Shown one piece after another: positions 1 through 64,000 of a stretch of 64,000 bases of DNA. Below the pieces are notes generated by a model that saw nothing but the letters and a program-made list of their open reading frames with translations, had not been told where the DNA came from and ran no database searches. This DNA is from Alphaproteobacteria bacterium (GTDB taxonomy: Bacteria; Pseudomonadota; Alphaproteobacteria; Rickettsiales; SXRF01): positions 1-64,000 of the forward strand of contig JAGVLO010000008.1 in the NCBI GenBank assembly GCA_020049775.1, given 5' to 3'. Every line of letters begins with the position of its first letter. Position 1 is the first letter of the stretch. A program made the position numbers and the translations under genes.

Positions 1-568
1 CCGCCATCAGTATATTTTCCGTAGCGCCAACCGATATTTTTTCAAAGCGGATATTTGCGCCTTTCAAACGGCCATCGACCTTGGCGTGGATATAGCCGTC
101 GCGCAGTTCAATCTCTGCGCCCATTTCTTCTAGCGCCTTGAGATGCATGTCAATCGGGCGCGTGCCAATAGCACAACCGCCGGGCAGTGATACTTTAGCT
201 GCACCGTAACGCGCCAAGAGCGGACCCAGCACCAGCACAGATGCACGCATGGTGCGCACCAATTCATACGGCGCGGTAAGGTTGTTGACCTGCGACGCAT
301 TCATGGTGAGTACACGCCCGCCGCTGATGCTTCCGGCCTGTACGTCACCCTTGGACTTACCGTTGCTTTCCATGCCCAAATCAACGCCGTGTTGCGCCAG
401 CAGGTTGGCCATGGTCACGATGTCCGCAAGATAGGGGATGTTGGAAAGCGTCAGCGTTTCATCCGTAAGCAGGGCAGCCGCCATCAGCGGCAGGGCAGCG
501 TTCTTTGCCCCACTGATAGGAATAATTCCCTTAAGCGGCGTGCCGCCTATAATGCGGATTTTATCCAT
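1..568 (-). CDS. murA: UDP-N-acetylglucosamine 1-carboxyvinyltransferase (partial, N-terminal 189 residues)
   Basis: Cytoplasmic enzyme of the first committed step of peptidoglycan synthesis, transferring enolpyruvate from PEP to UDP-GlcNAc. The start is the ATG at 568 and the gene continues past position 1, so only the N-terminal part is present. Seen: the Lys22-Asn23 pair in '[13 protein letters not shown]' and the catalytic-loop cysteine (about residue 132) in '[15 protein letters not shown]', which is the Cys that forms the PEP adduct and is the target of fosfomycin. It lies 6 bases after the stop of the unknown gene at 575-1159, which itself follows dcd by 4 bases, so the three look like one operon with murA last. 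Identification is secure. Confidence 0.95.
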
Positions 569-574
569 GAACGG

Positions 575-1159
575 TTACTTGCGCCCCTTGTCAGGATAGA
601 GCTGCTTGCGCGCTTCTTTGAAGTCTTTGTGAACTTTTTTCAAATCATCGGCCACAGCCTTTTCAGGAGAGCCTTCGGCCATATCCGGCGCCATTTCCAT
701 CAATGCGTCAAACGGACCTTTGACTTCGTTGAGTACACCCTTCACGTCACTCTCGTATTTCAATTTCAGCTGGTTCATCACCATGGACTTAACAGCAGAT
801 GCCTTGCCTTGGCCCAATGCACCACCAAATTTCCTGATGGCTGCTTCCACTTCGTCGCGCGGTTCTTTAATCTGGTCAAGCTTGGGAGCTACGGCCTTGA
901 TGGCATCTGCCATCAGGATAACGGCAATCTCCAGCGTGTCACGATCATTCTGCGGATCATTCTTGGCAACGGACTGGAACGGGTTTTCCATGCCATCCAG
1001 ACTTTTCCATACCATAGCTGCTGCTTTGCTGGCCAGCAATAGCGCACGGTCTTTGGCGTCCGGCTTTGCCGCCAGCGCCGCATTAATACGGTCAAAGAAG
1101 ACCTGTTTGTCTTCGCCGGTTTGTGGAAGCAATGTCTCTTTGTAACTTGGTTTAGGCAT
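575..1159 (-). CDS. Conserved hypothetical protein between dcd and murA
   Basis: A 194-residue soluble, lysine-rich, probably all-helical protein that I do not recognise. It has no signal peptide or membrane segment. It opens MPKPSYKETLLPQTGED and the C-terminal third is highly charged, ending KQLYPDKGRK. It sits between dcd (4 bases upstream) and murA (6 bases downstream), so it is almost certainly co-transcribed and translationally coupled with them. That placement suggests a housekeeping role but does not show one. The reading frame is supported by tight operon packing; overlapping plus-strand frames here are shadows. Confidence 0.75.
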   Translation of the reverse strand: MPKPSYKETLLPQTGEDKQVFFDRINAALAAKPDAKDRALLLASKAAAMVWKSLDGMENPFQSVAKNDPQNDRDTLEIAVILMADAIKAVAPKLDQIKEPRDEVEAAIRKFGGALGQGKASAVKSMVMNQLKLKYESDVKGVLNEVKGPFDALMEMAPDMAEGSPEKAVADDLKKVHKDFKEARKQLYPDKGRK

Positions 1160-1163
1160 ATTT

Positions 1164-1733
1164 TTATCCTGCTTTTATCATTTCAACTTTTGGCAACGTT
1201 ACACCGGTCTGGTGCATATATTTTCCCTTGCGGTCGCCATACGACACTTCGCACATCGATTCACCCTTCAGGAAAAGAAACTGGCACGCGCCTTCATTGG
1301 CATAAATCTTTGCCGGCAGCGGCGTGGTATTTGAAAATTCCAGCGTCACATGGCCTTCCCATTCCGGTTCAAGCGGCGTGACATTCACGATGATGCCGCA
1401 GCGCGCATACGTGCTTTTGCCCACGCAAATCACCAGCACATCACGCGGGATGCGGAAATATTCCACCGTGCGCGCCAGCGCAAAGCTGTTCGGCGGAATG
1501 ACGCACACCGGCCCCTGGCGGTCAACGAATCCGTTATTCGCAAATGCCTTCGGGTCAACAGTCGCTGAATCGATGTTGGTGAATATCTTGAACTCATCCG
1601 ACACGCGCGCGTCATAGCCGTAAGACGACACACCGTAGGAAATCACACCCTCGCGGTTGAGGCTTTCCACAAACGGCTCGATCATTCCCTTTTTCGCCTG
1701 TTCGCGAATCCAGCTATCCGGCATGATTCCCAT
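1164..1733 (-). CDS. dcd: dCTP deaminase
   Basis: Deaminates dCTP to dUTP, feeding dUMP and thymidylate synthesis. The 189 residues match the usual bacterial length of about 190. Seen: 'GKSTYAR' carrying Ser107 and Arg111 and, 25 residues on, 'GHVTLEFSN' with Glu132 as the catalytic glutamate; the beta-barrel sequence around 'YANEGACQ' fits the trimeric dUTPase-like fold. The ATG at 1733 gives [20 protein letters not shown], the normal family N-terminus. It is the first gene of the minus-strand dcd / unknown / murA run. A bifunctional DCD/DUT enzyme cannot be excluded from sequence alone, but the length and motifs fit a monofunctional Dcd. Confidence 0.95.
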
Positions 1734-1880
1734 GAGTTTCTCCCTTACCTATCCAGCGATTTTTGATACACACAATTACCGCAGCGCAACAATTGCGCTT
1801 TCAAGCCCTGATGTTTTAAAGGCAACCACAGAAAAATCAAAGTGAAAAGCATACGATTTTCCAACATTTTCCCGAGTTCT

Positions 1881-1904
1881 TGCCCAAGATACTGCCCAAG
1901 ATAC
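1881..1904. repeat. Two perfect tandem copies of a 12-mer
   Basis: TGCCCAAGATAC occurs twice head to tail between dcd and the BamE-like gene, and the next two bases (TG) begin a third, broken copy. It lies in the divergent promoter region of both genes. It could be a duplicated regulator site or simple slippage; nothing else supports a function. Confidence 0.5.
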
Positions 1905-1976
1905 TGATTGCAAGACATTTGCCTTTGCCTGAGTTATCAGCTAACGTAAGGCGTATTTTGTTAAATCTGTTTATTT

Positions 1977-2456
1977 ATGTTTAAAAATCAAATGATTAAA
2001 TCGTTTCTACGGGTTGCTGGCCCTTGCCTGCTGTTAGCCGCCGCCGCCTGCGTCACCAAAACCAACCAGACCGGCTATGTAAAAGAGGCCGAAATCACCG
2101 AGGCTGTCATCATCGGCCAGTCCAGCCGCGACGATGTGCGCGAAAAACTTGGTTCCCCCTCGTCCCAGTCCACATTCGGCACCGAAACATGGTATTATAT
2201 TTCCGGCCACACCGAGGCCGTGGCGTTTTTCACCCCTGATATTGTCGAGCAGGAAGTTATCCGCGTTGAGTTCAACGACAGCGGCATTGTCAGCGATGTC
2301 AAAAAACTAAGCAAAAAAGACGGCAAGGAATTTGACCTCGTCAAGCGCACCACGCCGACCGAAGGCCACTCCATGGGTATCATGGAACAGTTGCTGGGCA
2401 ATATCGGCCGTTTCAACAGGCAGGAAGAAGCTGGCACGCTAGACACACGCCGCTAG
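1977..2456 (+). CDS. bamE: SmpA/OmlA (BamE)-family outer membrane lipoprotein
   Basis: BamE-type small lipoproteins are accessory parts of the BAM complex that inserts beta-barrel proteins in the outer membrane. The 159-residue product starts with a lipoprotein signal (hydrophobic run LLLAAAAC, lipidated Cys about residue 25). The SmpA/OmlA core follows: 'IIGQSSRDDVREKLGSPSSQSTFGTETWYYIS' region, residues 46-77, with the typical G-x-S/T-xx-D-V-xx-xLG-x-P turn. Then come beta strands ('QEVIRVEFNDSG') and a polar C-terminal tail. An in-frame ATG at 1992 would also leave an adequate signal peptide. It is monocistronic and divergent from dcd; its 3' end faces the VOC gene 3 bases away. Confidence 0.85.
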   Translation: MFKNQMIKSFLRVAGPCLLLAAAACVTKTNQTGYVKEAEITEAVIIGQSSRDDVREKLGSPSSQSTFGTETWYYISGHTEAVAFFTPDIVEQEVIRVEFNDSGIVSDVKKLSKKDGKEFDLVKRTTPTEGHSMGIMEQLLGNIGRFNRQEEAGTLDTRR

Positions 2457-2459
2457 GCT

Positions 2460-2873
2460 TTAAGCGGCAAATAATTGCGATATATCCTTGAACGACTTGA
2501 ACTCAAGCGCATTGCCGCTGGGGTCTGTAAAAAACATGGTTGCCTGCTCGCCCACTTCACCGGCAAAACGTATATAGGGTTCTATCACAAATTCTGTATT
2601 TGCAGATTTCAGGCGCGCTGAAAGCGCATGCCATTCTTCCCATGGCAGCACAATGCCGAAATGCCGCACCGGCACCTGTTTGCCGTCCACCGCGTTAGCA
2701 CCCACAACGCTTGTTTCCTCGGGCTTGAGATGCAGCGAAAGCTGGTGTCCGAAAAAATTGAAATCAATCCATTTTTCGCTTTCGCGACCGATGCTGCAAC
2801 CAAGCATATCTTTGTAAAAGCGGCGCGCTGCTTCCAGATCATGCACCGGAATGGCCAGATGAAACGGATTCAT
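2460..2873 (-). CDS. VOC (glyoxalase/dioxygenase superfamily) protein
   Basis: A 137-residue single-domain vicinal-oxygen-chelate protein. Seen: the opening '[21 protein letters not shown]' pattern (His5 as a likely metal ligand), a middle '[13 protein letters not shown]' strand with a second His, and the closing '[15 protein letters not shown]' with the metal-binding Glu. This is the standard two-module betaalphabetabetabeta arrangement. Family members include glyoxalase I, fosfomycin-resistance proteins and extradiol dioxygenases; the substrate cannot be named here. It follows the DUF4865-type gene by 15 bases on the same strand, so the two probably form an operon. Confidence 0.85.
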
Positions 2874-2888
2874 AAAATGTTTCCTTTA

Positions 2889-3440
2889 TTAGCTTTTTGG
2901 CTCGGATACATGCAGCACTTCATAAGGGATATACGAATCGCTGAAGGATTTGGGCGCGCTGGCCTTGTCTTTCCACAGGCTGAAACGCACCACTTCCCAG
3001 CGGTCGGAATCAAATGCCACCAGATGCATGTAGAGGTTGCTGTCTTTGAGCATTTCCGACTGCGCATCCTTTTCTTTCTGCAGGAATTTATCCATCTTTT
3101 CTTCCGGCGCGATACTGTCTATTTCGCGCAGGGCAAAGCCGGGGGTGAGCGCGCGGTTGCCATACGCCATGTGCAGCACAAACCAGCTGCGCACGCGGCA
3201 GCGGCTGAAGGTTTCCACCACGCCCTTGAACAAATCATCGAGCAGGAATTTTTGCGCTTCCATCACATCGCGCCACACATAAAACGGCGCGTAGAGCTTG
3301 TCTTTTTCGTTATATAAAAATGACTTGTGCACCAGCCCCGCGTGATCGTCGAACAGCTTGCTGCGGGTGCTTACCCGTTCGCGTATCAGGGCCACGTCGT
3401 AATTTACGGGCAGCTGTATGGAGTATTGCATCGCGAGCAC
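2889..3440 (-). CDS. DUF4865-type protein
   Basis: A 183-residue protein that looks like the DUF4865 family, whose members start with a V/I-x-MQY-x-(I/F)-xLP-x-(D/N)YD pattern; here the start is 'LAMQYSIQLPVNYDVALI', followed by 'YAPFYVWRD'. No function is established that I know of. The GTG at 3440 is chosen because an AGGA lies about 7 bases upstream; an ATG at 3431 (MQYSIQLP) is the alternative. It is likely co-transcribed with the downstream VOC gene. Family assignment is from memory of the pattern and should be treated as probable. Confidence 0.65.
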   Translation of the reverse strand: MLAMQYSIQLPVNYDVALIRERVSTRSKLFDDHAGLVHKSFLYNEKDKLYAPFYVWRDVMEAQKFLLDDLFKGVVETFSRCRVRSWFVLHMAYGNRALTPGFALREIDSIAPEEKMDKFLQKEKDAQSEMLKDSNLYMHLVAFDSDRWEVVRFSLWKDKASAPKSFSDSYIPYEVLHVSEPKS

Positions 3441-3612
3441 GGGTAAATCCTGTTTTGCAGATATGTACCAAAGTGGGGATTCTTAAGAATTTATGGTGGA
3501 AAATCAAGGTTTGTTTAGGAATACAGGGCAAATTCCCTAATAAAATCAGGTTTTTCAGTTTTCTATTGACTAAAGGGGCGGGGTTTCAGATATTACGCTT
3601 CCTTTTTACAAT

Positions 3613-3687
3613 GGCCCCATCATCTAACGGTTAGGATACCGCCCTTTCACGGCGGGAATACGGGTTCGAATCCCGTTGGGGTCACCA
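3613..3687 (+). tRNA. tRNA-Glu (anticodon TTC)
   Basis: Complete cloverleaf. The acceptor stem GGCCCCA pairs with TGGGGTC (one G-T pair). The anticodon stem CCGCC/GGCGG encloses loop CTTTCAC with anticodon TTC at 3646-3648. The T arm contains GGTTCGAATC. The discriminator A3684 is followed by an encoded CCA (3685-3687). A terminator follows directly. Confidence 0.97.
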
Positions 3688-3697
3688 CTTATAAAAC

Positions 3698-3720
3698 AAG
3701 CCCCGCATAGGGCTTTTTTT
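3698..3720 (+). terminator. Rho-independent terminator after tRNA-Glu
   Basis: AAGCCC and GGGCTT form a 6-bp stem around a six-base loop and are followed by an uninterrupted T tract. It starts 11 bases after the tRNA CCA end. Confidence 0.85.
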
Positions 3721-3760
3721 GTAAGTGGTAATGCCGCTGACAGCATCTTCCTGAGAACTC

Positions 3761-4267
3761 TCAATTTCTTCGCTTCAGCATTAGTGCCATTGCAGAGTCC
3801 CGCACAAACACTCCATCCTCTTCTGAGTAGATAATGGATTTGTGCGGCCAATCATCTTTTCCGCAATCAAACGTGATGCGTATCACCGGATACACTCTAT
3901 CCTTTCTAACGAAACCAAGCTTTGACCAGCTACCACCGCCAGTGCCAAACGCCGCGTTACCATCTCTAAGCTGCTCAGCCTCAATGCTCTTGATTGGGCA
4001 TTCCTTGCTATTTTCTAATGTTCCAGAACTAATATGAAGTAAAATGGTCTTGCCAATTTTTTGGTTTGCACGCATCTCCTCGCTACCACTCCAAATATTT
4101 CCTGCAGAGCGCGATTCGGTAATCTCCCATTTGCTGTTTTGCATTGCCTTAGGCAGTTCAACTCCTTTTGTATTTGCCTTGGCTTCTGCCCCACCAAAAT
4201 TAATCGCCAAACACATCAAAAAAATTGTACCTCGATGTGTCAGTAATATCACTTGATAATTCCGCAT
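3761..4267 (-). CDS. Hypothetical exported protein
   Basis: A 168-residue protein of unknown function with a likely signal peptide: a charged start, then 'TIFLMCLAINFGGAEAKA', with cleavage after an AxA-like site near residue 30. The mature part has two cysteines ('SKECPIKS', 'TFDCGKDD') that could form a disulfide, and the segment 'NAAFGTGGGSWSKLGF'. It lies alone between the tRNA-Glu terminator and the next minus-strand gene, and its base composition looks more AT-rich than its neighbours. No domain is recognised. Confidence 0.6.
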   Translation of the reverse strand: MRNYQVILLTHRGTIFLMCLAINFGGAEAKANTKGVELPKAMQNSKWEITESRSAGNIWSGSEEMRANQKIGKTILLHISSGTLENSKECPIKSIEAEQLRDGNAAFGTGGGSWSKLGFVRKDRVYPVIRITFDCGKDDWPHKSIIYSEEDGVFVRDSAMALMLKRRN

Positions 4268-4307
4268 CTAAAAATCACCATTTCAATGAAAGTGGCATAT
4301 CTTCTTG

Positions 4308-5015
4308 CTACCCCCTACCCGCTACCCTGCGCTGTTCAGCGGGTGCAAATGTCATGTGTGCCTGATTATCCTTCAGGGCTTTGAGCAGCGCGTCTGACGT
4401 ATAATATTCCACGAATTTCTCATCTACATCGAGCATGGCGAGTGGTTTAATGGCAGAGCGCGCCGGAATAAGCTGGCGGCTGAGCAGCCCCCTTCCGGGA
4501 GTAAGGTCAACGCTCTGTGAAGACTCGGGGGAAATCTGTTTTGCATCTTCCACCAGTATGCCTAAGGATTTCATGGCACGCCCCTCGCCCGAATTTGCCT
4601 GATCTATCATCAGCGTGTCGGTTTTGGAATTACCCGTCAGCGCCTGCTCGGCATACACATAATGCGGCATTTCCCCGCCTGTATTTATCTCTTTTCCCGT
4701 CAGGCTGGAGAGCGCGTCCACGAATGCCCGCGTGCTGTCACCTCTGGCCGCACGCAATGCCACCGAATCACGGCCAAGCAACACCTGCGGCACTTCTGTT
4801 TGCAGGGGAAGAGTCAGGGAATTTTTAAGTTCAGGCGCGCCGGAAAGATCGCCGAGCGCCGACCTTTTTTCCGGCGGAATGGAATGCAGCGCAAACCATG
4901 CCGCGCATGCCTGCATCTGCTTATCGCATTGCTGGACATATTGATCATGATCGGCATCGGAACTAAAAGAAAGTCCTCTCATGCGGGTATTAAATACACG
5001 CGCCAGAATAGGCAT
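4308..5015 (-). CDS. Hypothetical protein
   Basis: Unknown 235-residue soluble protein, MPILARVFNTRMRG... The ATG at 5015 is chosen because a near-perfect Shine-Dalgarno (AGGAGGTGA) lies just upstream; an in-frame GTG at 5021 falls inside that site. No signal peptide or membrane span. Residues about 80-160 are polar with little obvious repeat ('TREINTGG'-like turns), and the tail ends APAEQRRVAGRG. It is 18 bases downstream of the ferredoxin oxidoreductase stop in the same direction, so it may be read from that transcript, but nothing links it to the enzyme. Confidence 0.6.
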   Translation of the reverse strand: MPILARVFNTRMRGLSFSSDADHDQYVQQCDKQMQACAAWFALHSIPPEKRSALGDLSGAPELKNSLTLPLQTEVPQVLLGRDSVALRAARGDSTRAFVDALSSLTGKEINTGGEMPHYVYAEQALTGNSKTDTLMIDQANSGEGRAMKSLGILVEDAKQISPESSQSVDLTPGRGLLSRQLIPARSAIKPLAMLDVDEKFVEYYTSDALLKALKDNQAHMTFAPAEQRRVAGRG

Positions 5016-5033
5016 AATCACCTCCTGTTTTTG

Positions 5034-8000
5034 CTAAGCAATCTTCCTTAACTTTTCTGTTCCGCCGCCCTCGAGCATGGCGCGCAGCTCAATGCGTTTT
5101 GCCTGTGCTTTTTTAAGGCTGGCTTCCTTCACTGGGCCATAACCACGAATCTCGTCCGGCAAAGAGAGTAGCTTTACACACGTATCCATATTGTCTTTAC
5201 GCAGAGACGCCGCAACCAGCGCGATATCTGCCTCGTAATCGGCAATCAGCTGGCGTTCGGCGCGACGGTCATGGTGATAGCCAAAAATATCCAACGCCGT
5301 GCCACGCAGGAATTTGAATTTCGCCAGCAAGCCGAAAGCCGGAAGCATCCACGCACCAAATTCGCGCTTCTTCGGACGGCCCGTGGCGGGGTCTTCCTGC
5401 TCCATGATGGGCGGCGCAAGGTTGAAGCGGATTTTATAATCGCCCTGAAACGTCGCCTTCAATTCTTTCATGAAATGACTGTCGGTGAACAGGCGCGCCA
5501 CTTCATACTCGTCCTTGTAGGCAAGCAGTTTATGGTAATAGCGCGCAACCGCTTCGGTGACGGCAAGCGCCCCCGTTTGCAGCTTTTCCTCAACGGCCTT
5601 GATATCTGCAATCTTCGTTGTGTAGCGCTGCGCGTAAGCCGTATTCTGGTAACTAGTCAGGTATGAAACGCGCTTGGCAATGATTTCGTCCAGCGTTTGC
5701 GCAACCGTTTCTTCCTGCGCATCACCACGCACATCCGCCATCATTTTCTCAATGCTCTGCGGGTTATGCACGGCCAGACGCCCGAAATTAAAGGCCTTCT
5801 TGTTGGAAGCAATGCCCACGCCGTTCAGCTCGATGGCACGCTCGATGCTTTCGCGCGTAAGCGGCACCAGCCCCAGCTGCCACGCATAACCGAGCATGAA
5901 CACGTTGGTAGCGATTTCGTCACCCATCAGCACCATCGCATAGGAAGACGCGGGTACGAAATACTGGCCGCCCTTGATGGTGGCAGAAAGAATTTCACCC
6001 TTCACCTGTTTGCCGTGGAAGTCCACGCGGTTGTTGGTCACAAATTCGGCGACGGGTGTGTTGTCTGTGTTGATAACGGCCTTTGTGCGTTCGGGGTTGA
6101 GTGTTTCATGTGCCGTTTTGCCGACAGATGCCACTACATCGCACGCCAGCAGCAAATCCGATCCGCCGGTCGTGATATGGCCGGTGCTGATGTCTTCCAG
6201 CCTTCTGGCAAGGCGCACATGCGAAAGCACCTCGCCGCCCTTTTGCGCTAAACCTGTCTGGTCAAGCACACGGCAATGTTTTCCTTCCAGATGCGCGGCC
6301 ATGCCGAGCAACGCGCCAACCGTGAGTACGCCTGTGCCGCCAATGCCCGTGACCATGATGTTATAGGCCTCTGCGCCCAGCTCCGGCACGGTGGGTTCCG
6401 GCAGAGAGCCAAACATGTTTTCTGTGCCTTGCGCCTTGGTCTTGCGCGGCTCGCCGCCGAGTACGGTAACGAAGGACGGACAAAAACCTTTCAGGCAACT
6501 GAAGTCCTTGTTGCACATGGACTGGTTGATTGTGCGCTTGCGGCCATATTCGGTCTCCAGCGGCTGCACGGCCATGCAGTTCGACTGTGTGCTGCAATCG
6601 CCGCAGCCTTCGCAAACGGCCTTGTTGATGAACAGGCGCTTGGCCGGATCAGGATATTTGCCACGCTTGCGGCGGCGGCGTTTTTCAGCAGCGCAGGTCT
6701 GGTCGTAAATAATAATCGTCGTGCCTTGCGTGTCGCGCGCTTCCTTCTGGATCGTTTCCATCCACTGGCGGTGCAGCACGGGAACAACGTCGGGAATATT
6801 GCGGCGGTTTTTATAAAGTTCCGGATTTTCTGTTACAATCCAGCATTTGGAAACACCCTCGGCAATCACCTGCTGTGCCACACTATACACGGGCATTTCG
6901 CCGTCCACAGCCTGACCGCCCGTCATCGCCACTGCGTCGTTATATAAAATCTTGTAAGTAATATTCACCTTCGCAGCGATGGACTGGCGTATAGCCAGTA
7001 TGCCGGAATGAAAATACGTGCCGTCACCGAGATTGGCGAAAATATGTTTTGTTTCGCTGAACGGCGCAGCACCCACCCACGGCACGCCCTCGCCGCCCAT
7101 CTGTGTACACAGGGCAGAATTACGATCCATCCACTGCACCATGTAGTGGCAGCCGATACCGACCATGGCAAAACTACCGTCAGGCACTTTGGTCGAGGTG
7201 TTGTGCGGGCAGCCGGCGCAGTAGTACGGCTTGCGTAAGGAAGGCGGCAGGTAGCCTTTTTCGCGGGCATTGAAATCGTCGTAAAATTTCAGCGCTTTTT
7301 CTACTTTGTCATTATGGTAGAAGCGGCGTATGCGCTTGGCGATTACGTGCGTAACCATGCCTACACTGTGGTCGTTTTCCAGCGGCAGCAAGCGGTCGCC
7401 TTTTTCATCATACTTGCCGACAATAACCGGCGGGCGGCGGCCCGCTTCCCAGTTATACACGTTCTGCTTGAGCTGGTATTCGATGAACTCGCGCTTTTCT
7501 TCCACGATAAGCACTTCTTCCAGCCCTTCGACAAAGGCGCGCATGCCTAGCGGCTCAAGCGGCCATGTCATACCGACCTTGTACACACGCAGGCCGATAT
7601 CGCGCGCAACATCATCGGTGATACCAAGATCGGTGAGCGCCTGACGCACGTCACCATACGATTTGCCGGCGGTGATGATACCAAAGCGCGGCTTGGGAGA
7701 GTCCATCACCACACGGTCGATTTTATTTTTGCGGGCAAACGCGTGGCAAGCAAACACCTTGTAATTTTGCAAACGCCAGTCGATATCGCGGGGGGTGTCG
7801 TTAAGGCGGATATGCAGGCCACCAGGCGGCATGGTGAATTCGTCATCAGCAGGCTGCACAATGTCGCGCTGCTCGCAGTCGAGGTCAACCGTACCCGATG
7901 TTTCCACCGTCGCCGTGGTGACTTTAAGTGCCGTCCAGCAGCCGGAATAACGGCTCATGGCAATACCGAGCAGGCCATATTCCACGAATTCCGACAGGCT

Positions 8001-8537
8001 GTAGGGATAGAGGGTAGGCATCTGCATGGCATAGAGTACATGGTCGCTCTGGCAGGAAAGCGTAGATGATTTACAGCCATGGTCATCACCGACAATAGCA
8101 AGCACACCACCCAGAGGCGCCGTGCCGTTGGCATTGGCGTGGCGCATCACGTCTATGCTGCGGTCAACGCCGGGGGCTTTGCCGTACCATATGCCAAACA
8201 CACCGTCTTTCTTCGCGCCCGGCAGCAGTCCCACCTGTTGCGTTCCCCACACGGCGGTGGCGGCTAGATCTTCGTTGACGCCAGGCAAGAAAACGACATC
8301 GAGGTTCTTGTAATAGCGGTTGGCACGTGCCAGCTCGCGGTCAAGCGCGCCCAGCGGCGAGCCGCGGTAACCGGAAATGAACCCGCCCGTATTGAGTCCG
8401 GCGGCCTTATCGCGCTGGCGCTGCACAATAGCAATACGTGCAAGAGCCTGCAGGCCGGACATGAATGCCTGACCGGCTTCGAGCGTAAATTTATCGTCAA
8501 GTGCAACGTCTTTGAGCTTGAGTGCGGCCTGCGCCAT
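5034..8537 (-). CDS. Indolepyruvate ferredoxin oxidoreductase, fused alpha/beta form
   Basis: Thiamine-diphosphate, iron-sulfur enzyme oxidising aryl (and probably branched) 2-oxoacids to acyl-CoA with reduction of ferredoxin; it fits catabolism of aromatic and branched amino acids. At 1167 residues it has the usual length of the proteobacterial single-chain form. In order: PFOR-like N-terminal domain ('GYRGSPLGALDRE'), TPP domain with 'YYCAGCPHNTSTKVP' and 'GIGCHYM', one 4Fe-4S cysteine set ('CEGCGDCSTQSNC'), a further 'CNKDFSCLKGFCPSF' group, then the gamma domain 'GIGGTGVLTVGALL' and 'DQTGLAQKGGEVLSHV'. The ATG at 8537 (MAQAALKLKD) is preferred over a longer frame to 8594 because AGGA precedes it at normal spacing. 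Confidence 0.93.
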   Translation of the reverse strand: MAQAALKLKDVALDDKFTLEAGQAFMSGLQALARIAIVQRQRDKAAGLNTGGFISGYRGSPLGALDRELARANRYYKNLDVVFLPGVNEDLAATAVWGTQQVGLLPGAKKDGVFGIWYGKAPGVDRSIDVMRHANANGTAPLGGVLAIVGDDHGCKSSTLSCQSDHVLYAMQMPTLYPYSLSEFVEYGLLGIAMSRYSGCWTALKVTTATVETSGTVDLDCEQRDIVQPADDEFTMPPGGLHIRLNDTPRDIDWRLQNYKVFACHAFARKNKIDRVVMDSPKPRFGIITAGKSYGDVRQALTDLGITDDVARDIGLRVYKVGMTWPLEPLGMRAFVEGLEEVLIVEEKREFIEYQLKQNVYNWEAGRRPPVIVGKYDEKGDRLLPLENDHSVGMVTHVIAKRIRRFYHNDKVEKALKFYDDFNAREKGYLPPSLRKPYYCAGCPHNTSTKVPDGSFAMVGIGCHYMVQWMDRNSALCTQMGGEGVPWVGAAPFSETKHIFANLGDGTYFHSGILAIRQSIAAKVNITYKILYNDAVAMTGGQAVDGEMPVYSVAQQVIAEGVSKCWIVTENPELYKNRRNIPDVVPVLHRQWMETIQKEARDTQGTTIIIYDQTCAAEKRRRRKRGKYPDPAKRLFINKAVCEGCGDCSTQSNCMAVQPLETEYGRKRTINQSMCNKDFSCLKGFCPSFVTVLGGEPRKTKAQGTENMFGSLPEPTVPELGAEAYNIMVTGIGGTGVLTVGALLGMAAHLEGKHCRVLDQTGLAQKGGEVLSHVRLARRLEDISTGHITTGGSDLLLACDVVASVGKTAHETLNPERTKAVINTDNTPVAEFVTNNRVDFHGKQVKGEILSATIKGGQYFVPASSYAMVLMGDEIATNVFMLGYAWQLGLVPLTRESIERAIELNGVGIASNKKAFNFGRLAVHNPQSIEKMMADVRGDAQEETVAQTLDEIIAKRVSYLTSYQNTAYAQRYTTKIADIKAVEEKLQTGALAVTEAVARYYHKLLAYKDEYEVARLFTDSHFMKELKATFQGDYKIRFNLAPPIMEQEDPATGRPKKREFGAWMLPAFGLLAKFKFLRGTALDIFGYHHDRRAERQLIADYEADIALVAASLRKDNMDTCVKLLSLPDEIRGYGPVKEASLKKAQAKRIELRAMLEGGGTEKLRKIA

Positions 8538-8667
8538 TTTTGTTCCTGCGGTGGTGATCGTATTTTGCGCGCTAACACACCATGGAATAGACATTTTTGG
8601 AAGCTAATTCTACTGCAATTCCATCCTGCAATGCACAATAGATATCTGTCTGGCAAGTTATCTGCAA

Positions 8668-8792
8668 GGGTATCTTGTTCTGATACCCCAAAAAGCACCC
8701 CTATAAGTTCGGGATGTCACCAAATCAATCTGGATGACCTCGGCCATGAAATCGACCAATTTTCTTGGTTTTATTGGGGTATTTGAGATACC
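8668..8792. repeat. Nested inverted repeats beside tRNA-Phe
   Basis: GGGTATC / GATACCC (8668-8674 and 8682-8688) form a 7-bp stem around seven bases. A second small hairpin, GGTAT / ATACC, sits at 8778-8792. In addition ATACCCC (8683-8689) pairs with GGGGTAT (8776-8782) across about 86 bases. The stretch fills the gap between the 3' end of tRNA-Phe and the ferredoxin oxidoreductase start. This could be a remnant of a tRNA-targeted integration or an RNA structure; no integrase gene is present. Confidence 0.4.
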
Positions 8793-8816
8793 GTGAGACG
8801 CTGTGAAATGAGGTAA

Positions 8817-8892
8817 TGGTGCCCAGAGCCGGAATCGAACCAGCGACACAGGGATTTTCAGTCCCTTGCTCTACCAACTGAGCTATCTGGGC
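8817..8892 (-). tRNA. tRNA-Phe (anticodon GAA)
   Basis: Read on the minus strand from 8892. The acceptor stem GCCCAGA pairs with TCTGGGC, followed by discriminator A and an encoded CCA (8817-8819). The D arm is TAGCTCAGTTGGTAGAGCA, the anticodon loop CTGAAAA carries GAA, and the T arm contains GGTTCGATTCC. It closely matches the standard bacterial tRNA-Phe. Confidence 0.97.
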
Positions 8893-9048
8893 ATATTGAA
8901 AAAAACACGGAAGAGCATAGGTTTATAAAATATGAAACAACTATTGTCCAGAACCTAAAATACAAAATTTTGTTCATTTAAAAACAATGTGTTATTGTAC
9001 AAACCTGTGGTTTCAAGTTTATACCAGTATAAATTTATTCCAGAAACT

Positions 9049-9076
9049 AAAAAAGGCCGCGCATGCGGCCTTTTTT
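9049..9076 (-). terminator. Rho-independent terminator downstream of the EF-hand gene
   Basis: A perfect inverted repeat (AAAAAAGGCCGC, loop GCAT, GCGGCCTTTTTT). It has a T tract on both strands, so it can act in either direction. It lies 20 bases after the stop of the minus-strand EF-hand gene. Confidence 0.85.
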
Positions 9077-9095
9077 AGTGTGCTATCCGCGACAG

Positions 9096-9461
9096 TTATT
9101 GAGCTGCCTTTTCTGTCGGCTTTGCTTCTTTTATAGACCCAAGATGTTCACGACGTTGGTCCATTTGCTCATGCATGGCATCGCGCTCTGATTTATCAAT
9201 TTTGCCATCGCTATTCTTGTCCATACGTTTAAATCGATCTTCCGCCTGCGTCATGAACTCCACCTTGGAAATAACACCGTCTTTATTGGTGTCTATTTCC
9301 ATTAGTCTTTCTTCCATTTTCTGGCGCATAATTTCACGCGGGGGCTTACCAGCTGGCGCAGCAGCAGGTGCAGGCGCGGGAGCGGATGCATCTGTAGCCA
9401 ACGCATTTGTAGCCAGCAGCAGACTAGATAACGCTAAAATAATAGCTGAAGTTTTATACAT
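9096..9461 (-). CDS. Exported EF-hand calcium-binding protein
   Basis: A 121-residue periplasmic or secreted protein with a Sec signal peptide (residues 1-23, ending ATNALATDA), an Ala/Pro-rich linker (25-40) and two canonical EF-hand loops: Asp57-Glu68 (DTNKDGVISKVE) and Asp81-Glu92 (DKNSDGKIDKSE). Both loops have all the 1-3-5-12 acidic or polar ligands and the central Gly, so both should bind Ca2+. The C-terminal 25 residues are charged and helical. The ATG at 9461 is preceded by GAGG. It is monocistronic with its own terminator. It may be a calcium sensor or buffer; the partner is unknown. Confidence 0.85.
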   Translation of the reverse strand: MYKTSAIILALSSLLLATNALATDASAPAPAPAAAPAGKPPREIMRQKMEERLMEIDTNKDGVISKVEFMTQAEDRFKRMDKNSDGKIDKSERDAMHEQMDQRREHLGSIKEAKPTEKAAQ

Positions 9462-9604
9462 AATATCCTCACATAAAGTATGATTTACATTGAATTTGGA
9501 AAAGAAAAATTTATAGGCGCTTGAGTTTAAGCACTTTAGCCAAAGCTAACAAGTACAATCTTGACCATAAACCACTTAAAGCTGCCGTAGATTTTACAGT
9601 AGCA

Positions 9605-10738
9605 TCAAAAAGTCGATAGAGCGTCCAGAAAACGGTGACGAAACATGTTTAACAGGTGGAGGTCAAGATGCTGGGACATCTGCTCCGTCATAATTTTTAA
9701 TGCTTCTTCAGGTGGCATGGGCGGCTTATACACCCGCCGGTCGGTAAGGGCACTGAACACATCCACAATGGCCGCCATACGCGCTAGGTCATTCAGCTTA
9801 CCGCCCTCTAGGCCGTAAGGATAACCCGTGCCATCCAGCTTTTCGTGGTGCTGACCGGCAATCGTAATAATTCCTTTGGGAATGCTATCATCTTTTTTGA
9901 GACAATATACCGTGTGTGTAACATGACTTTTCATCACATCGAATTCTTCGGTGGTCAGGCGGCCTGGCTTATTAAGCACAGCGTGAGGAATTTGCATCTT
10001 ACCCACATCGTGAAGCAATCCACCTGTTGAAAGTATCTTTTGTTCGTGAACAGGAAGATTGATGGCGTGACCAAACAGCGTAAGCATCGTCGCTACGCGC
10101 AGAGAATGTACATACGTGTAGTTATCGTGGTTCTTCACACCATGAAGAATACCCATAAAATTATCGGTATTCACCGCCTCAATCAGCGGCACACAGGCCT
10201 CACTCACATCTTTGTAGGCGATGGGTTCACCGCTAGCGATTGTATCCGCAATATTGTTGAATACCTCCACCGTTCCTCTTAACACCTTCGCCTGCAGTGG
10301 AGGCAAATCATCCCACTGCCGTTCAACCATTGCATTAAGCAATTGTGAAATCTTCTTTATCAGCTCGCTTCTGCGGTAAGGTTTTACCAGCCAGCTATCC
10401 GCGCCACATTCTGTTACGGCTGCAATTTTTTCACGGCTATCTGAGGCAAGCAGCACTATAACCGGAATATCTTTAACATATTCCTGTAAGCGCAGCTGCT
10501 TTACAAGCTCATAGCCGCCTTGCGGTGGGGCATCCTCATCTACCAGCACTACACCCGGCATAGCGCGCTTTATCGCATCCATCGCGGCAGTAATGCTATC
10601 GTAGGGGAGAATATTGTAAAACGACATCAACGCATCCATCACCTCCTGACGGTGATCGCTGTTGTTATCAATCAGCACAACCGTATGCTTGCTATCGGCT
10701 GCGTGTTGGTGGCTACAATTTTCGTCGTTACAATCCAC
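9605..10738 (-). CDS. Response regulator with HD-GYP phosphodiesterase domain
   Basis: A predicted two-component output protein that hydrolyses cyclic di-GMP. Receiver domain: residues about 18-135, with phospho-acceptor Asp67 in 'VVLVDED' and Lys119 in 'LVKPY'; the acidic pocket is reduced to 'IDNN'. HD-GYP domain: about 195-377, with His243-Asp244 in 'LLHDVGK' and 'HHEKLDGTGYP' at 297-307, so the metal and GYP motifs are intact. The first 18 residues are Cys/His rich (C3, C8, H10, H12, H18), which is unusual. The start is a GTG at 10738; no ATG upstream of the receiver is available. It lies near the MCP-like and STAS genes on the same strand, which suggests one signalling group. No histidine kinase is in the window. 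Confidence 0.88.
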   Translation of the reverse strand: MDCNDENCSHQHAADSKHTVVLIDNNSDHRQEVMDALMSFYNILPYDSITAAMDAIKRAMPGVVLVDEDAPPQGGYELVKQLRLQEYVKDIPVIVLLASDSREKIAAVTECGADSWLVKPYRRSELIKKISQLLNAMVERQWDDLPPLQAKVLRGTVEVFNNIADTIASGEPIAYKDVSEACVPLIEAVNTDNFMGILHGVKNHDNYTYVHSLRVATMLTLFGHAINLPVHEQKILSTGGLLHDVGKMQIPHAVLNKPGRLTTEEFDVMKSHVTHTVYCLKKDDSIPKGIITIAGQHHEKLDGTGYPYGLEGGKLNDLARMAAIVDVFSALTDRRVYKPPMPPEEALKIMTEQMSQHLDLHLLNMFRHRFLDALSTF

Positions 10739-10854
10739 GCCTGCTTCTCGGCTAATCTGCTAATCCAGTATTTTATGCTAAATATACGGATCAAAGGTTA
10801 AAAAAACCTTTGGTTCGAAGCTAGCCAACCTGTTGTAATTTATGTATCAGAAGT

Positions 10855-11916
10855 CTAAAAAAGCTCGCTATCATCACTTGATGAGGCATTTTTTGTAGAA
10901 GCAGACATATTTATCACGCTGCCGCCGGCAAGTTGTGCCACATTAATTCCACGCTCTGAAGCAATCATGAATAATTGTTGTTTAAGTGCCGATAGAGTTA
11001 ATACGGAAGCAAATTTCTCGAGTGTCTCCGCCGGGTTTTCCGATACAGGCAAGTTATCATTATCCATGTTTGCACCAATGGATTTTAGAAGTGCTATAAC
11101 ATTGGTGGCAACCTGCGAGTTTCGATCCTGAAATTGCACACCTATAGTGATATGACCAATTTTTGAAGAAATTTCTTTTACGGACACAGATGCCTGCTTC
11201 ATGATGTGTGCGACACCTTCATTTTGTGACACCAGCACCATCATCAATTCATCCAGGTCATTGCGCACACGGATGTTGTCGGACATATCAATGTCTGCGA
11301 CCTTACCCAATGTCTCCTTGCCTTTATGCAATGTCTGCGACATGGAGGAAATAGTCGATTGCATCTCATGCGCCATGTCGTCGATCTGGCTGGATACCTG
11401 CTTGACTTCCTTGGCAACCACAGAAAAACCACGCCCTGCCGGTCCTGCCTTTACCGCTTCTATAGTGGCATTCAGCGCCAGCATTCGCGTCTGTTTATTG
11501 ATCTTATTTACTTGCTTGAGGAAATTTTCAATATGGGCAAGCTGGTCCAGAACGCCTTCCATGGCAAAAGCAAGTGTCATGGCATTCTCAGAAATCACCA
11601 CTATTTTATCGATGGTCTTTTCAATGTGGTTGCTCATCATTTTTGTGAATTCCTGCAATGAAATATATCCGCCTTTGTATTCCAGCCGTGATATAGTCTG
11701 AACAAGCTGGTCAAGGATACCTCCCTGCTGGCCGGAAGCTTCTGACAGGTGCATAAAATTCTTGCTGAGCTCAACCGTAGAATTCTCGACCTGCCCCGCG
11801 GAATTGGATATGGCGTTGCAGATCATTTCAATGCACAAATCGAAAACTTTATTCTTTGCAGACCGCATGTTGCTATGCTCACTGGTACGCGGCATGGTTT
11901 GATTTGAACTGCTCAT
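10855..11916 (-). CDS. Soluble methyl-accepting chemotaxis-like signalling protein
   Basis: A 353-residue protein carrying the cytoplasmic MCP signalling hairpin: 'LNATIEAVKAGPAGRGFSV' around residues 148-166, then 'VVAKEVKQVSSQ'. This region normally contacts CheA and CheW. The protein is almost wholly coiled coil with no transmembrane segment and no recognisable N-terminal sensor domain, so input must come from the cytoplasm or a partner. The ATG at 11916 is preferred to a longer frame to 11982 because AAGGAG lies 6 bases upstream. It is read toward the HD-GYP response regulator. The tip differs from the strict chemoreceptor consensus (NATIEAVKAG rather than NAAIEAARAG). Confidence 0.82.
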   Translation of the reverse strand: MSSSNQTMPRTSEHSNMRSAKNKVFDLCIEMICNAISNSAGQVENSTVELSKNFMHLSEASGQQGGILDQLVQTISRLEYKGGYISLQEFTKMMSNHIEKTIDKIVVISENAMTLAFAMEGVLDQLAHIENFLKQVNKINKQTRMLALNATIEAVKAGPAGRGFSVVAKEVKQVSSQIDDMAHEMQSTISSMSQTLHKGKETLGKVADIDMSDNIRVRNDLDELMMVLVSQNEGVAHIMKQASVSVKEISSKIGHITIGVQFQDRNSQVATNVIALLKSIGANMDNDNLPVSENPAETLEKFASVLTLSALKQQLFMIASERGINVAQLAGGSVINMSASTKNASSSDDSELF

Positions 11917-12337
11917 ACAAAACTCCTTTTGATAATTGCTCCTGCTATGGCAGACAAAGATAGTATTTTCAGCACACTGCACAATGACTGCAGCCTTTTT
12001 GATGCAGCATCAGCGCGTGCAGGTATAAGATTTTGCTGCTCCATGTGATACACTTTTAGATTGAAATAAATTTATATGCGCACCTAATTCTGTACAGCAA
12101 TCGCAGTTTATAAATGTTTAATGGGAAGAAGTTTCATTCTCTGAAGAAAAATCTAGCGGAAAGATATAGTTTTCACTATTATCAGTATGATGAATGATGT
12201 TCGCTGCATGTCGATCATGATATTGGTTGTGATTCTATGCAATACACATTTACCAATTGCATTTCCACCAGATGAGCCGTAAATACAATTATAGATTGTT
12301 ATTTTTTAATAATATGGCGCGATTAAACTTGAGTATA
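11917..12337. other. Intergenic region upstream of the MCP-like gene
   Basis: About 420 AT-rich bases between the STAS stop and the MCP-like start. It presumably holds the promoter of the MCP-like gene. I see no convincing gene; a short plus-strand open frame from 12257 overlaps the STAS gene and lacks protein-like character. Confidence 0.4.
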
Positions 12338-12643
12338 TTAGTCGATAATCTGAAAACGCTGATAACTCTTGGTTGCCCTGAGCAATTCTTTTACATCTCC
12401 TTTTGGATGATAGATGCTCATCGCCACACCACGTTGCTGGCACTCGTTATGTGTAACAATCAGCATGCCTAAACCAGATGAATCCATAAAGGCTAGATCG
12501 GTGAGATCGAACTTCAGCGATTTCGGGTTTTGCTCAAACATAGTGTTGATGACATTCCTGAATTCAGAAGTGTCTGAGAATGTGAGGCGGCCACTCAGCG
12601 CAATATCACAACCATTATCATTTATTGCATCTGTTATAGTCAT
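12338..12643 (-). CDS. STAS-domain protein (anti-sigma factor antagonist type)
   Basis: A 101-residue single STAS domain like SpoIIAA/RsbV. Such proteins bind or release a partner depending on phosphorylation of a Ser. The 'AFMDSSGLGMLIV' motif at residues 51-63 contains the phospho-acceptor Ser region at the start of helix 2. The ATG at 12643 (MTITDAIN) has AGGAAG just upstream and is preferred over the longer frame to 12664. The protein starts a minus-strand series with the MCP-like and HD-GYP genes. No SpoIIAB/RsbW-type kinase or PP2C phosphatase is visible in the window, so the partner lies elsewhere. Confidence 0.85.
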   Translation of the reverse strand: MTITDAINDNGCDIALSGRLTFSDTSEFRNVINTMFEQNPKSLKFDLTDLAFMDSSGLGMLIVTHNECQQRGVAMSIYHPKGDVKELLRATKSYQRFQIID

Positions 12644-12868
12644 CGCACTTCCTAAATAAATCACGCGTTATCTATACATCAGCAAAATATATTCTGTCTA
12701 GGGTAAGCAATGCTGAACGGTGCATACATAATTTGCGGTGGCCTTGTATCCGAGTAATATCCTCATTCTTAGCCACTATAAATTTCTTCATAGCTTTCAT
12801 CTGCGATAAAAAATCGCACAACTATTATCTGCAAAATTTCTGGAAATTCTTATGCGGATTGTATTGAT

Positions 12869-13171
12869 TCAGTGTGGAGCTGAATCATTCCTGCTGCTCT
12901 CTTGAGAATCACGCGCAGCAAATTCAACACCCAGATCATGGGCGTTTTCACAATCAGGATTATCTTTTATTTGGCGGAAACGTTCCAACCAGGCGGTAAT
13001 ACGCCATGTGCATGACACTTCTGCATTACCACGTGAATTCGCCCAATCAGGATAGGTCATCAGGTCGCGGAAACGATCGATCCAGCCTTTGATTTTTTCA
13101 GCTTTAATGGGATTGGTCACATGGCTCGCATGCTGTTCCAAACCGGTTACTAATTCATCAAAGCCTTTCAT
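12869..13171 (-). CDS. Small hypothetical protein
   Basis: A 100-residue soluble protein, MKGFDELVTGLEQHASHV..., tryptophan-rich in the middle ('RFRDLMTYPDWANSRG', 'CTWRITAWLERFRQI') and acidic or polar at the end. The ATG at 13171 has GGAG at normal spacing; a longer frame to 13207 lacks this. I do not recognise the family. It is alone between the STAS gene and the divergent subtilisin-like gene. Confidence 0.6.
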   Translation of the reverse strand: MKGFDELVTGLEQHASHVTNPIKAEKIKGWIDRFRDLMTYPDWANSRGNAEVSCTWRITAWLERFRQIKDNPDCENAHDLGVEFAARDSQESSRNDSAPH

Positions 13172-13421
13172 GGAAACTCCGTTTGGTAACAAAAACCTGT
13201 GGACCATCTAGAATTATACCCCAAAAGAATCGAATGAATTATTAAGATAATTAGACAATTCCTTTATATTTGCTTTATGTGCATCAAATTACTTCATTGT
13301 TATACATGAGTTATTTGTATTTTCCTGTATCTTCCTGTGGCATATTTACCCTATTGATTATTTGCTAAACAGGCGTCGCAGACCTGCTATAGTCACAGGC
13401 ATCATACCGTAAGGGTAGCCT

Positions 13422-15458
13422 ATGTCCGAAGAGCAGGTAAAACCGTCTGAGGAAGTAGCAACGCCAAACAGCACTGGCGAAGGAGATGTATTTTCTGCTC
13501 CCTGTAATGACCCCCAGAAAAAAGACGGCACAGAACCGCCCACCGAAAAAAAACGAACTATTTTCCAGAAGGTGCGGAGCATTGGCTGGCAAGTCACCAA
13601 AAAACTTGCGCTGCTGACGGCAGTAACTTCACCCATACGCGATACGCCAGGGCATGACCTGCTATGCGGCCTGCAACATGCAGGCATTATTCCAATGCTG
13701 GGAGATGCCCAGTCACGCGAACGGCCCTACCGTCACATCGCTGATAAAAAATTTGCCGATAGTATCGATGCCCGGCCATTGCCTGAATCTGTGCTGCAAC
13801 CAGCACGCATCAATAACTATGTCATGGAACCAAACGGTGAAGACGTTCCTATTTTTATTTTGCATGGCGAAAAAATCAGTTTTCGCGAAGCGCTCAGCCG
13901 CATGAACACCAACCTTTACCACGGACAAGGAGTTTCGGCGAGCTTTCACGATACACTGTCCAAAATTTTGGACCGTGATGCAGACGTAAAATTTATCGAC
14001 GGACTAGTGACAGAGGGCCTGATATTCAACGGTCCGCACATTGAACTTCTGAAAAACAGCAAGACCGTGGTCAATAACAGTGTGTGTATCAGCTCGCTCG
14101 ACCAAACACGCGATGTAAGTCAATACAAGGCATGGATATTCCATGCGGCAGGCAATCTTGGTGATTCGATTGACGTTAAACCCTTCCAGTCGCAGCCAGG
14201 TGGCCTCGTGTATCACGGCCCGCGTAGCGTTTTAATTGGGGCGCCTTACGGATATTCCTCGCGCTGTGGCCCGGTGTTTTATGCTGAACCTGCGACCGCA
14301 GGCCGCATAAAATCCATGGAGTCGCGCTTCACGCTGCTTCCCTCTTCTGCCGACGATGATGTGGTAGATGAACATGGTCGTGGCCCCGTAAGTCATGGCT
14401 GGGGCGGAACGTCAAATTCTTCACCTGTGGCAGCGGCAAAATTTTCGGCGCTGATGGAACGTTACGGCAATTATCTATCAGAAGAGCAGATATTTGCTAT
14501 TCTTTGCCACTCGGTCGCAGAAACAACCAAAGACCGGCTTGCGCTACAGCTATTGCAGGCACAGGCATCAGGAAACACCTTCGCCAGCGCATATATGACA
14601 AACGAAGTGGCGCGTTACCATTCCACCACCATGCCAGGACGCCATGCACAATATTTCTACGACCCTTCAACACATGGATTTGGCGAGGTGACACAGACGG
14701 CCCTGCAACGTGCAGATGAAAGCCTGCAACTGGCAGTCATTTACAGTATGCACAATCCGCAAGCCGTATCGAAACCTACCACCATAAAAGCCGGGATTTC
14801 GCTCAGCGAGATGGCAACGACTAGCGACGGCATGTATCACTATAAATTTCGGCTACCTCGCGCGGCAAACCTTGGTAACGTAGTGATTCAGGGCTGTGTA
14901 GCGTCGCCAGATATTGAGCGTGAAGAAATTTACATGATCGCAAACGGCATCAAGATACGCATACCGGCAGCCACAACCAGCCCATTGCAGGAATTTAATA
15001 TCACGCGCAGCGAAACCACAGAATTCATCGGTTCGACGCGCGGCTTTACTGGCTGCGGTCCAGTGCAGGAAATCGAAATTGTTTCCCGCCTGCCCCTAGA
15101 TGGCAAGGCAAGCATCACCTGTTATAACACGCTTGGCGCCAACGATTTGGTGAGTAACCTGGGCCAACTGAAGGCAAATGTTGACCGGCTGCAGGCCGGG
15201 CCAAAACCGGTCAGCCTGCGCATGGCAAGACCACTGGACAGCAAAAGAACAGAACCTTCCATAACGCCTATTGCAGCGACCTTCTATCCGGATAGCGTAA
15301 GCGAAGCAGAAATAGCACTAGATATGCAGAGGAAAGCTGAAAAAGAGAAGGTACCGGACAAGCAGGAACAAGAACAGAAGTTTGAACACACCGCGTATTG
15401 GAAAAAAGAAGAAACCGACCCGCCCCCGCGCGAAGCCTATATTGGAAAGATGATATAA
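13422..15458 (+). CDS. Divergent subtilisin-like (S8-fold) protein, possibly inactive
   Basis: A 678-residue protein without an obvious signal peptide. Several S8 peptidase landmarks appear in the right order: 'YHGQGVSA' (His167, compare the HGTHVAG box), 'VVNNSVCIS' (216-224, compare INNSWG), 'HAAGNLGD' (Asn245, the oxyanion-hole Asn) and 'GGTSNSSPVAAAKFSALM' (Ser331, compare GTSxAxPxVAG), followed by the usual 'LSEEQIFAIL' helix. The expected Asp box upstream of the His is not clear: 'IFILHGEK' has His148 where Asp would be and the spacing is short. A C-terminal region (about 450-600) could be a beta-rich domain, and the tail is charged. Seen: the motifs. Inferred: the fold and doubtful activity. 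It is convergent and end-to-end with the repeat protein at 15459. Confidence 0.6.
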   Translation: MSEEQVKPSEEVATPNSTGEGDVFSAPCNDPQKKDGTEPPTEKKRTIFQKVRSIGWQVTKKLALLTAVTSPIRDTPGHDLLCGLQHAGIIPMLGDAQSRERPYRHIADKKFADSIDARPLPESVLQPARINNYVMEPNGEDVPIFILHGEKISFREALSRMNTNLYHGQGVSASFHDTLSKILDRDADVKFIDGLVTEGLIFNGPHIELLKNSKTVVNNSVCISSLDQTRDVSQYKAWIFHAAGNLGDSIDVKPFQSQPGGLVYHGPRSVLIGAPYGYSSRCGPVFYAEPATAGRIKSMESRFTLLPSSADDDVVDEHGRGPVSHGWGGTSNSSPVAAAKFSALMERYGNYLSEEQIFAILCHSVAETTKDRLALQLLQAQASGNTFASAYMTNEVARYHSTTMPGRHAQYFYDPSTHGFGEVTQTALQRADESLQLAVIYSMHNPQAVSKPTTIKAGISLSEMATTSDGMYHYKFRLPRAANLGNVVIQGCVASPDIEREEIYMIANGIKIRIPAATTSPLQEFNITRSETTEFIGSTRGFTGCGPVQEIEIVSRLPLDGKASITCYNTLGANDLVSNLGQLKANVDRLQAGPKPVSLRMARPLDSKRTEPSITPIAATFYPDSVSEAEIALDMQRKAEKEKVPDKQEQEQKFEHTAYWKKEETDPPPREAYIGKMI

Positions 15459-16538
15459 TTATTTGCGACCAATATCGCTGGATGAACCACGGTCTTCACC
15501 AAGCATCCTATCCAGCCAGTCGTCACCGGCTTTCCCGGCGCCGCTGTCGCCGCCTACACGTTGCGTAAAGGGTACATCTTTTCCCTCCACACCCTGTGAT
15601 GCCTGATCAAGAAATTTTTGCTGCCATTTATCCATGGCATCACCGTCTGCATTACGGCTGCTATCTGTTCCGCCTACACGCTCAGTAAAACTTATATTCA
15701 CATTGTTGCCTTCATCTGCATCCGGCGCGGCGGCATTGCCACGGTCTCTTTCCTGTATCCGTCGCAAGAAACTGTCCATTTCCGGAGTACCGCCCGCATT
15801 GCCGGCAAGGTCCACTGAGCTGCCGCCAACAACTATGCGATCGTCCATTATAATGCGGCCACCGCCACCACCTAAATCCACCCAGCTTTCGTCGCCAGTA
15901 GTGAACTCTACGGATACACGATTTGAAGGAGGAGATGCAAAACCCACATTGCCCAGCACATCACTTGAAGAAGCGCTCGCTATACCCGATCCGCCATCAA
16001 GTGAAGGAGCTAAATCAACTTCATCAGAAGCGGCGCGGCGCGGCGCCAGCATGGCCGACATGCCTATAGGTATGCTTAGTCCATTATTATCGAATACCTC
16101 GCGTACCCGCTCTTCCATTCCATCCCTGTCACCATTTTTAATGGCACCACGCAAATCTTCGCGCAGGCGCGTTTCCTGCCATGTCTGCAACGGGTCGCCT
16201 TGCACATCGCTGCGCGCAGCTTCCATTAGAGTCTCCAGCCGCTGTTCCTGCAATTGACTGATATCGTCCATGCCTTCCGCAGCACCACGCCTGCTAAGGG
16301 CCGAGATAACCGCATACCTGGCAGCGCCCATACCAGGCGCTTCTGAATAGGTAATGTCATCAATATTATTATCTAGGTCTGGGTCTGTCCTGCGGTCCGT
16401 ACCCGCTTGAATCTGGCGCACCACGGCAATAGTATTTTCGTCCAGACCTGAATCCTGAAAGTTACCTGTGCGCAGCGCGTCATCAATGCGCTGCTTCCAC
16501 TCCGGTGCCTGACTTGCAGAGATTGCGTCATCAACCAT
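15459..16538 (-). CDS. Hypothetical protein with three C-terminal VGG repeats
   Basis: A 359-residue soluble acidic protein of unknown function. Residues 1-150 are helical and charged; 170-225 are Ser/Gly/Asp-rich and probably unstructured. The C-terminal part holds three degenerate copies of one element: 'DRIVVGGS...MDSFLRRIQERDRG' (233-267), 'FTERVGGT...MDKWQQKFLDQ' (284-312) and 'FTQRVGGD...DDWLDRMLGEDRG' (324-351). The ATG at 16538 has GGGAGGGGA upstream. Its stop abuts the stop of the subtilisin-like gene, with no space for separate terminators. Confidence 0.65.
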   Translation of the reverse strand: MVDDAISASQAPEWKQRIDDALRTGNFQDSGLDENTIAVVRQIQAGTDRRTDPDLDNNIDDITYSEAPGMGAARYAVISALSRRGAAEGMDDISQLQEQRLETLMEAARSDVQGDPLQTWQETRLREDLRGAIKNGDRDGMEERVREVFDNNGLSIPIGMSAMLAPRRAASDEVDLAPSLDGGSGIASASSSDVLGNVGFASPPSNRVSVEFTTGDESWVDLGGGGGRIIMDDRIVVGGSSVDLAGNAGGTPEMDSFLRRIQERDRGNAAAPDADEGNNVNISFTERVGGTDSSRNADGDAMDKWQQKFLDQASQGVEGKDVPFTQRVGGDSGAGKAGDDWLDRMLGEDRGSSSDIGRK

Positions 16539-16789
16539 AATCCCCTCCCGCTGTTCCTTAATTTTGCCTCTTAAAACCCGGGCAACTAATAAGTAACTAT
16601 ACCATACCCAAGGGGTATTTAGGCTGGTATTATATGAATATTTAGTGACTTGGTATTTATCAGCAACATAAATTTATTTTTATATAATATGTGGTTACGC
16701 AATACGCACGCAATGTCTCCTATCCATAATGATTGCAAATGCGAGCCAGATGCCAATAATCAAATCTTTGTTGTTCATTTTGAGACATC

Positions 16790-17203
16790 ATGAGCTTGCT
16801 GAGAATAATTTATCGTACCGCCTTTATAGTTTGCGCTGGTTTTTGCATAAGCACACCCGCCGCAGCTGTGGACATCTATATCCAGAATATAATTATCGGC
16901 GGGCAGCACATGGATTTCCGGCTGATGTCTGCCAAGCCTTATGACACTCAGAAACTCTCAGAGCTACCTAGTGAGATTACCCTTACTTTTTCTCAGAATG
17001 TTAGGGCAGAGAAAAGTTATATCAGGGTTTATAACATGTTTGGTATGCAGGTGAACGAAATGCCCGTACAGGCTGATGGAGACATATTATCTGCGCCGTT
17101 GCCTGCACTTGAACCCGGGCGCTACCGAGTAAAATGGCGTGCCTACTGCCTGTGCAAAGCCAATACAGATTTACGCGACTCTTTTATTTTCACCATATTG
17201 TAA
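16790..17203 (+). CDS. CopC/YobA-like periplasmic protein lacking the usual copper ligands
   Basis: A 137-residue protein with a signal peptide (cleavage after STPAAA, about residue 26) and one immunoglobulin-like CopC domain: 'LPSEITLTFSQNV', then 'LPALEPGRYRVKWRAYC' and the ending 'RDSFIFTIL', which matches the CopC frame (PSEVTLTFSEPV ... GTYTVRWRVVSADGH ... G-x-F-x-F-x-V). The N-terminal His of mature CopC and the SADGH His are missing; 'CLCKANTDLRD' replaces the latter, so Cu binding as in CopC is doubtful, though the two cysteines could bind metal. Followed by arsC after 14 bases. Confidence 0.7.
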   Translation: MSLLRIIYRTAFIVCAGFCISTPAAAVDIYIQNIIIGGQHMDFRLMSAKPYDTQKLSELPSEITLTFSQNVRAEKSYIRVYNMFGMQVNEMPVQADGDILSAPLPALEPGRYRVKWRAYCLCKANTDLRDSFIFTIL

Positions 17204-17217
17204 TCAAGGCAATCCAC

Positions 17218-17571
17218 ATGAGTATTACCATTTACCATAATCCTGCCTGCGGCACTTCGCGAAATGCTCTGGAAATTATCCGCAACTCCGGAGTAGAACC
17301 AACCATTATCGAATACTTAAAAACACCTCCTTCCCACAGCGATTTAGAGATGCTGATTAAGAAAATGGGCGTACCAGTCCGTGATGTATTGCGCCGCAAA
17401 GGAACACCTTATGAGGAACTAGGGCTGTACGACCCGAAATGGGATGACAATGCATTGCTGGATTTGATGATCAAACAACCCATACTCATAAACCGACCTA
17501 TTGTGTTGACACCGCTTGGCGCAAAACTTTGCCGCCCTTCAGAAACCGTCAAGGACATACTTCCTAGTTAA
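17218..17571 (+). CDS. arsC: Arsenate reductase, glutaredoxin-dependent ArsC family
   Basis: Reduces arsenate to arsenite using glutathione and glutaredoxin. The 117 residues have the catalytic Cys11 in 'YHNPACGTSRNAL', and the three arginines expected in the family are in 'VPVRDVLRRKGTPYEELG' and 'RPIVLTPLGAKLCRPSE'. The ATG at 17218 (MSITIYHNP) is clear; the longer frame overlaps the CopC-like gene. No arsB, acr3 or arsR is adjacent, so a dedicated arsenic operon is not evident. Probably co-transcribed with manC (17 bases downstream). Confidence 0.92.
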   Translation: MSITIYHNPACGTSRNALEIIRNSGVEPTIIEYLKTPPSHSDLEMLIKKMGVPVRDVLRRKGTPYEELGLYDPKWDDNALLDLMIKQPILINRPIVLTPLGAKLCRPSETVKDILPS

Positions 17572-17588
17572 GTTGATGCAGAGCTAAT

Positions 17589-19007
17589 ATGAAAATTGTT
17601 CCCGTATTATTGGCAGGCGGTTCTGGTGAGCGGTTATGGCCGCTGTCGAAGCTAGATTATCCTAAGCAGTTTGTATCTCTGGGTGTTTCCGGCCAAAGCC
17701 TGTTTCAGGAAACCATACAGCGTGTAAGCGACAGGGGCATATTTACCCCACCGGTGATTCTCTGTAACGAAGAACACCGTTTTATTGTCAGCGAACAACT
17801 GCGTCAGATACATCTTACGGACGCAACGATTATACTGGAGCCTGCCATCAGAAATACGGCACCTTCGCTGCTGCTGGCAGCGCTGCATTGCCATGCTGCG
17901 CATAACAACCTGATGCTTGTATTACCTTCCGACCAAAAAATCGGTGACACCGCAGGATTCTTTGAAGCAGTAAAACAAACTTCACAGGCGGCAAATGATG
18001 GCTTTATACTGACTTTTGGTATTACTCCTGAAGCACCTGAAACGGGTTATGGCTATATAAAAATGGGTGCGCAACTTTCATCGTACCACAACATTCATGA
18101 AATTGGCCATTTTGCCGAGAAGCCGGAGAAATCCGTTGCCGAGTCTTATATCAGGGACAAACGCTATGTCTGGAATAGCGGCATGTTTCTACTAAAAGCA
18201 ACGCTTGCGATTGAAGAAATGAAACAACATGACTTACCCATGCTAGAAGCTTGCCGCAATAGTTATGAAACACACAAAAAATCATCGCGCTATATCTGGC
18301 CAGATAAAGAGGCCTTTGCCCGATGCCCTTCGAATTCGATTGATTATGCACTGATGGAGAAGACCAAAAAAGGTGCCGTCATTGCTGTATCGATAAAATG
18401 GCAGGATTTAGGTTCATGGGCCACTCTGTATGATGTCAGCAATAAAGATGCATGTGGAAATGCTGTTTCAGGGCGCGCTATTCTGGTTGATACAAATAAT
18501 TGCTTTATCCGCTCTGACCGAATGCTGGTGGCCGCCTTGGGTGTTGATAATCTTGTAATTGTTGAAAATGATAACGCACTTCTGGTTGGCCCAAAAAATC
18601 GCATGCAGGATATTAAAATGCTTCTTAAACCCATGCGCGAGCAAAATCTTCCCGATAGCATGCTTACCTGTTTTTCACACAGACCATGGGGCAGTTTCTA
18701 TAAAATAGACTCAGGCACCCACTATCAGGTAAAAAAGTTATCCGTAAAACCCGGCAGCAGCATTTCCCTACAATCACACACCATGCGTGCAGAACACTGG
18801 GTGGTGGTTAAGGGGCGAGCCACGGTAACCAAGGGTGAAAATGTATTTTTACTGGAAGAAAACCAGTCCACCTATATCCCGCCGGGCGCAACACACCGGC
18901 TGGAAAACAGGGAAGAAGACGAATTAATCGTGATTGAGGTGCAGACAGGCGAGTGCTTGAGCGAAACGGATATTAAACGCTTTGAGGATGTTTACGACCG
19001 CGAATAA
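17589..19007 (+). CDS. manC: Mannose-1-phosphate guanylyltransferase / mannose-6-phosphate isomerase
   Basis: Makes GDP-mannose for polysaccharide or lipopolysaccharide synthesis. The 472 residues form the usual bifunctional type II architecture. The nucleotidyltransferase signature is 'LLAGGSGERLWPLSKL' at residues 7-22 with 'YPKQF' following. The C-terminal cupin isomerase domain has 'RPWGSFYKID' and the metal box 'LQSHTMRAEHWVVVKG', with 'IPPGATHRLEN' near the end. It is the last gene of the CopC-like / arsC / manC run. No other sugar nucleotide genes are nearby. Confidence 0.94.
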   Translation: MKIVPVLLAGGSGERLWPLSKLDYPKQFVSLGVSGQSLFQETIQRVSDRGIFTPPVILCNEEHRFIVSEQLRQIHLTDATIILEPAIRNTAPSLLLAALHCHAAHNNLMLVLPSDQKIGDTAGFFEAVKQTSQAANDGFILTFGITPEAPETGYGYIKMGAQLSSYHNIHEIGHFAEKPEKSVAESYIRDKRYVWNSGMFLLKATLAIEEMKQHDLPMLEACRNSYETHKKSSRYIWPDKEAFARCPSNSIDYALMEKTKKGAVIAVSIKWQDLGSWATLYDVSNKDACGNAVSGRAILVDTNNCFIRSDRMLVAALGVDNLVIVENDNALLVGPKNRMQDIKMLLKPMREQNLPDSMLTCFSHRPWGSFYKIDSGTHYQVKKLSVKPGSSISLQSHTMRAEHWVVVKGRATVTKGENVFLLEENQSTYIPPGATHRLENREEDELIVIEVQTGECLSETDIKRFEDVYDRE

Positions 19008-19027
19008 TTGTGCTGTTCTCGGGTGTG

Positions 19028-19801
19028 TTATTTCTTGCCGCCGCTTGTCGGCTTTACCGGCTTCTTCTTACGCTGCAACGCTACCAGTGATGTGAACTTA
19101 CCGTCAACCATGGGAGCTGCTGGTTTGTCTGCAGCTTCTGCCTGCGCCACCTTCGGTATTGGCGTGGGCTCTTTTTTGATATTTTCCGATAGCTCAAATT
19201 TATAGCCTTTTTCAGGCACCGGCACAATCTTGAGCGTTACCTTCTGGATCGGTGGCTTCACCTGACGGCTATATATCAGCAAGTGCAATTTATCGCGCCC
19301 GGGAATGGATGTTTCAGGAAATTCCTCGTGCAATTTTAGTAGCTCTGTACGCAGCTGTTCGATATTGGGATATACTTTATTTCGCTGCGCGGCCCTGATC
19401 ACCGGATGCCCATTGTTGGGGTGCCTGCGTTTCGGGCGTTCACTTGCCGGATGCTTATTGATTGGCAGGCTGACTTTCTCGGCAACCAGAGTCATTTTAT
19501 CTGCAGCAACCTTCTTTACGCTAATACGCGCGAAATTTCCCTTATAACCCTTAGCTTCTTCATCTTTACTTACGCTGTAATCTCGAATCCACAGCGTAAG
19601 CGAGGGGCATTCACCGAGCTTTACTGGGTCCTGATCTTTAGCGATCTGAAATTGCTCTGATAAGCGCTGCATCAGCGATACCGCCTGCGACTCAGAGGCA
19701 AAACGGAACATGCCTTCGACAATTGCTTCGAGTGTAGGGTCCTGAACGGTCGCCAGACGCTTTTTAGATTTCTTTGAGTTCTTTTTATTTTGAAGGGCCA
19801 T
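19028..19801 (-). CDS. Hypothetical lysine-rich protein
   Basis: A 257-residue basic protein (from the ATG at 19801; an in-frame TTG at 19807 is also possible). The N-terminus is strongly basic (NKKNSKKSKKRLA), a globular helical and strand region covers about 20-220, and the tail is Lys/Pro rich (LQRKKKPVKPTSGGKK). No signal peptide, membrane span or known motif. The basic ends suggest binding to nucleic acid or another polyanion, but this is inference. It is convergent with manC (20 bases) and alone on its strand. Confidence 0.6.
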   Translation of the reverse strand: MALQNKKNSKKSKKRLATVQDPTLEAIVEGMFRFASESQAVSLMQRLSEQFQIAKDQDPVKLGECPSLTLWIRDYSVSKDEEAKGYKGNFARISVKKVAADKMTLVAEKVSLPINKHPASERPKRRHPNNGHPVIRAAQRNKVYPNIEQLRTELLKLHEEFPETSIPGRDKLHLLIYSRQVKPPIQKVTLKIVPVPEKGYKFELSENIKKEPTPIPKVAQAEAADKPAAPMVDGKFTSLVALQRKKKPVKPTSGGKK

Positions 19802-20017
19802 AGACAAAATCAGTCTTAAATATATGATATTTGTTATCGTTATACGCCAAAAAGATTACAAAAACATGAATCCCAAAAATTAATTCTTTTTTTACTTCTT
19901 TGCTTTGCTGTAAATAGTTTAATACCTTGCGAAATATATTTATTTCCAATCAATTCTCTTGAAATATGCTTGTCGGTAAATGTATATTTTGTGTAAATCT
20001 GTATGAATGGAGTTCCA

Positions 20018-20560
20018 ATGGCCCAGGATAAAGACAATGAGCAGGATGATATCAGCTGGTTCCCGTATATTCTGGCTGTTACATCGATTGTGATTATTGG
20101 GATAGTGGTTTTATCAATAAATCAGCAGAATAAACCACCTGCAAAAGAGACGCCTGCGCAGCAAGCAATCGCCCCACAGCTTGCTAAAACAGCCCAGAAT
20201 ATTGAAAATATTAACTTGAAAATTCTTTCCAAGCCAGGAAGTCAGCCAGAAAAAATAAAATTACCGCATGCAATTAAAGAAAATATGGATGATGTAAGGT
20301 TGGAATATAGCCTTACGTTGCAGCACCAACAGAATGCTAAAACCATATATCAAATAGTACCGGATGATTGTGTTGAAAAATTTGAAATCAACGGCAAGCC
20401 GGTAGATCGTGAGGGTGAGTACCAGCAAAACCGCTGTAACTGGCAGAACGGCTTCAACATCGATCTTAAGCCCTACCTAAAGGTTGGGGCCAATAATGTG
20501 GTCATTGAAGTTAAAAATGGCAAAGGGCCTACAGGTTTTACCATTAACAGCATCAAATAG
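20018..20560 (+). CDS. Hypothetical membrane-anchored protein with beta-sandwich-like C-terminus
   Basis: A 180-residue protein with an acidic cytoplasmic N-terminus, one transmembrane helix (about residues 16-36, 'ILAVTSIVIIGIVVLSI'), a Pro/Ala/Gln-rich linker and a periplasmic C-terminal domain. That domain ends 'LKPYLKVGANNVVIEVKNG', a pattern common in galactose-binding-like beta-sandwiches. Two cysteines ('DDCVEK', 'QNRCNW') may pair. The ATG at 20018 has GGAG upstream; an earlier ATG at 20003 overlaps that site. Its function is unknown. It ends 1 base before the convergent aldehyde dehydrogenase. Confidence 0.65.
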   Translation: MAQDKDNEQDDISWFPYILAVTSIVIIGIVVLSINQQNKPPAKETPAQQAIAPQLAKTAQNIENINLKILSKPGSQPEKIKLPHAIKENMDDVRLEYSLTLQHQQNAKTIYQIVPDDCVEKFEINGKPVDREGEYQQNRCNWQNGFNIDLKPYLKVGANNVVIEVKNGKGPTGFTINSIK

Positions 20561-20561
20561 C

Positions 20562-21941
20562 CTAGGCAGGCTTTTCTACCACGATGGATTTGGCGTTCGT
20601 AAATTCATGGATGCCGAAAGCAGCCAGCTCCCTGCCATAACCGCTTTCCTTGATGCCGCCAAATGGCAGGCGTGGGTCGGAACGCACCATCATATTCACA
20701 AAGCAAAGCCCTGATTCAATACGGTTACGCGCGATTTCTTCACCGCGCACCAGATCACGTGTAAATACGCTCCCACCAAGACCAAAGACAGTGTCATTGG
20801 CTATGCGTATGGCATCTTCTTCATCACGAGCAGGGATAATCACCGCTACCGGACCAAACATTTCTTCGCTGTATGCGGGCATGGAAGAGGTAACGCCTGA
20901 AAGCACCGTGAGCGGATAAAACGCGCCCTTCCCGCCCGGAATTTTCCCACCCAGCAGGCATTTCGCGCCAGCCTTGATGCTGCGTTGCACCTGATCGTGC
21001 AGTTCGTCACGCAGGTCAGCACGCGACATAGGGCCAATTGTAGTAGACGCATCCAGCGGGTCACCCATACGCTGTTCTGAGAACGCTTTTACGATGCCCT
21101 GTTCGAATTGCTGGCGGATGCTTTCGACAACAATAAGCCGCTTGGCCGATACGCAAGACTGGCCGCAATTTACCATGCGGCTGTTGCTGCAGGTTTTGAT
21201 GGCATGCGCAATATCAGCATCTTCCAATATAAGATAAGGGTCGCTGCCGCCCAGCTCCAGCACGGTTTTTTTGAGGTGTTTTCCAGACAGCGATGCTACT
21301 GCCTTACCCGCAGGCGTGCTGCCGGTCAGTGTAACTGCACAGACATGCGGATGAGATATCACCTCTTCAACACGGCTGCCCGGAATGAGCAAGGTTTGCA
21401 TAAGATACTGCGGAAAGCCCGCCTGACGGCAAACGGATTCTATGGCAAGGGCGCAACCCGGTGTGTTGGATGCATGTTTCAGCAGGCAGGCATTGCCCGC
21501 CATCAGCGATGGGAAAACAAAGCGGAACACCTGCCAAAACGGAAAGTTCCATGGCATCACACCCAGCACGATACCCAGCGGCTGAAACGTGACATAGCTC
21601 TTGTGATATTCGGTGGCAACAGTCTGGTCTGCCAGAAACGCTTCACCATTCTGCGCATAAAAACGCGCACAGAGAGCGCATTTTTCTACTTCTGCGATGG
21701 CTTCTTTTATAGTCTTGCCCATCTCGAGTGCGATAAGTTTTGCGTATTCTTCTTTCTTGCGAAGCAGCACATCGGAGGCTGTCAGCAACAGCTTTGCACG
21801 TTCAGACAAAGGAGTTTTGCGCCAATTAACAAAAGCAGCTTGTCCCTTTGCTATCATTGCCTGCACCTGTGCGGCACCATGCAACGGATAACTTTCTAGG
21901 TTTTCGCCAGTAGCGGGATTGATACTTGTTTGTGAGGTCAT
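20562..21941 (-). CDS. Aldehyde dehydrogenase, succinate-semialdehyde dehydrogenase type
   Basis: NAD(P)-dependent oxidation of an aldehyde, most likely succinate semialdehyde. The 459 residues from the ATG at 21941 match the length of the Sad subgroup. Seen: the cofactor and oxyanion Asn in 'LGVMPWNFPFWQ', the Rossmann loop 'LTGSTPAGKAV', the general-base Glu in 'VLELGGSDPYLI', the nucleophile Cys in 'NCGQSCVSAKR' and the closing 'PFGGIKESGYGREL'. The longer frame to 21980 uses a TTG and adds an untypical leader. It is not in an operon with a GABA transaminase, so the in vivo substrate is inferred from family resemblance only. Confidence 0.88.
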   Translation of the reverse strand: MTSQTSINPATGENLESYPLHGAAQVQAMIAKGQAAFVNWRKTPLSERAKLLLTASDVLLRKKEEYAKLIALEMGKTIKEAIAEVEKCALCARFYAQNGEAFLADQTVATEYHKSYVTFQPLGIVLGVMPWNFPFWQVFRFVFPSLMAGNACLLKHASNTPGCALAIESVCRQAGFPQYLMQTLLIPGSRVEEVISHPHVCAVTLTGSTPAGKAVASLSGKHLKKTVLELGGSDPYLILEDADIAHAIKTCSNSRMVNCGQSCVSAKRLIVVESIRQQFEQGIVKAFSEQRMGDPLDASTTIGPMSRADLRDELHDQVQRSIKAGAKCLLGGKIPGGKGAFYPLTVLSGVTSSMPAYSEEMFGPVAVIIPARDEEDAIRIANDTVFGLGGSVFTRDLVRGEEIARNRIESGLCFVNMMVRSDPRLPFGGIKESGYGRELAAFGIHEFTNAKSIVVEKPA

Positions 21942-21998
21942 GTCAGGCTGTGATGTGTTTATCCCAACGTAACACGGCAATTGTAAATGCTGCGTTAA

Positions 21999-22313
21999 TT
22001 AGAATCCCGAGCCTAGCCCAACGTCTTCCCAATTGCCGGGTTGCTTGCTTGCAGCATAAGAGAAGCGGCAATAGGTGAAACCTTCGTTCCAGCCTTGTTT
22101 ATACTGATCGCTGGCCGACATCTCAGGGCGTTTCTTAAACCCGTGCATGAGCTTGTACATCCACTCGCCTTCTGCGGAAATACCGCTGTCGCAACCATCC
22201 TGCCATCCCAGCTGGTATTCCGGCGGACCTTGCGGATCTACAGTCAGCAGCCAGAAAGGACGGCAACCGCTCACCAGCAGCATTACAAGCACGGCACATA
22301 GCACTTGCTTCAT
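21999..22313 (-). CDS. Small lipoprotein, copy A of a tandem pair
   Basis: A 104-residue protein with a lipoprotein signal ('VLVMLLVSGC', Cys about residue 17). The mature part is Gly/aromatic-rich: 'PEYQLGWQDGCDSGIS', 'MHGFKKRPEMSASDQYKQG', 'GFTYCRF', ending 'DVGLGSGF'. The repeated G-W-x-D/E-G pattern recalls small lipoproteins with Y-x-x-G-W-x-x-G motifs. It differs from the next gene at about 11 of 89 mature positions, so the pair is a recent tandem duplication. Function is unknown. It probably shares a transcript with copy B. Confidence 0.75.
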   Translation of the reverse strand: MKQVLCAVLVMLLVSGCRPFWLLTVDPQGPPEYQLGWQDGCDSGISAEGEWMYKLMHGFKKRPEMSASDQYKQGWNEGFTYCRFSYAASKQPGNWEDVGLGSGF

Positions 22314-22595
22314 GAATTCCTCTTTATTTTAAAAGCCGCTGCCCAACCCTACATCGGACCAGTCATTACCAGTCTTGGAAGACGCGTAGGCAAAGCGGCA
22401 ATAGGTGAAGCCTTCGTTCCAGCCTTGTTTATATTGGTCACTCGCCGACATCTCAGGGCGCTTTTTAAACCCGTGCATGAGCTTGTAGCTCCACTCGCCT
22501 TCTGAAGAAATGCCGCTGTCGCAGCCATCCTGCCATCCCAGCTGGTATTCCGGCGGACCTTGCGGGTCCACGGTCATTACCCAGAACGGACGGCA
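21999..22595. repeat. Direct repeat of about 265 bp (lipoprotein gene duplication)
   Basis: The coding part from the lipobox to the stop is repeated: about 21999-22266 and about 22329-22595. Long stretches are identical, for example around CGGCGGACCTTGCGG in both copies. Unit spacing is about 330 bp. Confidence 0.8.
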
Positions 22596-22706
22596 ACCTG
22601 AGGTTGCTAATACTATACTGGTGAGTATAGCAGCCTTTACAGACGCACTGCGAATCCGTGACCTTATCACCCCTTGCGAAGGAATCGCATAACTGCCTGT
22701 AATCAT
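22329..22706 (-). CDS. Small lipoprotein, copy B of a tandem pair
   Basis: A 125-residue paralogue of the gene just downstream (15-base gap). The mature protein from 'SGCRPFW' is nearly identical to copy A, with changes concentrated near the end (SSKTGNDWSD against ASKQPGNWED) and a longer, different signal region. The lipid-acceptor Cys is about residue 38, late for a lipoprotein, so translation may begin at an internal GTG (codon 13). The first half of the leader is unlike copy A, which suggests the duplication covered only part of the gene. Confidence 0.72.
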   Translation of the reverse strand: MITGSYAIPSQGVIRSRIRSASVKAAILTSIVLATSGCRPFWVMTVDPQGPPEYQLGWQDGCDSGISSEGEWSYKLMHGFKKRPEMSASDQYKQGWNEGFTYCRFAYASSKTGNDWSDVGLGSGF

Positions 22707-22943
22707 TTATAAATACCCAAAGTGGCTTTTCTGATTACATTATAACCCTTTTGTCAGCGCCAGTCAAAGTAATGCCTTAATAAAAAGCAGTTTTTTCTTG
22801 GTTTACCAGCTAATATCGCGAATGGCCATTCACTGATAATCGTTCGCATTATTGGCTTTTATGGTTTATTCTGCCTATGTTCACTAAAAATAAATCCCAT
22901 CTGGTATAGACCAACTAACATAGGCTAGTAATGAATAACCGTA

Positions 22944-24119
22944 ATGCAAACACAGATTCAATCACTCATTCATAAAAAATGGCATAAAAAATGGTTCTAC
23001 CCACTTGTGGCTCTTGTTGCCGCATGGTGGTTATGGAGCAATTATTATGGTGCTGACGGCGACTCAGGAAAAGGCCCGCCACCCACCGAGGTAAGTGCCG
23101 CTGCTGCCACACGCCGTGACGTGCCGATACAGATTCCGCTGGTAGGAACGGTAGTCGCACGGGAATCGGTCGTAGTCAAATCCCGCATTGATTCACAAAT
23201 CATAGGCGTTTTTTTTAAAGACGGTGATTTTGTGAAAGAAGGGCAAATCCTCTTCGAACTCGATAACCGTGAACTCAAGGCACAGATAAAACAACTCGAG
23301 GCAGCGCTGGTAAAAGAAGAAGCGCAACTGGTCAATGCCAATCGCCAATATGAACGCGCGCAAAAACTTGTGAAAACCAATGTCGTATCGCAAGCGCAGG
23401 TTGATACCGCCAGAGCTACCTATGAAGGGCAACTGGCACAGGTCGGAGCGGCAAAAGCAAATTTGGATAACATGAATGTGCAACTCAGCTACACCAGCAT
23501 TACCGCACCGATTAGCGGCCGCACAGGTACCATTAACGTCACACGTGGCAACAATGTGAAGGCAAATGATACACAGCCGCTGGTGACCATCAACCAGATA
23601 AGCCCGATCCGCGTTCAGTTTGCCATTCCTCAACGCTACTACAGCCAGGTTAAGAACGCGATGACAAAAAACAACCGTCTGTCGCTGCGGGCAAAACATG
23701 CCGAATCCACTAATCTTGTGGAAGGATCACTGGAATATATCGATAACAACATCGACACCAGCAGCGGTACTTTTGCCGCACGCGCCAGCTTTGAGAACAA
23801 GGATGAAACGTTGTGGCCGGGTATGTTCGTATCCATCACGCTGGATCTGGGCGTGAATGAAAATGCGTTGACCGTTCCTGCCGTGGCCATTCAGGGTGAC
23901 GAAAATTCGCGCTTTGTATTTAAAGTGGATACAACCTCGCAAAAAGCACTGCGTACACCTGTCGAAATATTGCTGAACAATAACGAGGTGGCGGTCATCA
24001 CCAATGGCTTGTCTGAAGGCGATATGGTTATTACCGATGGTATGCTACGCGTCACAGATGGTGGCAGTGTGAAAATTACCGATAGTGTTAGCACCGGCAG
24101 CGACAGTAAAGCACCATGA
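22944..24119 (+). CDS. RND efflux periplasmic adaptor (membrane fusion protein)
   Basis: A 391-residue HlyD/AcrA-family adaptor linking an inner membrane RND pump to an outer membrane channel. An N-terminal membrane anchor (about 15-32, 'YPLVALVAAWWLW') is followed by a barrel-sandwich half ('VVKSRIDSQIIGVFFKDGDFV'), a coiled-coil hairpin (about 95-165, 'QIKQLEAALVKEEAQLVNAN'), the second lipoyl half ('ITAPISGRTGTI') and the beta-barrel ('LWPGMFVSITLDLG'). It overlaps the permease gene by 4 bases (ATGA), so the two are translationally coupled. No outer membrane channel gene follows; the channel of the divergent system at 29769-31700 could be shared. Confidence 0.92.
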   Translation: MQTQIQSLIHKKWHKKWFYPLVALVAAWWLWSNYYGADGDSGKGPPPTEVSAAAATRRDVPIQIPLVGTVVARESVVVKSRIDSQIIGVFFKDGDFVKEGQILFELDNRELKAQIKQLEAALVKEEAQLVNANRQYERAQKLVKTNVVSQAQVDTARATYEGQLAQVGAAKANLDNMNVQLSYTSITAPISGRTGTINVTRGNNVKANDTQPLVTINQISPIRVQFAIPQRYYSQVKNAMTKNNRLSLRAKHAESTNLVEGSLEYIDNNIDTSSGTFAARASFENKDETLWPGMFVSITLDLGVNENALTVPAVAIQGDENSRFVFKVDTTSQKALRTPVEILLNNNEVAVITNGLSEGDMVITDGMLRVTDGGSVKITDSVSTGSDSKAP

Positions 24120-27100
24120 ATCTGTCAGAGTTTTGCATACGCAGGCCGGTATTCACTACTTTGCTGATGTTGGCAATGGTAGTAGGCGGGTTGGCCGGTT
24201 ACAGCACGCTTTCCGTCAGCGCCCTGCCGCGTATCGATTTTCCAACCATTCAGGTCAGCGCCAGCCTGCCGGGTGCAAGTCCGGAAACCATGGCCGCGTC
24301 TGTTGCCACCCCGCTCGAGCGCCAGTTCTCTACCATCGCCGGCATCAAGTCCATGACCTCCAACAGCTTCCTTGGCAATACGCAAGTGACGCTTCAATTT
24401 GATCTCGACCGCGATATTGACGGCGCGGCACTTGATGTGCAAACTGCTATTTCCGCGACCCTGCGCAGGCTGCCGCCGGAAATGACCACGCCGCCGTCTT
24501 TCCGCAAAATCAACCCGGCCGACCAGCCCATTCTTTTTATTGCCGTATCGTCAGACACCATCCCCATCGCACAAATTAATGAGTATGCCGATATCGTCAT
24601 TGGCCAGCGTATTTCAACACTACCCGGCGTTGCTCAGGTGCAGATATTCGGCGAGCAGAAATACGCCGTGCGCATTCAAGCCGACCCAAAAGCCGTGGCT
24701 GCCCATGACCTCAGCTTTCCTGAATTGCAGGCCGCTATCTCCGACGCGGCATCCAACAAGCCCATGGGTCTCATCAGCGGCAGCAAACAGCTGTTCAACC
24801 TGAAAGTCACCGGCCAGCCGGAAAATGCCGAAGGCTTCCGCCCCCTCATCGTGACATGGCGCAACGGCGCACCCGTGAGGCTTCAGGACGTAGCCAAGAT
24901 AACCGACTCGGTGGCAGACTTGCGTGCTACGGGCAATATAAACGGCATGAAATCAGTCGTGATTGCCATACAGCGCCAGCCAGACGCCAATACAATAGAT
25001 ATTGTAAAGCAAACGCGCGACTTGCTGCCTGTATTCCGCTCGCAGCTGCCGCCAGCCATTAAACTGACACCAATGTTCGACCGTTCGGTATCTATCAAAC
25101 ATTCGGTGGAAGACGTGCAGTTCACACTCAAGCTGACTATTGTGCTGGTAATACTGGTCATCTTCCTTTTTCTGCGTAAATTTAACGCCACGTTAATCCC
25201 CGCTATTGCGGTGCCGCTATCAATCATTACCACGTATGGCGGCATGGCGCTAATGGGCTTTTCCATCAACAACGTATCACTGCTGGCTATTACCTTATGT
25301 GTTGGTTTTGTGGTGGATGACGCCATCGTGATGCTGGAAAATATAGTGCGCTACATTGAAAAAGACATGACTCCATTCGAGGCAGCCATCAAAGGCTCGC
25401 GCGAAATCGGCTTTACTATCATCTCGATTACACTTTCTCTGGTCGCCGTTTTCATCCCTGTGTTGTTCATGGGCGGCATTGTCGGCCGTCTCTTCCATGA
25501 ATTCGCCGTTACCATCAGTATTGCCATTCTGGTGTCCGGCTTTGTGTCGCTTACCCTGACCCCCATGTTATGTAGCCGCTGGCTGAAGTCGGCATCAGAA
25601 GAAAAAGAAGAATCGGAATTCGCGCGTAAACTTGAACATGTATTTAATCAGACGCTGGCTTTTTATGAAAAGACACTCCGCATTGTCATGAACCACCGCT
25701 TTGCCACCCTCATGGTTACGCTGGCAAGCTTAGTTGCCAGCATTTTTGCCTTTGCTTATGCACCGAAAGGATTTTTCCCGCTCGAAGATAATGGTTTTAT
25801 CTTTGCCTCCACAGAAGCCGCGCAGGATATTTCGTACGAGAGCATGCTGGAGAAGCAAAAACAGGCGGCAGAAATTGTACGCAGCGATCCTGCCGTGCAA
25901 AATGTATTTTATGCTATCGGCGGCGGGCGCGGCGCACTTAACAGCGGACGCATATTTTTTGGACTGGTACCGCCTTCCGAGCGTCCGCATGCATCCGAGG
26001 TTATCCAGCGGCTGCGCAAGAAACTAGCTGCTGTGCAAGGCCTCAATGTCTTCATGCAGCCCGTGCAAAATATCCAGATAGGCGGACGCCTGAGCAAGAG
26101 TCTGTACCAATATACGCTGCAAGGCAATGACCTGAAAGAACTGTATGTGTGGGCAGCAAAGCTGGAAGAAGTCATCGCCAAACAAAAAGGCATGCTGGAT
26201 GTCACCAGTGACCTGCAGCTTAAAAGCCTTGAGGCCCGCGTGAAGCTAAACCATGAAAAAGCAGCCAGCATGGGCATCACCTATGATGATATCAGGGAAG
26301 TGCTTTATTCCGCCTTCGGCACGGCGCAAGTTGCCACGCTTTACACACCGTCCAATGATTACCCCGTCATTCTAGAGGTCAATTCTGAAAGCCAGCAATC
26401 GCCGGAAGATATCCGCAATCTTTATGTGCGCAGCAAGGACGGGCAGTTGGTGCCGCTGGATGCGGTCGCAACACTCACACAAGGCACAGGGGCGCTTACG
26501 GTAAACCATCAGGGACAATTACCCGCCGTCACTATTTCCTTTAACCTTGAAGAGGGTTATTCGCTCAGCAATGCCGTGGATTCCATCCGTAAAATCGAGA
26601 ACGAGCAAAAATTACCCGCCAGCATCGTAAGCAATTTCCAGGGTGTCGCCAAGGCATTCGAGGACTCAGCCAAAGGCCAGGGCTTGCTGCTTTTACTGTC
26701 CGTGCTGGTGATTTATATCATCCTCGGCATGTTGTATGAAAGCTTCATACACCCCATCACGATTCTTTCAGGGCTGCCTTCTGCCGGCCTTGGCGCTATC
26801 ATCGCCTTGATTTTGTTCGGTATGGATATCAGCGTGATTGCCATCATCGGCATTGTGCTGCTTATTGGTATCGTAAAGAAAAATGCCATCATGATGGTGG
26901 ATTTTGCCATTGAAGCGCGCAAGCAAGGTACTGACGCCGAAGAGGCGATTTTTCAGGCATGCATGCTGCGTTTCCGGCCTATCATGATGACCACTATGGC
27001 CGCGATTTTCGGCACATTGCCGATTGCCATCGGTTATGGTGCAGGTGCCGAGCTGAGGCAACCGCTTGGTATTGCCGTAGTAGGCGGGCTTCTTACCTCG

Positions 27101-27181
27101 CAGATACTTACGCTCTATATCACACCCGTTATCTATTTATATCTGGAAGCAGTGCGCGAACGCTTCAGCAAGAAAACCTAG
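24116..27181 (+). CDS. RND multidrug efflux permease (MdtB/MdtC-like)
   Basis: A 1021-residue proton-driven inner membrane pump. It has the standard two halves, each with a leading helix, a large periplasmic loop and five further helices. Seen: the opening 'MNLSEFCIRRPVFTTLLML', the proton-relay Asp pair in 'VGFVVDDAIVMLENIVRYIE' (TM4 region), and the second-half signature 'LLIGIVKKNAIMMVDFAIEA' with its Lys. The 'FCIRRPVFTTLL' start and overall sequence are closer to the MdtB/MdtC branch than to AcrB. Only one permease is present, so it would work as a homotrimer. Substrate is unknown. Confidence 0.92.
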   Translation: MNLSEFCIRRPVFTTLLMLAMVVGGLAGYSTLSVSALPRIDFPTIQVSASLPGASPETMAASVATPLERQFSTIAGIKSMTSNSFLGNTQVTLQFDLDRDIDGAALDVQTAISATLRRLPPEMTTPPSFRKINPADQPILFIAVSSDTIPIAQINEYADIVIGQRISTLPGVAQVQIFGEQKYAVRIQADPKAVAAHDLSFPELQAAISDAASNKPMGLISGSKQLFNLKVTGQPENAEGFRPLIVTWRNGAPVRLQDVAKITDSVADLRATGNINGMKSVVIAIQRQPDANTIDIVKQTRDLLPVFRSQLPPAIKLTPMFDRSVSIKHSVEDVQFTLKLTIVLVILVIFLFLRKFNATLIPAIAVPLSIITTYGGMALMGFSINNVSLLAITLCVGFVVDDAIVMLENIVRYIEKDMTPFEAAIKGSREIGFTIISITLSLVAVFIPVLFMGGIVGRLFHEFAVTISIAILVSGFVSLTLTPMLCSRWLKSASEEKEESEFARKLEHVFNQTLAFYEKTLRIVMNHRFATLMVTLASLVASIFAFAYAPKGFFPLEDNGFIFASTEAAQDISYESMLEKQKQAAEIVRSDPAVQNVFYAIGGGRGALNSGRIFFGLVPPSERPHASEVIQRLRKKLAAVQGLNVFMQPVQNIQIGGRLSKSLYQYTLQGNDLKELYVWAAKLEEVIAKQKGMLDVTSDLQLKSLEARVKLNHEKAASMGITYDDIREVLYSAFGTAQVATLYTPSNDYPVILEVNSESQQSPEDIRNLYVRSKDGQLVPLDAVATLTQGTGALTVNHQGQLPAVTISFNLEEGYSLSNAVDSIRKIENEQKLPASIVSNFQGVAKAFEDSAKGQGLLLLLSVLVIYIILGMLYESFIHPITILSGLPSAGLGAIIALILFGMDISVIAIIGIVLLIGIVKKNAIMMVDFAIEARKQGTDAEEAIFQACMLRFRPIMMTTMAAIFGTLPIAIGYGAGAELRQPLGIAVVGGLLTSQILTLYITPVIYLYLEAVRERFSKKT

Positions 27182-27185
27182 CCAA

Positions 27186-29534
27186 TTAATCAAAAGAATC
27201 GATAGTCGTATCAGATGCCGTGGGAATCGGCCCGCCAGCCGCAACAGTTGCCGCACCCGACGAGGTGAACTTACCCGGCGCCGTCATGCATAATGAATCA
27301 TAGGTCGCACTGTTAAGGAATAGGCCGCGGCCAACGGTAAAACCGAGATAGTCACCTACATCACCGGTAAAGCTTGCGGATACCACACCGTCTACCGTAC
27401 CTGCATTTACCGCAAGGCCGTTGCTGGGAGCATATACTACATATACCTTGCCCCTGTTACCACCACCGGCTGTCGGAGCTCCAATGATAATGTCATCCTT
27501 CCCGTAATTGCCGACACTGTCGCCGTTAATATTAGCCATTGCAATAGATGTACCAAAGCTCTGGCCGGCAGTGCCGTTGATAAAGTACGATACATCACTT
27601 GCACCGGCAGCAAAACCGCCACTTGCACCTAATACAATACCAACAGAGCCAGCATAGGCAGAGCAGCAATAAAGCGATCCGGTAGTGCCGGATGTAGCAA
27701 GCGTAAGTAAGGAATGCTGGCCAACAGCACCTGCACCAGCATCGCTAAAACCATCGGCATTAATATCACCGCCTGCGACCGATACGCCCGCATGTGCATT
27801 CGCTGTCGTATATCTAAACAAATGGCCGCTAGCACCTAATGCATTCAGTGAAAATACGGAAGGAAAATCCACGTAACTTTCCGGGCTGCGTATCACATAA
27901 AAACCACCTGCACGGCTAAGGCCAGTATAGGATAATGCGGGCATGCCGATAATAAACCCGTCGTACGGGTTAGCGCCAGCGACTCCAAAGCCGGCAGCGG
28001 GATCGGCGGGCAGTCGGCCAAGGGAGTAGGCAAAATTCTGTGTACCCGTAGGCGCTTCCGCGTAGGTTGACGTATTGTCTGCCGTAATCCTGAACCCGGG
28101 CACACTGGTGCCAATCAGGTTCACGTCTTCGATACCTTCACTTACAAATGTCCAGTTTGCAGACGCCTTGCCATAAAGCACATACACCGTTCCTCGCAAG
28201 TCGCTAATAGCCAGATCATAATAATTATCGTTATTCAGCTTTGCCCCCGCCACGGCCCAGCCATAATTAGGTTGCAATCCCGTACCGCCTACAAATGCTG
28301 CTACCGCGCCTGCGCTTACACCGGTATCCGTGAAAATAACACCGCCAATGCGCGGGGCAGCCTGTCCGAATAATACTCTTACATAATGGCCCGCAGGCTG
28401 CGGACACACAGCGGTAAAGGGATTGCGGTCCGTAATGATGACTTCAGCAAATCCATCGGCATTGAGGTCAGCCACTTCGACATCCCATCCGAAAAGATGT
28501 GCGGCAGGGCTTGTAAAGTTACCTGATACAATAAATCCATTCAGCCCATTTAAATCGTTAAGCATTACAGGCGTCGAATAGGTTGTATTGACGCCCAGTA
28601 TCACGTACGCCCGATTTTCAAAAGGAGAGCCAAGCACAAGGTCAAGTTTACCGTCGCCATTGACGTCACCTGATGCCTGCGAAATCCCAGAAAACACGCC
28701 GGAAGGCGCTTGCAAATGAAAGCCCGGCTGGTTAGCAATGCTCGAGGTACATAAAGGGCAGCACGTACGAGGGTAATCTTCCAGATAGGCAACAAGTCCA
28801 CGGTACGTAGCAGTTTCTGGTTTATCAACAAAGGTTATTGAAGTAGCTGATGTTACCGTATCAGGGTCAATTGTATTGGCTAGCGTCGTTACATCGGTAA
28901 TACCGGCATTGATTAAATTGTCCCATGTGCCGCCACTGACTGATACCGTACCATGCCCGCCATCTGGAATATAAATGACAAGAAACACGGTATTGATTTG
29001 GCCAGTACCATCACTAATGTGGATAGGCGCTATTCCCGGGTTTGTCAGCGCCTCTTCCTGTAAGGCCTCGCAGATTGTACGATCAATAGTAGCGTCTTCT
29101 ACTACCGCCACAATAATTTTTTGGCCGTTATGGTGTGTAAATTCTTCACCGATATTTAAATCAATATTGGGAACCCCACCAATAAGCACGGGGTATGTAC
29201 CTGCAGTGCGAAGCACCTGGTCACTGCGTGGCGTGTGTGTGAGGTCAGGGTCTGTAGATGCATAATGCCCTCTGCCCCAGCAGTCACTGTCAATAGCACA
29301 ATTCAAAGGCACAACAGGTGGATACTTGGATTTTTCAGAGGCATAGTTAACATATGCCTGCTTAATGATCGCAATCTTGCGCATTTTTTCGACTAAATCC
29401 TGATTGCCCTGGCTGCCTTCTTTTCCGGCCATCACCACGATCAGCAGAAGGCCGGCAACCATCATCACCACCACTACAAGTGTGAGTGTTGCGCTTCCTG
29501 AAATCAGATTACGCGTGCGCTTTTTGAAAAACAT
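27186..29534 (-). CDS. Pilin-like N-terminus fused to FG-GAP (integrin-type) propeller
   Basis: A 782-residue envelope or surface protein. Residues 13-36 are one hydrophobic helix ('GSATLTLVVVVMMVAGLLLI') after a short basic leader, followed by 'KMRKIAIIKQAYVNYASEKSKYP', which resembles the long helix and first loop of pseudopilin-like proteins. No acidic residue occupies the +5 position expected in pilins and Tad pilins. From about 280 there are FG-GAP blades with calcium-type loops: 'GDVNGDGKLDLVLGSP' (289-304), 'ADLNADGFAEVIITD' (355-369), 'AKLNNDNYYDLAISD' (431-445), 'GDINADGFSDAGAG' (589-602) and 'ANINGDSVGNYGKDDIIIGAP' in two halves (667-687). Numerous cysteines ('CCPLC'). Inferred: a membrane-tethered or pilus-associated adhesin. 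Convergent with the RND permease 4 bases away. Confidence 0.7.
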   Translation of the reverse strand: MFFKKRTRNLISGSATLTLVVVVMMVAGLLLIVVMAGKEGSQGNQDLVEKMRKIAIIKQAYVNYASEKSKYPPVVPLNCAIDSDCWGRGHYASTDPDLTHTPRSDQVLRTAGTYPVLIGGVPNIDLNIGEEFTHHNGQKIIVAVVEDATIDRTICEALQEEALTNPGIAPIHISDGTGQINTVFLVIYIPDGGHGTVSVSGGTWDNLINAGITDVTTLANTIDPDTVTSATSITFVDKPETATYRGLVAYLEDYPRTCCPLCTSSIANQPGFHLQAPSGVFSGISQASGDVNGDGKLDLVLGSPFENRAYVILGVNTTYSTPVMLNDLNGLNGFIVSGNFTSPAAHLFGWDVEVADLNADGFAEVIITDRNPFTAVCPQPAGHYVRVLFGQAAPRIGGVIFTDTGVSAGAVAAFVGGTGLQPNYGWAVAGAKLNNDNYYDLAISDLRGTVYVLYGKASANWTFVSEGIEDVNLIGTSVPGFRITADNTSTYAEAPTGTQNFAYSLGRLPADPAAGFGVAGANPYDGFIIGMPALSYTGLSRAGGFYVIRSPESYVDFPSVFSLNALGASGHLFRYTTANAHAGVSVAGGDINADGFSDAGAGAVGQHSLLTLATSGTTGSLYCCSAYAGSVGIVLGASGGFAAGASDVSYFINGTAGQSFGTSIAMANINGDSVGNYGKDDIIIGAPTAGGGNRGKVYVVYAPSNGLAVNAGTVDGVVSASFTGDVGDYLGFTVGRGLFLNSATYDSLCMTAPGKFTSSGAATVAAGGPIPTASDTTIDSFD

Positions 29535-29732
29535 GTCGCTTCAGCAATGCGTTGGTTCTTTATTGTACGACGGTGAAGTAATGGGTAAGTATAGCGCAAT
29601 TTGTCAGCAAATTCACTTACATTCTCATAACTTAAGTAGACTTGGAGACAAACCGACCGTAATTCAGATGCTACAACCAATTTATCGGTCTCAGATATAA
29701 GCGCCCAATTAGTTAAAGAAATATTAATAAAG

Positions 29733-29750
29733 AAAGGCTGAAGCCTTTTT
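29733..29750 (-). terminator. Probable terminator of the efflux operon
   Basis: AAAGGC, loop TGAA, GCCTTT form a 6-bp hairpin. Read on the minus strand it is followed by TTTATT and lies 18 bases beyond the outer membrane factor stop. Short and only moderately stable. Confidence 0.45.
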
Positions 29751-29768
29751 ATCCTTGTGGAACAATAG

Positions 29769-31700
29769 CTATTTAGTTTGCAGTTCAGTACCTTCCCCGC
29801 TGCTATGTCCAATCAAAGAACGCGGGGAACTGTTATTCAATGCTTCACCTGCAGGTACTATCTCTAATTCCACATTATCCATTCCTAAATCGACATCAAG
29901 CCAGATGTCCTCTTTGCCACCATCAACCTCAATAGGCTTCGCTGTCTCCGGTGCCGCCTGTTTTTGTTTTGTGGTTTCCAATACTGTACCCCTTATATCC
30001 CCGCTGTCGTTACTCCGGGTGGGTATGCTGCCTGACGGAACGGCCTGCTCTTGTTTTGGTTCAGAAATTACTTCAGATTTTTCTTCCAGAAGCGGTTTTT
30101 GTGGTTCCGGTGCTGTCACTTCAGCTGCAGATTTTTCCTCTGGTTTTTCTTGAATAGCAGACTGCTTTGGATCAGGGGTTACTGGCGTTTTATTCTGCGG
30201 TAAGGATGCATCGGGTTCTTGCACTGCGGCTTGTGGCTGCGCATCATCCCAGCCACCACCCAGCGCGCGTATTAAACCAATGGTTGCCAGAAAGCGCTGA
30301 CCACGGATTTGTACGGCTGCACGCTCTGCTGCAAGTGAAAGGCGCTGTGTATCAACAACTTGAAAGTAGTCCACATCGCCTTGCTCGTAGCGCTTCTCAA
30401 TAAGCTGTGTTGTGCGTGTTGCCGCTTCAGCAGCGGCATCCTGTGCGCGTGACTGTTCTTCAAGCAGGCGCTGGAATGTCAGGTTGTCTTCCACATCACG
30501 GAAAGACACCAGCACCTGCTGGCGGTAGTTAGCTACCGCCTCTTCATAAGCGGATTTTGATACATCTAGATTTGCAAAATTACGGCCACTGTCAAAAATA
30601 GACATGGTAAGCGCTGTCCCCGCCGTTTGTCCCAACGCCCATGTGCGGCTGGACCAGTCGAATAATTCCGAGAACACGGACGATTGGTAACCGCCCGATG
30701 TCGTCAGCAAAAGCCGTGGGAAAAACGCTGTTCGCGCAACGCCGATACGCGAATTAGCCGCCTGCATGGCGGCAATGGCTCTTGAAACATCAGGGCGGCG
30801 CTCGAGCAGCGAAGAGGGCAACCCAGATGGCACTACCGGCGGCACCCCCTCCAGCGGATATTCCGCAAACGTAAATTCGGAAGGCATCTTGCCAAGCAGT
30901 ACAGCCAGCGCATTTTCTAGCTGTGCGCGGCGCGCATCCAGTGCGATTAAATCCGCTTTTGCCAGTGCCAGTTCGCTTTGTATGCGTGTGGTATCGACTT
31001 CGCTGACCGAGCCAACGTTGAACCGCTTCTGCATAATGCGCGACGCTTCCGTGCGTATGGCAACCGTCTCGCGCAGAAGCTTGCGCTCTGTATCCAGCGC
31101 ACGCAGGTTAAAATAATGCTGCGCCACATCACCCTGCAGCATCAGCAGCGTGGACTGGTATGAGGATTCTTCAGCTTCTGAATCATGGACATAGGCTTTA
31201 TAATTGTCACGCACACGGCCAAACAGATCAGCTTCATAAGACAACACACCTTCGCCCATATATAAGGTGTAAGGCTTCAGCTGCGCATTCGCAGGGCCAC
31301 CAAATGCCGCTGCACCAGCGCTGGAAGGTTGAGCGCGAACTGCATTGCCGCCAATATCAAGGTCAGGAAGGAAACTGGGAGTTTTTGTTTCTGCCAGCGC
31401 CCGTGACTGTTCAACGCGTGCAGCAGCAGCCCGCAGAGACTGGTTAGCCGCCAGCGCTTCATGCTGGAGCAGGTCGAGTTTCTCATCACCAAAAATGCGC
31501 CACCATTTGCCACGGTCAGCGGCTTCCATCGCTATGGCAGGCTTCCATTGACCTTGCGCAACCTCTGCCTGTGTATCCGGCAGCTGTTCTTTATAGGCAG
31601 CGGGTAATTTCGTTTCCGGCAATGCAAAATCCGGCGCAAGGCTACACCCGCCCAGCACACTGCCAACCAGCAGCAATGTCCATAAAGACGTCTTATGCAT
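29769..31700 (-). CDS. Efflux outer membrane lipoprotein (NodT/OprM family) with a long acidic C-terminal extension
   Basis: The outer membrane channel of a tripartite pump. The 643 residues from the ATG at 31700 begin with a lipoprotein signal ('LLVGSVLGGC', lipidated Cys19). Two OEP repeats follow: 'LQHEALAANQSLRAAAARVE' in the first half and 'QVLVSFRDVEDNLTFQRLLE' in the second, plus 'LLERRPDVSRAIAAMQAAN' in between. The channel should end near 'IRALGGGWDD' (about residue 488). About 155 further residues rich in Glu, Pro, Lys and Gln, unlike family members of about 480 residues, follow. AGGAGG lies 9 bases before the start. It overlaps the permease gene by 8 bases. Confidence 0.9.
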   Translation of the reverse strand: MHKTSLWTLLLVGSVLGGCSLAPDFALPETKLPAAYKEQLPDTQAEVAQGQWKPAIAMEAADRGKWWRIFGDEKLDLLQHEALAANQSLRAAAARVEQSRALAETKTPSFLPDLDIGGNAVRAQPSSAGAAAFGGPANAQLKPYTLYMGEGVLSYEADLFGRVRDNYKAYVHDSEAEESSYQSTLLMLQGDVAQHYFNLRALDTERKLLRETVAIRTEASRIMQKRFNVGSVSEVDTTRIQSELALAKADLIALDARRAQLENALAVLLGKMPSEFTFAEYPLEGVPPVVPSGLPSSLLERRPDVSRAIAAMQAANSRIGVARTAFFPRLLLTTSGGYQSSVFSELFDWSSRTWALGQTAGTALTMSIFDSGRNFANLDVSKSAYEEAVANYRQQVLVSFRDVEDNLTFQRLLEEQSRAQDAAAEAATRTTQLIEKRYEQGDVDYFQVVDTQRLSLAAERAAVQIRGQRFLATIGLIRALGGGWDDAQPQAAVQEPDASLPQNKTPVTPDPKQSAIQEKPEEKSAAEVTAPEPQKPLLEEKSEVISEPKQEQAVPSGSIPTRSNDSGDIRGTVLETTKQKQAAPETAKPIEVDGGKEDIWLDVDLGMDNVELEIVPAGEALNNSSPRSLIGHSSGEGTELQTK

Positions 31701-34700
31701 GAGGTTTTGCCTCCTGACTGTGAATAGCGCATTCAGAGGCCGAATGCAGGCGCTTGCCAACCATCATACGCAGACCGACATAAAAGACAGGCGTCAGGAA
31801 CAGACCGAAGAAAGTGACGCCCAACATGCCCGAAAATACCGCAACACCCATAGCGTAGCGCATTTCCGCACCGGCACCACTGGAAAACACCAGCGGCAAC
31901 ACACCCATGACGAACGCAAATGACGTCATCAGAATGGGGCGAAGGCGGAGGCGCGCCGCTTCAATGGCTGCCTGCACTGGTGTTGCGCCGCCGATTTCCA
32001 GTTCGCGTGCGAACTCGACAATAAGAATAGCGTTCTTACATGCCAGCCCCACCAACACTATCAGTCCTATCTGGGTGAAGATATTATTGTCACCGCCTGT
32101 CAGCCACACACCGGCAATGGCGCATAGCAAACACATCGGTACAATCAGAATCACCGCCAACGGCAAGGTCAGGCTTTCATACTGCGCAGCAAGCACAAGG
32201 AACACGAGCAACACGCAAAGCGGGAAAACCAACATGGCCGAATTGCCCGCCAGAATTTGCTGGTAAGTAAGGTCGGTCCATTCAAAACTCATGCCTTTGG
32301 GAAGTATCTCGGTGACGATTTTCTCAATCGCGGCTTCCGCCTGCCCCGTTGAATAACCCGGTGCCGGACCACCATTGATGTCTGCCGTGCGATACGCATT
32401 ATAGCGCATGGCGCGCTCTGGGCCATAGCTCTGCTTTACGGTCAGTATACTACCCAGTGGAATCATTTCACCAGAAAGGCTACGCACCTTGAGCTTGGCA
32501 ATGTCTTCGGCATGGGCGCGGAATCCGGCATCGGCCTGCGCTATCACCTGATAGGTACGGCCAAAACGGTTGAAGTCATTGATGTAAAGCGAGCCAAGAT
32601 AAATTTGCATGGTCTCGAATATGCTGGTCAGCGGAATCCCGAGCTGCTTGGCACGTGTGCGGTCAATATCGACATGAAGCTGCGGCACATTGATCTGGAA
32701 ACCGCTAAATACGCCCGCCAGTTCAGGCGTCTGGTAGGCTTTGCCCATAATAGCGCCCACGGCTCCGGCCAATGCCTCATCACCCAGATCGGCGCGGTCC
32801 TGTATCTGCAGCTTGAAACCGCCGGTGGTGCCAAGCCCCATCACGGGTGGTGGTGGAAGCACCATCACAAATGCGTCTTTAATCGCACCGAATTGCATGT
32901 TGATGTTTTGTGATATCGCACCCGCTGACAAATCAGTGGAGTTGCGTTCATCAAAGGGCTTGAGCGTCAGGAACACGATGCCAGCGCTAGAGCTGTTGGT
33001 GAAGCCATTGATGGAAAGCCCCGGAAAAGCCACCGCATGTTCAACGCCAGGGGTTTTCATGGAAATGTCCGACATGCGGCGAATAACGTCTTCGGTGCGA
33101 TCCAGCGATGCGCCGTCCGGCAACTGCGCAAAGCCAATCAAATATTGTTTGTCCTGCGCCGGAATATAGCCGGTAGGCACACTGGAAAAGCCCAGATAGG
33201 TAAGACCAATCAGCAAAAGATAAATTACAAATGAGCGGGCTTTGTGTTGCAATACGCCTTGCACGCTATCGGAATAGGAATCCGAACTGCGCTTAAAAAA
33301 CCGGTTGAAGCGCTCAAAGAATCCACCAAAATATTTGTCCATGAACAGGGTCAGGCCGTCCTTGGGAGCATCATGGCTTTTGAGCAACATCGCCGCCATA
33401 GCGGGTGACAGCGTCAATGAACTGAATGCGGAGATAATGGTGGAAATGGCAATCGTAAGCGCAAATTGCTGGTAGAACTGCCCCGTCAGACCGCTGATGA
33501 ATGCAATAGGAACAAACACCGCAATCAGGGTGAGTGCAATGGCGATAATTGGTCCGCTCACTTCACGCATGGCCTGATAGGTTGCCTCGCGCGGGGAAAG
33601 GCCAGAGGCAATATTACGCTCGACATTCTCCACCACCACGATGGCGTCATCTACCACAATACCGATGACCAGCACCAGCCCGAACAGCGATAGCGCGTTA
33701 ATTGAAAAGCCAAACATATTGAGCAGTGCAAACGTACCAACAATCGACACCGGCACCGCCACCAAAGGAATAATCGACGCGCGCCATGTTTGCAGGAACA
33801 GGATAACCACCAGCACCACAAGCGCGATGGCCTCAAGTAACGTATGCACCACCGCGCGGATAGAATCGCGCACGAAGCTGGTGGGATCATAGACAATCGC
33901 GTAGTCCACATCTTCAGGAAAATTACGTTTTAACTCTTCCATCAATGCGCGAACATTATCAGAAATCTCCAGCGCGTTTGAGCCAGGGGCCTGAAAAATA
34001 CCAAGCGCCACCGCCGGCTTATTATCAAGCAATGAGCGCAGCGAATATTGCGCGTTACCCAGCTCTACGCGCGCCACGTCGCGCAGCCGCGTGATAGCGC
34101 CTGTCGGTTCTGTCTTGACGATAACGTTGGCAAATTCTTCTTCTGAATTCAGGCGCCCCTGCGTATTGACGTTAAGCTGCATATCCGTGCCCGCCTTGCT
34201 GGGCGCAGCACCGATAACGCCGGCAGCCACCTGCAAATTCTGCTCGCGTATCGCACCCACAACATCATTTGCGCCCATGCCGCGCGCAGCCACTTTTTCA
34301 GGGTCAAGCCACAGACGCATAGCATAATCGCTGCCGCCAAATATCTGTACCTGACCTATGCCATCAAGACGCGTGATGCGGTCCTTTATATTAAGTGTGG
34401 CGTAGTTACCGAGATAGAGCATGTCATAGCGGCCCTTGGGCGAAAGCAGATGCACAACCATGGTGAGGTCAGAAGAACTTTTAAGTGTGGTAACGCCAAA
34501 CTGACGTACGATGTCCGGCAGGCGCGGCAAAGCCTGATTCACACGGTTCTGCACCAGCTGCTGCGCCTTGTCAGGGTCAGTACCCAGCTTGAAGGTGATC
34601 GTCAGGTTCATCATGCCATCGGACGTACCCTGCGAAAACATGTAGAGCATGCCTTCCACGCCGTTGATTTGTTCTTCCAGCGGAGCGGCAACGGTTTCGG

Positions 34701-34878
34701 CAATTACTTTGGGGTTGGCGCCGGGATACTGGGCAGCAACCACAACCGATGGCGGTACTACTTCTGGATATTCGGAAATAGGCAGCTGCCACAGGGAGAT
34801 AAAACCGGCAATGAAAATCAGCAACGACAATACGGTCGCAAAAATGGGCCGGTCGATAAAGAAGCGTGAAATGTTCAT
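31693..34878 (-). CDS. RND multidrug efflux permease (HAE-1, AcrB/MexB-like)
   Basis: A 1061-residue hydrophobe/amphiphile efflux pump of the AcrB branch. Seen: 'MNISRFFIDRPIFATVLSLL' at the start, the proton-relay Asp pair in 'VLVIGIVVDDAIVVVENVER', 'RAMRYNAYRTADINGGPAPG' in the second periplasmic loop and 'VLVGLACKNAILIVEFA' with the relay Lys. It is preceded by the adaptor gene with an ATGA 4-base overlap and followed by the outer membrane factor with an 8-base overlap, so all three parts of the pump are coupled in one operon. Confidence 0.95.
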   Translation of the reverse strand: MNISRFFIDRPIFATVLSLLIFIAGFISLWQLPISEYPEVVPPSVVVAAQYPGANPKVIAETVAAPLEEQINGVEGMLYMFSQGTSDGMMNLTITFKLGTDPDKAQQLVQNRVNQALPRLPDIVRQFGVTTLKSSSDLTMVVHLLSPKGRYDMLYLGNYATLNIKDRITRLDGIGQVQIFGGSDYAMRLWLDPEKVAARGMGANDVVGAIREQNLQVAAGVIGAAPSKAGTDMQLNVNTQGRLNSEEEFANVIVKTEPTGAITRLRDVARVELGNAQYSLRSLLDNKPAVALGIFQAPGSNALEISDNVRALMEELKRNFPEDVDYAIVYDPTSFVRDSIRAVVHTLLEAIALVVLVVILFLQTWRASIIPLVAVPVSIVGTFALLNMFGFSINALSLFGLVLVIGIVVDDAIVVVENVERNIASGLSPREATYQAMREVSGPIIAIALTLIAVFVPIAFISGLTGQFYQQFALTIAISTIISAFSSLTLSPAMAAMLLKSHDAPKDGLTLFMDKYFGGFFERFNRFFKRSSDSYSDSVQGVLQHKARSFVIYLLLIGLTYLGFSSVPTGYIPAQDKQYLIGFAQLPDGASLDRTEDVIRRMSDISMKTPGVEHAVAFPGLSINGFTNSSSAGIVFLTLKPFDERNSTDLSAGAISQNINMQFGAIKDAFVMVLPPPPVMGLGTTGGFKLQIQDRADLGDEALAGAVGAIMGKAYQTPELAGVFSGFQINVPQLHVDIDRTRAKQLGIPLTSIFETMQIYLGSLYINDFNRFGRTYQVIAQADAGFRAHAEDIAKLKVRSLSGEMIPLGSILTVKQSYGPERAMRYNAYRTADINGGPAPGYSTGQAEAAIEKIVTEILPKGMSFEWTDLTYQQILAGNSAMLVFPLCVLLVFLVLAAQYESLTLPLAVILIVPMCLLCAIAGVWLTGGDNNIFTQIGLIVLVGLACKNAILIVEFARELEIGGATPVQAAIEAARLRLRPILMTSFAFVMGVLPLVFSSGAGAEMRYAMGVAVFSGMLGVTFFGLFLTPVFYVGLRMMVGKRLHSASECAIHSQEAKPHA

Positions 34879-36029
34879 GACGGTTTTTGCGCCTCGGCGT
34901 TCTCTGGTTTATCCGCCTGCGGCGCTTCTTTACCATCCATCGGCACCATTTCAGGCACAACGGGCATGCCGGGGCGGGCGCGCTGCAGGCCGTTAACCAC
35001 AATTTTTTCACCCGGCTTCAGGCCATCACTTACAATACGCAGGCCGTCGGAAAGATTTCCCGGTTTGATTTCACGGTATTCCACCTTGTTTTCAGCACCC
35101 ACCACCAGCACAAATTTCTTGTTCTGGTCGGTGCCGATAGCACGGTCGGTAACCAGCAATGCTTTAGAATCGCCCGCATCACCAAGGCGAATACGCGCAA
35201 ACAGGCCGGGAACGAGATTGCCTTCATTATTGGGGAAGCTGGCGCGTACACGAATAGTGCCGGACGCATTATTGAGCTGATTGTCGAATGATTCGATACT
35301 TCCTTGATGCGGGAAGTCCACATCACTCGCCAGCGCCATCGCCACCGGCATTTTGCTGGAATCCATAGCTGCGCCTGTAGCACGTATATATTGCAGGTAG
35401 GTGGTTTCATCCACCTCAAAGTCAGCATAAATGGGACTGTTGGACACTACCGTCGTCAGCACAGGCGCGCCGCCGCCTGACTCGACAAGGTTGCCCTGCG
35501 TTATTTCCGCACGGCCAACTCTTCCGGAAATGGGCGACATGATTTTTGTGTATTGCAGGTTAAGCGTAGCCGTTGTCAGGTCCGCACGCGCAATGGCAGC
35601 GTCGTTCTTGCGTTGGTCATATTCCCGCTGGGGAACAGCCTTATCGGCAAGCAACTTTTGTGCGCGACGTAGCTCCGCTTCTGCAAGCGAAGCGCGGGCA
35701 GCAGCGGCCGTAAGCGCCGCCTCATACGGTTTCGGATCTATGGTAAACAGCATATCGCCCGCATTCACTTGCGCACCGTTCTTGAAATGTATGGCATCAA
35801 TCGTACCCGACACGCGCGGGCGGATATCCACTTGCTCCACCGCCACCAAACGGCCAGAAAATTCATGCCACTGCTGCACATTGCGTTCCACCACCTCAGC
35901 CACACTGACCGGTGCTGCGCCGTCCATGCCCCAGCCACCCGGGCCTTGCGGCATGAACTTGCCGTAAGCGATGTAAGAAATACCGGCAACAGCGGTAAGA
36001 AGAATGATTTTTGTTTTTGTGATTGCCAT
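34875..36029 (-). CDS. RND efflux periplasmic adaptor (AcrA/MexA-like)
   Basis: A 384-residue membrane fusion protein. The N-terminal anchor helix (about 5-23, 'KTKIILLTAVAGISYIAYG') lacks a lipobox. Then come the barrel-sandwich ('VRPRVSGTIDAIHFKNGAQV'-type, residues 70-89), the hairpin (about 105-145), 'IMSPISGRVGRAEITQGNLV' and the barrel with 'LVPGLFARIRLG'. The tail is Pro/Glu/Lys-rich (GKEAPQADKPENAEAQKPS). AAGGAA precedes the ATG at 36029. A TetR-type operator lies 43 bases upstream, inside the regulator gene. Confidence 0.93.
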   Translation of the reverse strand: MAITKTKIILLTAVAGISYIAYGKFMPQGPGGWGMDGAAPVSVAEVVERNVQQWHEFSGRLVAVEQVDIRPRVSGTIDAIHFKNGAQVNAGDMLFTIDPKPYEAALTAAAARASLAEAELRRAQKLLADKAVPQREYDQRKNDAAIARADLTTATLNLQYTKIMSPISGRVGRAEITQGNLVESGGGAPVLTTVVSNSPIYADFEVDETTYLQYIRATGAAMDSSKMPVAMALASDVDFPHQGSIESFDNQLNNASGTIRVRASFPNNEGNLVPGLFARIRLGDAGDSKALLVTDRAIGTDQNKKFVLVVGAENKVEYREIKPGNLSDGLRIVSDGLKPGEKIVVNGLQRARPGMPVVPEMVPMDGKEAPQADKPENAEAQKPS

Positions 36030-36040
36030 ACGTTGTTTCC

Positions 36041-36715
36041 TTAGCAGTGTTCTGGCTGGTAATGAGCAGCGGATTTGACCGAACGGTCAACAGCCTTATC
36101 AGGCAGTTCCGCCGTTATATTGAAGTGGCGCAGCAGGCCAGGCTTAAGCTCGCGCCTTATTATTTCGGCATCATTTTTGAGTTTGGCCTGATACATAACG
36201 CCGCATATGTATGACAGCATTTCGTGGGAGGCGTTTACTACGTCATTGGTGGCAGTCAACCCCTCCACAGCCGCATCGCGCAGCAGGCTCTCGAAATATT
36301 TGGCGGAACGGTTGAACATTTCCTCAATTTTAATCCGGACTTTTTCTTCCTGTGTTGACAACTCATTGCCACAGCTCATATATGGGCAACCCAGCACTTT
36401 ACCGTATTTATCGGCAAGGCCCTTTTGCAGTTCATAGGCTAAATCGCAATATTGAGACAGGCGATCCATCGGTGGGAGAGCGGGAGAAAACACCTTGTCG
36501 AACAAGGAGCGTTTATCCTGCCAGAGTTTTTCAAACGCCTCGACCGTAACATCGACTTTAGAAGGAAAATAATGATAGAAGCTGCCCTTTTGGATTTTTG
36601 CCACCTGACATATCTGATCCACGCTGACGGTGCTGTAGCTTTGCCGCCACATCAGCTCGATGGTGACTTCCAGTATACGGTCGCGGGTGGATTTTTGTTT
36701 AGGGACAGTCTGCAT
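36041..36715 (-). CDS. TetR/AcrR-family transcriptional repressor of the efflux operon
   Basis: A 224-residue regulator. The N-terminal DNA-binding domain has the TetR helix-turn-helix 'TVSVDQICQVAKIQKGSFYH' at about residues 24-43, followed by 'YFPSKVDVTVEAF'. The C-terminal ligand and dimer domain is variable, as usual, and includes a cysteine pair region ('VLGCPYMSCG') that could sense electrophiles. It is first in the tetR-adaptor-permease-channel transcript, 11 bases before the adaptor. A 16-bp perfect palindrome 18 bases upstream of its start and a second matching palindrome inside its own 3' end support autoregulation and control of the pump genes. Confidence 0.92.
   Translation of the reverse strand: MQTVPKQKSTRDRILEVTIELMWRQSYSTVSVDQICQVAKIQKGSFYHYFPSKVDVTVEAFEKLWQDKRSLFDKVFSPALPPMDRLSQYCDLAYELQKGLADKYGKVLGCPYMSCGNELSTQEEKVRIKIEEMFNRSAKYFESLLRDAAVEGLTATNDVVNASHEMLSYICGVMYQAKLKNDAEIIRRELKPGLLRHFNITAELPDKAVDRSVKSAAHYQPEHC
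36072..36091. promoter_or_regulatory. Second TetR-type operator, inside the 3' end of the regulator gene
   Basis: Core TTGACCGAACGGTCAA (36075-36090), two 7-bp arms around AA. With its flanks it fits GATTTGACYGAWCRGTCAAC, which is also the sequence of the site at 36731-36750. It lies 43 bases upstream of the adaptor start, a suitable place to control an internal promoter. Confidence 0.65.
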
Positions 36716-36730
36716 ACGAGATGCATATCA

Positions 36731-36750
36731 GATTTGACTGATCAGTCAAC
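36731..36750. promoter_or_regulatory. TetR-type operator upstream of the regulator
   Basis: TTGACTGATCAGTCAA (36734-36749) is a perfect 16-bp palindrome in the 71-base gap between the TetR gene and osmC. Its length and symmetry are those of TetR operators. The flanks are shared with the site at 36072-36091. Confidence 0.75.
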
Positions 36751-36786
36751 TCGACTTTTTTGCATAGCTCACTTGCACAAAACCAT

Positions 36787-37230
36787 TCAGGCCGCGTTCG
36801 TGCGGATAATCGGCGTAGATAGAAGGGTTTTTTGTACCGGACACTTCGCCGCCACGTCCAGTAGCTTGGCGCGCTGTTCTTCAGTCAAAGCATCGCCATG
36901 AATTGTAATTTCCTTGGTGAACACATCTACCTTGCCACTGCGCCCTTCAGCAGCAAGGTTATCCACCACCTCGCGCTTGCTATGTGTCATACGCACGCTG
37001 ACACGTTCCAGCGGCCAGTTCTGGCGGCGCGCATACCAGCGGATGGTCATTGCCGTGCATTCGCCAAGCGCTGCCAACAGCAAATCATACGGCGCAGGGC
37101 CAAGGTCAGCGCCGCCAGCCGACACCGGCTCATCCCCCAGCAATTCATGACCGGACACAGAAATAGACACTGAAAAAACGCTTTTGCCATTTTCACTTAT
37201 GTCAGCAGAAATGATATTATTATCAGACAC
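36787..37230 (-). CDS. OsmC/Ohr-family peroxiredoxin-like protein
   Basis: A 147-residue thiol peroxidase-fold protein that probably reduces organic hydroperoxides or a related electrophile. The two active-site cysteines are present: Cys58 in '[16 protein letters not shown]' and Cys130 in '[11 protein letters not shown]'. The arrangement is that of the YhfA/OsmC-like branch rather than Ohr. It is transcribed toward the TetR operator region and divergent from the RNB nuclease (128 bases). Read-through into the efflux operon is possible since no terminator is evident between them. Confidence 0.88.
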
Positions 37231-37358
37231 ATGGCCTCCGTCGGACTAGAAAATCCTATTTAATTCTGTTAATGTGCATATATAATATATGGTATAAGAT
37301 AGAGTGCAGTTAACCCATTGTCACCACAGTATTAGGTAAACAGGCAGAATGACGTGAC

Positions 37359-39668
37359 ATGAAAGAGCCGCCGCCATTTATCAGGCGTAAAACGCCCACC
37401 TACGCATCCGCGCAAATAGCAGCCTATGCCATCTGTAAAGAACCCATTGACCTTGCAGGCCGCAAGCCCATTGAGGGATTTGCCATCGACAGCGCTGATC
37501 CTGACACTCCCATGGACCGCGATGACGCTATCGATATCGAACACAAAACCGACCCCGTACATGGCAAGGTCACAGTACTGCATGTCACGATCGCCGACGT
37601 TGCTTCGTCCTGCCCGCGCGGCGCGCACAGGGAAACTAATGACAAGCTGGCAACGCTGGATAAGGAAGCACATACCAACGGCGAAACATTGTATTTCTCT
37701 TACGGTGTTGCGCCCATGCTGCCGCGCCGCCTACAGGACCGACTGAGTCTGGAGAACGGCAAGGAGCGCCCTGGCGTCACCATTTCCGTAACTTTCAACC
37801 AGAATGCCGATGTGGTGCATACGGAATTCGCGCGCACCGTCATCCGTGCCAAGTGCAAAAGCTATCAGGATGCCGTAAAAGATATCGCCGTCCACGGCAA
37901 CCCGCTGCAACAGCTTTCCGTGCTAGCTAAACATATACTGCAGCAAAAAAGCACCGCCACCGACCTGCCTTATTACGACGCCTCCACCGGTATGTATACC
38001 GACTCGGAAGGTAATACGCGGCACATCAATATTGATGAATTGAACGCCTATATGACCGTGCAGGGCTGCATGATTGCCGCCAATGAAGCATCTTCAGGCA
38101 TCATGCGCGACAGCAATTTCCTGTTCCGTAACCATAGCTACACCGCCAAGCATATTCCGCAATCCATGTTTTACAGTAAAAGCGCACTGGAAGGCTCCGG
38201 CGCAGATGTGCGTAAAGTCATACAGAACAAGGCCGAATACAATCCCGAGTGCAAAGGCCATTACGGACTCAACGCCCGGATGTATTCCCACGTTACCTCA
38301 CCCATCCGCCGTTATGCCGACCTTGTCAACCAGCGCATGATACACTGGTCAATTGATGTGGTGGATGCCGCCGTAGATCAGATTATGGCAGACAAACGCC
38401 ATGCCAGCGACGCATGGGACAGGGAACGTATCGCTCATCATGTCTGGCAACATGCCACACAGTTGCTCGGAGATGCCGCTGAATTCCGCGAAACCCGTGG
38501 CGGCATAAAAAAAGTGGTGGGTAAAAGACTTGAAGAGACCATTGCCGAAATAGCCGATGCCGTACCAGGCGTTGGCCGTGTGACTAGCATTGAAATTGCC
38601 AAAAAGACATTGGCAGCGATTGACGCCATAGAACTCCCCTACAGCAAAAAAGAGCTGACAAATGTTGCCACCGACCTGAACCGCACACTCGAGAAAAACC
38701 GCCTGCAGCGCCGTGAAATCGGCTACAGCGAAACCGAAGCATGGCTCAATGCCGTCTTTCCGGAGACTGACTCTAAGAAATTGTTATCATGGAGTCCGGG
38801 GTCTTTTGCCCGCCTGCTGGAGGCCGCAGCACGGCGAGGAGATAACAACGAAATATTTGCCAAGGAAGTACTCAAGCGGCTGGACAGCCCAAGTGACAAA
38901 GATGCGCTGGTGCAAAACCTGCACACGCTGCTGGTAGTCTCCGAGCGCTACAAAGACGGTCACTGGCAGATGCTGAAAAAACAGGCGTTCCAGCGCATCA
39001 AGAGCGATCCGACACTCGGCGAGAAAGTATTCACCTTCATGCAGGGCAGGCATGAAACCGATACCTACATTCTTGAGGCCACACTTCTGGATGACAACAA
39101 GCAGCCCTACCCCGCCGCACTGGTGGTACTCAGCAATAACGGCGGGGATTATTCAGCGCCGATTATTGATACGGCAGACACACCGGAACATGCGAAACAG
39201 GCAGCCATACTTACTTTTTTCCGACATTACGGCGACCTCTACCACCATGACGCGCTCTACACCCCAAAGCTGATTGATCTTGCGCTGGAGCGCGCACGCG
39301 TCAAACGCGGCAGTCGCTTCGAAACACTCAAGAAAATCTGCGGCGAGAATTTTTCGGTCACCGAGCAATATGAATTTGATGGTGCTGCAGAACATTCTGA
39401 TCATAATGCCAGCATCACGCTTACGGTCGCCAGCAAAGAAACAGGTGAAAAACTTATCAAAACACGCCGCGGACGCCACGAACAGGCACGCGACAAGGCC
39501 GCAAAAGACATACTGGAAGACCGCCGTTTCCACGATATGTTGTCGCAGTGCCATGGCGGCATGCATCTGGATGACGAACGCCTGAAGCCGGGTACGGAAC
39601 TGCCGGAAGCATTATGGGCGCATTCTTCGCGCATCATACAACGCACACAGGACGATCAGCAGCGCTGA
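37359..39668 (+). CDS. RNB-domain (RNase II/R-type) exoribonuclease with unusual C-terminus
   Basis: A predicted 3'-5' exoribonuclease, 769 residues. The RNB core lies at about 35-330: Asp44, Asp53, Asp55 and Asp56 in 'FAIDSADPDTPMDRDDAIDI' supply the metal-binding aspartates (with three extra residues after Asp44 compared with RNase II), and 'YSHVTSPIRRYADLVNQRM' (309-327) is the conserved late motif. There are no N-terminal cold-shock domains: the RNB starts almost at once. No S1 domain is evident. Instead there are helical segments (350-530) and two regions resembling double-stranded-RNA-binding domains: about 535-625, ending 'AKQAAILTFFRHYGDL', and about 655-730, ending 'ARDKAAKDILEDRRFHDML'. 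The architecture differs from RNase II and RNase R. It is alone on its strand. Confidence 0.82.
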   Translation: MKEPPPFIRRKTPTYASAQIAAYAICKEPIDLAGRKPIEGFAIDSADPDTPMDRDDAIDIEHKTDPVHGKVTVLHVTIADVASSCPRGAHRETNDKLATLDKEAHTNGETLYFSYGVAPMLPRRLQDRLSLENGKERPGVTISVTFNQNADVVHTEFARTVIRAKCKSYQDAVKDIAVHGNPLQQLSVLAKHILQQKSTATDLPYYDASTGMYTDSEGNTRHINIDELNAYMTVQGCMIAANEASSGIMRDSNFLFRNHSYTAKHIPQSMFYSKSALEGSGADVRKVIQNKAEYNPECKGHYGLNARMYSHVTSPIRRYADLVNQRMIHWSIDVVDAAVDQIMADKRHASDAWDRERIAHHVWQHATQLLGDAAEFRETRGGIKKVVGKRLEETIAEIADAVPGVGRVTSIEIAKKTLAAIDAIELPYSKKELTNVATDLNRTLEKNRLQRREIGYSETEAWLNAVFPETDSKKLLSWSPGSFARLLEAAARRGDNNEIFAKEVLKRLDSPSDKDALVQNLHTLLVVSERYKDGHWQMLKKQAFQRIKSDPTLGEKVFTFMQGRHETDTYILEATLLDDNKQPYPAALVVLSNNGGDYSAPIIDTADTPEHAKQAAILTFFRHYGDLYHHDALYTPKLIDLALERARVKRGSRFETLKKICGENFSVTEQYEFDGAAEHSDHNASITLTVASKETGEKLIKTRRGRHEQARDKAAKDILEDRRFHDMLSQCHGGMHLDDERLKPGTELPEALWAHSSRIIQRTQDDQQR

Positions 39669-39682
39669 ATATTCCTAATTAA

Positions 39683-40564
39683 TTATTTTCCTAATTTTTG
39701 GCGCATGTAAGCCGCAGCTTCTGCGAGGGATGAAGCATTAGTTACATCACAGCCAATACCCTCTCTTGCGCACCACTCCACAAGATGCTCCATAGCAAGG
39801 TTGCCTTTGGGGCTATTGGCATAAGGGCAGCCGCCAAGCCCGCCGGTAGAGGCGTCAAAGGTGCGTATGCCCAACTCATAAGAACGCGCGACGTTACCAA
39901 TGGCCGTGCCGAACGTATCATGGAAATGCATGGCCACTTTATCTAACGGCACAGCTTGTTTTTTCAGTGCAGCAACCAGTTCTTCCACTTTCTCGGGTGT
40001 GCCGATACCCGTAGTATCGCCCAGTGATACTTCGTAGCACCCCATGTCCAGCAACTGCTTTGAGCGCATAGCTACCGCCTGCGGATTAAATGGCATATCA
40101 TCATACCCAAATACAGTGGACAAGTACCCACGCACGCGTATGCCGCAATCCGTGGCTTCGGTAATCACCGGCATAATCGCCGCAAATGAGGCATCCACAG
40201 ATTGATTGATATTCGCCTTGGAAAATTGCTCGGACACGGCAAGGAAAATGGCTACTTCCTTTGCGCCTATTTCCTTGGCGCGCAGCAAGCCCTTCTGGTT
40301 GGGCGTAAGGTAGGAAAAAATAATCTCCGGATGGTTTTCCTGCACAGGCTCGAGCAGCTGCGCCACCTCTGCGGAATTAGCCATGGCAGGTACGGCAGCG
40401 GGCTTTACAAAACTCCCCGCCTCAATGCGCCTGAGGCCGGATTTCATGAGTTTTTCTATATAATATACCTTGTCCTGCGCCGTAAGGCTGGCGGCATTTT
40501 TCTCATTTTGCAGCCCGTCGCGGGCGCTTACATCTACAATTTCTATACGCTGCGCAGAAGGCAT
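39683..40564 (-). CDS. liuE: Hydroxymethylglutaryl-CoA lyase
   Basis: Last enzyme of leucine degradation; splits HMG-CoA into acetoacetate and acetyl-CoA. The 293 residues are the normal length. Seen: 'VDVSARDGLQNEKN' with Arg15, Asp16 and Glu21 at the TIM-barrel active site, the metal-binding 'MHFHDTFGTA' histidines, and 'STGGLGGCPYA' with the mobile-loop Cys. It is the terminal gene of the minus-strand run that begins with isovaleryl-CoA dehydrogenase, starting 1 base after the BCCP stop. Confidence 0.94.
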   Translation of the reverse strand: MPSAQRIEIVDVSARDGLQNEKNAASLTAQDKVYYIEKLMKSGLRRIEAGSFVKPAAVPAMANSAEVAQLLEPVQENHPEIIFSYLTPNQKGLLRAKEIGAKEVAIFLAVSEQFSKANINQSVDASFAAIMPVITEATDCGIRVRGYLSTVFGYDDMPFNPQAVAMRSKQLLDMGCYEVSLGDTTGIGTPEKVEELVAALKKQAVPLDKVAMHFHDTFGTAIGNVARSYELGIRTFDASTGGLGGCPYANSPKGNLAMEHLVEWCAREGIGCDVTNASSLAEAAAYMRQKLGK

Positions 40565-40565
40565 A

Positions 40566-41087
40566 TCACGCTGCCTCGGATACGGGCTGCACCAGCTTCA
40601 CCAACTCAGCGCCCTCACCCACCATTTGCCCTGCCTGCACCAGCACGGCCTCTACCTGCGCATCGCCACCCGCAGAAAGCGTAAGTTGCAACTTCATGGC
40701 TTCCAGCACCACCAGCGGCTGGCCTTCCGTGACCATCTCTCCTGCTTTCACCAGCACCTGACGCACCATACCCGGCATCGGCGCTACTGGTGCCAAGCGT
40801 GACTCCGTTGTACCAGCCGATGCATGCGCACGTGGCTCGGACACCACGACATCCAGCGCGCCCAGCTGCAATTTATACCCCGCCTTGCCAGCAGAAAAAC
40901 CAAAGCTGCCCGTGCGCTCCCAGACATCCGGCGATGTTTCATGCTCAAGCACAAAGCTGCCGTCGCTGAGTCGCTGTCCGGTAAAATGATATTGCTTGCC
41001 GGCGTAAGTAAAGCGTACGGACTGGCCCTTGCGTTCGGTCACTTCCATCTCTACGGTTTTACCGTTGATAACCAGCGTAGCGCTCAT
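40566..41087 (-). CDS. Biotin carboxyl carrier part of methylcrotonyl-CoA carboxylase alpha, encoded separately
   Basis: A 173-residue protein with a C-terminal biotinyl domain: '[16 protein letters not shown]' (from about 102) and the biotin acceptor Lys132 in '[11 protein letters not shown]' (Leu replaces the usual Met after Lys). Residues 1-95 resemble the BT linker region that joins the carboxylase to the carrier in ordinary MCC alpha chains. The start overlaps the biotin carboxylase stop as ATGA, so the two parts are coupled but separate. Together they are 672 residues, about the length of a single MCC alpha. It could be a stable split or a frameshift. Confidence 0.88.
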
Positions 41088-42583
41088 CTGAACCCCGACA
41101 ATTTTTCATTGGTCCACGCAGAATGCTCCACACCATCCGCGGTCGCTCCGGCCTGCGTATTGCTGCCGCCAAACAGGAAATAAATAGCCGCTGACTTCGC
41201 CACATCTTCATCCGGCAGCGTCTGGTCAAACAACATTGCCTTGTGGCGGGGGATGAAATCTGTGCTGGTTTTGCCGTCACGGAACGGTTTGGAATCCAGC
41301 ACACGCATCAGGAATGCGCGGTTGGTGGTCACGCCACCGATATATGTGCGCGCCAGCGCATCCAGTAAAGTGTTTATGGCATCGCTGCGCGTATGGCCAA
41401 AGGCTGCCAGTTTAGCCAGCATCGGGTCATAGCGCGAGGAAACGCGCACCCCGCTGGAGTACCCGTTTTCGCAGCGTACCTGCGGTAAATGCGGCAGGCT
41501 GAAATGCGAGAGATCACCCGGTGCCGGAAGGAATTCGCGCTGCGGGTCTTCGGCATACAGGCGTACTTCCACCGCATAACCGGTGCAGCTTACGTCCGCC
41601 TGCACGACAGATAAGGGCTTTCCCTCCGCCACTTCTATCTGCAGGCGTACAAGATCCAGCCCTGTGACCATCTCCGTTACCGGATGCTCCACCTGCAGGC
41701 GCGTATTCATCTCAAGGAAATAAAACTCGCCTGTACTGTCGAGAATAAATTCCATAGTACCCGCGCCCACATATTTGATATGGGACGTGATTTTAAGCGC
41801 AGCCTGATAGAGCGCTTTTTTTATTTTCTCCGGTAAATTTGGAGCTGGACTTTCTTCCACGATTTTCTGGTGACGGCGCTGTATGGAGCATTCACGCTCA
41901 AAGAAATGCAGGTGGTTGCCCTTGGTGTCGGAGAATACCTGCACTTCGATATGACGCGGCTGCTGCAAATATTTTTCCATCAGCAGGCGGCCATCGCCAA
42001 ATGCATTTTGTGCTTCTGATCGCGCCGATTCCAGAGCGGCATTTACATCCTGCTCGCGCTCGACAACGCGCATACCCTTACCGCCGCCGCCTGCCGCCGC
42101 CTTAATCAGCACCGGAAAACCAATGGCCTTAACTTGCTTGGCTAAATGCGCGTTGTCCTGGTTGTCACCGTGATAGCCGGGAATCACCGGCACACCGATT
42201 TCTTCACATAATTTGCGCGATGCGGCCTTGTCGCCCATGCGTGAAATGATCGAAGCCGGAGGCCCGACGAATATGAGGCCTGCCTTTTCTACCGCGTCGG
42301 CAAATTTCGAGTTTTCCGATAAAAACCCGTAGCCGGGGTGAATGGCGTCTACGCCCGTTTTTTTAGCGACAGCAATAATCTGTTCTATATTGAGATACGT
42401 CTCCGCCAGCGATTCACCGCTAAGCTGGCAATTGATATCTCCGGCCATAGCATGCGGCAGCGCGCGGTCATCAGCAGCAAACAGCGTAACCGTGCGGATG
42501 CCCATGGCGCGGCAGGTGGAAATAATGCGGCAAACGATTTCCCCGCGGTTGGCAATCAATAATGTGCGGATTTGTTTACTCAT
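41084..42583 (-). CDS. liuD: Biotin carboxylase part of methylcrotonyl-CoA carboxylase alpha
   Basis: ATP-dependent carboxylation of biotin for the 3-methylcrotonyl-CoA step of leucine degradation. The 499 residues contain the N-terminal Rossmann-like part ('[12 protein letters not shown]'), the ATP-grasp glycine loop '[15 protein letters not shown]', the catalytic '[18 protein letters not shown]' and the C-terminal lid. They end at 'TNEKLSGFR', where a normal alpha chain would run on into the BT linker. The carrier domain follows in another frame (see 40566-41087). Its start overlaps the hydratase stop by 4 bases. The acyl-CoA specificity is assigned from operon context. Confidence 0.9.
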
Positions 42584-43380
42584 GCATTACCTGCCCATGA
42601 AGGTTTATGCCCGCCAAGCAAGGCTTCCATGCCTTCCTGCCCTTCTTCGCTCACACGCATCTGTGCAATCGCATCCACCGTATGTTTGGTGCGTGCCTCG
42701 CGGTCTTCGGAAGAAAAATGCATAACTTCTGCTATCAGCGCCTTGGCACGGCGGCTGGCATAAGGCCCGGCTTTCAGGAATTCTTCTATCACCTCTTCCG
42801 AGGCTTTTTCCAGTGATTCGCGTGCAACCGTGCGATGCACCAACCCCATTTCACGCGCTGCCTGTGCTGAAAACATCATGCCGGATGTAAAATAGGCGCG
42901 CGCCGCTGACAGCCCAATTTTCTCGATAACATAGGGTGAAATCACCGCTGGAATCAACCCAAGGCGCACCTCGGTGAGTCCAAATTTTGCTTCTTCTGCG
43001 GCCAGTGCATAATCACACACAGCCACCAAGCCTGCTCCACCGCCAAGCGCCGCGCCCTGCACAATGCAGATCAGCGGCTTGGTGAAGTAGCGAAGCAAAG
43101 CAAACATCTCTGCCATGCGCGAGCTGTCAGCAAGGTTTTCTTCCTGAGTGTAATGTTTCATGGCCTTCATCCAGTTCAGGTCGGCACCTGCGCAAAATGA
43201 TTTTCCTTTGCCAAGCAGCACGGCAAAGCGCACCTTGTCATTGGCTTCGAGTGCGCCAAATGCATGCGTCAGTTCACTAATAAGCCGATCATCAAACGCA
43301 TTATGCACGTCCGGCCTGTTGAGGCATACTTTTGCCACGCCGCGTTTGTCGATATCCAGTGTCAGCAGCGAATAATGCAT
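42580..43380 (-). CDS. liuC: Methylglutaconyl-CoA hydratase (enoyl-CoA hydratase family)
   Basis: Hydrates 3-methylglutaconyl-CoA to HMG-CoA in leucine breakdown, judged by its place in the operon. The 266-residue crotonase-fold protein has the oxyanion-hole segments 'SFCAGADLNWM' and 'VQGAALGGGAGLVAVCDYA', and the catalytic Glu region 'FGLTEVRLGLIPAV'. The gene starts 2 bases after the MCC beta stop and overlaps the biotin carboxylase gene by ATGA. Without the context only an enoyl-CoA hydratase call would be safe. Confidence 0.88.
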   Translation of the reverse strand: MHYSLLTLDIDKRGVAKVCLNRPDVHNAFDDRLISELTHAFGALEANDKVRFAVLLGKGKSFCAGADLNWMKAMKHYTQEENLADSSRMAEMFALLRYFTKPLICIVQGAALGGGAGLVAVCDYALAAEEAKFGLTEVRLGLIPAVISPYVIEKIGLSAARAYFTSGMMFSAQAAREMGLVHRTVARESLEKASEEVIEEFLKAGPYASRRAKALIAEVMHFSSEDREARTKHTVDAIAQMRVSEEGQEGMEALLGGHKPSWAGNA

Positions 43381-43382
43381 GG

Positions 43383-45002
43383 CTACATCCTGAACACGCC
43401 AAATTTCGTTTCGCCGACAGGAGCATTCAGGCTTGTGGTCAACGCAAGACCAAGCACATCACGGGTAGTAACAGGGTCAATCACCCCGTCATCCCACAGG
43501 CGCGCCGTGCTGTAATAGGAACTGCTTTCCTTAACGTATTTAGCAAGCAAAGGATCGCGGAATGCTTCCAGCTCCTTGCCTTTAAGCACAGGCTTTCCAT
43601 CTTTCACCAGCGCGTCCTGACGCACGCGCGTGAGTACATCGGCGGCCTGTTCACCGCCCATCACCGCCGTCTGCGCATTCGGCCACATCCACAGAAAACG
43701 CGGGGAGTATGCACGACCGCACATACCGTAATTGCCTGCGCCAAATGAGCCGCCAATCACTACCGTGAATTTAGGCACTTGAGCGTTGCTGACAGCAGTG
43801 ACAAGTTTAGCACCGTTCTTGGCGATGCCTTCCGCTTCCGCTTTTTTGCCGACCATAAAGCCGGTGATGTTTTGTAGGAACACCAGTGGAATGCCGCGCT
43901 GGCAGCACAGTTCGACAAAATGCGCCGCCTTCAGTGCCGATTCCGAAAACAGAATACCGTTATTGGCGATAATGCCTACACGGCAACCATGAATAGTGGC
44001 AAAGCCGCAGACAATAGTAGTGCCGAAGCGGCGCTTGAATTCATGGAATCGCGAACCGTCAACGATACGTGCAATGATTTCACGCACGTCGAACTGCACG
44101 CGCGTGGATTCCTTAGGCAGGATGCCGTAAATCTCTTCTGCCGGATAAAGTGGTTCTTCATACGGCATAGTGTTGGGCGCATTGGCACGCTTGGTATTCA
44201 AATGTTCGGCAATATCGCGCACCATAGCCAGCGCCTGCGGTTCGTTTTCGGCGTAATGGTCGGCCACGCCGGATTGCATGGTGTGTACCTCGGCGCCACC
44301 CAGCTCTTCTGCCGTTACGTCTTCACCAATGGCTGCTTTTACCAACGGCGGGCCAGCAAGGAAAATAGTGCCGTTGCCTTTGACAATCACGCTTTCGTCG
44401 CACATAGCAGGCACATAAGCGCCGCCTGCTGTACACGAACCGACGACAGCGGCAATCTGCGGAATACCGGCTGCCGACATGCGCGCCTGATTATAAAAAA
44501 TGCGCCCGAAATGATCGCGGTCAGGAAATACTTCATCCTGCATGGGAAGAAATGCGCCGCCGGAATCCACAAGGTAAATGCATGGCAGGCGGTTTTCATA
44601 AGCGATTTCCTGCGCGCGCAAGTGCTTCTTCACTGTCATCGGGAAATACGTGCCGCCTTTGACGGTAGCGTCATTGGCAACAAAAAGGCATTCGCGCCCA
44701 TGCACACGGCCAATACCTGTCACCACGCCCGCTGATGGCACGCCACCTTCGTTTTCATACATGTCACACGCAGCAAGTGCCGACAGTTCTAGAAACGGAG
44801 ATCCGGGATCGAGGATACGATTAATGCGCTCACGCGGGAGCAGCTTGCCGCGCGCATGATGGCGTTCGACTGCTTTCTTGCCGCCGCCTTCCGCGACGAT
44901 TGCAAGCCGCTTTTTTAAGTCTTCTGCAAGTGCGCGGTTATGCGCAGCATTGTCGGCAAAGGTTTTTGATTGGCTATCGGCATGCGCGGTAAGTGTAGAC
45001 AT
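43383..45002 (-). CDS. liuB: Methylcrotonyl-CoA carboxylase beta (carboxyltransferase) subunit
   Basis: Transfers carboxyl from biotin to 3-methylcrotonyl-CoA. The 539 residues show both crotonase-like halves. The N half has '[18 protein letters not shown]' and '[20 protein letters not shown]'; the C half has '[19 protein letters not shown]', '[19 protein letters not shown]' and '[19 protein letters not shown]'. These are closer to MCC beta than to propionyl-CoA carboxylase beta. It is second in the operon after isovaleryl-CoA dehydrogenase (50-base gap) and would form the alpha6-beta6 enzyme with the split alpha parts. Confidence 0.94.
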
Positions 45003-45052
45003 TTAGAAAAAACCCAACAGTTTGTGAGAGTGACAGGCTAGCAAAATGGAAG

Positions 45053-46204
45053 TCAATCGGCGCACCCGATCTGCCGTGAAATAATCAGGCGTTGTATTTC
45101 CGATGTGCCTTCGCCGATACGCAGCAGGCGGTGATCGCGCCAGAAACGCTCCACGTCATATTCCTCCATCAGGCCGTAACCGCCATGAATCTGCACGGCC
45201 ATATCGGTAACCTCGCCCGCCACTTCCGAGCTGTAGAGCTTGGCAATCGCTGCTTCCTTGGAAAACGGCTTGCCGTTGTCGGCCAGCCAGCAGGTCTTGT
45301 GAAGGTAGGTACGCGCCATCTCGATTTTCATATGCATATCGGCCAGCGCAAAACCAATCGACTGGAAGCCAGAAATCGGTTTGCCGAACTGCTTGCGTTC
45401 ATTGGCGTAGGCGAGTGCTTTTTCATACGCACCCTGCGCGCAGCCGACACCCATGGAAGCGATGCCAATTTTGCCGCGGTCAAGTGTAGATAGCATCTGC
45501 TTCGAACCGTCACCCTGCTTGCCGAGCATGTTGGCGTCCGGCACGAATACGTCTTCGAAATAGACTTCGCAGGTATCGGATGAACGCCACATCAGCTTTC
45601 CGTGCATGGATTTCACCGTCAAGCCCTTAGTGCCTGCCTCTACGATAAGGCAGGAAAGTTCAGGCCTGCCTTCACCTTTGCTTCCGGTAACTGCCTGCAC
45701 GGTGATACCGGCGTTCATGTGGTTGGCATTAGTGATAAAAATTTTGGAGCCGTTGATCTTCCAGCCGCCATCCACTTTTTTAGCGGTCGTTTTGCTGCCG
45801 CGCGAATCAGAGCCTGCGCCCGGTTCGGTCAGGCCAAATGCCCAGAGTTTTTCGCCGGTGCAGAGCTGAGGAATATATTTTTTGCGCTGCGCGTCATTGC
45901 CAAAATAATACAGTGGCGCAATACCCAGCGAGTTGTGCGCAGTAATGGTGGCCGCTTGTGAACCGTCCACGCGTGAAATTTCCTCACAGGCAACAGCATA
46001 GGCCAGATAATCCATGCCATGCCCGCCGTAATTTTCCGGCACAATGATACCAAACAGCCCGAGCTGGCCCATTTTACGGGTGATCTCTTCAGAGAACTGC
46101 TCTTTTTTGTCCAGCTCTTTTGCCTTCGGCGCAATTTCCGACTCAGCGAATTTACGCACGGTATCGCGCAGCATTTTGTGCGTCTCAGGCAAATCAAAAT
46201 TCAT
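45053..46204 (-). CDS. liuA: Isovaleryl-CoA dehydrogenase
   Basis: FAD-dependent oxidation of isovaleryl-CoA to 3-methylcrotonyl-CoA. The 383 residues begin 'MNFDLPETHKMLRDTVRKFA'; this start (46204) has AAGGGGA just upstream and is better than the longer frame to 46252. Seen: 'FGLTEPGAGSDSRGSKT' (acyl and FAD binding), 'LDRGKIGIASMGVGCAQGA' in the helix that carries the catalytic Glu region of this subfamily, 'QIHGGYGLMEEYDVERFWRD' and the end 'IGEGTSEIQRLII'. It is the first gene of the liu operon and divergent from the thiolase operon. Confidence 0.93.
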   Translation of the reverse strand: MNFDLPETHKMLRDTVRKFAESEIAPKAKELDKKEQFSEEITRKMGQLGLFGIIVPENYGGHGMDYLAYAVACEEISRVDGSQAATITAHNSLGIAPLYYFGNDAQRKKYIPQLCTGEKLWAFGLTEPGAGSDSRGSKTTAKKVDGGWKINGSKIFITNANHMNAGITVQAVTGSKGEGRPELSCLIVEAGTKGLTVKSMHGKLMWRSSDTCEVYFEDVFVPDANMLGKQGDGSKQMLSTLDRGKIGIASMGVGCAQGAYEKALAYANERKQFGKPISGFQSIGFALADMHMKIEMARTYLHKTCWLADNGKPFSKEAAIAKLYSSEVAGEVTDMAVQIHGGYGLMEEYDVERFWRDHRLLRIGEGTSEIQRLIISRQIGCAD

Positions 46205-46460
46205 AGTGTCCCCTTGAGGTGTTGAAGCTGTCTGTCGTTGAGCGTTTGACATCAGGCGGTCTCCTGCAAATCTATGAGCCCCTAAGCAGGCTTTATAATG
46301 ACATGGGTTATAGCTTAACCCCAGCTTTTGTCAAAGCGCGAATGATGATGTTAATGATGGTTAAATTGCTATTGCACTGCACAAAATCTATGCTCCTGAG
46401 CCATGCCCTTGCACCACACTGAATTCAGGCTTGCGCAAACGGGCTTCTAGGTTAGATTAT

Positions 46461-46476
46461 CCCTGAAATTTCAGGG
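46461..46476. promoter_or_regulatory. Perfect 16-bp palindrome overlapping the thiolase ribosome binding site
   Basis: CCCTGAAATTTCAGGG. Its right end supplies the AGGG of the Shine-Dalgarno (AGGGAG) and lies 8 bases before the ATG at 46485. It may be an operator or an RNA hairpin that masks the ribosome binding site. Confidence 0.6.
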
Positions 46477-46484
46477 AGCACCGC

Positions 46485-47669
46485 ATGAGCAAAGACCCCG
46501 TCGTTATCGTAGCCGCTGCGCGCACCCCCATCGGCGGATTGCTGGGCGACTTCAAGGATATTTCCGCCACACAGCTTGGCGGCATCGCTATCAGGGCGGC
46601 GGTCGAGCGTGCCAAATTGAACGGTGACGCCATAGACGAAGCCTACATGGGCTGCGTGCTTTCCGCAGGGCTTGGGCAAGCGCCCGCGCGGCAGGCAGCA
46701 CTCGGTGGCGAACTCCCGCAATCTACTGCCTGCACGACCGTAAGCAAAGTCTGCGGCTCCGGCCTGAAAGCCGTGATGCTGGCACATGATGCAATTGTTG
46801 CGGCCTCTTCCGGTATTGTGGTGGCGGGCGGCATGGAAAGCATGACCAATGCCCCGCATTTGATGTTGAAAGCCCGCAGCGGCTACCGTTTGGGCAATGA
46901 CAAAATATACGACCATATGTTCCTCGACGGGCTGGAAGACGCTTATGACAAGGGCAAGCTTATGGGTGCATTTGCCGAAGCCTGCGCCCAGCACTACCAG
47001 TTTACGCGCAAGGCGCAGGATGATTTTGCCATCACCTCGCTGGAACGCGCAAAAAAAGCTGCCAATGATGGCAGCTTTAGCGCAGAGATTGCACCCGTCA
47101 CCGTCAAAAGCAAAAAAGGCGATGCCGTAATCAGCATTGATGAGCAACCGCAGAAAGCGGATATTGCTAAAATTCCAACACTGAAACCCGCCTTTGCCGC
47201 CGACGGCACGGTTACTGCCGCCAACGCCAGCTCCATTTCCGATGGCGCAGCGGCGCTGGTGCTGATGCGTGCGTCCGACGCAGAAAAGCGCGGCATCAAA
47301 CCTCTGGCTCGCATACTCGGCCATAGCAGCCACGCGCACGCACCGGCATGGTTTTCCACCGCACCCATCAACGCCATGCAGAAACTCAGTGATAAAACCG
47401 GCATCGCGCTTAAAAAATTCGACCTGTTTGAAATCAACGAGGCCTTTGCCGTCGTCACCATGGCGGCCATGCGCGATCTTGATTTACCACATGACAAAGT
47501 GAATATACACGGCGGCGCCTGCGCCATAGGTCATCCGATTGGCGCGTCCGGCGCGCGCATTCTGGTTACGTTGCTGGCGGCGTTGGAAAAACATAAATTA
47601 AAGCATGGCATGGCATCGCTATGCATTGGCGGCGGCGAGGCCGTGGCCTTAGCAGTAGAAAGGATTTAG
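46485..47669 (+). CDS. Acetyl-CoA acetyltransferase (thiolase)
   Basis: A 394-residue thiolase cleaving 3-ketoacyl-CoA, or condensing two acetyl-CoA. The nucleophile is Cys90 in 'VSKVCGSGLKAVML'; His is in 'NIHGGACAIGHPIGASG' and the second Cys in 'SLCIGGGEAVALAVERI'. 'FDLFEINEAFAVV' is the usual NEAF motif. The following acyl-CoA dehydrogenase (5 bases later) and type-2 SDR suggest short or branched acyl-CoA oxidation, such as 2-methylacetoacetyl-CoA from isoleucine. The operon is divergent from liu. Confidence 0.93.
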   Translation: MSKDPVVIVAAARTPIGGLLGDFKDISATQLGGIAIRAAVERAKLNGDAIDEAYMGCVLSAGLGQAPARQAALGGELPQSTACTTVSKVCGSGLKAVMLAHDAIVAASSGIVVAGGMESMTNAPHLMLKARSGYRLGNDKIYDHMFLDGLEDAYDKGKLMGAFAEACAQHYQFTRKAQDDFAITSLERAKKAANDGSFSAEIAPVTVKSKKGDAVISIDEQPQKADIAKIPTLKPAFAADGTVTAANASSISDGAAALVLMRASDAEKRGIKPLARILGHSSHAHAPAWFSTAPINAMQKLSDKTGIALKKFDLFEINEAFAVVTMAAMRDLDLPHDKVNIHGGACAIGHPIGASGARILVTLLAALEKHKLKHGMASLCIGGGEAVALAVERI

Positions 47670-47674
47670 TTTCA

Positions 47675-48802
47675 ATGCAACTTACCGAAACCCAACGCAT
47701 GATTCGCGACACCGCGCGTGACTTCGCGCAAGGCAGGCTTGCGCCTGGCGCTGCCGAACGTGACGAAAAATCCCTGTTTCCGCATGCCGAAGTGAAGGAG
47801 ATGGGGCAGCTCGGGCTGATGGGCATGCTAGTACCGGAAATTTACGGCGGCGTTGGTGCTGATTATGTGTCCATGGCGCTTGCGCTGGAAGAAATCTCCG
47901 CCGCTGACGGCGCAATTTCTACTGTCATGAGCGTGCAGAACTCACTGGTTGGCGCTGGCTTGCTTAAATTCGCCAATGACTGGCAGAAAGCACAGTTCCT
48001 GCAACCCATCGCCAAAGGTGATATGCTGGGCGCTTTTGCGCTCACCGAACCGCAGGCAGGTTCTGAAGCGTCGGCGCTTTTGTGCAGTGCCAAGCGCGAC
48101 GGCGACAGCTATGTACTGAACGGCACCAAGCAATTCATTACCTCCGGCAAGCATGCCGATATTACGCTGGTCTTTGCCGTCACCGACCGCAGCGCAGGCA
48201 AAAAAGGCATTTCTGCATTCGTCGTGCCGACCAAAACGGCGGGTTACGGCGTCGCCAAGCTGGAAGACAAGCTGGGCCAGACGTCGTCGGACACCGCGCA
48301 GCTCGTGTTTGACAATATGCGTATCCCCGCCACCCACCGCCTTGGCGAAGAGGGCGAAGGCTATAAAATCGCCCTGTCGAATTTGGAGGGCGGGCGTATC
48401 GGCATCGCCGCCCAATGTATAGGCATGGCGCGTGCTGCGCTGGAATTCGCCATCGGTTATTCCAAAGAACGCAAAACATTTGGCAAGCCCATTTTTGAGC
48501 ATCAAGCGGTGTCATTCCGACTTGCTGACAGCGCCACCGAGCTGGAAGCAGCACGCCAGTTGCTGCTCTATGTGGCGCGCCTGCGCGACGAGGGAACGCC
48601 CTGCCTCAAAGAAGCCTGCATGGCAAAACTCTTTGCTTCGGAAATGGCCGAGCGCGTCTGTTCAGCTGCCATCCAGACGTTAGGCGGCTATGGCTATCTG
48701 CGCGATTTTCCGGTAGAACGCATCTACCGTGATGTGCGCGTCTGCCAGATTTATGAAGGCACGAGCGACGTACAACGAATTGTCATCAGCCAGAAATTAT
48801 AG
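47675..48802 (+). CDS. Acyl-CoA dehydrogenase
   Basis: A 375-residue FAD flavoenzyme oxidising a short or branched acyl-CoA. Seen: 'MQLTETQRMIRDTARDFAQG' at the start, 'FALTEPQAGSEASALLC' for flavin and substrate, 'GRIGIAAQCIGMARAALEFA', 'TLGGYGYLRDFPVERIYRDV' and the terminal 'IYEGTSDVQRIVIS', where the Glu matches the catalytic base of short-chain and short/branched-chain enzymes. The ATG at 47675 is preferred; an upstream frame overlaps the thiolase. Operon context suggests 2-methylbutyryl-CoA or another short acyl-CoA. Confidence 0.9.
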   Translation: MQLTETQRMIRDTARDFAQGRLAPGAAERDEKSLFPHAEVKEMGQLGLMGMLVPEIYGGVGADYVSMALALEEISAADGAISTVMSVQNSLVGAGLLKFANDWQKAQFLQPIAKGDMLGAFALTEPQAGSEASALLCSAKRDGDSYVLNGTKQFITSGKHADITLVFAVTDRSAGKKGISAFVVPTKTAGYGVAKLEDKLGQTSSDTAQLVFDNMRIPATHRLGEEGEGYKIALSNLEGGRIGIAAQCIGMARAALEFAIGYSKERKTFGKPIFEHQAVSFRLADSATELEAARQLLLYVARLRDEGTPCLKEACMAKLFASEMAERVCSAAIQTLGGYGYLRDFPVERIYRDVRVCQIYEGTSDVQRIVISQKL

Positions 48803-48827
48803 CCAGAAATTAATTATAGGATTTATC

Positions 48828-49592
48828 ATGGAACTCAAAAATACTCCTGTTATTATCACTGGTGGAGGCTCTGGCCTCGGCGCGGCAACAGCACGCCTGC
48901 TTGCGCAAGGCGGGGCAAAGGTAGCGCTGCTCGACCGCAACCTCGCGGGCGCTGATGCAGTCGCGAAAGAAATAAAAGGCATTGCCATTGAGTGCGATGT
49001 CACCAGCGAAGACAGCGTCAAATCCGCGCTAGCCGCCGCCGCAAAGGCACATGGCGAGGCACGCATTGTCGTCAGCTGTGCCGGTATCCTTGGTGCAGGC
49101 CGCATACTTGGCCGCGAAGCGCCGATGGAGCTTTCCTTTTTCGAGCAGGTGCTGCGCGTGAATGTCGCGGGCAGTTTTAATGTGCTGCGCCTTGCCGCCG
49201 ATGCCATGGCAAAACTAACGGAAATGGGCGATGCCAAAGAACGCGGCGTAATTATCAACACCGCTTCCATTGCCGCGTATGAAGGGCAGATCGGACAAGC
49301 GGCTTATGCCGCATCCAAAGGCGCGATTGTAAGCCTGACGCTTCCCGCTGCGCGTGAATTTGCGCGCATCGGTGTACGCGTCAATGCCATCGCTCCCGGG
49401 CCGGTGGATACACCCATGGTGGCAGGAATGCCCGATGATGTACGCGCAAGCCTTGAGGCTACCATCCCCTTTCCTTCACGGCTGGTAAAGCCGCAGGAAT
49501 ACGCGGCACTGGTGAAACATTTGGTGGAAAATGTAGCCATCAACGGCGAAGTAGTGCGCATCGATGGCGCACTGCGCATGGGTCCAAAATAG
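48828..49592 (+). CDS. Short-chain dehydrogenase, 3-hydroxyacyl-CoA dehydrogenase type 2-like
   Basis: A 254-residue NAD-dependent Rossmann-fold enzyme. Seen: the 'TGGGSGLGAATARLL' glycine motif, 'VSCAGI' (NNAG equivalent), 'INTASIAAYEGQIGQAAYAA' then 'SKG', giving the Ser-Tyr-Lys triad, and 'NAIAPGPVDTPM'. Overall it resembles the HSD17B10 type that oxidises 2-methyl-3-hydroxybutyryl-CoA, which fits the adjacent acyl-CoA dehydrogenase and thiolase as an isoleucine route. The ATG at 48828 starts MELKNTPVIITG. No hydratase for the middle step is in this operon; the crotonase in liu or one elsewhere would be needed. Confidence 0.88.
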   Translation: MELKNTPVIITGGGSGLGAATARLLAQGGAKVALLDRNLAGADAVAKEIKGIAIECDVTSEDSVKSALAAAAKAHGEARIVVSCAGILGAGRILGREAPMELSFFEQVLRVNVAGSFNVLRLAADAMAKLTEMGDAKERGVIINTASIAAYEGQIGQAAYAASKGAIVSLTLPAAREFARIGVRVNAIAPGPVDTPMVAGMPDDVRASLEATIPFPSRLVKPQEYAALVKHLVENVAINGEVVRIDGALRMGPK

Positions 49593-49595
49593 AAA

Positions 49596-50372
49596 TTAGC
49601 GCGGGTTGTATTTTCCCAACACGGTAAGAAACAACTCTTTCAGGAAGAGTAGTTTGGTGCGCCGGCTTACAATCTTAGTTGGAATACTGCCATCTTCCGG
49701 ATACGTACGAATCACAGGGATTTCCTTTATTTTAAAACCAAGCCTTGCCGCATTCCATATCAGATATAGTTGTAAGTTAAAGCGCACAAATATGTTGCGT
49801 ATCGGTTGTACGCGATCATCTCTCAAGAAACGCATGCTCATGGCACGGAAGGCATTCGTCGGGTCAGTGTACCAAAATCCGCCGCTGGCTATCACCGGCG
49901 CTACTACATAACGTATGCCGATATATCGCTCCAGAGGTGTATTTTTATGCACACCACCCTTCATAAAACGTGAACCCTGCACCATGTCGTAACCATCATC
50001 TAGCGCGGCAATGAAATCCGTCAACGCTTCCACCCCGTCCTTGCCATTGCCATCCACTGTAATCACCCCTTCATACCCTTGCTCCATCGCGTAAGCCAAT
50101 GCCATACGTGTCGCTGTGCATAAACCGCGTTCATCCGTAACCAGCAACGCGCGTACTCCCATAGATTTTAGAAAATTGACATCGGTAGATCCATCATTAC
50201 TACGGCCATCAGCAATTATAATATCAGCAAGCGGTGCGCGCTCTTTCATGCGCGAAAGCTGTTTGCGGATGCGCTCGCCCTCATTCCATATGACCGTGAT
50301 AAAGCAATAACGTGTACGCTTCTGGAAAAATTCATGGCGCTCGTGAAGTGGTATTTGCAAAGCATGTGTCAT
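49596..50372 (-). CDS. Glycosyltransferase family 2 protein
   Basis: A 258-residue inverting glycosyltransferase of the DPM1-like GT2 type, without membrane helices. The N-terminal nucleotide-binding part has 'TVIWNEGERIRKQLSRMKE', 'DIIIADGRSNDGS' and, at the usual metal site, 'VITVDGNGKDGVEALTDFI', where DGN replaces the commoner DAD. Later 'VQGSRFMKGGVHKNTPLERY' matches the acceptor-side GSR motif. It starts 7 bases after the DUF1624-type gene in the same direction, suggesting joint modification of a lipid-linked or envelope glycan. Donor and acceptor are unknown. Confidence 0.85.
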   Translation of the reverse strand: MTHALQIPLHERHEFFQKRTRYCFITVIWNEGERIRKQLSRMKERAPLADIIIADGRSNDGSTDVNFLKSMGVRALLVTDERGLCTATRMALAYAMEQGYEGVITVDGNGKDGVEALTDFIAALDDGYDMVQGSRFMKGGVHKNTPLERYIGIRYVVAPVIASGGFWYTDPTNAFRAMSMRFLRDDRVQPIRNIFVRFNLQLYLIWNAARLGFKIKEIPVIRTYPEDGSIPTKIVSRRTKLLFLKELFLTVLGKYNPR

Positions 50373-50379
50373 GGTTATG

Positions 50380-51405
50380 TTAAGACTGCCGATGCATTAG
50401 TCTATTGAATGCTGCAACAAACAAGTAAAGTCCAAGCAAAAAACCTGCGTAGAGCGTTATAAATTCAGCCGCTGATGTTATCTGTTCTTCTCCCCACAGG
50501 CTTACAAAAACGCGCCCAATTACTACAGAATGCAACACATAGACAAATAGCGAGCAACTACCCAGCAATCGAACAGGCGACCAATATTTCAGTGATTGTG
50601 TGGCTTCAGCACATACGAGCAGCAGCATGGTCATGCCAAGCGAAGCGATAAAAAACCCAGGCGTTGGCGGATAAAAAATCTCACTAAAACCTTCGCGGCT
50701 AAGCATGGCACCGGGATGTACCCACCACCAGCCCACACCCAGAACCAGAATACAAACACCCAGCAACACAAATTTTTTGTTAGTAAATTTGCGCACGGAT
50801 GCAGGACCCCAGCGATAATGCGCTACCATTGCCCCCGCCAGCATATAAGCCAGCCACGGCACAAGCGGAAACCAGCCATCGATGAAAAAATGATGCAATA
50901 TATTCGTCTGGTTTTCTACCTCTACCGTTATCTTACCGGTCAGCAGCTCCAGTTCGGTAGGGTAATCAGCATATCCGAACGTAGCCTGCAGCCAAGGCAT
51001 GGTCATTAAAAAGGCAAATATGATAATGCCAATAACCGTATCCGGAAGACGGCAGAGTACATAGGTGAACAGTGTACCTATGGCAATCAGGTATAATACA
51101 TCCATGCCGATAAAAGGGCGTATGCCCCACGCCGCCATATCTGTAAAGGCGGCGCACCCCAGCAGAAATAAAATGCGCCACAACAGATTGCCGACTGGCT
51201 TGCCTGCATTCTTGGTGACCATCATGCCCGCAAGAAGCACAAACATGGGGGCGGCCAGCGAACCAACAATACGCATGAACCAGCCATGCGGCTCTTCCAG
51301 TATAGGCCCCATGTTAGCTCCAACCATAATCATGATAGCAAGGCCGCGCACTATGTCTATGGTAGTGTCACGCTTATCTGGGGATACGGCATTGTAGGTG
51401 GACAT
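50380..51405 (-). CDS. DUF1624/heparan-alpha-glucosaminide acetyltransferase-like membrane protein
   Basis: A 341-residue integral membrane protein with about ten helices. The start 'DTTIDIVRGLAIMIMVGANM', with RGLAI, and 'GSLAAPMFVLLAGMMVTK' are the typical opening of DUF1624/HGSNAT and related acyltransferase-3-like proteins; the conserved His in helix 1 of HGSNAT is not obvious here. Further histidines ('NILHHFFIDGWFPLVPW') lie in the loop before a helix. It probably transfers an acyl group to an envelope sugar. It is upstream of the GT2 gene in the same transcript. Confidence 0.7.
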   Translation of the reverse strand: MSTYNAVSPDKRDTTIDIVRGLAIMIMVGANMGPILEEPHGWFMRIVGSLAAPMFVLLAGMMVTKNAGKPVGNLLWRILFLLGCAAFTDMAAWGIRPFIGMDVLYLIAIGTLFTYVLCRLPDTVIGIIIFAFLMTMPWLQATFGYADYPTELELLTGKITVEVENQTNILHHFFIDGWFPLVPWLAYMLAGAMVAHYRWGPASVRKFTNKKFVLLGVCILVLGVGWWWVHPGAMLSREGFSEIFYPPTPGFFIASLGMTMLLLVCAEATQSLKYWSPVRLLGSCSLFVYVLHSVVIGRVFVSLWGEEQITSAAEFITLYAGFLLGLYLFVAAFNRLMHRQS

Positions 51406-51488
51406 TCGGCACCTCTACAATTCTGCGTTGAATGAAGATGAAAATATCACTAGCATGAATAACTTCTAGGCAACAGTCGAAAGTTGAC

Positions 51489-52190
51489 ATGACACAGCTT
51501 GCAGAACTCAGTGAAAAAGATATTTCTGAACGCATTGCAAAAACCGAGCGTTACGTATCGGAGCAAAACGTTGCAAAGGCGATTGCCGCTGCAAAAATGG
51601 CGCATGAACTGCTTGATAAAATTATCGACATCGTAAAACCCGGTATCCGCGAAAGCGAAGTGAAAGACTTTTCCCTGAAGCTATTTTCTGAGCATCAGAT
51701 AGAGCGTACATGGCACCCGCCTTATGTGCGCTTTAGTGAACATACGCTACTTACCTTCAGGGACAAAGCCTCTGAAGACCGTATTTTACAGGAAAGCGAT
51801 ATCGCTTTTATCGATATTGGCATTGTTAAAGACGGCATCGAAGGTGATGCAGGCCGCAGCGTTTCCTTTGGTAATAATCTGGAATATAAACTGCTCGTAG
51901 ACGCCAGTCTGTCTATCTTCAATGACGCCACGGCTTACTGGCAACGCAATAACCCCAATGGCATAGCCTTATATGAGTATATATTCAGCCTTGCCGATAA
52001 GCTGGGTGTTGTCTGGAATCTTGATCCGGCAGGCCATTTGATTGGTGCATTCCCGCATCGTGGCTGGAAGCGCGGCATCAACCATTTCCCCAACATTGTA
52101 GATAACGGCGCATGGATTCTGGAAATCCAGATAAAGCACAAAACCCTGCCCGCAGGCGCATTTTTTGAGGACCTGCTTTACCGAAGATAG
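51489..52190 (+). CDS. M24-family metallopeptidase-like protein
   Basis: A 233-residue pita-bread-fold protein related to methionine aminopeptidase and aminopeptidase P. Likely metal ligands are present in order: Asp in 'IAFIDIGIV', Asp in 'EGDAGRSVSFG', His in 'DPAGHLIGAFPHRG', Glu in 'GAWILEIQIKH' and Glu in 'GAFFEDLLYR'. It lacks the N-terminal domain of aminopeptidase P and is shorter than most M24 proteins. Peptidase activity is plausible but the substrate is unknown; some M24 relatives are non-peptidases. Its stop faces the ExoD gene 1 base away. Confidence 0.8.
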   Translation: MTQLAELSEKDISERIAKTERYVSEQNVAKAIAAAKMAHELLDKIIDIVKPGIRESEVKDFSLKLFSEHQIERTWHPPYVRFSEHTLLTFRDKASEDRILQESDIAFIDIGIVKDGIEGDAGRSVSFGNNLEYKLLVDASLSIFNDATAYWQRNNPNGIALYEYIFSLADKLGVVWNLDPAGHLIGAFPHRGWKRGINHFPNIVDNGAWILEIQIKHKTLPAGAFFEDLLYRR

Positions 52191-52191
52191 C

Positions 52192-52830
52192 CTATATCAA
52201 GCCAGTGAACCAGGCAACAGTTGCCAGCGCTACGAAGGCAATGATCTTGAACATAATGTAGATGCTTCCGACGGTAAAGAACATGCCGAATATGGCAAAA
52301 ATACCGTCATTCTCAAGCAGTGCCAATGCCATCAGGGAAATGGAAAATCCGGGCAGGAAATTCCCGCCCACTATTGGTAATGAAAGAATCGCCGCCATTG
52401 CAGCCATCAGCACACCAATCAGGCGCTCACCATAAGACTCGCAAACAGGTGTAAGGCGCGGACGCACAAATTTTTCAATCCATAAAATTATCGGTAGAGA
52501 CTTTTTAATGATTTTTACAATCACGGCATGAGAAAACCGTTTTTCCGCCACTTTTTTGGGAAGCCATATTGACCTCCGCCCAAATACGATTTGTAGCGCT
52601 ATTAACAATATCGGGACTCCGGTAATGGTTGAGAATCCAGGAATGCCAGGTATAGGAAGTGAGTTTGGGATAGAAAAAATCAGGATGGAAAGCGCAAACG
52701 AGCGGTCACCCAGCATTTGTACAAACTGTCCTATAGAGATATGTCCGTGATCAGGAGCATTCGCTATTTCTTGCAGGAGATGACTAGTACGTTTCCTTGA
52801 GTTTTTCTCAGCGTTATTATTCGATTCCAT
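52192..52830 (-). CDS. ExoD-family exopolysaccharide synthesis membrane protein
   Basis: A 212-residue protein with 4-5 hydrophobic helices. The soluble N-terminus contains 'HGHISIGQFVQMLGDRSF', then 'PNSLPIPGIPGFSTITGVPI', the conserved Pro/Gly-rich signature of ExoD, and near the end 'SLPIVGGNFLPGFSISLMAL'. ExoD was named for exopolysaccharide and alkaline tolerance phenotypes in rhizobia; its biochemical role is not established. It overlaps the 3' end of the P-type ATPase gene by 14 bases on the same strand, so the two are coupled. Confidence 0.88.
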   Translation of the reverse strand: MESNNNAEKNSRKRTSHLLQEIANAPDHGHISIGQFVQMLGDRSFALSILIFSIPNSLPIPGIPGFSTITGVPILLIALQIVFGRRSIWLPKKVAEKRFSHAVIVKIIKKSLPIILWIEKFVRPRLTPVCESYGERLIGVLMAAMAAILSLPIVGGNFLPGFSISLMALALLENDGIFAIFGMFFTVGSIYIMFKIIAFVALATVAWFTGLI

Positions 52831-55507
52831 GCCTTCTGCCTAAAAGATAATGTTCTAACCACAGCCAGACACAGGCGGCAATACTCACTATAAGGATTGC
52901 AGCCCATGCCGTTATATCCGGCGGCGACACAGAAAAGACCGACTGCGCCCATGGAGTATAAGTGAAAATAATTTGAAATACAATAACCCCCAGGCTTCCA
53001 ATAATTGCAGGCAGGTAATGAATGGGTGTATTCTTTCCAATCCTTGTTGCACGCGGAAACAACCACCATAAATACCCTATTTGCAGGCATACAAGGGTAT
53101 TTATAGCCATGGCACGCGTCACCGGCGTATCGTAACCCAAATCTGTGGCATATAGAAAAACTCCCATAGTTGCGAAAGTGAGAAGCAGCGTATGTTCTAA
53201 AAGCATTGCTACGGCACGCTTTGAAAAAATGGGAGCATCCACAGCAAATGGCTTGCTGCGCATAGCCTCTGGGTCATGGGGTGAAAAGGCAAATGCCAGC
53301 GAAAGCGTTACCGCCGTTACCAGATTAACCCACAAAATCTGAATCGGTGTAATCGGCAGCACAATTCCCAACAAAGTCGCCACCAACAGCACTAGTCCTT
53401 CAGAAAAATCGGTTACCATCATGAACTGAATGGTACGACGTATATTGCGGTAAATGTTCCTGCCCTGCTCCACCGCATGTACAATACTGGTAAAGTTATC
53501 ATCCGCAAGCACAAGGCTTGAAGCTTCTTTGGCCACTTCCGTACCCTGCTTACCCATGGCAATACCTACATTCGCCATTTTAAGTGCTGGCGCGTCATTC
53601 ACACCGTCACCAGTCATGGCCACAATCTCGCCTTGCTTTTGTAAGGCTTTAACCAGCCGCAGCTTATGTTCCGGATGCATGCGAGCATAAATATTCACCT
53701 GTCCTACTGAAGCTAGCAAGGCACTATCAGTCATATTATCCAGCTCGGCACCACTGATTACTTTTTCACTGCCATGGATACCCAGCTGCCGCCCGATAGC
53801 GCTGGCGGTAAGCGCATGGTCACCGGTAATCATTTTGACAGCTATACCCGCACGGTAGCATGCTGCAATGGCAGGCTTTGCCTCTTCACGTGGTTGATCG
53901 GTGATGCCAAACAAGCCAAGCAATACCAGCCCTGATTCCACATCGCTGCGCTTAAGCTGTGCATAGTCCAGGGGAAGGTGTTTGCGTGCGATTGCCAGTA
54001 CGCGCTCACCATTGCGCGCCATTGCCTGCACCTGTTCCTCCCAATAACCCGCTTGTACTATCTGCAACTCACCATTGGCTCCGAGTTGCTGGCTGCACAT
54101 GGTGAAAATTCTTTCCGGTGCGCCTTTGACATAAGTAACACGCTGGTTACCTCCATAGTCATGGAGTGTCGCCATATAACGTTCTTCAGCAGAAAATGGT
54201 AAAACATCACGGCGCGGAAACTGCTCATTAAGCTGCTCCTGCCGATGCCCTGCCTTAAGTGCAAGCGCTATCAGCGCCCCCTCCGTCGGATCGCCATTAA
54301 GTTCCCAAACGCCTTCTTTCATCTGTAATACCGCATCATTATTAAGCGCAGCACCATGCAACATTTCGTGGCTGGCTTCGTAAGCAGACAGCTTGATTTC
54401 ACCGGCATCAATAAGAAATTTTCCTTCCGGCGCATAACCCACACCAGTGACTGTAAAAGAATGGCCAGCCGTCACCAGATGACTTACCGAAAGTTCGTTT
54501 CGCGTCAGTGTGCCTGTCTTGTCAGTGCATATAACTGTGGTATTGCCAAGGGATTCGATGACCGGCAGGTAGCGCACCAGCGCATTGCGCCGCGCCATGG
54601 CGCGCACACCCATCGCCAGCGTAATGCTCATCACGGCTGGCAGCCCTTCCGGTATGGATGCCACGGCAATCCCAATCATGACCATGAACATTTCATCGAC
54701 AGGCAAGCCACGTATATAAACACCAAAAACAAAAACCAATACTGAAATTATTACGATGATTATTGCAAGGTATTTCGAAAAAACCGTAAGTTTGCTGGTC
54801 AAGGGTGTTTGCGGCGATTCCAATGCGCCGAGCATAGCACTGATACGGCCAATTTCTGTATTAGTGCCAGTGGCAACCACAATGCCTGTACCCTGCCCCG
54901 CAGTAACCAGCGTACCGCTATAGGCCATACAGGTGCGTGAACCAAGAGGGGTTTCTTCAGCCACCGCATGCGCGTTTTTATGCACATCCAGCGATTCGCC
55001 GGTCAGGATTGATTCCTGCGTGCGCAGGCTATGTGCGTGCAGCAGGCGTAAATCGGCAGGCACTTTGTCTCCTGCTGCCAATAACACAATATCCCCAGGC
55101 ACAAGCACCTGTGCATCAACAATGCTTTGCTTGCCATCTCTCAGCACATTCGCATGCGGTGAAAGCAGGTGGCGTATCGCTGCCAGTGCCTTTTCTGCTT
55201 TATTTTCCTGAATAAACCCGATGACTGCATTAATCATAATGACGGAGACTATGACAGCCGTATCGGTCCAATGCTGCAATAGTGCTGTAACTGCTGCAGA
55301 AAACAGCAGTATGTAAATAAGGATATTATTAAACTGCTGCAGAAAGCAACGTAGCTTCGAATACAGTTTTCCAAGTGGCAGTATATTATGCCCGAACTGT
55401 ATCAGGCGGTTTTCAAATTCTTTCTGAGTCAGTCCGCGCGAATTGCTTGCCAACTTTCGCAATACGTCTGTCGTCGATAAACCATGCCATATCTTAGGAG
55501 TATCCAT
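52817..55507 (-). CDS. P2-type cation-transporting ATPase (CtpF-like)
   Basis: An 896-residue P-type ATPase. Seen: actuator 'ILTGESLDVHKN', the phosphorylation loop 'VICTDKTGTLTRNELS', the nucleotide-domain region 'YVKGAPERIFTMC' and the hinge 'MTGDGVNDAPALKMANVGIA'. 'PEGLPAVMSITLAMGVRAMA' in TM4 matches Ca2+-type ATPases, but TM6 reads 'WVNLVTAVTLSLAFAF', with Ala where SERCA has the ligand Asp; this is usual in the CtpF-like group, so Ca2+ specificity is not assured. The N-terminal cation ATPase domain is intact. The ATG at 55507 is used; a TTG lies 6 bases upstream. Confidence 0.9.
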   Translation of the reverse strand: MDTPKIWHGLSTTDVLRKLASNSRGLTQKEFENRLIQFGHNILPLGKLYSKLRCFLQQFNNILIYILLFSAAVTALLQHWTDTAVIVSVIMINAVIGFIQENKAEKALAAIRHLLSPHANVLRDGKQSIVDAQVLVPGDIVLLAAGDKVPADLRLLHAHSLRTQESILTGESLDVHKNAHAVAEETPLGSRTCMAYSGTLVTAGQGTGIVVATGTNTEIGRISAMLGALESPQTPLTSKLTVFSKYLAIIIVIISVLVFVFGVYIRGLPVDEMFMVMIGIAVASIPEGLPAVMSITLAMGVRAMARRNALVRYLPVIESLGNTTVICTDKTGTLTRNELSVSHLVTAGHSFTVTGVGYAPEGKFLIDAGEIKLSAYEASHEMLHGAALNNDAVLQMKEGVWELNGDPTEGALIALALKAGHRQEQLNEQFPRRDVLPFSAEERYMATLHDYGGNQRVTYVKGAPERIFTMCSQQLGANGELQIVQAGYWEEQVQAMARNGERVLAIARKHLPLDYAQLKRSDVESGLVLLGLFGITDQPREEAKPAIAACYRAGIAVKMITGDHALTASAIGRQLGIHGSEKVISGAELDNMTDSALLASVGQVNIYARMHPEHKLRLVKALQKQGEIVAMTGDGVNDAPALKMANVGIAMGKQGTEVAKEASSLVLADDNFTSIVHAVEQGRNIYRNIRRTIQFMMVTDFSEGLVLLVATLLGIVLPITPIQILWVNLVTAVTLSLAFAFSPHDPEAMRSKPFAVDAPIFSKRAVAMLLEHTLLLTFATMGVFLYATDLGYDTPVTRAMAINTLVCLQIGYLWWLFPRATRIGKNTPIHYLPAIIGSLGVIVFQIIFTYTPWAQSVFSVSPPDITAWAAILIVSIAACVWLWLEHYLLGRRHGIE

Positions 55508-55663
55508 AGGCAATGAAATTCCATGAAACCAAAGCTACCTGAGCTAACATTAACAACCAAGAAATGTACGCCCTAAAAAAAATAGTAAGCGACAAGATAC
55601 ACTATATCCTCAGCTAACAACAACTGTGATTTTTAATTATTACCTTGATTTTACTTATTATTC

Positions 55664-55676
55664 CTGTCACAGACAG
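55664..55676. promoter_or_regulatory. Short palindrome upstream of the beta-eliminating lyase
   Basis: CTGTC-ACA-GACAG, about 87 bases before the lyase start in the divergent ATPase/lyase gap. A possible regulator site; the length is modest and it could occur by chance. Confidence 0.3.
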
Positions 55677-55763
55677 TGATATTATTGCGATATTGCCCAC
55701 AAGGCTGGGTTTGCGGTAAAGTGCCTCTTTCTTTAATCGGCAATCAATAAGGGATGACTGCCC

Positions 55764-57179
55764 ATGCGCACCATCATTGAACCGTTTCGCATCAAAATGA
55801 CTGAGGCGTTGCCTATCACTGAACGCGACCACCGTGAAAAGGCACTTGTTGCAGCGCATTACAATGCGTTCCTTCTCAACGCTGGAGATATCACCATCGA
55901 CATGCTCACCGACAGTGGCACCGGTGCCATGTCAGCGCGCCAATGGGCAGCACTGATGATGGGTGATGAAAGCTATGCCGGAAGCCACTCATGGCATAAT
56001 TTTGAAAAAACCGTGCGCGACATCACAGGACTCAAGCATATTTTCCCTACGCATCAGGGCCGCGCCGCTGAGCGCATACTTGCTGCCACGCGCTTGAAGC
56101 CCGGCCATATTGTACCCAGCAACAGCCATTTCGACACTACGCGTGCAAACATCGAATATGCTGGTGCGGCAGCAGAAGATTTGCTGACACCGGAGGGCGA
56201 AGACATTTATTCGACCAAGCATTTCAAGGGCAATATCGACCTTGGCAAGCTGGAGCGCATCATCGCCGAAAAAGGCGTACAGAATATTCCATTCGCCATG
56301 ATTACGGTCACCAATAACACCGGCGGAGGCCAGCCCGTATCCATGGCCAATATGAAAGCTATGAAAAAGCTGCTGGTGAAGCATAATATCCCGCTGGTGA
56401 TTGATTGCTGCCGCTTTGCTGAAAACGCCTATTTCATCAAGGAATATGAGGCGGGCTATAAGGACAAAAGCCTGATGGACATCGCACAGGAAATGTTTGC
56501 CCTGGCCGATGCCGCCACCATGAGCGCCAAAAAAGACGGGCTGGCAAATATCGGCGGATTCTTTGCCTGCAATAACGACCAGTGGGCAGAAGATTTCCGC
56601 AATTTGCTTATACTCACCGAAGGCTTTCCTACTTATGGCGGCCTTGCCGGACGCGACCTGGAAGTGATTGCCGTCGGCCTTCGTGAAGCGCTGGAATATG
56701 ATTACCAGCGCTACCGCCACGCCACCGTGGAATACATGTCAAGCCGCCTGATTGAGCGCAAAATACCCATCGTGCAGCCTGCCGGCGGACACGCCGTGTT
56801 TATTGATGCCGCAGGTTTCTGCCCGCATTTAAAGCCGCTGGACTATCCGGGCATTGGTGTGGTCAATGCGCTCTATCTCGAAGGCGGCATCCGCTCGGTG
56901 GAGCTGGGCAGCGTCATGTTCGGCCGAGTGAATGCAAAAACCGGAGAAGAAACCACCGCCCCGCGCGAGCTGGTACGCCTTGCTTTCCCACGCCGCGTAT
57001 ATACGCAGAGCCACTTTGATTATGTGATTGAGGTACTCGACCATGTCTGGCAACACCGCCATGAAATCCCATCACACAAGATTACCAAGCAGGCACCGTT
57101 CCTGCGGCATTTTACCGCATATTTTGTTCCCGGCAAAGTAGCCGCAGCAAACCCTGTAAAACAACAAAAGGCAGGATAA
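55764..57179 (+). CDS. Beta-eliminating lyase (tryptophanase / tyrosine phenol-lyase family)
   Basis: A PLP enzyme splitting an aromatic amino acid to pyruvate, ammonia and an aromatic leaving group. The 471 residues run collinear with both families. 'TDSGTGAMS', 'PTHQGRAAERI' and the PLP lysine Lys257 in 'TMSAKKDGLANIGG' are intact. The backbone looks more like tyrosine phenol-lyase ('YGGLAGRDLE', 'AVGLREALEYDY', 'GGHAVFIDAAGFCPHL'). However, the two specificity sites of TPL, Thr124 and Arg381, are here Asp124 ('SHFDTTRAN') and Leu381 ('RSVELGSVMFG'), as expected of tryptophanase. So a tryptophanase is favoured, with uncertainty. No tnaC-like leader was recognised. tdh follows after 9 bases. 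Confidence 0.8.
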   Translation: MRTIIEPFRIKMTEALPITERDHREKALVAAHYNAFLLNAGDITIDMLTDSGTGAMSARQWAALMMGDESYAGSHSWHNFEKTVRDITGLKHIFPTHQGRAAERILAATRLKPGHIVPSNSHFDTTRANIEYAGAAAEDLLTPEGEDIYSTKHFKGNIDLGKLERIIAEKGVQNIPFAMITVTNNTGGGQPVSMANMKAMKKLLVKHNIPLVIDCCRFAENAYFIKEYEAGYKDKSLMDIAQEMFALADAATMSAKKDGLANIGGFFACNNDQWAEDFRNLLILTEGFPTYGGLAGRDLEVIAVGLREALEYDYQRYRHATVEYMSSRLIERKIPIVQPAGGHAVFIDAAGFCPHLKPLDYPGIGVVNALYLEGGIRSVELGSVMFGRVNAKTGEETTAPRELVRLAFPRRVYTQSHFDYVIEVLDHVWQHRHEIPSHKITKQAPFLRHFTAYFVPGKVAAANPVKQQKAG

Positions 57180-57188
57180 CAACACACT

Positions 57189-58214
57189 ATGAAAGCATTG
57201 GTTAAACTCAAGGCCGAACAAGGCCTTTGGCTCACCGACGTTCCTGAGCCATCCTACGGCGTTAATGAAGTACTTATCAAAGTCCTCAAGACCGGCATCT
57301 GCGGCACAGACGTGCATATCTACAACTGGGACGCATGGGCGCAAAAAACCATCAAAGTACCAACCGTGGCAGGCCATGAGTTTGTAGGCCGCGTCACCGC
57401 CGTCGGCAGCAATGTCAGCAGCTTCAAGGAGGGTGATCTGGTCAGCGCAGAGGGGCATATTGTCTGCGGCCATTGCCGCAACTGTCTTGCCGGACGCAGG
57501 CATTTATGCGCACACACCGTGGGCGTTGGCGTCAACCGCGACGGCGCTTTTGCAGAGTATATCAGCGTGCCTGCCGCTAATATCTGGCCGTGCAGCCCCG
57601 ATATACCCACCGAAATGTTCGCCATCTTCGACCCGATGGGCAACGCCATGCATGTGGCAGATTCATTTAATTTAGTCGGCGAAGACGTGCTGATTACCGG
57701 CGCGGGGCCAATTGGCATCATGGCCATGGTTATGGCACGCCACATGGGCGCGCGTTACGTCATTATCACCGACGTCAATGAATACCGACTGCAGCTGGCA
57801 AAAAACATGGGCGCTACCCTTGCTGTCAATATTGCACAGGAAAATATCAAGGATGTAATGCAGCGCCTGCATATGACTGAAGGGTTTGATATAGGGTTTG
57901 AAATGTCAGGCAACCCATCGGCACTATCTATGATGGTAGATGCCATGGTACATGGCGGCAAGATTGCCATGCTTGGCATACAGCCACCAAACACCAGCGT
58001 GGATTGGGACGCCGTCGTGTTCAAAAGCCTGACCATCAAAGGCATCTATGGCCGTGAGATGTTTGACACATGGTACAAGATGACCGCAATGCTGCAAAGC
58101 GGCATGAAGATTGCACCCATCATCACCCACCGTTTCCAATACCGTGATTTTGAACAAGGCTTTGATGTCATGCGCTCAGGAAAATCCGGAAAAGTAGTTT
58201 TAGACTGGAGTTAG
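57189..58214 (+). CDS. tdh: L-threonine 3-dehydrogenase
   Basis: Oxidises L-threonine to 2-amino-3-ketobutyrate with NAD+. A 341-residue zinc medium-chain dehydrogenase. Catalytic Zn ligands Cys38 ('[15 protein letters not shown]'), His63 and Glu64 ('AGHEFVGRV') are present, and the structural Zn site is Cys93, Cys96, Cys99 and Cys107 ('[16 protein letters not shown]'). The NAD-binding loop is '[12 protein letters not shown]'. Length equals the E. coli enzyme. It lies 3 bases upstream of kbl, the normal partner, whose product is needed to remove the unstable intermediate. Confidence 0.97.
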
Positions 58215-58217
58215 AAT

Positions 58218-59444
58218 ATGGCCGTCAATGTCGATACCTCTTTGCGTGATGAACTCTCCGCCATGGAAAAAGCGGGTACGCTCAAGCAACATCATTATCT
58301 CTCATCACCCATGGACACGGGCGTCACTATGGAAGAGCATGGCAAGGTGCTGGTGCTTTCGTCCAACAATTATCTTGGGCTGGCCAACCATCCCGAGTTG
58401 ATTAAAGCAGCTCAGGATGCTCTTTTGGCATACGGTGCGGGAACAGCGTCTGTGCGTTTTATCTGCGGCACTTTTTCTATCCATAAGCAAATCGAGGCAG
58501 CGATTGCAAAGCTGCACCGCACCGAAGCGTCGCTTACTTATGTGTCCTGCTGGGCGGCTAATACCGGCCTGATGCCCGCCATTGCAGGTGCAGAAGATGT
58601 GCTTATCAGCGATGCACTCAACCACGCGTCACTCATCGACGGCTGCCGTATGTCCAAAGCCAAGCGCCTTGTGTATGCGCATTCCGACCTGAAGGATCTG
58701 GAGCAGAAACTGAAAGATTCACAATCTGCACGCCGCATTTACGTCATCACAGACGGCGTGTTCAGCATGGAAGGAGATATCGCCCGCCTGCCGGAAATCG
58801 TTGCGCTCGCCAAAAAATATAATGCTGCCATTATTCTTGATGACTCGCACGGTGTTGGCGTCATGGGCAAGCATGGCCGTGGCACGGCTGAGCATTTCAG
58901 TGTGGAAGGACAGATCGACATCATCACCGGCACACTAGGTAAAGCGCTTGGTGGCGCTGCTGGCGGTTATGTCGCAGGATCAAAAACGCTTATCAGTTAT
59001 TTGCAGCAAGTGTCGCGTCCGCAGCTCTTTTCCAACGCCCTGCCTGCTACCATTGCGGCAAGCGCCATGAAAGCGATTGAAATTCTGGAACGCGAGCCGC
59101 AGCGCGTAGCGCGTCTGCATGCTATCACCGCTAAAATGCGCGAAGGGCTGAAAGCGCGCGGTTTCAACCCGCATGACGGTGAATCCGCCATCATCCCGAT
59201 TATCGTCGGCGATACGGCCTTTGCTATCCGCATGAGTCAGGAATTGCTGAAGGAAGGTGTTTTTGTCACCGGATTCGGCTATCCCGTAGTACCGGAAGGT
59301 ACAGCACGCCTGCGTATCCAAATGTGTGCGGCGCTGACTGATGAGCAAATTGAATCGGCGATGACCACCTTTGAAAAAGTGGGCAAGGCGCTGGGCATTA
59401 TCAAGCCGGCTGGAGACACTCTTCATTCACGCGCTTCAGGATAG
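58218..59444 (+). CDS. kbl: Glycine C-acetyltransferase (2-amino-3-ketobutyrate CoA ligase)
   Basis: PLP enzyme converting 2-amino-3-ketobutyrate and CoA to glycine and acetyl-CoA. The 408 residues belong to the alpha-oxoamine synthase family. Seen: 'SNNYLGLANHPELI', 'DALNHASLIDGCRMS', the PLP Asp-His in 'IILDDSHGVGVMGKHGRG' and the PLP Lys in 'TGTLGKALGGAAGGY'. It is 10 residues longer than the E. coli enzyme at the C-terminus (ending GDTLHSRASG), where it overlaps the minus-strand gene at 59401. Tdh and Kbl form the main threonine-to-glycine route. Confidence 0.96.
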   Translation: MAVNVDTSLRDELSAMEKAGTLKQHHYLSSPMDTGVTMEEHGKVLVLSSNNYLGLANHPELIKAAQDALLAYGAGTASVRFICGTFSIHKQIEAAIAKLHRTEASLTYVSCWAANTGLMPAIAGAEDVLISDALNHASLIDGCRMSKAKRLVYAHSDLKDLEQKLKDSQSARRIYVITDGVFSMEGDIARLPEIVALAKKYNAAIILDDSHGVGVMGKHGRGTAEHFSVEGQIDIITGTLGKALGGAAGGYVAGSKTLISYLQQVSRPQLFSNALPATIAASAMKAIEILEREPQRVARLHAITAKMREGLKARGFNPHDGESAIIPIIVGDTAFAIRMSQELLKEGVFVTGFGYPVVPEGTARLRIQMCAALTDEQIESAMTTFEKVGKALGIIKPAGDTLHSRASG

Positions 59445-59691
59445 TCATGCGCTGAAGGTGCGCGCGCAGCGCTTTTTCCAGCTGCGGCCACGATATCCCC
59501 ATCTCGCCGTCAAATTGTCCGGCAGCAATGGAAAACACCTCCATGGCTTCCGCATTGCTGATTCTTGGGAGATTTTGCTGCTCGCAAATGAAATGCACAT
59601 CATCGACATGCCATAAATTATCTACGCAATAGCCTGCCGACCTGAGCAGGGTTTTTGCCGCATCCACTATGTTTGCCGTTTCCATATCCAT
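59401..59691 (-). CDS. Small hypothetical protein overlapping kbl tail to tail
   Basis: A 96-residue soluble protein I do not recognise: 'NIVDAAKTLLRSAGYCVDNLWHVDDV', helical, with 'NLPRISNAEAMEVF' and a final basic helix 'LEKALRAHLQRMTILKRV'. The sequence looks protein-like and the rest of the stretch has no competing gene. Its last 44 bases are antisense to the 3' end of kbl. A second ATG 6 bases later (59685) is possible. No function can be assigned. Confidence 0.6.
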   Translation of the reverse strand: MDMETANIVDAAKTLLRSAGYCVDNLWHVDDVHFICEQQNLPRISNAEAMEVFSIAAGQFDGEMGISWPQLEKALRAHLQRMTILKRVNEECLQPA

Positions 59692-60030
59692 ACCGATTCC
59701 TCGCTCGGGAGTACATCTTAATAAGGGCTAATAATTAAATATTGGTTAATAAATATGGATAAATCCCATTTTTTTATATTCCAAAACAATCAATATTATC
59801 AATATATAATATATAGTTATTGTTAATTAGCGATTTAATATCTTAATAATTATATGGTTTTTATCCCAATTATCCTAAAATGAAAAAAAGTTGCCCCAGG
59901 GTGTTGCTATTCTCTTATCCGCACCTATATCTGTACCCAGAAACATCAACTCAAGAATTACGCCATGTCTGGTTGCTCGGGAAGGGCATAACATCATGGC
60001 TATTTCTACCTAGAAAGCGGAGTACAGATT
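59692..60030. other. AT-rich intergenic region upstream of dnaK
   Basis: About 340 bases. 59720-59880 is very AT-rich with many ATAT/TTAAT runs and no gene. The RpoH-type promoter described separately lies near the dnaK end. No CIRCE element (TTAGCACTC inverted repeat) is present. Confidence 0.6.
59903..59934 (+). promoter_or_regulatory. RpoH (sigma-32) type promoter of dnaK
   Basis: GTTG at 59903-59906, a 17-base spacer and CCTATAT at 59924-59930. Known consensus for alphaproteobacterial heat-shock promoters: CTTG, 17-18 bases, CYTATNTNNNG. The first base (G for C) and the last G differ. It leaves a leader of about 95 bases to the dnaK ATG, which has GGAG upstream. Confidence 0.65.
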
Positions 60031-61962
60031 ATGAGTAAAGTAATAGGCATCGACCTTGGTACCACCAACAGTTGCGTTTCCATCATGGAAGGCAGCACCG
60101 TAAAAGTCATTCACAGCCAGGAAGGTCGCAACGTCGTGCCGTCCATCGTGGCACTCACCGACAGCGGCGAACGTCTGGTCGGCGACTCCGCCAAGCGTCA
60201 GGCAGTGACCAATCCGGAAAACACACTTTTTGCAATTAAGCGCCTCATCGGCCGCAATTTCAGCGATCCGCTGGTGAAAAAAGATATGGGCCTTGTTCCC
60301 TACAAAATCGTCAAAGCCGAAAATGGCGACGCATGGGTTGAATCACGCGGCGAAAAATATTCCCCCAGCCAGATCAGCGCTTTCATCCTCACCAAGATGA
60401 AAGAAGTAGCCGAGGCCTATCTCAATGAAAAAGTGACGCAGGCAGTCGTCACCGTTCCCGCCTACTTCAACGACGCGCAGCGTCAAGCCACCAAAGACGC
60501 AGGCCGTATTGCGGGTCTGGAAGTGCTGCGTATCATAAACGAACCTACCGCAGCTGCGCTAGCTTACGGCCTCGACAAGGACAAGAAAACCGGTCAGACC
60601 ATCGCCGTGTATGACCTTGGCGGTGGCACGTTCGACGTATCCGTACTTGAAATTGATAATGGCGTGTTTGAAGTAAAAGCCACCAACGGCGATACGTTCC
60701 TCGGCGGTGAAGACTTCGACAAGCGCATCATCGATTTCCTCGCTGACGAATTCAAGAAAGAACAGGGTATCGACCTGCGCAATGACAAATTGGCCCTGCA
60801 ACGCCTGAAGGAAGCAGCGGAAAAAGCAAAGATCGAGCTTTCCAACTCGCTGCAGACCGATGTCAACCTGCCGTTCATCACGGCTGACCAGTCAGGCCCG
60901 AAGCACTTAAACATTAAGCTGACGCGTGCCAAGCTCGAAGGTCTGGTGGACGACCTCATCGCCAAGACCATCGAACCGTGCAGAAATGCGCTCAAAGACG
61001 CAGGTCTTACCGCCAAGGATATTGACGAAGTTATCCTTGTGGGCGGTATGACGCGCATGCCGAAAGTAGTCGAAAAAGTAAAAGAATTTTTTGGCAAAGA
61101 ACCGCACAAGGGTGTGAACCCGGACGAAGTGGTAGCCATGGGCGCTGCCATTCAGGGCGCGGTACTCAAGGGCGATGTGAAAGACGTATTGCTGCTTGAC
61201 GTTACTCCGCTGTCGCTGGGTATCGAAACGCTTGGCGGCGTGTTTACTCGCCTTATCGAGCGCAACACCACCATCCCGACCAAGAAAAGTCAGGTTTTCT
61301 CCACGGCCGACGACAACCAGACCGCTGTTACCATCCGCGTATTCCAGGGTGAGCGCGAAATGGCTGCCGACAACAAACCACTTGGCCAGTTTGATCTGGT
61401 GGGCATCCCGCCGTCACCACGCGGCATGCCGCAGATTGAAGTGACCTTCGACATCGACTCCAACGGTATTGTGAATGTATCTGCCCGTGACAAAGCCACC
61501 GGCAAAGAGCAACAAATTCGTATTCAGGCCTCAGGCGGCCTTAGCGATGCCGACATCGAGAAGATGGTCAAAGACGCACAGGCACACGCCGAGGAAGACA
61601 AGAAACGCCGCCACCTCGTGGATGTGAAAAATCAGGCCGACGGCCTCATTCACTCTGCGGAAAAGAACCTCAAGGAACATGGTGACAAGATTCCTGCCGG
61701 TGACAAGGAAGCCATCGAAAAGGATATCCAGTCGCTCAAGGACGCCATGGGTTCTGACGATGCAAGCCGCATTGAACAACAGGTCGAGGCACTCACCCAA
61801 TCCAGCATGAAGCTGGGTGAAGCGCTTTACAAGGCGCAGCAGGCCTCGGGTAATGCTGATGCCGGTAACGCTTCCGCATCAGACGATACATCAGGCAGCA
61901 ACGACAACGACGTACTCGATGCTACCTATGAAGAAATCGACGAGTCAAAGAAGAAAAATTAA
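60031..61962 (+). CDS. dnaK: Molecular chaperone DnaK (Hsp70)
   Basis: ATP-dependent chaperone for folding and protein quality control; works with DnaJ and GrpE. The 643 residues start '[20 protein letters not shown]'. Actin-like ATPase motifs '[20 protein letters not shown]', '[17 protein letters not shown]' and '[19 protein letters not shown]' are present, then the linker '[19 protein letters not shown]', the substrate-binding beta-sandwich, the helical lid and a Gly/Asn/Ser/Asp-rich tail ending '[13 protein letters not shown]'. grpE is not in the window. Expression is expected from the RpoH-type promoter upstream. Confidence 0.98.
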
Positions 61963-61978
61963 GTTTGTGCCAATCCGC

Positions 61979-62018
61979 ATAAAGCAGTAGTCAGTATAGC
62001 TGACTACTGCTTTATTTT
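61979..62018 (+). terminator. Strong terminator between dnaK and dnaJ
   Basis: A perfect 16-bp stem (61979-61994 with 62000-62015) around the five-base loop TATAG, then T-rich bases. It begins 17 bases after the dnaK stop and ends 15 bases before the dnaJ ATG, so it should cut read-through and lower dnaJ relative to dnaK. It could also act as a processing or stabilising hairpin. Confidence 0.85.
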
Positions 62019-62033
62019 ACGATATAAACACCT

Positions 62034-63182
62034 ATGGCTACCAATAAAGATTATTATGAAGTCCTTGGCGTAAGCCGTACTGCCAGTCAGGACGAGCTGA
62101 AAAAAGCCTATCGTAAACTGGCAATGGAACACCATCCCGACCGCAATGCCGGCAACCCCAAAGCCGAGCAGCAATTCAAGGAAATCAGCGAAGCCTACGA
62201 CATACTGAAAGACGAACAAAAACGCGCAGCCTATGACCGCTATGGCCATGCCGCTTTTACCAGTGGTGCAGGCCAAGGCGGATTTGGCGGCGGCGCAGGC
62301 GGGTTTGATTTTGGCGGCAGCTTTGCCGATATTTTTGAAGACCTGTTTGGTGGCGGAGCAGCAGGCGGCAGGCAGGGCGGCGGGCGTGACAACGCAAGCC
62401 GTGGCGCCGACCTTCGCTACAACATGGGCATATCGCTGGAAGAAGCGTTTAAGGGCAAACAAGAAACCATCAAAATTACCACTTCTGTTGCCTGTGAACC
62501 TTGCAAAGGTAGCGGCGCCGATAAAGGCACCAAGCCAGTTAATTGCAGCACCTGCAACGGCACCGGACGCATCCGCGCCAGTCAGGGTTTCTTTACGGTG
62601 GAACGCACTTGCGCCACCTGTCAGGGTATGGGCAAGGTTATTAAAGATCCCTGCCGTACCTGTGCCGGCACCGGCCGCACACGCAAGGAAAAAACACTGG
62701 CGGTCAATGTACCAGCCGGCGTTGAGGAAGGCACGCGCATCCGCCTTGCCGGTGAAGGCGAAGCAGGCATGCGCGGCGGACAGGCGGGTGATTTATATAT
62801 TTTCCTGACCATTGAGGAACACCGTTTCTTTAAGCGCGATGGCGCCGACATCCATTGCACCATCCCCATTAAAATGACCACAGCATCTCTTGGTGGCAGT
62901 ATCGAAGTACCCACCATTGACGGCGGCAAGGTCAAAGTCACCGTGCCGGAAGGCACACAGAATGGCCACCAGTTCCGCCTGCGCGGCAAGGGCATGAGCA
63001 TATTGCGCTCTTCCAACCGCGGCGACATGTATATCCATACTCATGTCGAAACACCGGTAAAGCTCAATAAAAAACAAAAAGAACTGCTCAAGGAATTTGA
63101 AAAATCCGGCGGCGGCCACAGTCCCGAAGCAGAAGGCTTCTTCAGCAAGGTAAAAGATTTCTGGGAAGATTTGAAAGAATGA
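62034..63182 (+). CDS. dnaJ: Chaperone protein DnaJ (Hsp40)
   Basis: Co-chaperone delivering substrates to DnaK and stimulating its ATPase. The 382 residues have the J domain at 5-70 with the HPD triad in '[10 protein letters not shown]', a Gly/Phe-rich region (about 75-120), the four zinc-finger repeats 'CEPCKGSG', 'CSTCNGTG', 'CATCQGMG' and 'CRTCAGTG', and the C-terminal substrate-binding domains with '[20 protein letters not shown]'. It overlaps the dapB gene by 4 bases (ATGA). Confidence 0.98.
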
Positions 63183-63994
63183 AAACGAATCAAAATTCCT
63201 TGGCGCTTGCTATTGCCGGTTGCACCGGACGCATGGGCCTCACCTTGGTGCGCGCTGCTGCGTCGCGTCCTAATTTTTCACTGGTTGCCGGAAGCGAGCG
63301 CAAGGGTTTCAAAAAATCTGAAATAGAAGCACAGCTCGCTGCCGCCGGTTGCAAAAAACTCATGGTGACGGATGACCCGGCAGTGATGGCAAAACAGGCT
63401 AAAGCCATCATTGATTTCACCACTCCGGAAGCAAGTGTCTCCGTGGCAAAAGCCGTGGCTAAAACAGGCGGAATACATATTATCGGCACCACCGGTTTTT
63501 CAGCCGCCCAGCAAAAAGAAATCGAGCAATGTGCAAAAAAAGCCTGCATCGTGCAATCAGGAAATTTCAGTGCCGGCGTCAACATGCTGGAAGCACTGGT
63601 TGAGCTGGCCGCGCAGCGGCTGGATGACCATTACGATATTGAAATATCGGAAATGCACCACCGCCACAAAAAAGACGCACCGTCCGGTACGGCGCTGATG
63701 CTGGGACGCGCGGCAGCACGCGGGCGCAAGGTGAAACTGGAAAACAAGAAAGTTACCGCGCGTGATGGCATCACGGGTGAGCGCAAGCGTGGAGATATTG
63801 GGTTTAGCGTCATGCGCGGCGGTGACGTCGTCGGCATCCACGACGTGATGTTTGCAGGCCCCGGCGAACTGGTTACTCTCCGTCATCAGGGCTTCTCGCG
63901 CGAGATTTATGCTAACGGCGCACTGCGCGCAGCGCTATGGGCTGCCAAAAAGAAGCCCGGCCTTTATTCCATGAAAAATGTTTTAGGGTTTTAG
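63179..63994 (+). CDS. dapB: 4-hydroxy-tetrahydrodipicolinate reductase
   Basis: NAD(P)H-dependent step in diaminopimelate and lysine synthesis. The 271 residues have '[15 protein letters not shown]' for the dinucleotide, '[17 protein letters not shown]', and the active-site segment '[20 protein letters not shown]' with the catalytic His pair and Lys. The final '[19 protein letters not shown]' is also conserved. Its start overlaps the dnaJ stop, so translation is coupled; a dnaK-dnaJ-dapB order occurs in other proteobacteria. The stop codon is at 63992-63994, just inside the window. Confidence 0.96.
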
Positions 63995-64000
63995 GCCAAA

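Follow-up and report, generated by a model that had tools for sequence, protein, structure and literature searches.

An RNB-superfamily protein without detected cold-shock or S1 domains has a dsRBD-type C-terminal arm related to that of plasmid proteins from other bacteria

RNase II and RNase R are the textbook 3′-5′ exonucleases, and their substrate choice is credited to their OB-fold clamps and, in RNase R, also to the RNB domain. The usual dsRNA-contact motifs of double-stranded RNA-binding domains (dsRBDs) are a GPxH loop and a KK pair before helix 2. Protein-binding dsRBDs are also known, and some dsRBDs of TRBP and Staufen serve protein interaction or dimerization. Deinococcus radiodurans DrII carries an S1 domain and is not known to have a dsRBD. 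An HTH domain stands in place of both cold-shock domains (CSDs) in DrII according to passages of PMC5758563. RNB members with minimal accessory domains, D. radiodurans RNase II and Haloferax RNase R, are mentioned in part of PMC12320835, which also states that the lone RNB domain of RNase R unwinds duplexes with reduced efficiency. Cyanobacterial Zam proteins retain CSD and S1 domains according to an extract of PMC9145284. PMC full-text searching returned no description of an RNB-dsRBD protein, as judged by the titles and abstract openings among the matches listed, a scope that lies mostly outside the subscription literature. The protein described here has a new domain layout inside the known RNB family that is apparently undescribed.

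The window is the whole stretch of 64,000 nt that was analyzed, and it is part of a 252 kb contig from a genome assembly. The gene considered here has an open frame of 771 codons, and its features are collected in Table 1. An in-frame stop lies two codons 5′ of the ATG and the upstream neighbor is a divergent OsmC-like gene, and therefore there is no hidden N-terminal domain. RNB was the only Pfam domain over its cut-off in the 769-residue protein (151.1 bits against 29.3), and the genome-wide search for RNB gave E 2.5e-44. The Pfam scan listed no CSD, S1, or dsrm at a limit of E 10, a setting at which HMMER filters remove most matches above about E 0.1 and a very weak dsrm match is possible. 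Weak matches to DUF903 and YchF-GTPase_C were under cut-off and inside the RNB domain, and they were ignored. The NCBIfam models RNase_R (130.9 against a cut-off of 597.85) and RNase_B (51.3 against 641.9) both missed their cut-offs, and the RNase R and RNase II models reach just the RNB part. An ordinary RNase R is encoded elsewhere in the same genome (G000:C14, L001), where Pfam finds RNB, S1, and CSD2, the last at 24.9 bits, slightly below the curated 26.2. Because the scan picks up CSD2 and S1 in this positive control, the lack of CSD and S1 in the 769-residue protein is not mere blindness of the method. The preliminary description had the RNB aspartates starting at residue 44 with no space for CSD1 and CSD2 and saw no S1 domain. 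Both observations hold, and the ordinary RNase R that it had suggested looking for is present.

Table 1. The RNB gene and the parts of its product, with positions in the window
Feature	Position	Strand	Basis or remark
Gene of the CSD-less RNB / helical / dsRBD-type protein	37359..39668	+	769 aa plus stop
RNB catalytic domain, residues 46-329	37494..38345	+	Pfam PF00773, 6.1e-44
Catalytic motif ID-SADPDTPM-DRDDA, residues 44-57	37488..37529	+	Alignment with 11 outgroup RNBs
TSPIRR motif, residues 313-318	38295..38312	+	Sequence and alignment
Conserved helical module ("PY ... E..xR"), residues 424-561	38628..39041	+	hhalign against plasmid C-termini, 97.4%, E 9.6e-12
Module 1, dsRBD-like, residues 551-624 (H-E-E-E-H, low confidence)	39009..39230	+	AlphaFold; collinear with plasmid dsRBD1
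Module 2, dsRBD fold, residues 646-733	39294..39557	+	AlphaFold, VIA-align, hhalign
Low-confidence tail, residues 734-769	39558..39665	+	pLDDT <50 for 733-769

A search for homologs with the same domain order, which the preliminary description had put forward, found them both in the order and among plasmid proteins of other bacteria. Among the 343 genomes of the order, a C-terminal profile of seven rows detected the gene in 14, some of them with fragments; these belong to 11 of 134 genera. The recurrence of the layout in these genomes excludes chance. In the class, the same profile matched one of 385 genomes, the window's own. The distribution of this window family in the order is patchy. Its full-length open frames span 771 to 947 residues, and the 12-row family alignment omits the fragments L021, L044, L045, and L048. 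Eleven aligned members extend beyond module 2, and seven of them have a third dsRBD-like module there, which the protein of the window does not have. Pfam listed dsrm for 2 of the 12 members scanned, with a best E of 0.11 that is far from confident. A helical-module profile run over 372 genomes of the class matched two, that of the window, which itself contributes to the profile, and one with a weak partial match (E 5.1e-4). The matches of a plasmid C-terminal profile (320/398 genomes in the phylum and 192/343 in the order) were rejected as family counts because almost all of those listed fell within the final dsRBD of the profile (about 220-321); most belonged to frames some 200-400 residues long, the pattern expected from RNase III. 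No neighbor gene is common to all members in the flanks of 12 stretches from 11 genomes of the order inspected by eye. The gene neighbors of the window recur in its genus mate (G001), and neighbors are common to G004 and G009 and, separately, to G027 and G049.

When the 769-residue protein was compared with plasmids by tblastn, CSD-less RNB proteins were among the best matches. Clear Pfam dsRBDs are present in such proteins on plasmids of Acaryochloris, Streptomyces, Rhodococcus, Variovorax, and Pseudomonas. In the first set, dsrm was above cut-off in three of four RNB proteins: Acaryochloris (7e-10), Streptomyces NBC_00239 (three stretches, 3.1e-10), and Rhodococcus (two stretches, 1.8e-7). 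The fourth, from Frondihabitans, has a separate dsrm open frame that overlaps the 3′ end of the RNB gene by four bases and scores 23.8 bits against 23. All nine further plasmid relatives combine RNB and dsrm over the Pfam cut-offs, with dsrm values down to 9.9e-23, and neither CSD nor S1 appeared among the matches of these nine at a limit of E 0.05. The RNase III model matches the dsRBD part of the Methylorubrum plasmid protein (9e-14), and no NCBIfam model was over its cut-off among the eight plasmid proteins scanned. In most of the plasmid relatives the RNB domain lies at or close to the N terminus; in one Acaryochloris protein, about 160 residues precede it. The 15 plasmid loci used (L124-L126, L128-L139) were chosen for genus coverage, not at random, among the best matches, where 121 to 177 records matched. 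The layout was searched for in plasmid and phage collections and in parts of one phylum, a sampling that gives no measure of plasmid enrichment. Among the public proteins inspected, annotation goes no further than RNB or ribonuclease catalytic domain-containing. Single-protein scans of genome-contig and viral-contig collections gave no relative, nor did an alignment-based scan of the viral contigs. The phage matches reach the RNB part, and the one from Lactococcus phage Q54 is an RNB and S1 protein without a CSD match. A Paracoccus plasmid match (H3) is a 757-residue frame that by eye has the long N terminus of an ordinary RNase R, and it was used as outgroup.

Residue 44 is the first catalytic Asp (IDSADPDTPMDRDDA), and 43 residues precede it. 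The RNB domains were aligned from 10 window-family members, 14 plasmid relatives, and 11 outgroup proteins, of which 10 are RNase R-type frames and one is from phage Q54. The four catalytic Asp residues, the next Tyr, and the first Arg of TSPIRR are present in 35 of 35 rows, including 10 of 10 from the window family; we take their catalytic role from work on RNase II and RNase R. The spacing from the first to the second Asp is three residues longer in the 769-residue protein than in the RNase R rows, and 9 of the 10 window-family rows have the three extra residues. The 769-residue protein is a member of the RNase II/RNB superfamily with intact catalytic residues, and the conservation of these residues makes 3′-5′ exonuclease activity very probable. 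In a tree of the 35 rows, the window family forms one group (100/99), and RNase R together with phage Q54 forms a separate one (100/100). Twelve plasmid rows group at 97/91, and two Acaryochloris rows fall weakly on the RNase R side (81/58). The plasmid rows stand in two places between the window family and the RNase R group, with a midpoint root that serves drawing only. The tree carries the program's long-branch warning, and G335c and G001c were left out as having no RNB part. The layout is firmly established as common to the window family and the plasmid proteins, whose RNB rows are split in the tree.

The fold of the C-terminal arm was examined by structure prediction. AlphaFold was run on four sequences and gave a mean pLDDT of 49 with a poor RNB part, mostly <50. 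Residues from about 330 to 560 are predicted to be helical. Module 2 is compact in the model, with elements H653-661, E665-673, E684-692, E698-705, and H707-719 at pLDDT 60-84, rising to 67-91 in a domain-only model of residues 528-736. In the same domain-only model, module 1 is H-E-E-E-H at pLDDT 49-64. VIA-align of the full model against PDB chains gave 50 rows, 8 of them RNB proteins and 42 over residues 646-733. Matches to this region include STAU1 4dkk (Z 8.9, 70 aligned, 3.2 Å), DRB7.2 8z49 (Z 8.7), DCL4 9kby (Z 8.6, 70 aligned, 1.9 Å), Aquifex RNase III 2ez6 (Z 8.0), and 1di2 with dsRNA (Z 7.8), and a Z of 8 to 9 is by itself middling. By title, 34 of the 42 rows, including the first 13, are dsRBD molecules. 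The other eight (Z 6.8-7.8) are ribosome entries, including hibernation factors, and T7 Gp1.2. The domain-only model again matches dsRBDs, such as TRBP in 7zpk (Z 9.3, 81 aligned, 2.4 Å). Module 2 fills these lists, and the lack of other folds in them carries no weight. Structure prediction showed no S1 or CSD fold in the C-terminal region and did show a dsRBD fold.

Profile comparison points the same way for module 2. Against a dsRBD profile built from 27 of 30 retrieved RNase III loci of relatives, hhalign gave 72.8% (E 3.2e-5) for module 2, 63.2% for module 3 of the other members, and 3.0% for module 1. An S1 profile of 18 loci, used as the control, reached at most 0.2% (0.1% for module 2), and the helical part scored 0.2% against dsRBDs. 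The window-family arm (12 rows) and the plasmid arm (14 rows) align at 98.3% with E 1.3e-14 over 277 columns, and the match is collinear. The reversed control gave 0.2%, and five column shuffles gave at most 0.1%. This collinear match to proteins with clear dsRBDs is decisive for the dsRBD-type reading of the arm. When its parts were compared alone with the plasmid C-termini, the helical module scored 97.4%, module 2 45.5%, module 3 35.7%, and module 1 3.9%; even at that value, module 1 aligns onto the first plasmid dsRBD. The RNase III dsRBD profile scored 98.5% against the plasmid arm and 58.3% against the window-family arm. Across 20 rows, the helical module of both branches shows a near-invariant PY toward its beginning as well as an E and an R, both invariant, at a spacing of four, and a plasmid-only profile matches the family member G027 at this module (E 1.9e-9). 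The predicted fold of module 2 is firmly that of a dsRBD, and its homology to dsRBDs is almost certain. Module 1 is a probable dsRBD, for which descent from the same domains can be proposed with good confidence. The preliminary description had proposed a helical region followed by two dsRBD-like modules with alanine-rich helices. The helices were located at residues 612-625 and 710-724 as it had them; the second module stands firmly, and the first is just probable at its low pLDDT.

The RNA-contact residues were then compared. Each of the eight aligned RNase III dsRBDs has GPxH or a near variant and a pair of basic residues ahead of helix 2. As read by eye from the alignment, GPxH is missing from all 11 second modules of the window family, and only 2 of them place two basic residues in a row ahead of helix 2 (G035 and, followed by an insertion, G323). 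Module 2 of the 769-residue protein has no GPxH and reads RHEQAR, with HE at the position of the basic pair; isolated basic residues and the stretch RRGRH persist near helix 2. At least one basic residue precedes helix 2 in 4 of 7 third modules. Module 1 of the 769-residue protein has a net charge of -6 over 87 residues and residues 328-769 one of -7; the dsRBDs of RNase III are likewise close to neutral. By our count, 12 of 17 plasmid dsRBD copies have a pair of adjacent basic residues ahead of helix 2, in a set biased by the motif search it came from, which required a GPxH-like motif. Since the contact motifs are kept in many plasmid copies and degenerate in the window family, duplex binding is likely in the plasmid branch and possible in the window family. 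With degenerate contact residues, the window-family domains may recognize duplexes in another way, or may bind protein. Structured or double-stranded RNA, the target that the preliminary description had inferred, is plausible for the 769-residue protein by homology to the plasmid proteins with canonical dsRBDs, and that inference is supported in part.

The main alternative is that the dsRBD-fold modules of the window branch no longer bind dsRNA and are protein-interaction or dimerization domains that tether the exonuclease to a partner. The universal loss of GPxH, the loss of the basic pair from 9 of 11 second modules, and the acidity of module 1 would all fit, and the top structural matches include the domain-swapped dimer of STAU1 (4dkk), Miranda/Staufen dsRBD5 (5cff), and the Dicer-TRBP interface (4wyq). 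However, RNA-bound dsRBDs score about equally, as in the DCL4-hairpin complex, the RNase III product complex 2ez6, and 1di2. GPxH-like and KK motifs are kept in many of the motif-selected plasmid copies, and basic residues with the RRGRH stretch lie near helix 2 of module 2. We regard the loss of RNA binding as rather unlikely, and on balance we expect the dsRBD arm to serve RNA docking. It is very improbable that the C-terminal likeness reflects nothing more than a generic alpha-beta-beta-beta-alpha topology unrelated to dsRBDs. Pfam dsrm is not listed for the 769-residue protein, and hibernation factors and T7 Gp1.2 match as well, but these are 8 of 42 rows in a list otherwise made up of dsRBD molecules from its head on. 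The collinear arm match with its clean controls leads to proteins whose Pfam dsRBDs reach 9.9e-23, and the RNase III dsRBD profile finds module 2 at 73% where the S1 control gives 0.1%. A degenerate RNase R that has lost its N-terminal half, through pseudogene formation or a mis-called start, might be imagined beside the other, full-length RNase R of the genome, but it is refuted by conservation of the C-terminal region in 11 genera of the order and can be practically dismissed given the stop before the ATG, the intact catalytic residues, the separate grouping of the RNB domain in the tree, and plasmid relatives that also mostly begin at or near RNB.

Our preferred reading is that the 769-residue protein is an RNB-superfamily 3′-to-5′ exoribonuclease in which a helical and two-dsRBD-fold arm replaces the OB-fold clamps and docks structured or duplex RNA, and we consider it probable. 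The conserved helical module and the two dsRBD-fold domains after it would take the place of the two cold-shock domains and S1. The RNB channel would digest single-stranded RNA starting at the 3′ end, like the rest of the family, and the arm would dock structured or duplex RNA near the channel entrance or, in the window branch, possibly a protein partner. Docking of this kind would give a substrate choice unlike that of the RNase R of the same genome. The unwinding of duplexes by the lone RNB domain of RNase R, as stated in PMC12320835, makes an RNB domain joined to a duplex-docking arm mechanistically plausible. Only tentatively do we extend this to an undescribed RNB lineage, spread over plasmids of Actinomycetota, Cyanobacteriota, and Pseudomonadota and some alphaproteobacterial genomes, in which dsRBDs instead of OB-fold clamps seize duplex RNA for digestion from the 3′ end. 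If true, a dsRNA-directed exonuclease pathway would exist beside RNase III, with targets such as antisense or overlapping transcripts, and a candidate dsRNA-handling exonuclease would be placed on large plasmids of several phyla. A natural branch without OB folds but with dsRBDs would separate the contributions of the OB folds and the RNB domain to substrate choice, and it would offer a ready test of how the RNB channel is fed structured RNA.

The 769-residue protein has the RNB catalytic domain and its aspartates in common with RNase R and RNase II (TIGR02063, TIGR02062). These enzymes have CSD1 and CSD2 before RNB and S1 after it, whereas none of the three was detected here. D. radiodurans DrII (PDB 2r7d) is likewise a CSD-less RNB protein, and 2r7d gave the longest single matched stretch (40-344) among the PDB matches. 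In DrII an N-terminal HTH replaces the CSDs; the 769-residue protein does not have it, and AlphaFold predicts a single short helix there (H17-26, pLDDT <50). With the bacterial RNase III dsRBD (PF00035) the protein shares the predicted fold of module 2, and across its family modules 2 and 3 resemble that domain at the profile level. The RNase III dsRBD is fused to an endonuclease, whereas the window-family modules are fused to an exonuclease domain and their RNA-contact motifs are degenerate. The closest likeness in layout is to the plasmid proteins annotated as RNB domain-containing ribonuclease (WP_235112943.1 from Acaryochloris, WP_328973362.1 from Streptomyces, and WP_068685831.1 from Variovorax), a family without a name. 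Both have RNB without detected CSDs, the "PY...E..xR" helical module, C-terminal dsRBDs, and no S1. The dsRBDs of the plasmid proteins differ in passing Pfam dsrm (1 to 3 stretches), with GPxH-like and KK motifs retained in many copies where the window family is degenerate. The Streptomyces NBC_00239 protein repeats the unit of helical module and dsRBD.

The protein encoded on a plasmid of Streptomyces NBC_00239 contains a repeated unit. By eye, the helical module and a dsRBD occur together twice as near-identical copies, and a third dsRBD follows the two repeat units. Pfam identifies three dsrm stretches in this protein. On the Frondihabitans sucicola plasmid, an RNB gene without a dsRBD is followed by a small dsRBD gene, and the two overlap. 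The pair looks as if the fused layout had been split in two. Within the order that includes the window, the longest family member is the protein of genome G035, with an open frame of 947 residues. In the alignment, helix 2 of its second module is still preceded by a basic pair, KK, which sets this protein apart from most other members.

The Acaryochloris RNB-dsRBD protein was matched on nine plasmids from two Acaryochloris strains (five and four; H101-H109), with the matches covering 95-100% of its length. A plasmid recA was located near the RNB-dsRBD gene in both Acaryochloris loci read (L125 and L138). The search listing for the Rhodococcus pyridinivorans plasmid NZ_CP096039.1 gives the gene match at 190984-193719 in two pieces (H73 and H112), and an IS3-family transposase annotation is among the listed features. 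This copy looks as if it had been interrupted. Genes of the PAPS-reductase family, and one annotated as dndC, are found in the neighborhood of plasmid RNB-dsRBD genes.

Small dsRBD gene and PAPS-reductase-family or dndC neighbors at the plasmid loci
Feature	Locus	Coordinates	Source	Position
Small dsRBD gene	L129	3898-4251	Frondihabitans sucicola plasmid NZ_AP027733.1	overlaps preceding RNB gene by four bases
PAPS-reductase-family gene	L136	2115-2915	Pseudomonas VLB120	adjoins RNB-dsRBD gene
PAPS-reductase-family gene	L133	1060-1902	Mycolicibacterium aubagnense	one gene upstream of RNB-dsRBD gene
Annotated dndC	L139	1-1089	Streptomyces NBC_01216	upstream of RNB-dsRBD gene, three genes between
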